Shown here piece by piece: positions 1-39,561 of a stretch of 39,561 nucleotides of DNA; within the stretch, counting starts at the first letter, position 1, and every line of letters begins with the position of its first letter. The position numbers and the translations under genes were made by a program. The stretch is from Clostridiales bacterium (GTDB taxonomy: Bacteria; Bacillota; Clostridia; Oscillospirales; Oscillospiraceae). The notes beneath the pieces were generated by a model. That model made no database searches. It was not told where the DNA came from and worked only from the letters and a program-made list of their open reading frames with translations. The stretch spans positions 2,137 through 41,697 of the forward strand of contig JAAVHV010000011.1 of NCBI GenBank assembly GCA_014799505.1. The letters are read 5' to 3'.

Positions 1-540
1 TGGGCGGGCACGTTCTGCGTGATCGGCCATATGTATCCCTGTACCTTCCAGTTCCGGGGGGGCAAGGGCGTTCTGTCCGGCGGCGCGCTGGCCGTGATGG
101 TCGGTATTGGCGGGGGCGGTGTTCTCCCCAGTTGGATCATCCCGGTGGTGGCTTTGGGAGGATTTATTGTGCTGGCGGCATCCACCAAGTATATATCCCT
201 GGGCTCCTGCTGGGGCGGGGCATCCTTTATCGTCACGTCCTGGCTGGTGTACCGGGATCCGCTGATCCTGCTGCTGGCCGCTGTGGCGGGCGGACTGCTG
301 CTGTGGAAGCACCGGGGAAACATGGTTCGCGTTGTTAAGGGCACCGAGTCCAAGTTTGTACTCCATGGCGGCAGCCAGTCCAAGGCGGCCAAGGTGGCTG
401 CTGCGGCGCAGGAGACCGAAGCCCAGCCAGAGGACGGGGAAGCGGCCGAGGCCGTACCTGTGCCGGAGGAGAAGCCTGTTCCGACGGATGAGGCCGCTGG
501 GGACGAGCCGTCCCTCCGGCCAGAGCAGGAAGATAAGTAA
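1..540 (+). CDS. plsY: Glycerol-3-phosphate acyltransferase PlsY, C-terminal part
   Basis: This is a membrane enzyme that transfers the acyl group of acyl-phosphate to glycerol-3-phosphate, the first step of phospholipid synthesis. The gene is cut by the window edge: the frame is open from base 1 and 179 residues are visible. The family signature is seen as GHMYP followed by FRGGKGV, then hydrophobic membrane segments (about residues 30-60 and 75-100). The usual PlsY ending is recognisable as HRGNMVRVVKGTESKF. After it the protein continues about 60 residues rich in Ala, Glu and Pro, which ordinary PlsY lacks. The stop lies 14 bases before the methyltransferase start, so the two are probably co-transcribed. 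The family call is firm; the role of the tail is unknown. Confidence 0.88.
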   Translation, partial: WAGTFCVIGHMYPCTFQFRGGKGVLSGGALAVMVGIGGGGVLPSWIIPVVALGGFIVLAASTKYISLGSCWGGASFIVTSWLVYRDPLILLLAAVAGGLLLWKHRGNMVRVVKGTESKFVLHGGSQSKAAKVAAAAQETEAQPEDGEAAEAVPVPEEKPVPTDEAAGDEPSLRPEQEDK

Positions 541-554
541 GGGGGCGCACGGCA

Positions 555-1169
555 ATGGTTCTTGGGCATATGAAGCTGTACCGGAAGTGGAAGGATCGGT
601 GGGCCACCGGCCTGAAAAAGCGGCGGTTCCGGCGGCTGATGGAGCTGGCCCCCAAGCCTGAGGGCCGCCCCCTGCGGGTGCTGGAGGTGGGCTGCGGCAA
701 CGGCAAGGACATGATGCAGTTCATGTCGGACGCCTCCAAGTACCAGCTTTGGGGAGCGGATGTGCGGTACCAGGGATTTACCCAGGACAACTTCACCTTC
801 TGTCAGGCTGACGGCGAGAATCTGCCCTTTCCGGACAAGCAGTTTGACCTGGTGCTGACGGTGGGCGTGCTGGAGCACATCGAGCCCATGGAGAAGCTGT
901 GCCGGATGATCCGTGAGATGGACCGGGTGGGGGAGCATTTGATTTCCGTGGTTCCCTGCGTCTCCACCTTTGTGGAGCCTCACTGTGGGGGCATCCGCTG
1001 GCCGCTGAAGCTCCATCCGCAGTACATGGGGGAGCAGCCGGGTATCCCGCTGCACCTGAATTTCTTCTCCGACCACACCTGGACCAAGTTTGAGGGATTT
1101 GCCGGCTGCAAGGTAAAGCGTTTCTTTTATCTGCCGCCCTTCATCCGCAATACGGTGATTTATCGTTGA
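555..1169 (+). CDS. Class I SAM-dependent methyltransferase
   Basis: This is a putative methyltransferase of 204 residues with unknown substrate. The SAM-binding motif I is LEVGCGNG (residues 43-50), an acidic residue follows at the end of strand 2 (GADV, 67-70), then ADGENLPF and the motif IV-like stretch DLVLTVGVLEHI (98-109). This resembles the Methyltransf_11 group. The N-terminus (residues 5-30) is basic. A G-rich ribosome site (GGGGGC) lies about 8 bases before the ATG; an in-frame ATG five codons later is a possible alternative start. It follows plsY closely and ends at a bidirectional terminator. Nothing here identifies the molecule it methylates. Confidence 0.8.
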   Translation: MVLGHMKLYRKWKDRWATGLKKRRFRRLMELAPKPEGRPLRVLEVGCGNGKDMMQFMSDASKYQLWGADVRYQGFTQDNFTFCQADGENLPFPDKQFDLVLTVGVLEHIEPMEKLCRMIREMDRVGEHLISVVPCVSTFVEPHCGGIRWPLKLHPQYMGEQPGIPLHLNFFSDHTWTKFEGFAGCKVKRFFYLPPFIRNTVIYR

Positions 1170-1178
1170 AAATGCGAA

Positions 1179-1206
1179 CCCCGCGCCATGTGGCGCGGGG
1201 CTTGCT
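1179..1206. terminator. Bidirectional hairpin between methyltransferase gene and rpmB
   Basis: A near-perfect GC inverted repeat (CCCCGCGCCA / TGGCGCGGGG) sits between two convergent genes. The downstream T content is modest on the plus strand (CTTGCTTTGCTT). Confidence 0.65.
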
Positions 1207-1222
1207 TTGCTTCCTTATGGAA

Positions 1223-1411
1223 TTACACGGCGCGGGTGACCTTGCCGGAGCGGAGGCAGCGGGTGCACACATAGACGTGCTTGGGCGCGCCGTCCACCAC
1301 AGCCTTAACGCGCTTGACGTTGGGCTTCCAAGGACGGTTGGAGCGGCGATGGGAGTGGGAAACCTGGATGCCGAAGTTTACGCCCTTGCCGCAGAACTCG
1401 CATTTGGCCAT
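1223..1411 (-). CDS. rpmB: 50S ribosomal protein L28, zinc-binding form
   Basis: This is a structural protein of the large ribosomal subunit, 62 residues. The start is the ATG at 1411 because AAGGAGG lies just upstream and the protein then begins MAKCEFCGKG, the usual L28 start. A longer in-frame reading upstream has no ribosome site. Four cysteines form two CxxC pairs (C4/C7 and C49/C52), the zinc-ribbon C+ form of L28. It is a single gene, divergent from hprK, with promoter elements that overlap those of hprK. Confidence 0.95.
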   Translation of the reverse strand: MAKCEFCGKGVNFGIQVSHSHRRSNRPWKPNVKRVKAVVDGAPKHVYVCTRCLRSGKVTRAV

Positions 1412-1432
1412 ATTGACTAACCTCCTTGCTGG

Positions 1433-1490
1433 TTGGAATTCGTTCAAACGATAACTATGATATGCTATCATAGGAAAGAGGAAAAATCAA
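1433..1490. promoter_or_regulatory. Overlapping opposed promoters for hprK (+) and rpmB (-)
   Basis: On the plus strand TTGGAA (1433-1438) and TATGAT (1456-1461) are 17 bases apart. A second pair, TTCAAA (1443-1448) and TATCAT (1466-1471), is also 17 apart. On the minus strand TTGATT (1490-1485) and TAGCAT (1467-1462) are 17 apart. The -10 elements together form the inverted repeat CTATGATA-TGC-TATCATAG (1455-1473). Polymerase could occupy only one direction at a time. Assignments are from sequence match only. Confidence 0.45.
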
Positions 1491-1580
1491 GTGCGAATTT
1501 GCTGAATCCACTATTTTTTTCGGGGCCGAGATGTGGTAAAATATCAGAAGATCAATGATGACAAAGGAGCGTGGACTAAA

Positions 1581-2534
1581 GTGGCGAATAAGACAGGCAT
1601 TAAGCTGGGCACCATCATCGACAAGTTTCATCTGGAGGTATTGTACGGCCCGGAGGGCTACCGGGATCGGCTGATTACCATTGAGGACGTGAACCGGCCC
1701 GGCCTCCAGCTCACCGGCTTTTTTGACTATTTCGACAAAGAGCGGATGCAGCTTCTGGGTCTGGTGGAGATCTCCTATCTGGAGGGCATTTCCTCGGAAA
1801 AGCGGGCCTCCGTGTTCGGCACGCTGTTTTCCTACCACACCCCGGCGGTCATTTTCGCCCGGGGGCTGAAGCCGTACCCCGAGTGCATGGAGATGGCGAA
1901 AAAGCACGACCAGGTGATCCTCAGCACCCAGGAGAACACCGCCACCATCATGAGCACCATGATCGCTTATCTGCGCACGGCGCTGTCCCCCACCATCACC
2001 CGCTCCGGCGTGCTGGTAGAGGTGTACGGCGAGGGCGTGATGCTGGCGGGGGAGTCCGGCATCGGCAAGAGCGAGACCGCCATTGAGCTGGTCAAGCGGG
2101 GCCACCGGCTCATCGCCGACGACGCGGTGGAGATCCGCCGCAACCCCAGCGGGGGACTGGTGGGCACAGCCCCCGAGCTCATCCGCCACTACATCGAGCT
2201 GCGGGGCATCGGCGTGGTGGACGTGCGGCGGCTGTTCGGTATGTCCGCTGTCAAATTTGACAGCGCCATCGACATGATGATCCAGATGGAGGTCTGGCAG
2301 GACGGCAAGGCGTATGACCGCCTGGGCGCCGAGGAGCATTTTACAACGCTGCTGGACGTGCGCATCCCCACCATCACCATCCCGGTGAAGCCGGGGCGGA
2401 ATCTGGCCGTGGTCATCGAGGTGGCCGCCATGAATAACCGCAACAAGAAGATGGGCTATAACGCCGCTCTGGAGTTCTCCCGCCAGGTGGACAGCCACAT
2501 CGACCAAAAGTACCTGGAGATGAATCCCCAATGA
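1581..2534 (+). CDS. hprK: HPr kinase/phosphorylase
   Basis: This bifunctional enzyme phosphorylates and dephosphorylates Ser46 of HPr and so controls carbon catabolite repression in Firmicutes. I chose the GTG at 1581 because AAAGGAG (1563-1568) precedes it and the protein then starts ANKTGIKLG, giving 317 residues, the normal length. The N-terminal domain covers about 1-130. The P-loop is GESGIGKSE (157-165), followed by HRLIADD (175-181) and the family signature around LRGIGVVDVRRLFG (207-220). The residue before GVLVEVYG, normally histidine (His140 in the Lactobacillus casei enzyme), is serine here (S142, codon 2004-2006). The stop overlaps the ogt start by four bases (ATGA). Confidence 0.95.
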   Translation: MANKTGIKLGTIIDKFHLEVLYGPEGYRDRLITIEDVNRPGLQLTGFFDYFDKERMQLLGLVEISYLEGISSEKRASVFGTLFSYHTPAVIFARGLKPYPECMEMAKKHDQVILSTQENTATIMSTMIAYLRTALSPTITRSGVLVEVYGEGVMLAGESGIGKSETAIELVKRGHRLIADDAVEIRRNPSGGLVGTAPELIRHYIELRGIGVVDVRRLFGMSAVKFDSAIDMMIQMEVWQDGKAYDRLGAEEHFTTLLDVRIPTITIPVKPGRNLAVVIEVAAMNNRNKKMGYNAALEFSRQVDSHIDQKYLEMNPQ

Positions 2535-3028
2535 GCGATAGAAAGCCGCAAACCGGCCCGGTGCTGTACCGGACATACCCCATCGGTACGCTGGGCTTGA
2601 TGGACGACGGGGAGGGTTTAAGCCGGGTGTTCCTTTGCCGGGAGGACGTCCGGCCCGATACACGGGAAGGGGAGACCCCGCTGACCCTCCAAGCGGCGAC
2701 GGAGCTGGACGAGTATTTCGCCGGGAAAAGGAAATCGTTCACCGTGCCGCTGTCCCCTCAGGGAACGGAGTTCCAGCTGGCGGTGTGGCAGGCCCTGTGG
2801 GGCATCCCCTACGGACAGACCCGCACCTATGGGAAGATCGCTGCGGCGATAGGCCGTCCCAAGGCTGCCCGTGCGGTGGGTATGGCCAATCACGACAACC
2901 CGCTGCTGATTTTCACCCCCTGCCATCGGGTGGTGGGGAAGAACGGTTCCCTCACCGGGTTCGCCTGCGGCCTGGAGGTGAAGCGCCGGCTGCTGGAGCT
3001 GGAACAAATGGGCGGCACGGCGCTGTGA
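2531..3028 (+). CDS. ogt: Methylated-DNA--protein-cysteine S-methyltransferase
   Basis: This suicide repair protein moves the alkyl group from O6-alkylguanine to its own cysteine. It has 165 residues. The helix-turn-helix part (GQTRTYGKIAAAIG, about 95-108) binds DNA. The active site PCHRV has the acceptor cysteine at C131, and a conserved asparagine precedes it (MANHDNP). The N-terminal 75 residues form the usual poorly conserved ribonuclease-like domain. The ATG overlaps the hprK stop (ATGA), so translation is probably coupled; no functional link to catabolite control is evident. It lacks the Ada regulatory domain, so Ogt type. Confidence 0.92.
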   Translation: MSDRKPQTGPVLYRTYPIGTLGLMDDGEGLSRVFLCREDVRPDTREGETPLTLQAATELDEYFAGKRKSFTVPLSPQGTEFQLAVWQALWGIPYGQTRTYGKIAAAIGRPKAARAVGMANHDNPLLIFTPCHRVVGKNGSLTGFACGLEVKRRLLELEQMGGTAL

Positions 3029-3050
3029 GCGGCGCGGAACAGCACACAAA

Positions 3051-3081
3051 AGCCCGGAGTCCCTGGATGGGGCTCCGGGCT
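3051..3081. terminator. Bidirectional terminator between ogt and queA
   Basis: Inverted repeat AGCCCGGAG / CTCCGGGCT with a 13-base spacer lies between two convergent genes. Confidence 0.65.
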
Positions 3082-3095
3082 TGTCATATGGTCGA

Positions 3096-4118
3096 TTATC
3101 CGATGAACATGGCGTCGCCGAAAGAGAAGAAGCGGTATCGCTCCCGCACTGCCTCCTCATAGGCGGCCAGCACGTGTTCCCGGCCCGCCAGAGCGGATAC
3201 CAGCATGATGAGGGTAGACTCAGGCAGATGGAAGTTGGTGACCAAGGCGTCCAGCACCTTGAAGCGGTAGCCGGGGTAGATGAAGATGTTCGTCCAACCG
3301 GCAGACGCCTTCAGTGTGCCGTCCTCGCCCGCCCAGCTCTCGATGGTGCGGCAGGAGGTGGTGCCCACACAGATCACCCGACCCCCGTTCCGCTTGCTCT
3401 CGTTGATGGTATCGGCGGTCTCCTGGGGGATGACGCAGTACTCAGAGTGCATCTCATGCTCGTCCAGGTTTTCCGCTTTCACCGGGCGGAAGGTGCCCAG
3501 GCCCACGTGGAGGGTCACATAGCACACCTTCACCCCCATGGCTCTGATCTGATCCAGAAGCTCGGGGGTGAAGTGCAGCCCCGCCGTGGGGGCGGCGGCG
3601 GAGCCCACCACCTTGGAGTATACCGTCTGGTAGCGCTCCCCGTCCTCCAGCTCCTCCTTGATATAGGGGGGAAGGGGCATTTTGCCCAGCCGCTCCAGGG
3701 TTTCCAGAAAGATGCCGTCGTAGTTGAAGCGCACCAGGCGGTTGCCGCCCTCCACTTCACCTACCACCTCCGCCATAAGCTCGTTGTCGCCAAAGGTGAC
3801 CTTCGCGCCGGGGCGCAGTTTCTTGCCGGGGCGCACCAGGCACTCCCAGACCTTGTCCCCCCGGTCGATGAGCAGCAACACCTCGCAGGCGCCGCCTCCC
3901 GCCCTGCGGCCGATGAGCCGGGCAGGGAGTACCCGGCTGTTGTTGAGTACCAGACAGTCGCCGGGGCGCAGAAGGGAGGGCAGGTCATAGAAGTGTATAT
4001 GCCGGGTTTCTCCCGTGGCCCTGTCCAGGGCCAGCAGGCGGGAGGCGTCCCGCCGCTCCAGGGGGGTCTGGGCGATCAGCTCTGGAGGAAGGTCGAAATA
4101 AAAATCTGAGGTTTTCAC
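3096..4118 (-). CDS. queA: S-adenosylmethionine:tRNA ribosyltransferase-isomerase
   Basis: It transfers and isomerises the ribose of SAM onto preQ1 in tRNA to make epoxyqueuosine, in the queuosine pathway. The 340 residues match the family length. Typical blocks are visible: [15 protein letters not shown] at the start, [38 protein letters not shown], and [10 protein letters not shown] near the end. The start is GTG (4118-4116), overlapping the stop of the SpoIID-like gene as GTGA, so it is translationally coupled to it. The substrate preQ1 must be made or imported by genes outside the window. Confidence 0.95.
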
Positions 4119-5869
4119 GTATATCCCACCGTAATGCCAGTATAGTAGAATTGCAGGATCTGCAAGTAAGTATGCCCCTGTTCAGCCATAGCTTTCGCGC
4201 CAAACTGGCTCATGCCCACGTTGTGCCCCCAGCCCTTGCCCACAAAGGTGAATGTTCCGTTGCTGCCGGTGGTGCTGGTGAGGCTGCCCAGGCCGCTCCC
4301 GCCCGCGCTCGTTGTGCCGCCGCTCTGGCTCAGCGGGGACGTGCCGCTGTCGGTGATGACATAGGCGTCCGCCCCAACAGGGATCACGTTGCCGGAGCCG
4401 TCAATGGCGTACAGCCCGTCGGTGCCGCTGACGGACGTGGTCCCGTTGACGCTGAAAGACGGGGCGGTGGCGGACGGCTGCTGGGTTGCCGCCGCGTCAA
4501 AGCCGTAGCGGTAAGACCGCAGGGACAGCATATTCACCACGTATCGACTGTCTATGGTGAAGTTCTTTCCATTGCTGTCGGTAAAGGTGATCTGCCTGGG
4601 ATTGCCGGAATCCGTCAGAGACGCCACAGCGATAGAGGTAATGGAGTTTCCCACGCTGGCATAGCCGATCCCTCTCAGCTTGGCCGCCAGAGAAGCGCCG
4701 CTGATGGAATAGGTCCAGTTGTTGTTGATGTTTGCGGCGGCCTCATAGGGGTCGATCTTGCCGACGAGATAGGGGTAGCTGGCCTGATTACTGCCCCATA
4801 CGGTCGACACACTCTCGCTGGCCCCGCCGTTGCTGGAATAGTAAAAGGTCTGGGCCAGTTTGCCGTTGTAGATAGCCACCTGTCCGGCGGTCTGATCCAC
4901 CGCCGCGTCGGAATTGGCTCCCGCCTTTGCCCGGCCGTAATAGGCCTGGCAGTCGACATCGAAGCAGATGTCAAAATGGTGGGCGCTGTGCTTGGTGCCC
5001 AAGGAGAGGGCGTAGCTGCGGGCCGCTACAGCCTGGGCCTTCAGCGCCTCAATGGGCCAGCTGTTGCTCATCTCGTTGGGAACCACGCCCTTCACGTAGT
5101 CCTCCAGCCCCACGATGTTCACCACCGTGAGCTTGCCGCCTTTGATGCGCTCGAAGCGGAAACCTCCGTTGTACAGGCGCTCTTTGCTCCAGGTGGTGCA
5201 CTTTTCTCCGTTGAGTGAAGTTGGCTCAACGCCCAGGCCGGTGCCGCTCCCGTTGTCATCGTACTGGAATAGAATGGTGTTGGTGCCGGTGATCACCACG
5301 CTGATGCCGTACTCCGATGTGCCCCGCAGTTCTGTGTATACCCCCTGCGCGGCCAGATTGCTTTGGGCCGCCACCGCCCCATCCCGGGTGGTGTAGTTGC
5401 CCACGCGGGCGTAAAAGGCCCCGCCGATGTACGCGGGGAAGCCGCCGGGATAGGCGGATGCCACAGCCTGGGCCTCGGCAAAGGTGCCGTACACCCCCGG
5501 CAGCTGGAGGTGATACTCGCCCACCGCCACGGCGGAGGAGGTGAGGGCGGTGTAGTAGCAGGCATAGCCGTTGTAGGCGCCGTAGTAGACGTTCATGGTT
5601 TCCACCACGGAGATGGCCTTCTGCTGGGTGGAGCCAAGCTCCACGAACCGGTTGGAGCTGTCATAATAGCCGAAGCGGAAGCCGGAGCCCACGTCGTTGA
5701 GCAGATTCAGCCCCTCCATGGCCCCGGTGCCGTAGTGAAGGCCCACCCGGATAATCCGGTCAGTGGAGGTGGAGGGCAGGGGGGAGGCGGCGGCTTTTCC
5801 GCCTCCTGAGAGCAGCAAAAGGGCCGCTGAGAGGCATAGGGCTGCAATTTGCACGAATTTTCGCTTCAT
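4115..5869 (-). CDS. Secreted SpoIID/LytB-domain protein
   Basis: This 584-residue protein belongs to the SpoIID family, lytic transglycosylases that cleave peptidoglycan during engulfment, and to related amidase enhancers. A signal peptide is clear: MKRKF, then a hydrophobic core ending about residue 29 (GGGKAAASP). A SPOR-like region (about 120-180) may bind glycan. The SpoIID core runs from about 230 to 450 with the block VVPNEM, whose Glu matches the catalytic Glu of SpoIID, then [15 protein letters not shown] Ser/Gly/Thr-rich linker (about 460-530) is followed by a final [15 protein letters not shown] block, typical of the family. It is larger than sporulation SpoIID, so a vegetative wall role is possible. 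It ends overlapping queA. Confidence 0.85.
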
Positions 5870-5908
5870 TTAGTCCTCCATTTCTCCACTTGCGAGGGCA
5901 ACGTAAAA

Positions 5909-5937
5909 TTGACACTTTAGCGTGTTGATGCTATCAT
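5909..5937 (+). promoter_or_regulatory. Consensus sigma-A promoter for asd
   Basis: TTGACA (5909-5914) and TATCAT (5932-5937) are separated by 17 bases, giving a predicted start near 5944 and a leader of about 130 bases before asd. The -10 lies in a perfect 12-base palindrome CTATCATGATAG (5931-5942). Confidence 0.65.
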
Positions 5938-5999
5938 GATAGATACCATTGCATTGTGGTCAAAGCCTGCATTTTGCGGCTTCTTTCGACAATATTCAT

Positions 6000-6028
6000 A
6001 TTATAGCGCATCCGCCAACCGGCCGCAA
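6000..6028 (-). promoter_or_regulatory. Probable promoter for the SpoIID-like gene and queA
   Basis: On the minus strand TTGCGG (6028-6023) and TATAAT (6005-6000) are 17 bases apart; predicted start near 5993. It faces the asd promoter, so the two leaders would overlap by about 50 bases. Confidence 0.5.
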
Positions 6029-6075
6029 CCCCTAAATTCCAGCCGGATGGAACGGCGCGCGGGAGGTCAAACAAG

Positions 6076-7161
6076 ATGGAAAAGTATAAAGTCGGCGTCA
6101 TCGGCGCCACCGGCATGGTGGGCCAGCGCTTTGTCACCCTGCTGGAGAATCACCCCTGGTTCCAGCTCACCGTGGTGGCAGCCAGCCCCCGCTCCGCGGG
6201 CAAGCGGTACGAGGACGCGGTGGGAGGCCGCTGGGCTATGGACACCCCCATCCCCCAGGAGGCCCGGGATCTGGTGCTGCTCAGCGCCCAGGACGACGTG
6301 GAGAAAATCACCTCCCAGGTGGATTTTGTGTTTTCCGCCGTAGACATGAAAAAGGACGAGATCAAGGCTCTGGAGGAGGACTATGCCCGGCACGAGTGCC
6401 CGGTGGTGTCCAACAACTCCGCCCACCGCTGGACGCCCGACGTGCCTATGGTCATCCCCGAGGTGAATCCGGAGCACATCGAGGTCATCAAATCCCAGCG
6501 GGCCCGCCTGGGCACCAAGCGGGGCTTCATCGCCGTCAAGTCCAACTGCTCCATCCAGAGCTATGTCCCCGCCCTGTCCCCCCTGCGCCAGTTTGGCATT
6601 GAGAAGGTGCTGGTGTGTACCTACCAGGCCATCTCCGGCGCGGGCAAGACCTTCCAGACCTGGCCCGAGATGGTGGATAACCTGATCCCCTACATCGGCG
6701 GCGAGGAGGAGAAGAGCGAGCAGGAGCCGCTGAAGGTGTGGGGCCGGGTGGAGAACGGCGTCATCGTCAACGCCGAGGGTACGTCCATCACCGCCCAGTG
6801 TCTGCGGGTGCCCGTGTCCAACGGCCACACCGCCGCCGCCTTTGTCACCTTTAAGAACAAGCCCACCATGGAGCAGATGAAGGAGGCGTGGGCCAGCTTC
6901 AAGGGCCGCGCCCAGGAGCTGAACCTGCCCACCGCTCCCAAGCAGTTCCTGAACTACTTCGAGGAGCCCGACCGGCCCCAGGCCAAGCTGGACCGGGATC
7001 TGGAGGGCGGTATGGCCGTGTCCATCGGCCGTCTGCGCCCGGACACCCAGTACGACTATAAGTTCGTCTCCCTGTCCCACAACACCCTCCGGGGCGCCGC
7101 CGGCGGCGGCGTGCTGCTAGCGGAGCTGCTGTGTGCCGAGGGATATATTGAGCATAAATAA
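6076..7161 (+). CDS. asd: Aspartate-semialdehyde dehydrogenase
   Basis: It reduces aspartyl phosphate to aspartate semialdehyde with NADPH, the branch point to lysine/diaminopimelate, threonine and methionine. The 361 residues are of the longer archaeal/fungal-like subtype of the family. The nucleotide-binding start is GVIGATGMVGQRF (7-19). The catalytic cysteine is C158 in KSNCSIQ and the catalytic histidine is H251 in VSNGHTAA. The ATG at 6076 follows GGGAGGTC. A strong terminator separates it from dapA, so dapA depends on read-through or its own promoter. Confidence 0.95.
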   Translation: MEKYKVGVIGATGMVGQRFVTLLENHPWFQLTVVAASPRSAGKRYEDAVGGRWAMDTPIPQEARDLVLLSAQDDVEKITSQVDFVFSAVDMKKDEIKALEEDYARHECPVVSNNSAHRWTPDVPMVIPEVNPEHIEVIKSQRARLGTKRGFIAVKSNCSIQSYVPALSPLRQFGIEKVLVCTYQAISGAGKTFQTWPEMVDNLIPYIGGEEEKSEQEPLKVWGRVENGVIVNAEGTSITAQCLRVPVSNGHTAAAFVTFKNKPTMEQMKEAWASFKGRAQELNLPTAPKQFLNYFEEPDRPQAKLDRDLEGGMAVSIGRLRPDTQYDYKFVSLSHNTLRGAAGGGVLLAELLCAEGYIEHK

Positions 7162-7166
7162 TTTTC

Positions 7167-7195
7167 GGGCCCGCCCAGCGGGCGGGCCCTCTTTT
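7167..7195 (+). terminator. Intrinsic terminator after asd
   Basis: A perfect 10-bp stem (GGGCCCGCCC / GGGCGGGCCC) with loop AGC is followed by TCTTTTAT. It sits before dapA and may reduce dapA-dapB transcription relative to asd. Confidence 0.8.
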
Positions 7196-7218
7196 ATCAT
7201 GTGAAAGGATGCTGATTT

Positions 7219-8109
7219 ATGAGAACTCCCGTCTTTACCGGCTCCTGTCCCGCCCTGGTCACCCCCTTTGACCAGAACAACATCATCAACTACGACGCCT
7301 TTGGCAAGCTCATCGACGACCAGATCGAGGCCGGGGTGGACGCGGTGTGCGTGTGCGGCACCACCGGCGAGTCCGCCACCATGTCCATCCGGGAGCACAT
7401 CGCCGCCGTGGAGTTCTGCGTGAAGCGGGTGAACCACCGGGTCAAGGTCATCGCCGGCGCGGGCTCCAACGACACCTCCGCCGCCGTCTACCTGTCCCAG
7501 CACGCTCAGGACTCCGGCGCTGACGCCCTGCTCCACGTCACCCCTTACTACAACAAGGCCAGCCAGACTGGCCTCATCAAGCACTACGAGTACATCGCCG
7601 ACCGGGTGGAGCTGCCCATCATCCTGTACAACGTGCCCAGCCGCACCGGCGTGTCCTTCACCGCCGAGACCTACAAGGTGCTGAGCCAGAACCCCAAGAT
7701 CAACGGCGTGAAGGAGGCCAGCGGCAACTTCTCCCTGCTGGCCCACACCCGCTTCCTTTGCGGGGACGACTTCTACATCTGGTCGGGCAACGACGACCAG
7801 GTGGTGCCGATGATGGCCCTGGGGGCCAAGGGCGTGATCTCCGTGGCCTCCAACATTGTGCCCGAGGTGATGGTGAAAATGACCCGGCTGTGCCTGGACA
7901 ATGACTTCGCCGCCGCCTCCCAGCTCCAGATCCAGTACATGGACCTCATCGACGCGCTGTTCACCGAGGTCAACCCCATCCCCATCAAGGCGGCTATGAA
8001 CCTGCTGGGCATGGAGGCTGGCCCCCTGCGCCTGCCGCTGTGCGACATCTCGGAGAAGAACCTGGAGGTCCTGCGCCAGGCCATGAAGCGCGCCAGCCTG
8101 CTGAAATAA
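7219..8109 (+). CDS. dapA: 4-hydroxy-tetrahydrodipicolinate synthase
   Basis: It condenses pyruvate with aspartate semialdehyde, the first committed step to diaminopimelate and lysine. It has 296 residues in a TIM barrel. The substrate motif GTTGE is at 47-51, the catalytic tyrosine is Y137 (ILYNVPSRTG), and the Schiff-base lysine is K165 (NGVKEASGN). A GAAAGGA ribosome site precedes the ATG. It lies directly before dapB with a 9-base gap, so the two are one unit. Confidence 0.96.
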   Translation: MRTPVFTGSCPALVTPFDQNNIINYDAFGKLIDDQIEAGVDAVCVCGTTGESATMSIREHIAAVEFCVKRVNHRVKVIAGAGSNDTSAAVYLSQHAQDSGADALLHVTPYYNKASQTGLIKHYEYIADRVELPIILYNVPSRTGVSFTAETYKVLSQNPKINGVKEASGNFSLLAHTRFLCGDDFYIWSGNDDQVVPMMALGAKGVISVASNIVPEVMVKMTRLCLDNDFAAASQLQIQYMDLIDALFTEVNPIPIKAAMNLLGMEAGPLRLPLCDISEKNLEVLRQAMKRASLLK

Positions 8110-8118
8110 GGTGGAAGT

Positions 8119-8877
8119 ATGCAAAAGATAATCATCTCCGGCTGCTGCGGCCACATGGGCCGGGTGGTGGCGGACATCTGTGCCAACGACCCGGACGTGG
8201 AGGTCGTGGCGGGCATTGACCTGCTGCCCCAGCCCACGGACGGCTTCCCCGTGTTTTCCACCCCCGCCGCCTGCGGCGTGGAGGCGGACGCGGTCATCGA
8301 CTTCTCCCATCCCGCCGCGCTGGAGGGACTGCTGGACTTCTGCGTTACCCGCAGACTGCCCATCGTGCTGGCCACCACCGGCTATTCGGAAGAGCAGCTT
8401 GCCCGGATCGGGGAAGCGGCCAAGGCCATCCCCGTGTTCCGTTCCGCCAATATGTCCCTGGGCATTAATGTGCTGATGGATCTGATCCGCCGCGCCGCCG
8501 CCCTGCTGGGGGAGGACTTCGATGTGGAGATCGAGGAGCGCCACCACCGCCGCAAGCTGGACGCCCCCAGCGGCACCGCCCTGATGCTGGCGGACGCCGC
8601 CGCCCAGGCGCTTCCCTACGAGGCGGAATACGTCTATGACCGCCACAGCGTCCGCAAGCCCCGGGACAAGCGGGAGATCGGCATCTCCTCCCTGCGGGGG
8701 GGCACCATCGTAGGTGAGCACACCGTGGTGTTCGCTGGGCGGGACGAGGTGATCGAGATCAGCCACCATGCCGCCAGCCGGGAAGTGTTCGCCGTGGGCG
8801 CGGTGAAGGCCGCCAAGTTCCTGGCCGGGGTGGACGCACCGGGACTGTACGATATGTCTAACCTCATCGGTAAATAA
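8119..8877 (+). CDS. dapB: 4-hydroxy-tetrahydrodipicolinate reductase
   Basis: It reduces the DapA product to tetrahydrodipicolinate using NAD(P)H. It has 252 residues. The nucleotide-binding loop is GCCGHMGR (8-15). The active-site block is EERHHRRKLDAPSGTAL, with H142, H143 and K146 as expected. TTGYS (87-91) matches the conserved ATTG site. The gene ends a few bases before a bidirectional terminator, closing the asd-dapA-dapB block; other lysine genes are not in the window. Confidence 0.96.
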   Translation: MQKIIISGCCGHMGRVVADICANDPDVEVVAGIDLLPQPTDGFPVFSTPAACGVEADAVIDFSHPAALEGLLDFCVTRRLPIVLATTGYSEEQLARIGEAAKAIPVFRSANMSLGINVLMDLIRRAAALLGEDFDVEIEERHHRRKLDAPSGTALMLADAAAQALPYEAEYVYDRHSVRKPRDKREIGISSLRGGTIVGEHTVVFAGRDEVIEISHHAASREVFAVGAVKAAKFLAGVDAPGLYDMSNLIGK

Positions 8878-8880
8878 GAA

Positions 8881-8912
8881 AATCCCCTCCAGCGGCGCTG
8901 GAGGGGATTTTT
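8881..8912. terminator. Bidirectional terminator between dapB and tyrS
   Basis: Stem AATCCCCTCCAGC / GCTGGAGGGGATT with loop GGC, followed by TTTC on the plus strand, between convergent genes. Confidence 0.85.
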
Positions 8913-8918
8913 CTGTAT

Positions 8919-10151
8919 TTATGCCAGAACAGCCCTATGAAATACTTTTTTGCCCTTCTTGACGATGACGCCCTCCCCAGTAAACTTCTCCTTGGGGAAC
9001 TGGGCGGCGGGATCGCCCACCTTCTCGTCGGCCACGGCAATGCCGCCCTGCTGGATGAGCCGCCGGGCCTCGCCGTTGGAGGCGGCCAGCCCGCACTTCA
9101 CCAGCAGCGTCAGTGCGCCGATGGAGCCGTCGGTAAAGTCGGCGTCGGTCAGCTCGGTGGACGGCATATTGCCGGCGTCCCCGCCGCCGGAGAACAGCGC
9201 CCGGGCGGCGGCCTGGGCCTTGTCCGCCTCCTCCTTGCCGTGGACCATGTTGGTCAGCTCCCAGGCCAGGATCTCCTTTGCCTGGTTGAGCTGGGCGTCC
9301 TTCCAGTGGTCCATTTCGTCGATCTGCTCCAGGGGCAGGAAGGTGAGCCAGCGGATGCACTTCATCACGTCCGCGTCGCCCACGTTGCGCCAGTACTGGT
9401 AGAAGTCGTAGGGGCTGGTCTTGTTGGGATCAAGCCACACGGCGTTGCCGGCGGTCTTGCCCATCTTGTTGCCCTGGGAGTCGGTGAGCAGGTTGATGGT
9501 CATGCAGTGGGAATCCTTGCCCAGCTTGCGGCGGATCAGCTCCGTGCCGCCCAGCATATTGCTCCACTGGTCGTTGCCGCCGCACTGGAGGTTGCAGCCC
9601 ACCGTCTGGAACATATGGTAGAAGTCGTAGGACTGCATGATCATATAGTTGAACTCCAGGAAGGAGAGGCCCTTTTCCATGCGCTGCTTGTAGCAGTCCG
9701 CCCGGAGCATATTGTTCACGGAGAAGCAGGCGCCCACCTCCCGCAGCAGCTCCACGTAGTTCAGGCTCAGCAGCCAGTCGGCGTTGTTGAGCATCATGGC
9801 CTGGCCGGGGCCCTCGCCAAAGTCGATGAAGCGCTCCATCTGCTTTTTGAAGCAGGCGGCGTTGTGGTCGATGTCCTCCCGGGAGAGCATCTTGCGCATA
9901 TCGGTGCGGCCGGAGGGGTCGCCGATGGTGGTGGTGCCGCCGCCGATGAGGGCGATGGGCTTGTTGCCCGCCTGCTGGAGCCGCTTCATCAGGGTCAGGG
10001 TCACAAAGTGGCCCGCCGTCAGGCTGTCGGCCGTGCAGTCGTAGCCGATATAGAAGGTGGCTTTGCCGTTGTTGATGAGGTCTTTGATCTCGTCCTCGCT
10101 GGTCACCTGGGCCACCAGGCCCCGGGCGACCAATTCGTCGTAAAGCGTCAT
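8919..10151 (-). CDS. tyrS: Tyrosyl-tRNA synthetase
   Basis: It charges tRNA-Tyr. It has 410 residues: a class I catalytic domain, then an anticodon region and a C-terminal S4-type RNA-binding domain (about 345-405). The HIGH-type motif appears as AGH (46-48, in SLTAGHF) and the KMSKS loop as KMGKT (in GNKMGKTAGN). AAGGAG precedes the ATG at 10151. It is the last gene of a unit headed by a T-box whose specifier codon is UAC (Tyr), which fits control by uncharged tRNA-Tyr. Confidence 0.97.
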   Translation of the reverse strand: MTLYDELVARGLVAQVTSEDEIKDLINNGKATFYIGYDCTADSLTAGHFVTLTLMKRLQQAGNKPIALIGGGTTTIGDPSGRTDMRKMLSREDIDHNAACFKKQMERFIDFGEGPGQAMMLNNADWLLSLNYVELLREVGACFSVNNMLRADCYKQRMEKGLSFLEFNYMIMQSYDFYHMFQTVGCNLQCGGNDQWSNMLGGTELIRRKLGKDSHCMTINLLTDSQGNKMGKTAGNAVWLDPNKTSPYDFYQYWRNVGDADVMKCIRWLTFLPLEQIDEMDHWKDAQLNQAKEILAWELTNMVHGKEEADKAQAAARALFSGGGDAGNMPSTELTDADFTDGSIGALTLLVKCGLAASNGEARRLIQQGGIAVADEKVGDPAAQFPKEKFTGEGVIVKKGKKVFHRAVLA

Positions 10152-10164
10152 GATGATCTTCTCC

Positions 10165-10641
10165 TTACTTTTTATAAAATATCAACGTCATTTTGGGATT
10201 GATCTCCAGTGTCGCCCCGGTGGGGCGGTAGCCCATCTTTTCATACAGATGACAGTTTCCCTTCTCCTGTAGGATCGTGCCCAGCTCCCAGTCCTCGTTT
10301 CCATAGAGCTCCTCCGCCAGTCTGATCGCCTGTTGGGCGATCCCTTTGTTGCGGTACTGGGGCAGGATGAACAGCGGAGAGATGCGCTTGCTTTCATTCT
10401 CCCGGAGCACCACTCTGATACCCCCAACCGGCTCACCGTCTTGCTTGATCCAGTAAAACGTGGAGTCCGGCTGCGCCGCCTTTTCCCGGACACGTTCCAG
10501 CGTTTCACAGGCGGGATTAGTATCCGTATCCTGATACTTTTCCAAAAGTTCGGAAAACGCTGTTCTCTGCATCCGCCAAAGTAGCTCTGCGTCATCCAAA
10601 GAAACCTTTTCCAGCTGTATTTCGCCCGCCATCAAAATCAC
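10165..10641 (-). CDS. GNAT family N-acetyltransferase
   Basis: This is a small acetyl-CoA-dependent acetyltransferase of 158 residues with unknown substrate. The acetyl-CoA site is the RNKGIA block (97-102) after strand 4 (RISPLFILPQY), and the family C-terminal block is LYEKMGY (132-138). The GTG at 10641 overlaps the stop of the upstream gene (GTGA); an ATG at 10632 is an alternative. It sits between an unknown gene and tyrS under the Tyr T-box, so it is expected to rise when tyrosine is short. Whether it has anything to do with tyrosine or tRNA is unknown. Confidence 0.82.
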   Translation of the reverse strand: MILMAGEIQLEKVSLDDAELLWRMQRTAFSELLEKYQDTDTNPACETLERVREKAAQPDSTFYWIKQDGEPVGGIRVVLRENESKRISPLFILPQYRNKGIAQQAIRLAEELYGNEDWELGTILQEKGNCHLYEKMGYRPTGATLEINPKMTLIFYKK

Positions 10642-11108
10642 CCCGGATTGGCCCGCCGCATTTTTTCTATCGTCCGGCGCTCTGTGTCTTTGCAGTACGC
10701 CATAATTTCAATGCTGTTCATATAATGGTCGAAAACCTGATCCCCATGCTCTTTAAAATACTGCGGAAATGGCGAAAACAGTCTCACCAGCCTTGTCTGG
10801 TTGAAGAACTCCACTTGAACGGCGCATTCCATGATCTGGCTGATGCCCGTTACCGTCAAAACGCCGTGCTCCTCGGCCACAGACGGACATTCGCGCAGGT
10901 GGTTCCCGCAGGCCCTGACCTGGTCGAGCTGCTCCATATCCTCCGCTCCGGCGACCTCCGCCACCGCGACGCCCTGCAGCTTATCCTGAAAGTCCGTGTC
11001 AATGATGACCTGTGCCGCGTCCAGCATGAAATCATACCCATATTGCCAGGTGGTCTTGTATTCAACGATCACCCAGCCGTTCTGTTCCGCCGCGCCTTGA
11101 AAAACCAT
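10638..11108 (-). CDS. Protein of unknown function, first gene of the tyrS unit
   Basis: I do not recognise this 156-residue protein. It has no signal peptide or membrane segment. It is mixed alpha/beta in character, with many acidic residues in the first half (EVAGAEDMEQLDQVRAC, about 51-67), three cysteines in the middle, and an aromatic stretch (FNQTRLVRLFSPFPQYF, about 102-118). Codon use matches its neighbours. The ATG at 11108 follows AAAGG and lies just after the T-box terminator, and its stop overlaps the GNAT start. It is therefore a genuine, T-box-controlled gene by position. Confidence 0.7.
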   Translation of the reverse strand: MVFQGAAEQNGWVIVEYKTTWQYGYDFMLDAAQVIIDTDFQDKLQGVAVAEVAGAEDMEQLDQVRACGNHLRECPSVAEEHGVLTVTGISQIMECAVQVEFFNQTRLVRLFSPFPQYFKEHGDQVFDHYMNSIEIMAYCKDTERRTIEKMRRANPG

Positions 11109-11139
11109 ACCTTTCTACCCCTTTCCATTTTTATTAGAC

Positions 11140-11414
11140 AATCAAAACGCCCCCTGTCCCATTCAGGACAGAGGGCGAAGGTTCGCGGTACCACCTCTGT
11201 TTTGCCGCTTCCTCGCGAAAGCGGCCTCAGGGAGTCCCCAACAGGACCCCGGCGCTGTACCGGGCGCACCCGTCCGACCCTACTGGGGAGCGGTAAACGT
11301 CCCGTTCAGGCGGCTGCTCCGAGGGGTATTCGCCAACGGTTCCTGTCCCCCTTCCACCAAACGGGGGCTCTCTGGGCAGGAGGGCCTTTGGTTACTGATC
11401 CTCATCCTCGCATT
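11140..11414 (-). ncRNA. T-box riboswitch, tyrosine specifier
   Basis: This leader senses uncharged tRNA by pairing the anticodon with a specifier codon and the tRNA 3' end with the antiterminator bulge. The T-box sequence AGAGGTGGTACCGCG is at 11198-11184. Upstream, stem I shows the AGAG bulge and a GGTGGAAG terminal loop near 11360, and the specifier loop reads GAA-UAC at 11331-11326, giving UAC for tyrosine. The terminator CGCCCTCTGTCC / GGGACAGGGGGCG (11177-11148) is followed by TTTTGATT. The UGGU bulge suits an A discriminator base. Downstream genes include tyrS, which agrees with the specifier. Confidence 0.93.
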
Positions 11415-11420
11415 GACAGG

Positions 11421-11449
11421 ATGATATCACAAGAAATATTCTTTGTCAA
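11421..11449 (-). promoter_or_regulatory. Consensus sigma-A promoter of the T-box tyrS unit
   Basis: TTGACA (11449-11444) and TATCAT (11426-11421) are 17 bases apart; predicted start near 11414. It begins directly after the stop of the HAD gene. Confidence 0.8.
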
Positions 11450-11457
11450 ACCTTTTT

Positions 11458-12249
11458 TTACGCTGGCAGCAGCCCGAAATGCCGCAGGGCCTTGGACACG
11501 CCGTCGTTCTCCACCGTGTCCGTGACATGATCGGCCATGGCTTTCACCTTGTCCTCGCCATTGCCCATGGCTACGCTGGTCCCGGCCTGGGCCATCATGC
11601 TCATGTCGTTCTCGCCATCGCCAAAGACCATGACCTCGTCCCGAGTGAAGCCATACCGCTCCATGGTGGCGAGGACGCCCACGCCCTTGCCGCCGTCCCG
11701 GGGCATGATGTCGATGCCCTTCGGGTGCCAGCGGGTATAGGTGCAGCCCGGCATGGCATCCAGAAACAGCGCCTCCTCCCCGGAGGCGACAAAGGGGACG
11801 AACTGGTACACCTTGCCCTCCAGCAGCCATTCCAAAGGGCATAACGGGTACGGCTCCGTGTGGAGGAACTCATAGATTTCCCGCACCCGGTCGTTGATCT
11901 GGGTGAGATAGCTCTCCCCGTTCCCTTCCAACAGGGCGGGGATGGTGGGGTTGTCCAGCAGCACCTGGTAGGCCCCCCGCATATCGTCCAAACCGATGGG
12001 CTCGTCCCGGAAGGGGGTGCCGTCCCCGTCGCAGCAGAACTGGCCGTTGATGGTCACATAGCCGTCAAATTTGGCCCCCCGGAGCATCCCGGTGTTCTCC
12101 AGGTCTTGCAAGGCCCGGCCCGAGCAGATGAAGGTTTTGATCCCCCGCTCCCGCAGGGCGGACAGGTCGGCCAGCAGTTGGTCGGAGAGAAATTTCTGCC
12201 GGAAGGATACCAGCGTGCCGTCAATGTCAAAAAATATGGCCTTTATCAT
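11458..12249 (-). CDS. HAD-superfamily phosphatase, Cof type (HAD-IIB)
   Basis: This is a probable sugar-phosphate or similar phosphatase of 263 residues. Motif I is DIDGT (8-12), with D8 as nucleophile and D10 as acid/base; motif II is CSGR (42-45); motif III lysine is about K188; and motif IV is GDGENDM (210-216). The cap domain lies between about 85 and 185. The ATG overlaps the recN stop (ATGA), so it is the last gene of the nusB-recN operon. No cue indicates its substrate. In many endospore formers this position after recN holds spoIVB and spo0A. Confidence 0.88.
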   Translation of the reverse strand: MIKAIFFDIDGTLVSFRQKFLSDQLLADLSALRERGIKTFICSGRALQDLENTGMLRGAKFDGYVTINGQFCCDGDGTPFRDEPIGLDDMRGAYQVLLDNPTIPALLEGNGESYLTQINDRVREIYEFLHTEPYPLCPLEWLLEGKVYQFVPFVASGEEALFLDAMPGCTYTRWHPKGIDIMPRDGGKGVGVLATMERYGFTRDEVMVFGDGENDMSMMAQAGTSVAMGNGEDKVKAMADHVTDTVENDGVSKALRHFGLLPA

Positions 12250-13946
12250 GATTCTGCCAGCACTCCTGTCTTGTATTGTTCCGCCGTGGACAGCAGTTCT
12301 TCCGCGCCCTCCAGCATGACAGCGGTGGTCTGGCCGCCGCTGAGCCGGGCCAGCTCCTCCCGGCGCTGGGAGCGGTCCAGCCGCTCAACACGGGTGAACG
12401 TCCGCCCGTCCGCCTCGCCCTTTTCCACCGAGAAGTGGACATCCCCCATGGCGGCGATCTGGGGCAGGTGGGTGACGCACAGCACCTGCCGCCCCTTGGA
12501 CACCTCGAACAGCTTCCGGGCCACCTTCACCGCCGCCCGGCCGGATACGCCGGTGTCCACCTCGTCGAAGATGAGGGTGGATACCTGCTCCGTCTCCGCC
12601 AGCACGTTTTTCAACGCCAGCATGATCCGGGACAGCTCGCCGCCGGAGGCGATCTTATTGATGGGCTTCAGCGCCTCGCCCACGTTGGCGGACATGAGGA
12701 AGCGCACCGTGTCCATGCCGGTGGCATCCATGCCGTCGGGGGCGTCTTTGGGGGCGAACTCCACCTGGAACTGCACCCGGGGCATATCCAGCTGCTTCAG
12801 CTCGGACTGGATGCGTTTGGCCAGTTCCTCCGCGGCCTTATGCCGCTGGGTGGAAAGTGATTTTCCTTGCTCCGTGGCTTTTTTCAACGCTTTTTCAAGC
12901 TCTTTATCCAGTCGGGCCATGCGATCCTCGGAGAACTGGATGGCGTCCAGCTCCTGACGGCACTTGTCCAGATAGGCCAGCATTTCCTCCGCGCTGCTTC
13001 CGTACTTTTTTTTCAGGCGGTAGAGCAGATCCAGCCGTTCCTCGATCTCGTCCAACTCACCGGGGTAGAAGTCCAGCGTGCCCCGCAGGTCCCGTACCAG
13101 CTCCGCCAAGTCGTCTACGTCGCAGCGCAGTTGGGCGGCTTTCTCCGACAGCTCCCGCAGCTCCCCGCTGTACCGGCCCCCCTGGGCCAAGCGGTTCTCC
13201 GCCTCCATGAGCAGGGAAACGGCTCCCTCGCCGTCCTCGCCGCCGGTGAGGGCCTGCCAGGCTCCGTCCACCGCGTCGGTGAGCCGCTCGGCGTTGCGCA
13301 GCACCTCACGCCGCTGGGACAGCTCCTCGTCCTCGCCCTCCCGCAGCTGGGCGCGCTCCAGCTCCTCGATTTGATAGGTCAGGGTGTCCACCCGTCGGGC
13401 TTTTTCCCCGTCGTCCATCTGGAGCCGCTCCAGCTCCCGGCGCAGCTCCCGCACCTGGGCATAAGCGGCGGAAAAAGCCGACAGGCTCTCCTCTGTGCCG
13501 CCGAAGCTGTCCAGATAGCCCAGGTGGCACTCCTCGTCTAGAAGCTGCTGACCGTCGTGCTGGCCGTGGACGTTCACCAGCTGACAGCCCAGCTCCCGCA
13601 GTTGGGTGACCAGCAGGGGCCGCCCGTTTACCCGGCACACGTTTTTGCCGTCCCCCTGAATGGCGCGCTCAATGAGCAGTTCCCCGTTCTCATCGGGGCC
13701 GACGCCCTGTTCCTCAAACCAGAGCAGGGGAGGGAGGTTCCGAAACAGGGCGGACACCCGGGCGGACTTGGCCCCGGTGCGGATGAGATCCCGGCTGGTG
13801 CGCTCCCCCATGATGGCTCCGATGGCGTCGATGACAATGGATTTGCCCGCGCCGGTCTCGCCGGTGAGCACGTTGAAGCCCTTGTCAAAGGTGATATCCG
13901 CCTGGGAGATCACCGCGATATTCTCGATATGCAGCAAGCTGAGCAA
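12246..13946 (-). CDS. recN: DNA repair protein RecN
   Basis: This SMC-like ATPase acts early in recombinational repair of double-strand breaks. It has 566 residues. The Walker A is GETGAGKS (29-36); a central coiled-coil arm covers about 150-370; and the Walker B region is TLIFDEVDTGVSG near the C-terminus, preceded by the ABC signature SGGELSR. The start is TTG at 13946, six bases after the argR stop, with GGTGAG as a ribosome site. argR-recN pairing is common in Firmicutes. Confidence 0.96.
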   Translation of the reverse strand: MLSLLHIENIAVISQADITFDKGFNVLTGETGAGKSIVIDAIGAIMGERTSRDLIRTGAKSARVSALFRNLPPLLWFEEQGVGPDENGELLIERAIQGDGKNVCRVNGRPLLVTQLRELGCQLVNVHGQHDGQQLLDEECHLGYLDSFGGTEESLSAFSAAYAQVRELRRELERLQMDDGEKARRVDTLTYQIEELERAQLREGEDEELSQRREVLRNAERLTDAVDGAWQALTGGEDGEGAVSLLMEAENRLAQGGRYSGELRELSEKAAQLRCDVDDLAELVRDLRGTLDFYPGELDEIEERLDLLYRLKKKYGSSAEEMLAYLDKCRQELDAIQFSEDRMARLDKELEKALKKATEQGKSLSTQRHKAAEELAKRIQSELKQLDMPRVQFQVEFAPKDAPDGMDATGMDTVRFLMSANVGEALKPINKIASGGELSRIMLALKNVLAETEQVSTLIFDEVDTGVSGRAAVKVARKLFEVSKGRQVLCVTHLPQIAAMGDVHFSVEKGEADGRTFTRVERLDRSQRREELARLSGGQTTAVMLEGAEELLSTAEQYKTGVLAES

Positions 13947-13952
13947 GATTTC

Positions 13953-14420
13953 TCACCTCTCCAGCATGGATTCGATCGCCTGGGCCAGTTCCTCCGCCAC
14001 CTGGTTGGTGCGCATGATGAGGATGGCGGTGTCATCTCCCGCCAGGGAGCCCACCAGCCCATTCAGCTCCATGCCGTCCAGCGCGGCCCCGGCGGCGGGA
14101 GCCAGACCGGGCATGGTCTTGACCACCACGATATTTTGGGCCACATCGCAGGAGGTGACGCCCTCCTTGAAAATATTCTGGAGCCGGCCTGCCAGCGCCT
14201 GCTTCGCGGGCCGGGCGGCGGATGCCACGTAGTGGTAGCTTCCGCCCTCTCCGGGCTGCTTGACCAGATTCAGTTCCTTGATGTCCCGGGAGATGGTGGC
14301 CTGAGTGGCCCGGATGCCGCATTTGCGCAGCTGATCCAGCATCTGTTCCTGGGTCTCGATATCCTGCTCGCCGATGATGCGCAGGATCTCCGCTTGTCGT
14401 TTGGACTTCAACGCATTCAC
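13953..14420 (-). CDS. argR: Arginine repressor ArgR
   Basis: This transcription factor controls arginine genes in response to arginine. It has 155 residues. The N-terminal winged helix (about 1-70) contains the ATQATISRDIKEL recognition region, and the C-terminal hexamer domain has GSLAGDDTAILIM with the paired aspartates that bind arginine. The start is GTG at 14420, overlapping the nadK stop as GTGA; the in-frame extension further upstream lies inside nadK and has no support. Its location is the standard one between nadK and recN. Confidence 0.94.
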   Translation of the reverse strand: MNALKSKRQAEILRIIGEQDIETQEQMLDQLRKCGIRATQATISRDIKELNLVKQPGEGGSYHYVASAARPAKQALAGRLQNIFKEGVTSCDVAQNIVVVKTMPGLAPAAGAALDGMELNGLVGSLAGDDTAILIMRTNQVAEELAQAIESMLER

Positions 14421-15283
14421 GCCTTTCCCAGTTTTTGATTGATCCGCTCGTAAAAGCTCCGCCCAGTGAGCTTGACCAGCTGAGTGGCCTGCCGGGATCG
14501 GCGGCATTCCACCCAGTCCCCGGGCTGAACCCGGAAGGCCCTGCCCCCGTCTACCGACAGATAGGCGGTCTTTTTGCCCCCCGGCGCCAGACGTGCGCCC
14601 ACCGTCCGGTTCGCCCCCAGCACAAAGGGCTTGGCGTGGAGGGAGTGAGCACAGATGGGGGCAATGATGATATTTTCAGCGGTGGGTTCCACGATGGGGC
14701 CCCCCGCCGCCATGGAGTAAGCGGTGGAGCCGGTGGGAGTTGCCACAACCAGCCCGTCCCCGGAAAAGGAGGAGATGACTACCCGGTCGCCTGTCACCTC
14801 CAAATCCAGCACCCGGGCCACCGCTCCTTTGGTGAGCACCGCGTCATTGAGGGCTTGATCCGAGAACACGCAGCGTCCTTCCCGGCGGACGCAGACGTCC
14901 AGCATCATCCGCCGCTCAATACCAAATTTACCCCCGGCCAGCCGGGACAGCAGGGACAGCTCCCCATGCTCCAGCTCGGCCATGAAACCGATGCTGCCCA
15001 AATTTACCCCAAGAATGGGGATGCCCCGGGCGTTGGCCTCGTGGGCGGCGTGGAGAATGGTGCCGTCCCCGCCGAAGCACACCAGCACGTCGGCGTCCTT
15101 TAGCTCCTCCTCCAACTGGCCCAGGGTCACCCCGGAGGGCAGCTCCAGCTTGCTGCCCTGATCCAGATCAAAGGGGAGGCAGATGGCGGTCTGTGCCCCG
15201 GCATTCTCCAGGATGCGCTGGGCGGATTGGGCTGAGCGCAGGCCCCGGTCGCGGTATGGGTTGGGGCTGAGCACGATTTTCAT
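14417..15283 (-). CDS. nadK: NAD kinase
   Basis: It phosphorylates NAD to NADP. It has 288 residues. The signature GGDGT is at 71-75, the second conserved block is the ALNDAVLTKG region (about 143-152), and the glycine-rich TPTGSTAYSMAAGGPI block follows (about 181-196). The ATG at 15283 overlaps the tlyA stop (ATGA). It is tightly coupled to tlyA before and argR after it. Confidence 0.96.
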   Translation of the reverse strand: MKIVLSPNPYRDRGLRSAQSAQRILENAGAQTAICLPFDLDQGSKLELPSGVTLGQLEEELKDADVLVCFGGDGTILHAAHEANARGIPILGVNLGSIGFMAELEHGELSLLSRLAGGKFGIERRMMLDVCVRREGRCVFSDQALNDAVLTKGAVARVLDLEVTGDRVVISSFSGDGLVVATPTGSTAYSMAAGGPIVEPTAENIIIAPICAHSLHAKPFVLGANRTVGARLAPGGKKTAYLSVDGGRAFRVQPGDWVECRRSRQATQLVKLTGRSFYERINQKLGKA

Positions 15284-16086
15284 GGTTCTTCTCTCCTCAG
15301 CGTCTGGTGGGAGCGCTCCACCAGCTCCTTCAGATCACAGTCAGAATTTTCTCCGGCGCCGGCGCGCAGATAGCCCAGGTACTCGATGTTTCCCTCCGGC
15401 CCCCGAATGGGTGAAAAGTCCAAACCCTTAACAGAGAAATCCGCCTGGGCAGCGTGAACCAGGAACTGCTCCAGAACCTCCAGATGGACCGCCGGATCCC
15501 GGACAACGCCCTTTTTGCCCACTTTGTCTTTCCCGGCTTCGAACTGAGGCTTCACCAGCGCCGCAATCGCGCCGCCTGGGGCCATCAGCGGCCGCAGGGC
15601 GGGGAGGATCAACCCCAGAGAGATGAAGGACACGTCGATGGAGGCGAAGTCCAGCGGCTCGGGGATTTGTTCTGTGGTGAGATACCGGGCGTTGGTGCGC
15701 TCCAGGCACACCACCCGGGGGTTGCTGCGGATGGACCAGGCAAGCTGCCCGTAGCCCACGTCCACGGCGTATACCTTAGCCGCGCCGTTTTGCAGCATAC
15801 AGTCGGTGAAGCCGCCGGTGGATGCGCCAATATCGGCGGCGATTTTATCCGTCAACGTGATGGGGAAGGACTGCATGGCCTTCTCCAGCTTCAGTCCGCC
15901 CCGGCTGACATAGCGCGGCTGGCCACGCACCTCCAGCGGGGCAGTCTCGTCCAGAGTGAGGCCGGGCTTGTCGCACCGCCGTTCGCCGGAGTACACCAGG
16001 CCCGCCATGATGACGGCCTGGGCCTTTTGGCGGCTCTCCATGAGACCACGTTCCACCAGCAGCAGATCCACCCGTTTTTTAGCCAT
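15280..16086 (-). CDS. tlyA: TlyA family rRNA methyltransferase
   Basis: It is predicted to 2'-O-methylate rRNA; the family was first named as a haemolysin. It has 268 residues. An S4 RNA-binding domain covers 1-62 (KKRVDLLLVERGL). The Rossmann SAM site is ADIGASTGGFTDC (about 89-101). The catalytic blocks include SIDVSFISL and LVKPQFEAG, with a lysine matching the FtsJ-type Lys. It overlaps the dxs stop by eight bases. Confidence 0.92.
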   Translation of the reverse strand: MAKKRVDLLLVERGLMESRQKAQAVIMAGLVYSGERRCDKPGLTLDETAPLEVRGQPRYVSRGGLKLEKAMQSFPITLTDKIAADIGASTGGFTDCMLQNGAAKVYAVDVGYGQLAWSIRSNPRVVCLERTNARYLTTEQIPEPLDFASIDVSFISLGLILPALRPLMAPGGAIAALVKPQFEAGKDKVGKKGVVRDPAVHLEVLEQFLVHAAQADFSVKGLDFSPIRGPEGNIEYLGYLRAGAGENSDCDLKELVERSHQTLRREEP

Positions 16087-17914
16087 TTGCCATCACCTCC
16101 AGCGCCCTATGGGCAATCGACGCGCCGTCGATGCCGCACAGCGCGCGCAGCTCGGCCACCGTGCCGTGCTGGACAAAGCGGTCACCCAGGTTCACCAGGG
16201 CCAATCTGATGCCGCTCACGCCCCGCAGGGCCAGCTCGGCGGCGACGCGCCGCCCCACACAGCCCGCGTCCATGCACTCCTCCGCCACCAGCAGGATCCC
16301 GGTTTTTTGGGCGCAGGAGGCTACAGTGTCCACGTCCAGAGGGGAGATGCTGTTCCACTTCACCACCTGGGCGGATTTTCCCTTTTCTCCCAAAAGCCGC
16401 GCCGCCGCCAGGGCTTCGTTGACCATGGTGCCGTAGGCGGCGATGGTCACGTCGGTGCCGGGGCGGATTACGCTGGCGCCCTCGATGCCGCACAGGGCGG
16501 AGAACTCCCCCTCGCCGCCCTTGGGGTAGCGCACCGCCACCGGGCCACGCACCTTTTCCACGGCATAGCGGAGCATGGCCCGCATTTCCTCAAAGCTGGC
16601 GGGGCAGTAGATCTTCATTCCGGGCACGGAGCTGAGGTAGCCCACGTCGAAGACGCCGTGGTGGGTCTCGCCGTCCTCCCCGGACAGTCCCGCCCGGTCC
16701 ACGCCGAACACCACATGAAGCCCCTGAATGGCCACATCGTGTATGAGCATATCGTAGGCCCGCTGTAAAAAGGTGGAATAGATGGCCGCCACCGGGATGA
16801 CGCGCTGCTTGGCCATGCCCGCCGCCATGGCGGCGGCGTGGCCCTCGGCGATGCCTACGTCAAAGAAGCAATTTGGATACTCCCTGGCGAACTCCGTCAG
16901 CCCGGTGCCGTCCGGCATGGCGGCGGTGATGGCACACACGTCGCCCCGCTCCCGTGCCAACTGCCGCATGGTGTCGCCAAACACGGAGGAAAAGCTTTCC
17001 CTGGTCTGGTTCAGTGGGGTGCCGTCCTCTCTGTTAAAGGGCCCCACGCCGTGGAAGTGATCCGGTTCTTTCTCCGCGGGTGGATAGCCTTTTCCCTTTA
17101 CAGTTTTGATGTGGAGCAGGACAGGGCAGTTCAGCTCCTTGGCGTACCGCAGCAGCCGGGTCAGGTAGTTTACATCGTGGCCGTCCACCGGCCCCAGATA
17201 TGTAAAGCCCATATCCTCAAACATACTGCAGTGGAGCACCGCGTCCTTCACCGCCTGCTTGGCCCGATGGGTAAAGCGGTACAGCCCCCGGCCTACGGCG
17301 GTGCATCCGGTGACTTTACGATAGACCTTTTTGAATTGGAGATATTGGGGCTTCAGCCGCTGCTGGGCCAAGTGGTTGGCCATGCCGCCCACGTTTTTGG
17401 TGATGGACATCCCGTTGTCATTGAGGATGACCACCAGCTGTTCACCGCTCTGTCCGGCGTCGGACAGGCCCTCATAGGCCAGTCCGCCCGTCATGGCCCC
17501 ATCCCCCAGCATGGCCAGGACACAGTAGTCCTCGCGGTTCATGGTTCGGGCCCGGGCCATGCCCAGGGCGACCGACACCGCGTTGGAGGCGTGTCCGGCG
17601 ATAAAGGCATCCGCCCGATGCTCTCTCGGCTTGGGGAAGCCGGACAGGCCGCCCAGCTTGCGCAGGGTGCCCATCTGTCCACCCCGCTGGGTCAGGATCT
17701 TGTGGGCGTAGCACTGGTGGCCCACGTCGAACACCAGCCGGTCGGTCTCCAGATCAAATACCCGGTGGACGGCCACAGTGGCCTCCACCACACCCAGGCT
17801 GGAGGCCAGGTGACCCCCTGTCCTGGAGACACTGTCGATGATTTGTTCCCTCAGCTGGTCGCACAGCAGCTTTGCCTGGAGGTCGGTGAGGGTATTCAGC
17901 TGCTCCGGGCCCAT
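16079..17914 (-). CDS. dxs: 1-deoxy-D-xylulose-5-phosphate synthase
   Basis: This thiamine-diphosphate enzyme joins pyruvate and glyceraldehyde-3-phosphate, the entry to the MEP isoprenoid pathway. The ATG at 17914 follows AAAGGAAG and gives 611 residues, close to the usual length; a longer in-frame reading upstream is not needed. DVGHQCYAHKILTQR, GDGAMTGG and LNDNGMSI build the cofactor site. GIAEGHA holds the catalytic glutamate, with Gly where many homologues have Gln. It follows ispA after a 91-base gap, placing the first and a late isoprenoid step together. Confidence 0.96.
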   Translation of the reverse strand: MGPEQLNTLTDLQAKLLCDQLREQIIDSVSRTGGHLASSLGVVEATVAVHRVFDLETDRLVFDVGHQCYAHKILTQRGGQMGTLRKLGGLSGFPKPREHRADAFIAGHASNAVSVALGMARARTMNREDYCVLAMLGDGAMTGGLAYEGLSDAGQSGEQLVVILNDNGMSITKNVGGMANHLAQQRLKPQYLQFKKVYRKVTGCTAVGRGLYRFTHRAKQAVKDAVLHCSMFEDMGFTYLGPVDGHDVNYLTRLLRYAKELNCPVLLHIKTVKGKGYPPAEKEPDHFHGVGPFNREDGTPLNQTRESFSSVFGDTMRQLARERGDVCAITAAMPDGTGLTEFAREYPNCFFDVGIAEGHAAAMAAGMAKQRVIPVAAIYSTFLQRAYDMLIHDVAIQGLHVVFGVDRAGLSGEDGETHHGVFDVGYLSSVPGMKIYCPASFEEMRAMLRYAVEKVRGPVAVRYPKGGEGEFSALCGIEGASVIRPGTDVTIAAYGTMVNEALAAARLLGEKGKSAQVVKWNSISPLDVDTVASCAQKTGILLVAEECMDAGCVGRRVAAELALRGVSGIRLALVNLGDRFVQHGTVAELRALCGIDGASIAHRALEVMANG

Positions 17915-18005
17915 GGCCGCACTTCCTTTCTGTTCATTGGCGCGCTCAGCCCCTGAAGGCGATGGAGCCGCCTCTGGCGCCGAGAAGAGCGTTAAAAGCG
18001 TCCCC

Positions 18006-18890
18006 TCAGTTTTTTCGTTCTGCCAGGGAATCGGCCAGGGCGCACAGGAATTCCGGGCGCTCAAACGCCCCGGACACGCTCTGCTTGGCAAGCAGGGTGT
18101 GCTCCGCCACCAGCTGGGCGCATTTGTCCAGCCCAAACAGGGTGACGAAGGTGGTTTTGCCGTTGTCCGCGTCGGAGCCGATGGGCTTGCCCAACTCCCC
18201 TGCGGTGGAGGTCACGTCCAGCATATCGTCCCGGATCTGGAAGGCCAGCCCCAGCTCCCGGGCGTATCGCTCTGCCGCCGCCCACTGCTGGGGGGAGGGC
18301 TCCACGGTGGAGGCCGTCAGCCCCAGCAGGCAGGCCGCCTCCAGCAGGGCGGAGGTTTTCCAGAGGTGGGTCTGGGTCAGGCGATCCAAATCCACGCGTT
18401 TGCCCTCGTCTACCATGTCCAGGTACTGTCCGCCGCACATCCCGCCGCGCCCCACGGCTTTGGCCAGGACAGCACAGGCCCTGCCGTTTGCCTCGATTGT
18501 GGTTTGCCGGGAGGACGCCAGCCGCTCAAAGGCGGCGGTTTGCAGCGCGTCACCCGCCAGCAGGGCCAGCCACTCGCCGTATTTCATGTGGCAGGTGGGC
18601 TTGCCCCGGCGCAGCTCGTCGTCGTCCATGCAGGGCAGGTCGTCGTGGATCAGCGAGTAGGTGTGGAGCATTTCCACGCCGCAGGCATAGTCCAAAGCGG
18701 GTTCCATCTGGCCGCACAGCGCCTCACAGAACTTCAGCGCCAGCACGGGCCGCACCCGCTTGCCGCCCGCCAGCAGGCTGTACCGCATGGCGTCCAGCAG
18801 CTCCTTGTGGGGGCCGCCCTCCAAAAAGCAGCCGTTCAGCTCCTGCTCCACCAGGGCCAGGGCCGCCTGATATTCCCGCTCAAAGTTCAT
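18006..18890 (-). CDS. ispA: Polyprenyl (farnesyl/geranyl) diphosphate synthase
   Basis: It condenses isopentenyl diphosphate units to make farnesyl diphosphate. It has 294 residues. GGKRVRP (42-48) binds diphosphate; the first aspartate-rich motif is DDLPCMDDD (83-91) and the second is DDMLD (221-225). The insert between aspartates in the first motif and the residues just before it (TYSLIH) fit the bacterial short-chain FPP synthase type. The start overlaps the xseB stop by 11 bases. Confidence 0.94.
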   Translation of the reverse strand: MNFEREYQAALALVEQELNGCFLEGGPHKELLDAMRYSLLAGGKRVRPVLALKFCEALCGQMEPALDYACGVEMLHTYSLIHDDLPCMDDDELRRGKPTCHMKYGEWLALLAGDALQTAAFERLASSRQTTIEANGRACAVLAKAVGRGGMCGGQYLDMVDEGKRVDLDRLTQTHLWKTSALLEAACLLGLTASTVEPSPQQWAAAERYARELGLAFQIRDDMLDVTSTAGELGKPIGSDADNGKTTFVTLFGLDKCAQLVAEHTLLAKQSVSGAFERPEFLCALADSLAERKN

Positions 18891-19110
18891 TTGCTGCCTC
18901 CTCGAAGGGAACCTCCTGGTCGTTTGCCAGCAGAAGGTTCACCTTCTGCTCCGCCTTGTCCAGCAGCTCCTCGCACGTGCCCGCCAGCTTGGCGCCCTCC
19001 TCGAACAGCTTCAGGGACTGGTCCAGGCCGCACTCACCCTTTTCCAGCTGGGCCACGATGGCCTCCAGACGGGCCATAGACTCCTCAAAGGACTGCTTTT
19101 TTACTGCCAT
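18880..19110 (-). CDS. xseB: Exodeoxyribonuclease VII small subunit
   Basis: This small helical subunit of the nuclease degrades single-stranded DNA ends together with XseA. It has 76 residues. The family core is SFEESMARLEAIVAQLEKGE then SLKLFEEGAKL. The ATG at 19110 follows GGAGGAG and overlaps the xseA stop by ten bases. It sits in the usual order xseA-xseB-ispA. Confidence 0.95.
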   Translation of the reverse strand: MAVKKQSFEESMARLEAIVAQLEKGECGLDQSLKLFEEGAKLAGTCEELLDKAEQKVNLLLANDQEVPFEEAANEL

Positions 19111-20387
19111 GTCCGCTCCTCCTTCTCCTCGACGGCGCATTTCAGCACGCCGTCGGACACCAGCACGTCCAGCTTATCCCCGGGCCGTGCCTGGGCCACA
19201 GACGACACCACATCCTCGCCCGCCCGGGCGATGGCGTAACCCCGGCCCAGCACCTTCAGCGGGCTCATGGCATCAAGGCCCGTAGCCAAGCGGCCCAGCC
19301 GCCCCCGCTGGGCGGCCAGCCTTGCGCGCGCCGCCAGGGGGAGCCGTTCCTTCTGGGCGTTCAATCCCTGCCGCGCCCGGTCGGTTTTCCCCCGCAGGGC
19401 CAGGCCCATGCGCCGCCGCAGGTCGTCTGCCGCCAAACGCCGGTCCTGGATGGGGGCTTTGATGTTTGTTAGCGCACGGCTGTGTTTCAGCCGGTCCAGC
19501 TCCCGCCTAGCTCCGCCCAGACGGCTTTGCAGCGCCCGGGCCAGCCGCCGGTTCAATTGCTCCAGCCTGTGCCGTTCCTCAGCCTGGTCGGGCACCGCCA
19601 GCTCCGCCCCGTTGGAGGGGGTGGCCGCCCGCACATCCGCCACATAGTCGGCAATGGTCACGTCCGGCTCATGGCCCACGGCGGAAATCACCGGGATGTT
19701 GGATAGGTAAATGGCCCGGGCCACCACCTCTTCGTTAAAGGCCCACAGATCCTCTTTGGAGCCGCCGCCCCGTCCGGTGATGATGAGGTCGATGTCCGCC
19801 CGGTTGTTCAGCCGGTGGATAGCAGCGGCAATTTCCCCTGCGGCCTCCTGGCCCTGAACCCGGACGGGGGCTACCAGTACCTCCGCCAGCGGCCACCGTG
19901 AGCCTAAAACGCGCAGCATATCCCGGACCGCCGCCCCCGCGGGGGAGGTGACCAGGGCAATTTTGTTCGGATAGCGGGGGAGGGGCTGCTTGCTCTCGGG
20001 GGCGAATAAACCCTCTTCCTCCAGGCGGCGGCGCAGACGCTCAAAGGCCTCGTCCAGCGCCCCCCGGCCGTCCTGCATCAGTTCGTTGCAGTAGAGCTGG
20101 TACTGCCCGTCCCGGGGGAACACGGACACCCGGCCAAAGGCCACCACCCGCATCCCGTTGGCGGGGCGGAAGCGGAGCCGCGCCGCCTCCCCCCGAAACA
20201 TGACGCACCGTAGGGAGCCCTGCTCGTCTTTCAGCGAGAAGTAATGGTGGCCGGAAGGGTAGCATTTGTAGTTGGAGATTTCCCCCCGCACCAGCAGGCC
20301 GGTGAGCAGAGGATCGTCATCCATCAGCGACTTCACATAGCCGTTGACCTGAGATACAGTATAGACAGGAAAATTGGCAATATTCAC
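19101..20387 (-). CDS. xseA: Exodeoxyribonuclease VII large subunit
   Basis: This is the catalytic subunit of exonuclease VII. I place the start at GTG 20387: GGAGG lies eight bases upstream, it overlaps the previous stop as GTGA, and it gives 428 residues. An OB-fold occupies about 1-100 (VNGYVKSLMDD, RGEISNYK, GHHYFSLKD). The nuclease domain holds TSPAGAAVRD, ITGRGGGSKEDLWAFNEE and AVGHEPDVTIADYVADVRA, followed by a long coiled-coil region to about residue 360. Confidence 0.95.
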   Translation of the reverse strand: MNIANFPVYTVSQVNGYVKSLMDDDPLLTGLLVRGEISNYKCYPSGHHYFSLKDEQGSLRCVMFRGEAARLRFRPANGMRVVAFGRVSVFPRDGQYQLYCNELMQDGRGALDEAFERLRRRLEEEGLFAPESKQPLPRYPNKIALVTSPAGAAVRDMLRVLGSRWPLAEVLVAPVRVQGQEAAGEIAAAIHRLNNRADIDLIITGRGGGSKEDLWAFNEEVVARAIYLSNIPVISAVGHEPDVTIADYVADVRAATPSNGAELAVPDQAEERHRLEQLNRRLARALQSRLGGARRELDRLKHSRALTNIKAPIQDRRLAADDLRRRMGLALRGKTDRARQGLNAQKERLPLAARARLAAQRGRLGRLATGLDAMSPLKVLGRGYAIARAGEDVVSSVAQARPGDKLDVLVSDGVLKCAVEEKEERTWQ

Positions 20388-21337
20388 CACGGCACCCTCC
20401 GCTCCAGCGCCCGGTGGGCAAGAATAGCCACCCCCATGGCGTTGTCGGTGGCGTACTGGGGCTGGGCAAACACCGCGCCGCAGGTTTTCTCCATGGCGTC
20501 CCGGATCTGCCGGTTGGAGGCCACTCCGCCGGAGCACAGCACCGGCAGTCCGGGCCAGCGGCGCTGGGCTTCCTGGGTGGCCCGCAGCAGCACGTTCATG
20601 ATGGTGTCGATGGTAAACCGGGCGATGTTGGCGGGGGTTTCACCCTGTTCCGCCAGCCCCTTCACCTTGTTCTCCATGCCGGACAGGGAGAAGGTCAGGT
20701 CATTCAGCTTCACCCGGAAAAAGTCGGCGCTGTCCGCCTCGGGATACAGCGCGTCCAGCGCCTTGCCCGCCGGGAAGGGCAGGCCCAGCAGCACCCCGGC
20801 GCGGTCGATGAGCTGGCCCGCCGCGATGTCGGCAGTGCCGCCGACGATCTCCGCTCTGACGGAGTGGCCTTCGGGCTCTACCCGGAGAAGCGCGGTGGTG
20901 CCGCCGGACAGGTGCCACGCCAGATGGGGCTTGTCCAGCAAGTCCTCCCGGCCAGCTGACCAGGCCGCCGCCGCCACATGACCCTGCTGGTGGGAACAGG
21001 GGTAAAAGGGAACCCCCAGCGCGGCGGCCAGGGCGCGGCCCTCCCCCTCGCCCACAAGGAAGCAGGGCATATAGGAGCCCTCCACCTCCCGGGGCCGGGT
21101 GGAGGCCCCCACGGCGGCGATTTGGCCGATGACCCCGTTCTCCCGAAGCTGCTCCACCATGAGGTGCAGCCGCTTCACGTGCTGGAACAGCGCGTCACTC
21201 TGCCGCAGGCCCAGCGCCCCCTCGGGGACGGTGAGCAGCCTGCCCCGGTTTTCCGCCGTGCCATTGCCGAACACGGCGGCGGAGGTGGTGTAGTTGCTGG
21301 TGTCAAAACCAATGCATTGCGCGTCCATGGGGCTCAC
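20384..21337 (-). CDS. TsaD/Kae1-like protein (M22 family paralogue)
   Basis: This 317-residue protein has the ASKHA fold of TsaD, the enzyme that makes threonylcarbamoyladenosine in tRNA, but is divergent. It starts with GFDTSNYTTS where true TsaD has a GIESSCDETS-type block. The metal-binding HxxxH is kept as H116 and H120 (SHQQGH). SGGTT replaces the usual SGGHT, and the C-terminal metal aspartate is kept in ATDNAMG. It is probably a paralogue next to a standard tsaD elsewhere; its reaction is unknown. The GTG at 21337 overlaps the nusB stop (GTGA), with ATG 21328 as an alternative. Confidence 0.78.
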   Translation of the reverse strand: MSPMDAQCIGFDTSNYTTSAAVFGNGTAENRGRLLTVPEGALGLRQSDALFQHVKRLHLMVEQLRENGVIGQIAAVGASTRPREVEGSYMPCFLVGEGEGRALAAALGVPFYPCSHQQGHVAAAAWSAGREDLLDKPHLAWHLSGGTTALLRVEPEGHSVRAEIVGGTADIAAGQLIDRAGVLLGLPFPAGKALDALYPEADSADFFRVKLNDLTFSLSGMENKVKGLAEQGETPANIARFTIDTIMNVLLRATQEAQRRWPGLPVLCSGGVASNRQIRDAMEKTCGAVFAQPQYATDNAMGVAILAHRALERRVPW

Positions 21338-21789
21338 TCCTGCTTCGGCAGCTCCTCGCGGACAAAGGAGCCCAGAATGCCGTTGATGAACTTCACCACA
21401 TCGTCGTCCACGTACTTCTTGGCGATTTCCACCGCCTCGTTGATGGCCGCCCCGTTGGGCACGTCCGGCATATACAGGATCTCGTACATGGCCACCCGCA
21501 TGATGGCGGAGGCCACCCGGTCAATGCGGGCAAACTTCCACCCCTTGGCGTACTTGGCGATGTAGCCGTCCAGCTCCGCGCCGTGGCTGCCCACGCCCCG
21601 AACCAGCCGGGTGATATAGTCCAGCTCTCCCTCTCCGGGGAACTCGGCATACATGGGCTCGTCCTTGGCCCGCAGGGCGAAAGACTCCGGGGTAAACTCC
21701 CGTTCCAGGAGCTGCTGGGCCTTTTCATCGGAAAAGGCCAGCTCAAAGGCGAAATGGACTGCGATCTCCCGCGCGGTGCTTCTGTTCAT
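21334..21789 (-). CDS. nusB: Transcription antitermination factor NusB
   Basis: This small helical RNA-binding protein binds boxA with NusE (S10) and supports rRNA antitermination. The ATG at 21789 follows GGAGGAG and gives 151 residues. The N-terminal arginine-rich start (NRSTAREIAVHFAFEL) and the C-terminal VPNGAAINEAVEIAKKY block are family hallmarks. It is the first gene of the eleven-gene leftward operon that ends with the HAD phosphatase. Confidence 0.94.
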   Translation of the reverse strand: MNRSTAREIAVHFAFELAFSDEKAQQLLEREFTPESFALRAKDEPMYAEFPGEGELDYITRLVRGVGSHGAELDGYIAKYAKGWKFARIDRVASAIMRVAMYEILYMPDVPNGAAINEAVEIAKKYVDDDVVKFINGILGSFVREELPKQE

Positions 21790-21869
21790 GGGAACTCCTC
21801 CTCTTCCGGCGGATCGCCGCCGGCACACATCTCATTGGGCACAACAACCCATTTTTGTATATTCGCTCC

Positions 21870-21898
21870 ATTATACACGAAACCCGGAGAAAAAGAAA
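21870..21898 (-). promoter_or_regulatory. Probable promoter of the nusB operon
   Basis: A perfect -10 TATAAT (21875-21870) lies about 80 bases before nusB; the -35 at 17 bases is weak (TTTCTT). Confidence 0.45.
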
Positions 21899-21942
21899 GC
21901 CCCTTTTCAAGTTTTATACAAGGGTAACCTTATATGCAAAGC

Positions 21943-21969
21943 GCCCCCGGGGCATAACGCCCCGGGGGC
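21943..21969 (-). terminator. Terminator-like hairpin after ilvD
   Basis: A perfect 11-bp GC stem (GCCCCCGGGGC / GCCCCGGGGGC) with loop ATAAC; the trailing T run on the minus strand is short (GCGCTTTGC). Confidence 0.6.
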
Positions 21970-22028
21970 CATTCTTGGACAGTCAGACTTTTGGCGGCGC
22001 GGAATGGCGGGCACTGTGGGAAAGGGGG

Positions 22029-23690
22029 TCACTCCAGCACCGCGCCGCGGGCGGCGGAGGTGACAAGCTTGGCGTACCGGGCCAGGTAGCCGGTTTTGAT
22101 CTTAGGCTCGGGACAGACCCACGCGGCCTTCCGGGTGGCCAGGGTGGCCTCGTCCACCAGCAGCTCGATCTTGCAGGCGGGGATGTCGATGGAGATTTGG
22201 TCGCCCTCCTCCACGAAAGCGATGGTGCCGCCTTGGGCGGCCTCGGGGCAGACGTGGCCGATGGAGGCGCCGCGGGTGGCGCCGGAGAACCGCCCGTCGG
22301 TGATGAGGGCCACATCCTTGTCCAGTCCCATGCCCGCGATGGCGGAAGTGGGGTTGAGCATCTCTCGCATACCGGGGCCTCCCTTGGGGCCCTCGTAACG
22401 GATGACGACGACATCGCCCGCCACGATCTTCCCGGCGTAGATGGCCTCGATGGCCTCCTCTTCGGAGTTGAACACACGGGCGGGGCCCTGGTGCTTCATC
22501 ATCTCGGGGGCCACGGCGGAGCGCTTCACCACGCAGCCCTCGGGGGCCAGGTTGCCCTTGAGGACGGCGATGCCGCCGTCGGCGGAGTAGGGGTTCTCGA
22601 TGGGACGGATCAGGTTGTGGTCGCGGTTGACCACGCCCTCCAGGTTCTCGCCCAGGGTCTTGCCGGTGCAGGTCATGACGCTGGTGTCCAGCAGGCCCTT
22701 TTTGTTCAGCTCCATCATCACGGCGTGGACGCCGCCCGCGCCCTCCAGATCCTCCATATAGGTGTCCCCGGCGGGGGCCAGGTGGCACAGGTTGGGGGTC
22801 TTGGAGGAGATCTCGTTGGACATATCCAGATCCAGTTCGATGCCGCACTCATGGGCGATGGCGGGCAGGTGGAGCATAGTGTTGGTGGAGCAGCCCAGGG
22901 CCATGTCCACCGTCTCGGCGTTGTGGAACGCCGCCTCGGTCATGATGTCACGGGGTTTGATGTCCTGTTTCACCAGCTCCATGATCTGCATTCCGGCGTG
23001 CTTGGCCAGCCGCAGCCGGGCCGACCACACGGCAGGGATGGTGCCGTTGCCCTTCAAACCCATGCCGATGGCTTCGGTGAGGCAGTTCATAGAGTTGGCG
23101 GTGTACATACCGGAGCAGGAGCCGCAGGTGGGGCAGGCGCTGTTCTCGTATTCCTCCACGCCCGCCTCGTCCAGCTTGCCTGCGTAGTAGCCGCCCACGG
23201 CCTCGAACATATGGGACAGGCAGGTGCGCCGCCCGTCGTTCAGCTTACCCGCCAGCATGGGCCCGCCGGAGCAGAAGATGGTGGGGATGTTCACCCGGGC
23301 CGCCGCCATCAGCAGACCGGGGACGTTCTTGTCGCAGTTGGGGATCATCACCAGCCCGTCGAACTGGTGGGCCATGGCCATGGCCTCGGTGGAGTCGGCG
23401 ATGAGGTCACGGGTGACCAGGGAGTACTTCATGCCCACGTGGCCCATGGCGATGCCGTCGCACACGGCGATGGCGGGGAACTCGATGGGGGTGCCGCCCG
23501 CGGCGCGCACGCCTGCCTTGACCGCCTCGGCGATCTTGTCCAGGTTCATGTGGCCGGGGACGATCTCGTTATAGGAGCATACCACGCCGATGAGGGGCCG
23601 CTCCAGCTCCTCGCGGGTGTAGCCCAGGGCGTAGAACAGGGAGCGGTTGGGGGCGGTGGGGATGCCTTTTTTTACATGGTCGGAACGCAT
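22029..23690 (-). CDS. ilvD: Dihydroxy-acid dehydratase
   Basis: This iron-sulfur enzyme removes water from dihydroxyisovalerate and dihydroxymethylvalerate, the third step of valine and isoleucine synthesis. It has 553 residues. Cluster cysteines are visible in PNCDKNVPG and [19 protein letters not shown]. The C-terminal block [11 protein letters not shown] is typical. The ATG follows AAGGAG. Its own promoter lies upstream, so it is a separate transcript from ilvC. Confidence 0.97.
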
Positions 23691-23726
23691 AGCGCAAGTC
23701 TCCTTCGCGATTTTATAGGTTAAAGC

Positions 23727-23755
23727 ATTGTATCATAAAAAGAGCGGGAGCGCAA
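23727..23755 (-). promoter_or_regulatory. Extended -10 promoter for ilvD
   Basis: The -10 TACAAT (23732-23727) is preceded by TGA (extended -10 TGn); the -35 TTGCGC (23755-23750) is 17 bases away and weak. Confidence 0.5.
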
Positions 23756-23783
23756 TGGGAAATCACTTGATTCCCATGCGCTC
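23737..23783 (-). terminator. Intrinsic terminator at the left end of the small antisense module
   Basis: On the minus strand GAGCGCATGGGAA pairs with TTCCCATTGCGCTC (one bulge) and is followed by CCGCTCTTTTTATG. It would stop leftward transcription coming through the ilvC/antisense region before the ilvD promoter. Confidence 0.65.
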
Positions 23784-23791
23784 CGCATTGA

Positions 23792-23820
23792 TTGACAAAT
23801 TATTCCCAGGATGCTATGAT
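23792..23820 (+). promoter_or_regulatory. Consensus sigma-A promoter for the 27-codon ORF
   Basis: TTGACA (23792-23797) and TATGAT (23815-23820) are separated by exactly 17 bases; predicted start near 23827. It is among the strongest promoter matches in the window. Confidence 0.8.
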
Positions 23821-23883
23821 AAGGGCGGCGCTGTCGTGATAACGGTAGGCGGTTGGCTACGCTTCCCGAAAGGGGGTGTACAT

Positions 23884-23967
23884 ATGCCGATTACTTTGAC
23901 ATTTCACATCCGTGAATGGACTGTGACAATTCAAGTAAAAAGCAGAAACCGCCACTCTGCCAAGTGA
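23884..23967 (+). CDS. 27-residue peptide, candidate type I toxin
   Basis: I do not recognise this peptide. It starts at ATG 23884 behind AAAGGGGGTG (23869-23878), one base from a perfect Shine-Dalgarno. That site is locked in a small hairpin: TTCCC (23863-23867), loop GAAA, GGGGG (23872-23876). Residues alternate hydrophobic and polar in two runs, ITLTFHI (3-9) and WTVTIQVK (12-19), joined by Arg-Glu, as in an amphipathic beta-hairpin. The tail KSRNRHSAK is basic. There is no transmembrane helix, unlike most known type I toxins. The frame can be read 52 codons further upstream, but that part crosses the promoter and lacks a ribosome site. An antisense RNA overlaps its 3' end. The gene call rests on promoter, ribosome site and architecture, not homology. 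Confidence 0.6.
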   Translation: MPITLTFHIREWTVTIQVKSRNRHSAK

Positions 23968-24030
23968 CGGTTTCTTAGAACTATCTAAGCAATCTTCCAG
24001 GGGCTAACCGCTTACCGGCAGCGCCTTTAT
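23937..24030 (-). ncRNA. Candidate antisense RNA (type I antitoxin-like), about 95 nt
   Basis: A consensus promoter at 24064-24037 would start a leftward RNA near 24030. It crosses the 3' untranslated region of the 27-codon ORF and its last codons. It ends at an intrinsic terminator: AAACCGTCACT (23973-23963), loop, AGTGGCGGTTT (23956-23946), then CTGCTTTTTAC. An internal hairpin CTTAGA / TCTAAG lies near 23973-23990. Its first 30 bases resemble the sense mRNA leader, so it would compete with that leader for the mRNA 3' end. The terminator may also serve ilvC transcripts. No expression evidence is available. Confidence 0.65.
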
Positions 24031-24036
24031 GTTTTT

Positions 24037-24064
24037 ATTATACACGCTCGGGGCGCTTTGTCAA
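24037..24064 (-). promoter_or_regulatory. Consensus promoter for the antisense RNA
   Basis: TTGACA (24064-24059) and TATAAT (24042-24037), both perfect hexamers, are 16 bases apart. The -35 lies within the loop and arm of the hairpin at 24049-24079. Confidence 0.75.
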
Positions 24065-24090
24065 GTACAAAGCGCCCCGGCATTTTATGC
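24049..24090. terminator. Hairpin between ilvC and the antisense module
   Basis: A perfect 12-bp stem (CGGGGCGCTTTG / CAAAGCGCCCCG) with loop TCAAGTA. T-rich sequence follows only in the plus direction (GCATTTTATGCTTTT), so it may end the rightward mRNA; it has no T run in the ilvC direction. Confidence 0.55.
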
Positions 24091-24092
24091 TT

Positions 24093-25112
24093 TTAGTTGG
24101 ACGCGGTGTCCAAATCGGAATCCCCGCCCCAGATCATGTTCTTGCGCAGCTCGCCGCCCACGATCTCCATCTGGTGCTTCTTGAGCTGGGCCCGCTTGGA
24201 GTTGAAGAAGGTGCGGCCGTTCTTGTTCTCGGCGATCCATTTGCCGGCGAAGGTGCCGTCCTGGATGTCGGAGAGGACAGCGCGCATACGGGCCTTGGTC
24301 TCCTCGTGGGGGATGACGCGGGGGCCGCTGACGTACTCGCCGAACTCGGCGGTGTCGGAGATGGAGTAGTTCATGGCCGCCACGCCGCCCTTGTTGATGA
24401 GGTCGATGATGAGCTTCATCTCGTGGATACACTCGAAGTAGGCGTTCTCCGGCTCGTAACCGGCCTCCACCAGCACCTCGAAGCCGCAGCGCATCAGATC
24501 CACCACGCCGCCGCACAGCACGGTCTGCTCGCCGAACAGGTCAGTTTCGGTCTCATCGTGGAAGGTGGTCTCCATCACGCCGGCGCGGGCGCCGCCGATG
24601 CCCGCGATGTAGGCCAGGGCGATCTGGTAGGCGTGGCCGGTGGCGTCCTGCTCCACGGCCACCAGGCAGGGCACGCCCTTACCGGCGACGTAGGTGGAGC
24701 GCACGGTGTGGCCGGGGCCCTTGGGGGCGGCCATGAACACGTCCACGCCGGCGGGGGGGACGATCTGCTGGTAGCGGATGTTGAAGCCATGGGCGAAGGC
24801 CAGGGCCTTGCCTTCGGTCATATAGGGGGCGATGTCCTTCTTGTAGACCTCGGCCTGCACCTCGTCGTTGATGAGCATCATCACGATGTCCGCCCACTCG
24901 GCGGCGGCGGGGACGGTCTTGACCGCCAGGCCCGCGGCCTCGGCGTTGGCCCAGTTCTTGGAGCCCTCGCGCAGGCCGACGCACACGTCGCAGCCGGAAT
25001 CCTTCAGGTTCAGCGCGTGGGCGTGGCCCTGGGAGCCGTAGCCGATGATGGCGATCTTCTTGCCCTTCAGGTAGCTCAGGTCGCAGTCCTTCTCGTAGTA
25101 CATTTTTGCCAT
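24093..25112 (-). CDS. ilvC: Ketol-acid reductoisomerase
   Basis: It isomerises and reduces acetolactate, the second step of valine and isoleucine synthesis. It has 339 residues, the short class I form. The cofactor loop is [17 protein letters not shown] (25-41). The catalytic acidic residues lie in the C-terminal knotted helical domain (ETDLFGEQ, and ECIHEMKLI). The ATG at 25112 follows a GAGGAG-type site. It lies downstream of ilvN across 172 bases that hold a palindrome and its own probable promoter. Confidence 0.97.
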
Positions 25113-25169
25113 GGTAAAACACTCCTCATAAAAATATATAAATTAAGCCAATGGATTTGCTTTCTAATC

Positions 25170-25210
25170 ATCATATCACAGCACAAAGGAAAAGAATGAT
25201 AACTGTGATA
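25170..25210 (-). promoter_or_regulatory. Probable ilvC promoter with an inverted repeat
   Basis: The -10 TATGAT (25175-25170) is preceded by TGA (extended -10); the -35 is poor. An 8-bp perfect inverted repeat TATCACAG / CTGTGATA (arms 25174-25181 and 25203-25210) spans the core promoter and could be an operator. The regulator is unknown. Confidence 0.4.
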
Positions 25211-25213
25211 CAA

Positions 25214-25246
25214 TTACAGGATATTCTTGCCCAGGTTGGGATCGTC
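25214..25246 (-). repeat. Degenerate copy of the ilvN 3' end
   Basis: These 33 bases match the last 33 bases of ilvN (25285-25317) at 26 positions, including the stop; both would encode a tail ending LGKNIL. The copy is out of frame with ilvN and has no start. Confidence 0.6.
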
Positions 25247-25283
25247 CAGCGCTCCGCCCCGCAAAGCGGGGCGGAGCGCTGGA
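25245..25283. repeat. Perfect 18-bp palindrome between ilvN and ilvC
   Basis: Arms TCCAGCGCTCCGCCCCGC and its exact complement are separated by AAA. No T run follows on the ilv strand, so it is more likely an mRNA-stabilising or partial termination hairpin than a full terminator. Confidence 0.7.
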
Positions 25284-25284
25284 T

Positions 25285-25845
25285 TTAAAGGATGTTCTTG
25301 CCCAGGTCGAACTCGTCGCGCACCTTGTTGCCGGAGTTGTTGCGGATGGTGGCCTCGCCGCGCTCCAGGGCCACCATGCCGGTGCGCACCAGCTCCAGGA
25401 TGCCGAACTCGGCCAGCAGCTTCTCCAGCGCGTCGTCCTTGGACTCCTGGCCGATGATGGCCAGGGTCAGGCTCTGGGTGGACACGTCGATGATGGACGC
25501 GCGGAAGATGTTGGCGATCTGAATGACCTCGTTGCGCACCTCCCGGCTCTCAGCCTTCACCTTGATGAGCACCAGCTCCCGGCGGATGGACTCTTCCGGC
25601 GGCAGCAGCCGGACGGAGTATACGGAAAACTGCTTGCGCAGCTGGTTGATGATCTGGTTGATCTGCTGCTCCCCGCACAGCAGCTCGATGGTGATGCGGG
25701 ACACCGCCGGGTCGTCGGTGGTGCCCACCGCCAGGGATTCGATGTTGTAGCCCTTCCGGGAGAACAGCCGGGACACCTGGCTGAGTACGCCGGCGGTGTT
25801 CTCCACCAGGACGGACAGGGTATGGCGTTTGATGGTGGTATTCAT
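25285..25845 (-). CDS. ilvN: Acetolactate synthase small (regulatory) subunit
   Basis: This is the regulatory subunit of acetohydroxyacid synthase; it activates IlvB and carries valine feedback inhibition. It has 186 residues. An ACT domain covers about 5-80 (LSVLVENTAGVLSQVSRLFSRKGYNIESL) and a second ACT-like C-terminal domain about 85-165. It follows ilvB with a 15-base gap. Its last 11 codons are echoed out of frame about 70 bases downstream. Confidence 0.96.
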   Translation of the reverse strand: MNTTIKRHTLSVLVENTAGVLSQVSRLFSRKGYNIESLAVGTTDDPAVSRITIELLCGEQQINQIINQLRKQFSVYSVRLLPPEESIRRELVLIKVKAESREVRNEVIQIANIFRASIIDVSTQSLTLAIIGQESKDDALEKLLAEFGILELVRTGMVALERGEATIRNNSGNKVRDEFDLGKNIL

Positions 25846-25860
25846 GGCTTTCTTCCCTCC

Positions 25861-27570
25861 TTAATGCAGCAGGAAATCGGTGACAGGGGTGCCGCCGCCC
25901 ACCATGGGGTGAACCATGGCGTCGATGTCGATGGCGCAGTCGATGACGCAGCCGCAGCCCGCCTCCAGGGCCTGCTGGAAGGCTGCCTTAAACTCTTCCT
26001 GGTTCTTGGCCTTAAAGCCCTTCAAGCCGTAGGCCTCTGCCAGCTTGACGAAGTCGGGTCCCCGATCCAGGGTGGTCTGGGAGAACCGCTTGCCGTAGAT
26101 CAGGTTCTGCCACTGGCGAACCATGCCCAGGGTGCGGTTGTCGAAGATGACGGTGATGACGGGGATGTTGTAGTGCTCCACCGTGGCCAGCTCGTGGCAG
26201 TTCATGCGGAAGCAGCCATCCCCGGTACAGTGAACCACCACCTTGTCCGGATTGCCCACTTTCGCGCCCATGGCGGCCCCCAGGCCGAAGCCCATGGTGC
26301 CGAAGCCGCCGCTGGTCAAGAGCTGGCCGGGCCGGGAGAAGTGGTAATACTGGCAGGACCACATCTGGTGCTGGCCCACATCGGTGGCGATGATGGCGTC
26401 GCCGCCGGTCAGGTCGGAAATCGTCTCCAAAATCTCGTGGGCGTGGAGGATGTTGTCCTTTTTCAGCGGCAGCTCCTTGCGGGCAAACACCTGGGCCTTC
26501 CAGGCGGTGTAGTCGTGGGGCTCCAGCTTGGCGTTCAGAAGCTCCAGCACCCGGCGGGCGTCGCCGATGATGTGGTGGTAGGTTTGGACGTTCTTGTCGA
26601 TCTCCGCCCGGTCGATGTCGATGTGGACGATCTTAGCGTTTTTGGCAAAGGAGGGGGGATCGGTGGCCACTCGGTCGGAGAAGCGGCAGCCGATGGCGAT
26701 GAGCAGATCGCACTCGGCGGTGGCCATGTTGGAGGCGTGGGAGCCGTGCATCCCCACCATGCCGGTGAACAGGGGGTGGTCGCCGGGGCAGGCCCCGCCG
26801 CCCATGATGGTGGAGCCCACGGGGGCGTCCAGCGTCTCCATGAACTTGCGGAATTCGGGCACCGCGCCCTTGGAGCGGATCACACCGCCCCCCACCAGCA
26901 CCATGGGCCGCTGGGACTGGGAGATGAGCTCCAGCAGCTTGTCGATGTCCTCCCGGTTAGGCTCGGGGTTTTTCAGATCCCGGTTGGAGCGGCGCAGCAG
27001 GGTGGCCAGCCGCCCATGGTTGGGGTGTTCGGACACGGGGAGGTATTCGTACTCGCCCTCGATGGCGGTGACATTTTTGGCGATGTCCACCAGCACCGGG
27101 CCGGGACGGCCGGAGCGGGCGATGGCAAAGGCTTCCCGGATGACGTCGGCCAGTTCGTTCACGTCTTTCACCAGGAAATTGCATTTGGTGATGGGCATGG
27201 TGATGCCGGTGATGTCCACCTCCTGGAAGGAGTCCTTGCCGATGAGGTTCTCGCTGACATTGCAGGTGATGAACACCACGGGGGAGGAGTCGTAGTAGGC
27301 GGTGGCGATGCCGGTGACCAGATTGGTGGCACCGGGGCCGGAGGTGGCGAAGCACACCCCCACCTTGCCGGTGGAGCGGGCGTAGCCGTCGGCGGCGTGG
27401 GACGCGCCCTGCTCATGGGCGGTGAGGTAATGGTGGATCTTCTGGTTGTATCCGTGGAGCTCGAACTCGTCGTAGATGTTCAAAATTGTGCCGCCGGGAT
27501 AGCCGAATACCGTGTCCACGCCCTGCTCCAGCAGGCACTCCATTACGATCTGGGATCCTCTCATCAACAT
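25861..27570 (-). CDS. ilvB: Acetolactate synthase large (catalytic) subunit
   Basis: This thiamine-diphosphate and FAD enzyme makes acetolactate or acetohydroxybutyrate, the first common step of branched-chain amino acid synthesis. The ATG at 27570 follows AAGGAGG and gives 569 residues. The active-site glutamate lies in AHEQGA; the thiamine diphosphate motif includes GDGCFRMN and a downstream Asn. The frame stays open upstream through the leader to an ATG at 27660, but that part coincides with a terminator hairpin and is best read as leader. It starts the ilvB-ilvN pair. Confidence 0.96.
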   Translation of the reverse strand: MLMRGSQIVMECLLEQGVDTVFGYPGGTILNIYDEFELHGYNQKIHHYLTAHEQGASHAADGYARSTGKVGVCFATSGPGATNLVTGIATAYYDSSPVVFITCNVSENLIGKDSFQEVDITGITMPITKCNFLVKDVNELADVIREAFAIARSGRPGPVLVDIAKNVTAIEGEYEYLPVSEHPNHGRLATLLRRSNRDLKNPEPNREDIDKLLELISQSQRPMVLVGGGVIRSKGAVPEFRKFMETLDAPVGSTIMGGGACPGDHPLFTGMVGMHGSHASNMATAECDLLIAIGCRFSDRVATDPPSFAKNAKIVHIDIDRAEIDKNVQTYHHIIGDARRVLELLNAKLEPHDYTAWKAQVFARKELPLKKDNILHAHEILETISDLTGGDAIIATDVGQHQMWSCQYYHFSRPGQLLTSGGFGTMGFGLGAAMGAKVGNPDKVVVHCTGDGCFRMNCHELATVEHYNIPVITVIFDNRTLGMVRQWQNLIYGKRFSQTTLDRGPDFVKLAEAYGLKGFKAKNQEEFKAAFQQALEAGCGCVIDCAIDIDAMVHPMVGGGTPVTDFLLH

Positions 27571-27596
27571 AATTGGGATGACCTCCTTAAAACCAC

Positions 27597-27673
27597 AAAA
27601 AAGCACAGCCGCGCCCAACACAGGACGAAACCGTGCTTCGCGGTACATTTGAAAACACATATTTGCGCGTATT
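27597..27673 (-). promoter_or_regulatory. ilvB leader with attenuator terminator, T-box-like 3' end
   Basis: Between the promoter and ilvB lies an intrinsic terminator: AAGCACGGT (27638-27630), an inner CGTCC / GGGCG stem, GGCTGTGCTT (27610-27601) and a T6 run (27602-27597). Just before it is TACCGCG (27645-27639), followed by CGTCC, the same order as the 3' part of a T-box. The TGG of the tRNA-binding bulge and all of stem I are absent. Control by attenuation is likely; the sensor is not visible. Confidence 0.6.
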
Positions 27674-27679
27674 GAGGTT

Positions 27680-27708
27680 ATCATAATGCTTTTAAAAGGG
27701 TTTGTCAA
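27680..27708 (-). promoter_or_regulatory. Consensus sigma-A promoter for ilvB-ilvN
   Basis: TTGACA (27708-27703) and TATGAT (27685-27680) are 17 bases apart; predicted start near 27673, giving a leader of about 100 bases. Confidence 0.8.
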
Positions 27709-27792
27709 TGTAAAATGCCCGCCAGTCCGCAAATTTCGCCACCCAGACGAAGAAAGGGGACTTTTGCGCCTTGATTTATGCCGTTTTGTCAA

Positions 27793-27824
27793 GAAGCGGG
27801 AAGGGCAAAAGCCCTTCCCGCTTC
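27793..27824 (-). terminator. Terminator after the DUF1540 gene
   Basis: Perfect 14-bp stem GAAGCGGGAAGGGC / GCCCTTCCCGCTTC with a four-base loop; only a short T run follows. Confidence 0.65.
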
Positions 27825-27836
27825 TCAGCTCATTGT

Positions 27837-28022
27837 TTAGTTACAGCCGCAGCTGGTGCCGTGGTCGCCCAGCTTGAAGGACGCGCACTCGGTCTCCTGG
27901 CAGTTGCACACGCTGTTCTGGCAGTGGCCCACCTGGATCTCGTTCAGGGTGCAGCGCTGATCCTTGTGGTGGGCGCAGCTGTTCACAGTGCACTTGATGC
28001 TGGGATTGGTCTGGTCAAACAT
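27837..28022 (-). CDS. DUF1540 domain protein
   Basis: This small cysteine-rich protein of 61 residues is common in spore-forming Clostridia and has no established biochemical role. The ATG at 28022 follows AAGGAGG. Cysteines are spaced as in DUF1540 (IKCTVNSCAHH, QRCTL, HCQNSVCNC, TECASF), ending with a CGC pair; a metal site is likely from the spacing but is inference. It follows the membrane protein gene by about 65 bases on the same strand. Confidence 0.85.
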   Translation of the reverse strand: MFDQTNPSIKCTVNSCAHHKDQRCTLNEIQVGHCQNSVCNCQETECASFKLGDHGTSCGCN

Positions 28023-28088
28023 GGTCGTTTCCTCCTTGTATCCTGATGTTTCGAATACCAAGAGGAGTATGCCCGAAGGCGGCGGGCA

Positions 28089-28985
28089 TTATTCAGGCTT
28101 TTCGCCTGAGGCCGCGGCCTGCTCGCAGCTGTCCGAAGTGGGCTTTTCCTGAGCCGCTTCCGCCTGAACGGTGGGTTTGCGCTGGAGGCGGGGGATGAAC
28201 CGGGTGACAAAATTCCCCTTGCCCCGGCCTTGCACATAGAAGTAGCCGATGGTGGAGAACACCACCGCGCCGATGAAGTTGACGAACAGATCCTTCATGG
28301 TGTCGATGATACCCACGTCCAGGTAGCCGCCCAGGCCCAGCGGCTGCTGGGTGCCGTCCTCCAGAACCAGGATGATGTCCTGAATGCCCTTGACCGCCAC
28401 GGCGTTGGTGCCGTGGCTGGGATCCAGGTTGACAGTGGAAATGGTGTTGACAATGGTGTCCTTCTGCATATCAAACAGCAGGAACTGATCCATGGAGAAC
28501 TCGAAGAACTCCCACAGTACGCCGATGGTCATAGAGAAGCAGAAGGCCACCACCGCCATGAAGAAGGGGGACAGGTGGAGGGACACTTTTTCCTCCCGGT
28601 TGAGGATATCCACCAGGGCGAAGCCGATGGCGGCGCAGAGGAAGCCGTTCATGGTGTGGAGCATGGTGTCCCAGAAGGGGAATTCAATGTAGTAGTCCCG
28701 GATCTCGCCCAGAATTTCAGCGGCATAGATGAACAGGAGGATGATGATCTCCAGCGTGTCCGGCAGATCGATGTGCAGCCGCCGCTCGAAAGCGGAGGGC
28801 AGCATGAACAGCACCAGGGTGAGCACACACAGCGAGACATTCTCATAGTTCTGGTTGAAGAACTGGGCGACCAGCATGCCTACCACCGACAGCCGCAGCA
28901 CAAAGTAGACGGTATAGACCAATTTTTTGTTTTCTATATGCCGCCACTCGTGGCCGACAGGCTTCTTCTTTTCTTGCTTTGGCAT
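28089..28985 (-). CDS. Six-helix membrane protein (YjdF/DUF2238-like)
   Basis: This 298-residue inner-membrane protein has unknown role. About six hydrophobic segments are visible (near residues 23-42, 51-64, 78-93, 108-127, 138-160 and 236-255). The block FWDTMLHTMNGFLCAAIGF and the later VLWEFFEFSMDQ resemble the YjdF/DUF2238 membrane family; I recall this from the motif and could not check it. Between helices 5 and 6 a loop of about 75 residues is predicted outside the membrane. The C-terminus (255-298) is basic then acidic and looks disordered. Confidence 0.65.
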   Translation of the reverse strand: MPKQEKKKPVGHEWRHIENKKLVYTVYFVLRLSVVGMLVAQFFNQNYENVSLCVLTLVLFMLPSAFERRLHIDLPDTLEIIILLFIYAAEILGEIRDYYIEFPFWDTMLHTMNGFLCAAIGFALVDILNREEKVSLHLSPFFMAVVAFCFSMTIGVLWEFFEFSMDQFLLFDMQKDTIVNTISTVNLDPSHGTNAVAVKGIQDIILVLEDGTQQPLGLGGYLDVGIIDTMKDLFVNFIGAVVFSTIGYFYVQGRGKGNFVTRFIPRLQRKPTVQAEAAQEKPTSDSCEQAAASGEKPE

Positions 28986-29089
28986 GATGTACTCCTTTCC
29001 TTTTTCCTATACGGTTGGCTGGTTTTGTCAATGAAACAATGTCAGTCCGCGCCCCTTGGCGCATAGTATGTTGCTGGAGGTGATTTTTG

Positions 29090-29302
29090 ATGGATTTACG
29101 TAACAATCAGATCACGCTGGGTGAGCTGTGGGACGACCCGAAGAGCCGGGCGGTGTTCCAGAAGCGCATTCCCATGCTGGCCAAGCACCCGGTGAAGGGA
29201 GCCGCCCGGACAGTGACCCTGGAGCAGCTGCGGGATTTCATGGCCGGCTGGGTGCCGGGCATGATGATCAACGGCGTCATGTCGGATCTGAAAAAGCTGT
29301 GA
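29090..29302 (+). CDS. Small protein of unknown function
   Basis: This is a 70-residue soluble protein that I do not assign. The ATG at 29090 follows GGAGGTGA at good spacing, and codon use matches neighbours. The sequence ITLGELWDDPKSRAVFQKRIP, with a later TLEQLRDF, looks like a short helical module; I have the impression that similar modules occur at the C-termini of larger clostridial enzymes, which is unverified. It stands alone and ends at a strong bidirectional terminator. Confidence 0.65.
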   Translation: MDLRNNQITLGELWDDPKSRAVFQKRIPMLAKHPVKGAARTVTLEQLRDFMAGWVPGMMINGVMSDLKKL

Positions 29303-29335
29303 CGTTACATCTGGGATAGTATAGGATACCATACC

Positions 29336-29376
29336 AAAAAACGGCCCCGCTGTCAATTGACAGGGGGCCGTTTTTT
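29336..29376. terminator. Strong bidirectional terminator
   Basis: AAAAAACGGCCCC and GGGGCCGTTTTTT flank an inner CTGTCAA / TTGACAG palindrome, with T runs in both directions, between convergent genes. Confidence 0.9.
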
Positions 29377-29381
29377 GAAAT

Positions 29382-30227
29382 TCAGCGCCGCTCCGCGATC
29401 CTCCGTCCGGTGGGGGTGGCGGCAAGACCTCCCTGGCCGGTCTCCCGCAGGGAGGAGGGCAGGGCGCGGCCCACCGCGCCCATGGCGTCGATGACCTCGT
29501 CACAGGGGATGCCGCCCTCCAGCCCCGCCAGGGCCATGTCCGCGCAGGACAGGGCGTTTACCGCGCCCATAACGTTGCGCTTCACGCAGGGTACCTCCAC
29601 CAGTCCGGCCACCGGGTCGCACACCAGCCCCAGCACGTTTTGCAGAGCCATGGCGCAGGCGGCGGCCATCTGGCTGGGGTTGCCGCCCCGGGCATGAACC
29701 AATGCGGCGGCGGCCATGCCGGAGGCGGAGCCCACCTCCGCCTGACAGCCTCCCTCCGCCCCGGAGATTGAGGCGCGGGTGGCGATGACCTGCCCAAACC
29801 CGGCGGCCACATAGAGGCACTGCACCATTGTCTCGTCAGCCAGCCCGTCCTTGTGCTGGAGGGGGATGAGCACCGCGGGCAGCACCCCGCAGGCCCCGGC
29901 AGTGGGGGCGGCCACGATGCGGCCCATGCAGGCGTTTTGCTCCCCCATTTTCAAGGCGGTGGCGATCACCTCTTGGATAAACGGCCCGCAGATGGCGTTG
30001 GCGTAGGCGGCCATCTGCGCCCCCTGCCCGCCGGACAGCCCGCAGGGAGAGCGGCGGGTGGGGTCGTAGTCCAGCACGGACTGCTTCATGGTCTGCCACA
30101 GCTTGCCCATACGGGCCTGACTGGCCTCGGGGTCTGCGTCCCGATCCTGGCAGTCATCCTCCAAAACGGCCTGCCACAGCGGTTTTTCCGCCGACGCGGA
30201 CAACAGCGCTTCCACAGAACCAAACAT
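29382..30227 (-). CDS. sdaAA: L-serine dehydratase, alpha subunit
   Basis: This is the iron-sulfur catalytic subunit that converts L-serine to pyruvate and ammonia. It has 281 residues. Conserved cysteines for the [4Fe-4S] cluster are in TAGACGVLPA, VCDPVAG and VPCVKRN, and the substrate loop resembles PCGLSGGQG. The domain ends with the AATPTGRRIAER tail common to the family. It follows sdaAB by two bases, forming the two-gene serine dehydratase unit. Confidence 0.95.
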   Translation of the reverse strand: MFGSVEALLSASAEKPLWQAVLEDDCQDRDADPEASQARMGKLWQTMKQSVLDYDPTRRSPCGLSGGQGAQMAAYANAICGPFIQEVIATALKMGEQNACMGRIVAAPTAGACGVLPAVLIPLQHKDGLADETMVQCLYVAAGFGQVIATRASISGAEGGCQAEVGSASGMAAAALVHARGGNPSQMAAACAMALQNVLGLVCDPVAGLVEVPCVKRNVMGAVNALSCADMALAGLEGGIPCDEVIDAMGAVGRALPSSLRETGQGGLAATPTGRRIAERR

Positions 30228-30229
30228 AA

Positions 30230-30895
30230 TCAGCCCTCCTCCAGATTCAGATAGATGCAGCGCACCACGCCGCCCAACAGCTGGATATCGTCAATGATTT
30301 CCTGGCTCAGCGGCTGGTCGCACTCCAGAACCATGACGGACAAGCCCTGACGGCGATCCCGGTAGAGCTGCATGGTGGCGATATTCACCGCCCGGCGGGC
30401 CAGGCAGTAGCTCACCTCGGATACGATGCCGGGCTTGTCCTGATTGCGGATAATAAGGGTGGGCATATCGCCGGAAAAGGTGGCCGCCATGCCGTCGATG
30501 GAGTTGACCCGGATGCGCCCGCCGCCCAGGGAGGAGGCGTTGACCACCACGGTGCGGCCCCGCTCGCCGATGAGGGTCATGACGGCGGTGTTGGGATGGG
30601 CGTCCCGCAGATCCACGGTCTGGATATGCACCTCCATCCGGGCTTCGCGGGCCAGCTGGAAGCTGCGGGGGATGTTGGGATCGTCTGGCTTCATGGCCAG
30701 CAGGCCGGCCACAATTGCCTTGTCGGTGCCGTGGCCCGCGCCGGTGGCGGCAAAGGAGCCATGCAGGGCAATGTTGGCCCGGGCGGGCTGGAACCCCAGC
30801 AGCTTCCGGGCCACATAGCCCATCCGGGCGGCCCCGGCGGTGTGGGATGAGGAAGGACCCACCATGATGGGGCCCATAATGTCAAAAATGTTCAA
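30230..30895 (-). CDS. sdaAB: L-serine dehydratase, beta subunit
   Basis: This is the regulatory/partner subunit of iron-sulfur L-serine dehydratase, 221 residues. The N-terminal domain has GPIMVGPSSSHTAGAARMG (8-26), and an ACT domain is at the C-terminus (DKPGIVSEVSYCLARR onward, about 153-220) that may bind serine. The start is TTG at 30895 with a G-rich site (GAGGGGG) upstream. A clear promoter precedes it. Confidence 0.94.
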   Translation of the reverse strand: MNIFDIMGPIMVGPSSSHTAGAARMGYVARKLLGFQPARANIALHGSFAATGAGHGTDKAIVAGLLAMKPDDPNIPRSFQLAREARMEVHIQTVDLRDAHPNTAVMTLIGERGRTVVVNASSLGGGRIRVNSIDGMAATFSGDMPTLIIRNQDKPGIVSEVSYCLARRAVNIATMQLYRDRRQGLSVMVLECDQPLSQEIIDDIQLLGGVVRCIYLNLEEG

Positions 30896-30931
30896 AAAAA
30901 TGCCCCCTCACAAAGCTTTATTATGATGCTA

Positions 30932-30960
30932 ATTATAACACGTTATCCCGTCTTCCGCAA
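30932..30960 (-). promoter_or_regulatory. Promoter for sdaAB-sdaAA
   Basis: TTGCGG (30960-30955) and a perfect TATAAT (30937-30932) are 17 bases apart. Confidence 0.7.
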
Positions 30961-30969
30961 GCGGTGAAG

Positions 30970-31005
30970 CAAAAAGCTGTGGCCCGGGATTTGATTCCCG
31001 GGCCA
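30970..31005 (-). terminator. Terminator after pyk
   Basis: Stem TGGCCCGGGA / TCCCGGGCCA with a six-base loop, followed on the minus strand by CAGCTTTTTGC. Confidence 0.8.
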
Positions 31006-31014
31006 TAGATGGAT

Positions 31015-32434
31015 TTATTTGACCACCTGCGCCTTGATGAGGTTGGTGGTTCCGCTGCTGCTCAGGGGCACGCCGGCGGTAATGACCACCGTATCCCCGG
31101 ATTGAACCAGCCCCTCCTTTTTGGAGGTGTCCACGCACAGGGAGAACAGCCGGTCGGTGGAGTCCACATTGCCGGACAGGAAGGGGACCACGCCCCAGGA
31201 GATGTTCAGCTGACGCCGCACCCGTTCCGCAGTGGTGAGGGCGGCCACCATGCACCCCGGGCGGAACCGGGAGATCATCCGGGCGGTGTACCCGGACTGG
31301 GTGGCCGTCAGGATGGCGGTGGCCCCCAGATCCATGGCGGTCAGACAGCTGGTGTGGCTGATGGCGTCGGAGATGCTGGCAGTGTGGTCGAACACCGTGC
31401 TGTGGAACCGCTTCCAGTAGTCGATGCCTCCCTCGGCGGCCTCCACGATGCTGACCATAGTTTCCAGCGCCTCCACCGGATATTTACCGGAGGCGGTCTC
31501 GCCGGACAGCATCACGCAGCTGGTGCCGTCGAACACGGCGTTGGCTACGTCGGATACTTCGGCCCGGGTGGGCCGGGGATTGCGGATCATGGAGTCCAGC
31601 ATCTGGGTGGCGGTGATGACCACCTTGCCCTTCTGAATGGCGGACTTGATCATCCGCTTCTGGAGTACGGGCACCTCGTAGGCGGGGATCTCCACCCCCC
31701 AGGTCGCCCCGGGCCACCATGATGCCGTCAGAGACAGCGGCGATGGCCTCCAGATTGTCCACGCCCTCTCGGTTCTCGATTTTGGAGATGATGCCGATGT
31801 CCTGACCGCCGCAGGCGTCGAGAACGGCCCGGATCTCCTCCACGTCGGAGGCCCGGCGGACAAAGGAGGCGGCCACGAAATCGAAGTCGTTCTCGGCAGC
31901 GAAACGCAGGTCATCCTTGTCTTTGTCGGTGAGGGCGGGCAGGGCGATGGACACGCCGGGGATGTTGATGCTCTTGTGGTTGGACAGGGGGCCGCCGGTG
32001 ACCACCCGGCACAGGATGTCCTGGCCGTCGATTCGCTCTACCTCCAGATCCACCAGCCCATCGTCGATCAGCACATGGCAGCCGGACTGAAGCTCCTGGT
32101 GGAGGTTGGCGTAGGTGACGGACACCTGCTGGGCATCGCCCTCCACGTCCCGGGTGGTGAGAGTGAAAACATCCCCGTCGGCCAATTCAATACGGTTACA
32201 GGCAAAAGAGCGGATGCGGATCTCGGGACCTTTGGTGTCCAAAATGGTAGCCACGGGGCGGCCCAGACTGTCACGCACCCGCTTGAACCGGGTGAGCAGG
32301 GCGCCGTGGGTCTCGTGGGTGCCATGGGAGAAGTTGAAGCGGGCGGCGTCCATGCCGGATAAAATGAGCTGCTCGATGACCTCCTCGCTGTCGGAAGCGG
32401 GGCCCAAAGTGCAGACGATCTTCGTTTTCCTCAT
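31015..32434 (-). pseudogene. pyk: Pyruvate kinase gene with a one-base frameshift
   Basis: Pyruvate kinase makes pyruvate and ATP from phosphoenolpyruvate. The 5' part (32434 leftward) reads normally from RKTKIVCTLGPASDS through the active-site blocks DTKGPEIR, SKIENREG and GIMVARGDLG. There the frame breaks: a run of six G on the coding strand (31700-31695) should be five. The next frame continues exactly as expected with VEIPAYEVP, ITATQMLDSM and the C-terminal domain to a normal end. Corrected length is about 472 residues. A sequencing error in the homopolymer is the simplest cause; a true mutation or slippage is possible. The ATG at 32434 follows GGAGGG. Confidence 0.9.
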
Positions 32435-32475
32435 GTTGTGTCCCTCCATTGTGATTGCTTCTAATTCTACCCCAC

Positions 32476-32503
32476 ATCATACCCAAACAAGCGAAAATGT
32501 CAA
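32476..32503 (-). promoter_or_regulatory. Promoter for pyk
   Basis: TTGACA (32503-32498) and TATGAT (32481-32476) are 16 bases apart, starting right after the stop of the CNNM gene. Confidence 0.7.
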
Positions 32504-32506
32504 GGT

Positions 32507-33850
32507 TCAGAGAAAAACTTTCTGGGAAACAGGCTCTAATTTGGAAACCAGCGCCCACTCCACCCGCCGGTCGGTGAAGTTGAGCACTTTGATGTGCAGC
32601 CCGCAGGCGTCCACCTCAAGCTGGGCGCCGTCCTCCGGGATGACGGACAGCTGGGCGAACACCAGCCCGCCCAGGGTGTCGGATCCCTCCTCCTCGGGGA
32701 ATTCCATCTCAAGCGCCTGGGCCACCCGCTCCAGATCGCAGGAGCCGGATGCCTTCCACACCCCCGGCTCTATCTGCTCGATGTCCTTCTCCTCCACGGG
32801 GTCGAACTCGTCGTAGATGCTGCCCACGATCTCCTCCAGCAGGTCCTCCATGGTGACCAGGCCCGAGGTGCCGCCGTACTCATCCACCACGATGGCCATA
32901 TGTACCTTTTTGCTCTGCATATCCCGGAACAGCACGTCGGTGCGCACCGACTCCGGCACAAAGTAGGCCGGGCGCAGCAGCTCAGACAGGGGCTTGGGGT
33001 GCTCCTCCTGGGCGCTGAGCAGGAAGTCCCGGGTGTTGAGCACGCCCACGATGTGGTCCGCGTCCTCCTCGTAGACGGGGAAACGTGAGCGCCCGGAGGC
33101 CAGGATGGCGTTGACGATGTCCTCATTGGTGTCCTGGGCCCATACCATCACCATGTCGGTGCGGTGGACCATCACGTCCTCGGCGGTGGTGTTGTTGAAC
33201 TCGAAGATGTTTTCGATCAGCTCCTTCTCGGATGCCTCGATGGCGCCCCGCTCCTCGCCCAGATCCACCATCATGCGGATCTCGTCCTCGCTGACGTCCT
33301 CCTGATCGGCGTTGGGGTCGATGTGCAGCAGCCGCAGCACGCCGTTGGTGGACTTGGACAGCAGCCAGATAACGGGCCGAAACACCGCCGCCACGGCGCA
33401 GACCGGCCCCAGGGTGAACCGGGCCACCGCCTGGGTCTTTTTCATGGCGATGCGTTTGGGCACCAGCTCGCCCAGCACCAGGCTGAAGTAGGACAGAACA
33501 ATGGTGATAAGTACCACCATGATGCTATTGAGGGCGCGGGAATCCAGGGCGGTGACGCCCCGCTCCTCCACCAGCCACTTCACCAGTGGGTCGGAGAAGC
33601 TGTCGGCGGCGAAGGCGGAGGACAGGAACCCGGCCAGGGTGACAGCGATCTGGATGGCGGCCAGGAAATGGTCAGGGGCTTGGGTGAGCTTGAGGAGCCG
33701 CTGCGCCTTTTTATCCCCCTCATCAGCCTGCTTTTTCAGCTTGGTCTCGGACAGGGAGATGACGGCGATCTCCGCCGCGGCAAAAAAGGCGTTGATCAGG
33801 ATCAGGATGACCAGAATCATCAGCTTTGGTAATAACGGGTCGTCGGGCAA
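32507..33850 (-). CDS. CNNM/CorC-HlyC family membrane protein with CBS domains
   Basis: This 447-residue integral membrane protein belongs to the family linked to magnesium or cobalt efflux, annotated formerly as haemolysin TlyC. The DUF21/CNNM membrane domain covers about 1-170, with helices near 8-32, 60-85, 105-130 and 145-165. A CBS pair follows (about 215-335; MVHRTDMVMV, VDEYGGTSGLVTMEDLLEEIVG), then the CorC_HlyC domain (about 350-440). The start is TTG at 33850 behind GGGAGG. The transported ion cannot be told from sequence. Confidence 0.9.
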   Translation of the reverse strand: MPDDPLLPKLMILVILILINAFFAAAEIAVISLSETKLKKQADEGDKKAQRLLKLTQAPDHFLAAIQIAVTLAGFLSSAFAADSFSDPLVKWLVEERGVTALDSRALNSIMVVLITIVLSYFSLVLGELVPKRIAMKKTQAVARFTLGPVCAVAAVFRPVIWLLSKSTNGVLRLLHIDPNADQEDVSEDEIRMMVDLGEERGAIEASEKELIENIFEFNNTTAEDVMVHRTDMVMVWAQDTNEDIVNAILASGRSRFPVYEEDADHIVGVLNTRDFLLSAQEEHPKPLSELLRPAYFVPESVRTDVLFRDMQSKKVHMAIVVDEYGGTSGLVTMEDLLEEIVGSIYDEFDPVEEKDIEQIEPGVWKASGSCDLERVAQALEMEFPEEEGSDTLGGLVFAQLSVIPEDGAQLEVDACGLHIKVLNFTDRRVEWALVSKLEPVSQKVFL

Positions 33851-33971
33851 GATGGATAACCTCCCATCAAGTCAATCGGTCTGTTGGATTTGCCGCTCCA
33901 TTCTATGCGGCGCAGACGCTGACAGACCATAGTATAGCAGACTTTTTGGAAAAAGCAATCAACCCATAGCG

Positions 33972-34000
33972 AAAAGGGCCGCCCTCCGGGCGGCCCTTTT
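33972..34000. terminator. Terminator after trxA
   Basis: Stem AAAAGGGCCGCCC / GGGCGGCCCTTTT with loop TCC; T run on both strands. Confidence 0.85.
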
Positions 34001-34009
34001 GATCGAAAA

Positions 34010-34318
34010 TCAGTCCAGAAGAGCCAGCAACTCCTCCTTGGGGCGGGCGCCTACGGCAGTCTGCGCCAGTTCGCCGCCCTTGAACACCAGGAGGGTGGGG
34101 ATGCTCATCACGCCAAACTGCATGGACAGCTCGGGCTGCTCATCCACATTGACCTTGCCCACCACGATGTCGTCCCGCTCCTCGGCGATCTCGTCCACCA
34201 GGGGGGACACCATGCGGCAGGGGCCGCACCAGGGAGCCCAGAAGTCCACCAGCACGGGCTTGTCGGATTGAAGCACCAGCTCGTCGAAGTTTTCGCGGGT
34301 TATGGTCTGTACGGACAT
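34010..34318 (-). CDS. trxA: Thioredoxin
   Basis: This small disulfide reductase has 102 residues. The active site WCGPC is at 30-34, within VDFWAPWCGPCRM. The conserved cis-proline lies in MSIPTLLVF, and the C-terminal helix follows VGARPKEEL. It shares a strand with the upstream glycosyltransferase gene, 15 bases away, and ends at a strong terminator. Confidence 0.96.
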   Translation of the reverse strand: MSVQTITRENFDELVLQSDKPVLVDFWAPWCGPCRMVSPLVDEIAEERDDIVVGKVNVDEQPELSMQFGVMSIPTLLVFKGGELAQTAVGARPKEELLALLD

Positions 34319-34333
34319 GGCTGCATTTCTCCT

Positions 34334-35362
34334 TCAGTTGAATTTATAGATTTTCTGGGCCACCCGGTAGAGCTGCACCGACAGCTTCCTGCCCTGGTAG
34401 CCTGGGATGTTGGTGCCCACGTTGATTAGGCGGTAGCGGCAGCGGCGGTAGAGGGGGGCGTTTTTCTGGCGCAGATACTCCCACAGCTCCGCCCGCAGGC
34501 CCAAAGCCTCCGGTGTGCCGGCAATGACGGCGAAGATAGAGGAGATGGACATCATCATGGAAAGATAATTGAGCATATACCGCCCCAGCTTGGGCTGGAC
34601 GGCCTTGATGGCCATCACGTCGTGGGAATCGATCATATGGTGGGTGACCCGAACCTGCTGGTCGATGCGCCCGGCCATCACAGATTCATTGACGCTCTGA
34701 TCCGCCCGCCCGATGAAATAGCGGTACAGGTTCAGGTTCATATAATACATCGTCTTGACGTAGGGCAGGGGCTGGTAGATGAAGATATTGTCCACATAGA
34801 AGGTGTGCTTGGGCAGTTCCAGATGACAGTCCCGCAGCAGCTGGGTGCGGTAGATCACCGAGTGCATCAGCAGATACTGGGAAGTGCGGAAACGGTGAAT
34901 ATTGTCCCAGGTAAAAATTTGCTCCAGGGGGAACACGTTTTTGTACCCCATGACCTTCTGGGTGTTGTCCTCCACGTGCTCATAGACATAGTTGGCAATC
35001 ACGAGATCCACCGGGGCGGGCATGACGGCAAACTCCCGCAGCTTGGCCATGACCTTGGCCAAGGCATCGGTGTCCAGCCAGTCGTCGGAGTCCACTACCT
35101 TGTAGTACAGGCCCCGGGCGTTGCGGATGCCCTGGTTGACTCCCTCGCCGTGTCCGCCGTTCTCCTGGTGGATGGCCCGGATGATGTCGGGGTATTTTTC
35201 CGCCCACTGGTCGCATTTGGCGGGGGTGTCGTCTTTGGTGGAGCCGTCGTCCACCAGAATGATCTCCGCGTCCTCCCCAGCGGTCAGCAGGGTCTCCACA
35301 CAGTGATCCATATAGGCGGCGGAGTTGTAGCAGGGGACGGCAAAGGTGATGAGTTTGTCCAT
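34334..35362 (-). CDS. Glycosyltransferase family 2
   Basis: This probable polysaccharide or cell-surface glycosyltransferase has 342 residues and a GT-A fold. The nucleotide-sugar site is FAVPCYNSAAYMDHC (8-22), ILVDDGST (35-42) and the metal motif DSDD (about 91-94), followed by the GIRNARG and acceptor regions. No membrane segment is obvious. It lies 90 bases from the UDP-galactopyranose mutase gene, which suggests use of UDP-galactofuranose, but its donor is not shown by sequence. Confidence 0.85.
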   Translation of the reverse strand: MDKLITFAVPCYNSAAYMDHCVETLLTAGEDAEIILVDDGSTKDDTPAKCDQWAEKYPDIIRAIHQENGGHGEGVNQGIRNARGLYYKVVDSDDWLDTDALAKVMAKLREFAVMPAPVDLVIANYVYEHVEDNTQKVMGYKNVFPLEQIFTWDNIHRFRTSQYLLMHSVIYRTQLLRDCHLELPKHTFYVDNIFIYQPLPYVKTMYYMNLNLYRYFIGRADQSVNESVMAGRIDQQVRVTHHMIDSHDVMAIKAVQPKLGRYMLNYLSMMMSISSIFAVIAGTPEALGLRAELWEYLRQKNAPLYRRCRYRLINVGTNIPGYQGRKLSVQLYRVAQKIYKFN

Positions 35363-35452
35363 ATTCTTCTCTCCAAATCTGTTCCAGATCTAATATTTCC
35401 CGAACGGGGTCAAATCATGCTGCCCGTGAGGGCTGGGCTCCGGCTTAGGCTC

Positions 35453-36616
35453 TCAGAGCATCTCATCCGTGAGGTCCAATGCCCTGGCCGCGATGGCGTC
35501 CATGTTGTAGTATTTATACTCCGCCAGACGGCCCAGCAGGCGCAGGTTGGGGTATTTGTCCGCCTCCGCCTTGTATTTGGCGTACAGGGCGTTGTTGTCC
35601 GGGTTGATGATGGCGTAGTAGGGGATCTCGCCATCCGCGCCGGTGTAGGCCCGGGAGTATTCCTTCATGATGGTGGTGACGCCGGGCTTTTCCTGGCCGC
35701 TGAGGCGCTTGAACTCGGTGATGCGGGTGAAGTCCTCATCCACGGTGTAATTCACGGTGCCGTGGCTCTGGAAATAGTCCCGATCCAGCGTTTCGTACCG
35801 GAAATCCAAGGTGCGGTAGGGCAGGGGGCCGAATTGGAAGCCGAACAGCTCGTCGGCCTGCCCGGTGTAGATCACGGGGCCATCAAACACCTCGCCGTCC
35901 AGCTTGATGACGCCATCGGCCAGCTCCAGCCGGCGCAAAGCGTCCACCCCCAGCTCCACGGTGATATTGGGGTGGTCCAGCATCTTTTCAAACATGGGGG
36001 TGTAGCCGTCCGCGGGCATTGCCTGGTAGGCGTCCTGGAAGTACCGGGGGTCACGGGACAGGAACACGGGCACCCGGGCGGTGGTGTTGGGGTCGATCTC
36101 CTCCGGCTTCTGCCCCCACTGCTTCATGGTGTAGTGGACGAATACGTGCTCATACACATAGTCCGCGATGGCGGCGATTTCAGGGTCTGGGTTCTGCCGC
36201 AGCTCCAGGATGGTCACCTTTTTTTCCGCGCCGTAGGCGGCGATGAGCTTATCGCCCAACTCCTTCCCCTTTTCGGGGCCAAAGGCGATCTCCATAGAGT
36301 CCAGGTTGAAGGGGACGGGGAAGTTCATCCGCCCGCCGTTTCCGTCAGGGAGGTCGGCCACCACGGTGTGCTCATAGGGCCGCCATTCCGTAAACCGGGA
36401 CAGATAGTCATATACCCGTTTGTCGTTGGTGTGGAAGACGTGGGGGCCGTACTGGTGGATGAGGATCCCGGCGCCGTCCAGGCAGTCGTAGGCGTTGCCC
36501 GCCACATGGGGGCGGCGCTCCAGCACCAGCACCTTTTTGCCGGCCTCCTCCGCCAGCCGCCGGGCGGCCACCGCCCCGGCATAGCCCGCGCCCACGATCA
36601 AAGCATCATATTTCAT
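35453..36616 (-). CDS. glf: UDP-galactopyranose mutase
   Basis: This FAD enzyme converts UDP-galactopyranose to UDP-galactofuranose for surface glycans. The ATG at 36616 gives 387 residues starting KYDALIVGAGYAGAV; a GTG at 36628 is an alternative, and neither has a strong ribosome site. The FAD loop is GAGYAGA (9-15); HQYGPHVFHTND and the flavin-contact YTGQADELFGF block match the family. Galactofuranose suggests a capsule or wall polysaccharide; further glycan genes would be outside the window. Confidence 0.93.
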   Translation of the reverse strand: MKYDALIVGAGYAGAVAARRLAEEAGKKVLVLERRPHVAGNAYDCLDGAGILIHQYGPHVFHTNDKRVYDYLSRFTEWRPYEHTVVADLPDGNGGRMNFPVPFNLDSMEIAFGPEKGKELGDKLIAAYGAEKKVTILELRQNPDPEIAAIADYVYEHVFVHYTMKQWGQKPEEIDPNTTARVPVFLSRDPRYFQDAYQAMPADGYTPMFEKMLDHPNITVELGVDALRRLELADGVIKLDGEVFDGPVIYTGQADELFGFQFGPLPYRTLDFRYETLDRDYFQSHGTVNYTVDEDFTRITEFKRLSGQEKPGVTTIMKEYSRAYTGADGEIPYYAIINPDNNALYAKYKAEADKYPNLRLLGRLAEYKYYNMDAIAARALDLTDEML

Positions 36617-36796
36617 CAAACGCGTCACATCATTTCTGTCAAAGTGTTTTAACGGGCAGAGGCATCCAAGCTCAAACCCACGTAATTGTACCATAAAATT
36701 TCCGACGGGGGAAGGGACAATTGATAAAATTTGATAAAATTTCTCAGCGCTTTTGGGGAAAAGACAGACAAAAAACAGACGGCGGCGGAATTGGCA

Positions 36797-36825
36797 TTGC
36801 CAGGGGCGGCAAAATGTGATAAAAT
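36797..36825 (+). promoter_or_regulatory. Promoter for the DivIVA-like gene
   Basis: TTGCCA (36797-36802) and TAAAAT (36820-36825) are 17 bases apart, with TGA before the -10 (extended -10). Confidence 0.65.
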
Positions 36826-36861
36826 CATCCAAAAGCGCATCAGACAGAAAGAGGGGATCGG

Positions 36862-37500
36862 ATGGAAACCACCGCTGTCGTTCAAAAATTCCGCTCCGCC
36901 CTGGCAGGCTTCAACCGCCAGGACGTGCAGAGGTACATCGAGCAGACCGCCGCCGCCCACCGGCAGGAGCTGGCCAAGCTCCAGGCGCGGCTGGAAGAGA
37001 GCGAGGGAAGGGCCGCTGAGCTGGAGGCCGCCCTGTCCGGCGCGGAAAGCGCCAAAAGCGGCGCCGCGGCGGAGGAGGCCAAAGCCCGGGCCTGCCTGGA
37101 GGAGTCTACCCGGACGCTGGCAAAGCTGCGGGGAGAGCTGTCCCAGACCGAGTCCAAGCTGGCGGTGGCCAAGCAGGAGCTGTCCCGGCTCCAGGCGCAG
37201 GTGGGCTCCCTGGAGCCCATGGCGGAAAGCTACGCCCAGCTGAAGGATCGGGTGGCCACCGTGGAGCTGGATGCCCACCGCAAGGCCCAGGACACCGTGA
37301 GCGAGGCCCAGGCGGAGGCGGACCGTGTCCGGGGAGAGACCCAGGAATGGCTGGAGGGCGTGCTGGCGCAGTATAGCCGGCTGCGCCAGGGGATGGACGG
37401 CCTGCTGAAGCAAGTGCAGCTGCTCAGCCGGGATTCGGAGGGGCTGGGGGCATTGGACAAGACCGCCCAGGCGCTCCGGAAGCGGGGTGGCCTGGAATGA
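36862..37500 (+). CDS. DivIVA-like coiled-coil protein
   Basis: This 212-residue protein is mostly coiled coil. The N-terminal VQKFRSALAGFNRQDVQRYIE (7-27) resembles the DivIVA lipid-binding segment, in which a short helix-turn and the RxDVxxYI-type pattern precede the coil. The coil runs from about 28 to 165 in heptads rich in Glu, Ala and Lys. DivIVA-family proteins mark curved membranes and poles; this one may do so, but its role is unknown. It has its own promoter, and its stop overlaps the next gene (ATGA). Confidence 0.72.
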   Translation: METTAVVQKFRSALAGFNRQDVQRYIEQTAAAHRQELAKLQARLEESEGRAAELEAALSGAESAKSGAAAEEAKARACLEESTRTLAKLRGELSQTESKLAVAKQELSRLQAQVGSLEPMAESYAQLKDRVATVELDAHRKAQDTVSEAQAEADRVRGETQEWLEGVLAQYSRLRQGMDGLLKQVQLLSRDSEGLGALDKTAQALRKRGGLE

Positions 37501-38051
37501 GTGCTTTAAGCATAAATACCGAGAAGCTTGCCGCGCATTTGCCTGATCTGCGCGTTGGGGATCGGGTGCTGCTGTCCGGGACGATTTATACCGCCCGGGA
37601 TGCCGCCCACAAGCGGTTATTTGAGCTGCTGGATCAGGGCAGGCCCCTGCCCTTTGAATTGAAGGGGGCCGTCATCTACTACGCCGGCCCCACCCCCGGC
37701 CAGCAGGGGATGGCGGTGGGGGCCTGCGGCCCCACTACGGCTGGGCGGATGGACGGCTTCGCCCCCAGGCTGCTGGAGCTGGGCCTTTCCGCCATGATCG
37801 GCAAGGGCGAGCGCAGCCAACCGGTCATTGACGCCATCGTCCGCAATGGGGCGTGCTACTTCGCCGCTGTGGGCGGCGCGGGAGCCCTCATCGCCCGGTG
37901 CATTGAGACGGCGGAGGTCATCGCCTTCGACGATTTGGGCTGTGAGTCCGTCAAGCGCATGACGGTGCGCGATCTGCCCCTCACCGTGGCCATTGACAGC
38001 CAGGGGAACGACCTGTTCCGTCAGGGCAGAGAGGAATATAAAAGAGCGTAA
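37497..38051 (+). CDS. Fumarate hydratase class I, beta subunit (or related hydro-lyase)
   Basis: This 184-residue protein matches the C-terminal (beta) half of iron-sulfur class I fumarase and L(+)-tartrate dehydratase. Conserved blocks are GTIYTARDAAHKRL (29-42), YYAGPTPG (61-68), CGPTTAGRMDGF (76-87), MIGKGERS and VGGAGALIA. The alpha subunit that carries the cluster is not beside it in the window; it may be elsewhere. The ATG overlaps the DivIVA-like stop. Fumarase and tartrate dehydratase cannot be separated from this half alone. Confidence 0.87.
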   Translation: MSALSINTEKLAAHLPDLRVGDRVLLSGTIYTARDAAHKRLFELLDQGRPLPFELKGAVIYYAGPTPGQQGMAVGACGPTTAGRMDGFAPRLLELGLSAMIGKGERSQPVIDAIVRNGACYFAAVGGAGALIARCIETAEVIAFDDLGCESVKRMTVRDLPLTVAIDSQGNDLFRQGREEYKRA

Positions 38052-38086
38052 AAAGCACCCGCTTCCAGATGGAAGCGGGTGCTTTT
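38051..38086. terminator. Bidirectional terminator
   Basis: Perfect 16-bp stem AAAAGCACCCGCTTCC / GGAAGCGGGTGCTTTT with loop AGAT between convergent genes. Confidence 0.9.
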
Positions 38087-38103
38087 GTGATTGAAAAGAA
38101 CTT

Positions 38104-39426
38104 TTAGCCGAACACGGCGATGAGGAAGCCAGCCGCGATAGCGGAGCCGATGACGCCGGCCACGTTGGGGCCCATGGCGTGCATCAGCAGGAAGTTGTTG
38201 GGGTTGGCCTCACGGCCCACATCCTGGGACACACGGGCCGCCATGGGAACGGCGGACACGCCCGCGGAGCCGATCAGCGGGTTGATCTTGCCGCCGGACA
38301 GCTTATACATCAGCTTGCCCACCAGCAGGCCGCCGATGGTGGAGAAGCTGAAGGCGATGACGCCCAGCACCACGATGGCGATGGTCTGGAGGGTGAGGAA
38401 GCGGGTGGCCACAGTGGTGGCGCCCACGCTGATGCCCAGGAACAGGGTCACGATGTTCATCAGGGCGTTCTGTGCGGTGTCAGACAAGCGCTCGGTGACG
38501 CCGGTCTCCTTCAGCAGGTTGCCGAACATCAGGCAGCCGATGAGGGGAGCGGTGGAGGGGATCAGCAGGATGACGAACACAGCCACGATGATGGGGAAGA
38601 TGATCTTCTCCACCTTGGACACCGCGCGGGCCTGCTCCATCTTCACCTTCCGCTCGGTCTCCGTGGTCATCGCCCGCATGATGGGCTTCTGGATCATGGG
38701 GATCAGCGCCATGTAGGAGTAAGCCGCGATGGCGATTGGGCCTAAGAGGTGCGGGGCCAGCTTGGAGGTGGTCAGGATGGCCGTGGGGCCGTCCGCGCCG
38801 CCGATGATGCCGATGGAACCGGCCTCCGGGCCGGTGAAGCCCAGCAGCATAGCGCCGAACATGGCGAAGAACACGCCCAACTGGGCGGCAGCGCCCAACA
38901 GCAGGGAGGAGGGCCGGGCGATGAGGGGCCCAAAGTCGGTCATGGCGCCGATGCCCATGAAGATCAGGCAGGGGTACACGCCGGCCTTGACGCCGATATA
39001 CAGGATGTCCAGCAGACCGCCGTGGTGGGCCACGTCGGTGAAGGACAGGTGCTCGACGATGGACTCCTCCACCTTTGCCTTGTCGTCGCCGGTGTAGTTG
39101 GCCAGATACTCCTCAACGGAGATCTTCCGGATGCCGTCGTCAGTGGTCTCATAGAGGGCCACGTTGTTGATGGGGTCATAGCCGGCCTCGTTGACGTAGG
39201 CGTCCCACATCTCCATGTGGTACAGTCCCGCGCCGGGGATGTTGGTCAGCAGCGCGCCGAAGGCGATGCCCACCAGCAGCAGCGGCTCAAACTTCTTGCC
39301 AATGCCCAGGTAGAGCAGCACGCAGGCCACGGCAATCATGATGAGGTATTTCCAGCCGCCGTCCGCGAAGAATCCGGCAAAGCCGGACTCGTTCACCAGC
39401 TTGGACAGGGTTTCTAAGATATTCAT
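38104..39426 (-). CDS. Na+-translocating decarboxylase, beta subunit (OadB/GcdB/MmdB family)
   Basis: This membrane subunit couples decarboxylation of a carboxybiotin intermediate to sodium export. It has 440 residues and about nine or more hydrophobic segments. The conserved core GIIGGADGPTAILTTSKLA carries the aspartate linked to Na+ in this family, with a later SAVPMAARVSQ block and NFLLMHAMGPNVAGVIGSAIAAGFL at the end. The enzyme could be oxaloacetate, methylmalonyl-CoA or glutaconyl-CoA decarboxylase. The biotin carrier lies just upstream; the deciding alpha subunit is outside the window. Confidence 0.93.
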   Translation of the reverse strand: MNILETLSKLVNESGFAGFFADGGWKYLIMIAVACVLLYLGIGKKFEPLLLVGIAFGALLTNIPGAGLYHMEMWDAYVNEAGYDPINNVALYETTDDGIRKISVEEYLANYTGDDKAKVEESIVEHLSFTDVAHHGGLLDILYIGVKAGVYPCLIFMGIGAMTDFGPLIARPSSLLLGAAAQLGVFFAMFGAMLLGFTGPEAGSIGIIGGADGPTAILTTSKLAPHLLGPIAIAAYSYMALIPMIQKPIMRAMTTETERKVKMEQARAVSKVEKIIFPIIVAVFVILLIPSTAPLIGCLMFGNLLKETGVTERLSDTAQNALMNIVTLFLGISVGATTVATRFLTLQTIAIVVLGVIAFSFSTIGGLLVGKLMYKLSGGKINPLIGSAGVSAVPMAARVSQDVGREANPNNFLLMHAMGPNVAGVIGSAIAAGFLIAVFG

Positions 39427-39438
39427 AGAACCCCCTCC

Positions 39439-39561
39439 TTACGCCAGGACGATCAGCGGCGAACCGGTCTCCACATGGCTGCCCTTCTGCACCACGACCT
39501 GGGCCACGGTGCCGTCCTTGGGGGCGAGGATCTCGTTTTCCATCTTCATGGCCTCCAGCAC
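39439..39561 (-). CDS. Biotin carrier subunit of the decarboxylase, C-terminal part
   Basis: Only the last 40 residues and the stop are in the window. They contain the biotinylation motif EAMKMEN, whose lysine carries biotin, followed by the typical lipoyl/biotinyl fold tail (GTVAQVVVQKGSHVETGSPL). It lies 12 bases before the beta subunit, forming the carrier-beta gene order of sodium-pumping decarboxylases. Confidence 0.93.
   Translation of the reverse strand: MLEAMKMENEILAPKDGTVAQVVVQKGSHVETGSPLIVLA

Follow-up and report, generated by a model that had tools for sequence, protein, structure and literature searches.

The gap between ilvC and ilvD in the genome of a Clostridiales bacterium (GenBank assembly GCA_014799505.1) contains a module of ~270 bases, bounded by two sigma-A promoters that face each other, at positions 23792–24064 of the 39,561-nucleotide stretch of DNA that was analyzed (hereafter ‘the window’). 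A sequence-only reading of this locus had proposed a type I toxin–antitoxin-like module, raising the question of what the module encodes, how it came to be there and how far it resembles such a system. We consider it most probable (at odds of roughly three in four) that it is a peptide gene under antisense regulation, present in many copies and capable of insertion, and that it works in the manner of a type I toxin–antitoxin module. A type I-like arrangement is supported by our comparisons, which fall short of proving a toxin–antitoxin system. Five elements are established at the level of sequence: a peptide gene under selection, a convergent antisense promoter with its terminator, a covarying helix between the 5′ and 3′ parts of the mRNA, a hairpin holding the Shine–Dalgarno (SD) sequence, and a spacer that is replaced between recent duplicates, often along with the terminator loop.

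The ilv operon of the window runs leftwards (as judged from its list of open reading frames, with gene names assigned by reading the translations), and the facing promoters, the SD hairpin, the 27-codon ORF and the leftward terminator all lie inside the ilvC–ilvD gap (Table 1). Both promoters were found where the sequence-only reading had placed them, as were a near-perfect SD within a small hairpin, the ORF that follows it, and the elements of a leftward RNA that would overlap the end of that ORF and stop at a T-run terminator. As judged from its convergent promoter and its terminator, the predicted antisense RNA is nested within the 3′ third of the mRNA. A 1.2-kb stretch contained four promoter-like sites (versus a mean of 0.7 in shuffled sequence) and four terminator-like sites (versus 1.0). 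The sense stretch 23826–23990 and the antisense stretch 24031–23935 each fold more stably than all 200 of their shuffles (z = −2.95 and −3.24, respectively).

Table 1. Positions of the module and neighboring features within the window
Feature	Position	Strand	Basis or remark
Hairpin of the ilvC–ilvD gap	23737–23783		Left of the module; present in relatives without the module
Sense (peptide mRNA) promoter, TTGACA-17-TATGAT	23792–23820	+	Score 11/12
Arm A (5′ arm of long-range helix, mRNA leader)	23827–23858	+	Pairs with 24001–24025
SD hairpin	23859–23882	+	SD is AAAGGGGGTG at 23869–23878; folding and pair counts
27-codon ORF, MPITLTFHIREWTVTIQVKSRNRHSAK	23884–23967	+	In-frame purifying selection; predicted cationic amphipathic beta-hairpin
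Predicted antisense RNA, ~90 nt (5′ hairpin, spacer, terminator)	23938–24030	−	Promoter and terminator positions
Antisense RNA terminator (hairpin, then T-run)	23944–23975	−	Arm and loop within the final ORF codons and stop codon
Hypervariable spacer, common to mRNA 3′ UTR and antisense RNA	23976–24000	.	Proposed recognition region
Arm A′ (3′ arm of long-range helix, 3′ UTR)	24001–24025	+	Complementary to the 5′ portion of the antisense RNA
Antisense promoter, TTGACA-16-TATAAT	24037–24064	−	Score 12/12
Possible sense RNA terminator	24048–24080	+	Stem spans the antisense −35 element; by eye also in L005 and L008

Some part of the ilvC–ilvD locus was matched in 41 of 42 genomes of the genus (the source genome included). 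Three loci (L221, L222 and L223) are empty sites, where the module is absent and the left hairpin and a short stretch lie between ilvD and ilvC. These sites support insertion of the module, and with it the earlier suggestion that it splits two genes of one pathway as an inserted element would. Since the left hairpin is found at these same module-less sites, it is part of the ilvC–ilvD gap and not of the module; a left terminator was thereby ruled out as a module component, and the earlier claim that it insulates the module on that side was not upheld. At L218 the gap holds the module together with further sequence containing a small ORF, and at L227 and L233 it holds other inserts. Because the inserts differ between genomes, the gap beside the hairpin looks like an insertion hot spot. 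The hairpin is also present in L227, the gap of L220 and L230 contains a partial duplicate of the ilvC 3′ end, and the small ORF of L218 and L233, found beside the module or alone, reads as helix-turn-helix-like.

A peptide search (E ≤ 0.01) found at least three copies of the module in the source genome. Of the 199 genomes in a search of relatives, 37 gave peptide matches (counting the source genome); single genomes had as many as six, and several matches formed tandem pairs spaced ~300 bp apart. A peptide profile matched 23 of 394 genomes in a sample of the order (E ≤ 0.001), 1 of 391 in a sample of the class and 5 of 398 in a sample of the phylum (both at E ≤ 1e-6), each count including the source genome. 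A DNA pattern built on the antisense terminator matched 15 loci on viral contigs and at least 120 on genome contigs; the genome-contig matches listed came from Oscillospiraceae, Ruminococcaceae, Lachnospiraceae, Clostridia and similar, and the genera among the matches listed include Gemmiger, Oscillibacter, Pseudoflavonifractor, Evtepia and Dysosmobacter. Evtepia gabavorous KLE1738 and Gemmiger formicilis are cultured hosts among these matches. Vescimonas fastidiosa MM35, also in culture, has five matches (one is partial) on a single replicon record, and at one of these that was examined the PLSDB gene table, which is incomplete, gives no gene. The family that we examined comprises 214 distinct copies from Oscillospiraceae, Lachnospiraceae and relatives. 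In two of the 15 viral contigs that were examined for context, the module is flanked in one phage contig by an XkdN-like tail protein gene on one side and tail protein/sheath genes on the other (L077, 4149–4365, minus strand), and in the second it lies near an anti-repressor gene (L087).

The sequence-only reading had not recognized the peptide family, and neither did the databases: the window peptide matched no family of Pfam, NCBIfam, PHROGs or PADLOC at E ≤ 10, and the PDB gave no match better than E = 8. When 31 members were compared with Pfam (E ≤ 10), six families were matched weakly (best E = 0.0073, in one member). Pfam contains Fst, Ldr and Hok models, none of which was among the six. 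In NCBIfam the same 31 members matched YrzI alone (five members, best E = 0.017). The peptides share with YrzI small proteins a short FTITI-like stretch of 11 aligned residues; membership in that family (TIGR02413, PF09501) was rejected at 13.5 bits against a cut-off of 47.05. Rfam, which contains RatA, yielded nothing at gathering score in the module region, the only antitoxin match being ohsC at 18.2 bits of 50. Searches of open-licence papers by peptide string and by topic did not find the family. By these comparisons the module belongs to none of the families tested (Fst/Ldr, Hok, YrzI and the Rfam antitoxins), and it appears to represent an unnamed family: no curated cut-off was reached in Rfam, in NCBIfam or, so far as the comparisons show, in Pfam.

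The peptide genes of the family encode 25–30 amino acids. In two length classes of 75 and 62 sequences, chosen by a loose peptide pattern and analyzed without the ORF end that overlaps the terminator, dN/dS was 0.20 and 0.086 in frame, and 0.89–3.06 in shifted frames. For 123 sequences from loci fetched with the DNA pattern (copies of at least 18 HMM bits), the corresponding values were 0.10 in frame versus 1.7 and 3.4 in the shifted frames. A small protein gene (<60 amino acids) is a general property of type I systems, and these substitution patterns indicate that the one found here is truly coding. Where the ORF overlaps the antisense terminator, an NRH motif has the same CGC and CAC codons in all 106 aligned copies; the search pattern demanded them in 54 of these copies, and they are likewise invariant in the other 52 of 52. 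Frozen synonymous positions in this overlap are expected if the opposite strand is read too.

The peptide is predicted to form a cationic, amphipathic beta-hairpin. Across 169 variants the hydrophobic moment at the beta angle (170 degrees) was 0.66 versus 0.33 when shuffled, while that at the helix angle (100 degrees) was 0.26 versus 0.36. The mean net charge was +4.7 in 138 variants trimmed at the start codon, and none of these 138 contained a 19-residue window of hydropathy above 1.6 (maximum 1.58). By this hydropathy measure, the peptide would lack the hydrophobic alpha-helical transmembrane segment of membrane-acting type I toxins, a point against our preferred explanation. A modest AlphaFold2 model of a 30-residue relative (rather than of the window peptide), computed with 20 aligned members, placed strands at residues 3–7 and 14–18, with a pLDDT of 82–83 over residues 1–20, an overall value of 73 and a pTM of 0.30.

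Promoters were scored in 59 copies, a set that was reached from 62 unique copies by retaining the 60 with full flanks and then dropping one repeated ORF. The sense promoter scored at least 10/12 in 42 of the 59 (mean 10.0, shuffled 7.3) and the antisense promoter in 57 (mean 11.7, shuffled 7.7), the two exceptions below 10 being L025 and L041. Among loci fetched by pattern, 109 copies had a good ORF score, and the antisense promoter of 104 of these reached at least 10/12 (the other 5 fell below); that score was reached by 11 of 366 control windows. Conservation of the ATG–stop frame and of the antisense promoter among homologues, on which the sequence-only reading had made its proposal depend, was thus found on both counts. 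Chance can be set aside as the source of these elements, given that 57 of the 59 copies keep the antisense promoter and that only the actual frame of the ORF shows purifying selection.

The antisense terminator stem was paired in 97.6% of cells over 106 copies, with 117 doubly changed cells versus 33.9 when shuffled; the search pattern fixed 8 of the 12 stem pairs in 54 of these 106 alignment rows, and in the 52 copies that were not fetched by the terminator pattern the stem was 97.8% paired, with 66 doubly changed cells. As judged from these elements, the module includes an antisense gene with a promoter and a terminator of its own, as type I systems do. At one position pair of the stem (A2 columns 224 and 240), all 106 copies, including the 52 obtained by other means than the terminator pattern, have a C·A mismatch on the sense strand, equivalent to a G·U pair on the antisense strand. 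A further 25 pattern matches lacked a good ORF score (by eye, 20 were truncated and 5 strongly diverged or frameshifted), and the antisense promoter was kept in 20 of the 25, where the pattern itself requires an intact terminator. Several truncated copies (L190, L150, L164, L128, L107 and others) have no peptide start and keep a near-perfect antisense promoter. Such truncated copies may be solitary antisense (antitoxin-like) genes.

Beyond what had been noticed in the first reading, the 5′ leader of the mRNA is complementary to its own 3′ UTR. We examined this pairing between arms A and A′ in an alignment drawn from 141 modules, of which 115 remained after thinning and a requirement for an antisense promoter of at least 10/12, and 106 were used (nine modules, L130 twice, L163, L168, L174, L175, L180, L187 and L201, were left out by hand). 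The helix comprises 24 pairs, which were picked on this same alignment after being sighted in single copies, a procedure that favors them; 89.5% of 2516 cells were paired, as compared to 33–51% when the arms were slid by 1–3 columns. Doubly changed cells numbered 221 versus 59.0 in shuffled alignments, and covariation was 0.363 versus 0.208, values that were reached in 0 of 500 shuffles in either case. Together with the occurrence in 37 of 199 genomes, these compensatory changes bear out the earlier expectation of a multicopy, patchily distributed element. In a 59 × 59 comparison, cognate A:A′ duplexes had a mean energy of −52.7 kcal/mol versus −38.9 for non-cognate ones, and thermodynamic folding recovered the core of the helix in 94 of 106 sequences. 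In the nine modules left out of the alignment, cognate arms bound better than the non-cognate mean in eight. L174 is a counter-example (its cognate arms reach −25.5 kcal/mol, and 99 of 106 non-cognate arms do better), and L168 gives a weak result, 19 of the 106 non-cognate arms binding better.

A strand test, which depends less on how the pairs were picked, further indicated that the pairing takes place in the sense RNA, over and above any inverted repeat in the DNA. The helix contained 332 G·U cells versus 51 A·C cells (188 versus 49 once two columns that were mostly G·U had been removed), and the excess was found in both halves of the data (161 versus 17, and 171 versus 34); an A·C on the sense strand is a G·U on the other strand. 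Since the complement of A′ lies in the antisense RNA, that RNA would start with a copy of the 5′ arm of the mRNA. The hairpin around the SD was also conserved as a structure, with 555 of the 632 cells of its six stem pairs being standard pairs in the 106 copies. Release of the SD through loss of A′ was considered and found no support in folding, which keeps the SD paired (0.93 without A′ and 0.90 with it). Because the SD is predicted to be paired in either case, the long helix may hide a standby site or protect the ends of the RNA rather than cover the SD. Control of translation by the long-range helix is left unexplained by this predicted pairing, which counts against our preferred explanation. 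By eye, some copies (L007, L033, L073, L080 and L114) have an extra small hairpin at the start of the leader; the two tandem copies of L033 have different versions of this stem, with pairing still possible.

The spacer between the terminator and A′ is 19–37 nt long and has an entropy of 1.77 bits. The stretch upstream of the leader arm is similarly variable (1.80 bits), and the flanking elements have values of 0.4–0.9, the lowest being that of the terminator, which is depressed by the search pattern. A structured spacer was rejected (mean folding z of −0.07 for the sense and 0.06 for the antisense strand). The tandem copies of L121 have unlike spacers despite an identical ORF and A′ and an almost identical leader; alignments of L247, L033, L120 and L002/L011 exhibit the same replacement.

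We compared co-resident copies, of which the 214 distinct copies provided 135 pairs in 37 genomes or contigs (six were dropped at contig edges). Twelve of the 135 qualified as recent (identity of at least 0.95 in the ORF body and 0.80 in the leader), and one of these (L172), in which the spacer stretch has been lost from one copy, was excluded from the spacer count, leaving 11 comparable pairs. In 10 of the 11 the spacers were 0.58–0.76 identical, versus a baseline of 0.56 (sd 0.07) for unrelated spacers, with the leader and ORF body of the same pairs at 0.80–1.00. The terminator loop differed in 8 of the 11. The eleventh pair (L263/L030 of genome G087, an assembly of many contigs in which both copies are near contig ends) has an identical spacer and a common loop as well, which rules out any strict rule under which the recognition regions of co-resident copies always differ. 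Over all 135 co-resident pairs, five share the spacer at 0.8 or above and only the G087 pair also has the same loop, counts from which collapsed repeats in assemblies could conceal further pairs with a common spacer. Copies in different genomes can retain their spacers (identity of 0.95–1.0 in 5 of 11 pairs). The stretch between the −35 and −10 elements of the antisense promoter should be free to drift; in the six recent pairs in which it is at least 0.82 identical (W01, L091, G468, G087, G379 and L121), five of the six recognition spacers are 0.58–0.68 identical. We infer that this pattern does not stem from simple drift and that replacement at the pairing site is either favored by selection or brought about by some mechanism, an indication that each copy has a private recognition region.

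We propose that these elements work together as follows. Both the sense and the antisense transcript would exist, and the full-length mRNA, closed by the A:A′ helix and the SD hairpin, would be poorly translated. The strong antisense promoter would supply an antisense RNA with a 5′ end that copies arm A. That RNA would contact the mRNA of its own module by way of the terminator loop and the single-stranded spacer, would then invade A′, and would thereby silence or destroy the message. If the antisense RNA were lost, the cationic beta-hairpin peptide would be made and would harm the cell, its target most simply being the membrane or another anionic structure. With a private recognition region in each copy, the copies would not silence one another. 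A more specific proposal, which we advance tentatively and at somewhat less than even odds, is that the modules constitute a distinct class of type I toxin–antitoxin systems of gut Oscillospiraceae and Lachnospiraceae, with beta-hairpin toxins, with antitoxin recognition cassettes that are replaced wholesale after duplication (generating many orthogonal pairs on an invariant scaffold), and with truncated, antisense-only copies that serve as solitary antidotes.

The alternative that fares best, though we judge it unlikely, is an antisense-controlled peptide that is not toxic to its own cell, such as a secreted antimicrobial, a signalling peptide or a regulator, for which the antisense RNA would control dose. 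The charge and predicted amphipathic beta-hairpin of the peptide fit this explanation, as that shape is known for some antimicrobial peptides. However, the module has no evident operon partner in the contexts examined, which are mutually unrelated (ilvC–ilvD, LysR–nadE and phage tail genes), and the occluded SD, the near-perfect antisense promoter and the private recognition regions fit a product that needs to stay off. A selfish RNA repeat or MITE-like element, with its inverted flanks (promoters and arms) acting at the DNA level and the ORF incidental, would account for the inverted arms, the tandem and truncated copies, and presence or absence at a single site; that explanation appears very improbable, given an ORF under in-frame purifying selection, a G·U excess over A·C that signifies RNA pairing on one strand, and the lack of any target-site duplication noticed in the sites read (by reading, rather than systematically). 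An antisense copy-control or incompatibility element, left from a replicon together with a leader peptide, is just as improbable: plasmid control systems do have variable antisense recognition regions and leader peptides, but no replication gene follows the module in the window (by reading) or is found among the five features around a Vescimonas copy, and the peptide gene is itself the conserved product.

For the antisense-regulated, type I-like peptide gene that we favor, the nearest relatives by working principle, judged by analogy, would be AapA/IsoA (for the 5′–3′ helix), TxpA/RatA, BsrG and YonT (for the 3′ overlap) and ZorO/OrzO (for copy-specific recognition). A 5′–3′ long-range helix of like kind has also been described for hok. 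In TxpA/RatA and BsrG/SR4 the antisense RNA overlaps the 3′ end of the toxin mRNA, and excerpts on YonT/SR6 describe the same; the predicted antisense RNA of the module shares this arrangement.

Excerpts on AapA/IsoA of Helicobacter describe a small peptide mRNA with a stable 5′–3′ long-distance interaction and local hairpins on the SD, a cis-antisense RNA, and several co-resident loci, with antisense RNAs that are unable to take the place of IsoA3 (PMC6733600). The module resembles the system so described in its long-range helix, SD hairpin, cis-antisense RNA and co-resident loci, a likeness of working principle; unlike AapA/IsoA, the module has its antisense RNA opposite the 3′ third of the mRNA, with a 5′ end that is a copy of the mRNA 5′ arm. 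The same source describes the SD of full-length AapA3 mRNA as trapped by an anti-SD in the long-distance interaction (PMC6733600), whereas that of the module is held by a local hairpin; and where AapA1 is described in an excerpt as having an alpha-helical transmembrane segment (PMC8309996), the peptide of the module is a predicted beta-hairpin.

According to excerpts of a further source, many of the TxpA/RatA, BsrG/SR4, YonT/SR6 and Clostridioides difficile type I systems reside in prophages and their toxins have 28–60 amino acids and a transmembrane domain (PMC6563280). The module differs from the toxins so described in giving no transmembrane helix signal, and from their antitoxins in having no Rfam match at gathering score. 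The par locus (Fst/RNA II), as excerpted, has convergent promoters, a small peptide with a charged C-terminus and intramolecular SD sequestration, all of which the module shares, together with direct repeats (DRa/DRb) and a shared bidirectional terminator (PMC7472228). In contrast, the repeats of the module are inverted, and a terminator scan found a T-run on the antisense side only. The earlier comparison of the layout to par, txpA/ratA and bsrG/SR4 therefore holds for the type I-like convergent arrangement and the 3′ overlap; it does not extend to par itself (inverted repeats and an unshared terminator) or to the peptide, a predicted beta-hairpin.

For the duplicated loci ZorO/OrzO and ZorP/OrzP, excerpts describe small RNAs that are distinguished by a single-stranded variable region (V1) of 3 nt in the pairing site, expressed from a divergent gene and pairing over 18 nt (PMC3919570). 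The copy-specific recognition of that system would be shared by the module, and V1 as described is a small precedent for the replacement of its spacer; unlike ZorO/OrzO, the module has ~30 nt replaced, often along with the terminator loop, in an antisense RNA that overlaps its target.

Gut Oscillospiraceae and Lachnospiraceae thus appear to harbor an unnamed, multicopy family of antisense-controlled peptides, and if these peptides are toxic they would form a class unlike the alpha-helical membrane toxins of type I systems. Recent duplicates that differ mostly where the two RNAs should recognize each other are what would be expected of a toxin and a private RNA antidote. Near-identical modules that differ mostly in the spacer represent a natural experiment on how private an antisense RNA is to its own target, and this natural series makes orthogonality within multicopy toxin–antitoxin families directly testable.

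Elsewhere in the window, a T-box leader (Rfam RF00230, 106.7 bits) was found on the minus strand at 11168–11417. It precedes, on the same strand, a small ORF, an acetyltransferase-like ORF and a tyrosyl-tRNA synthetase-like ORF (labels assigned by reading).
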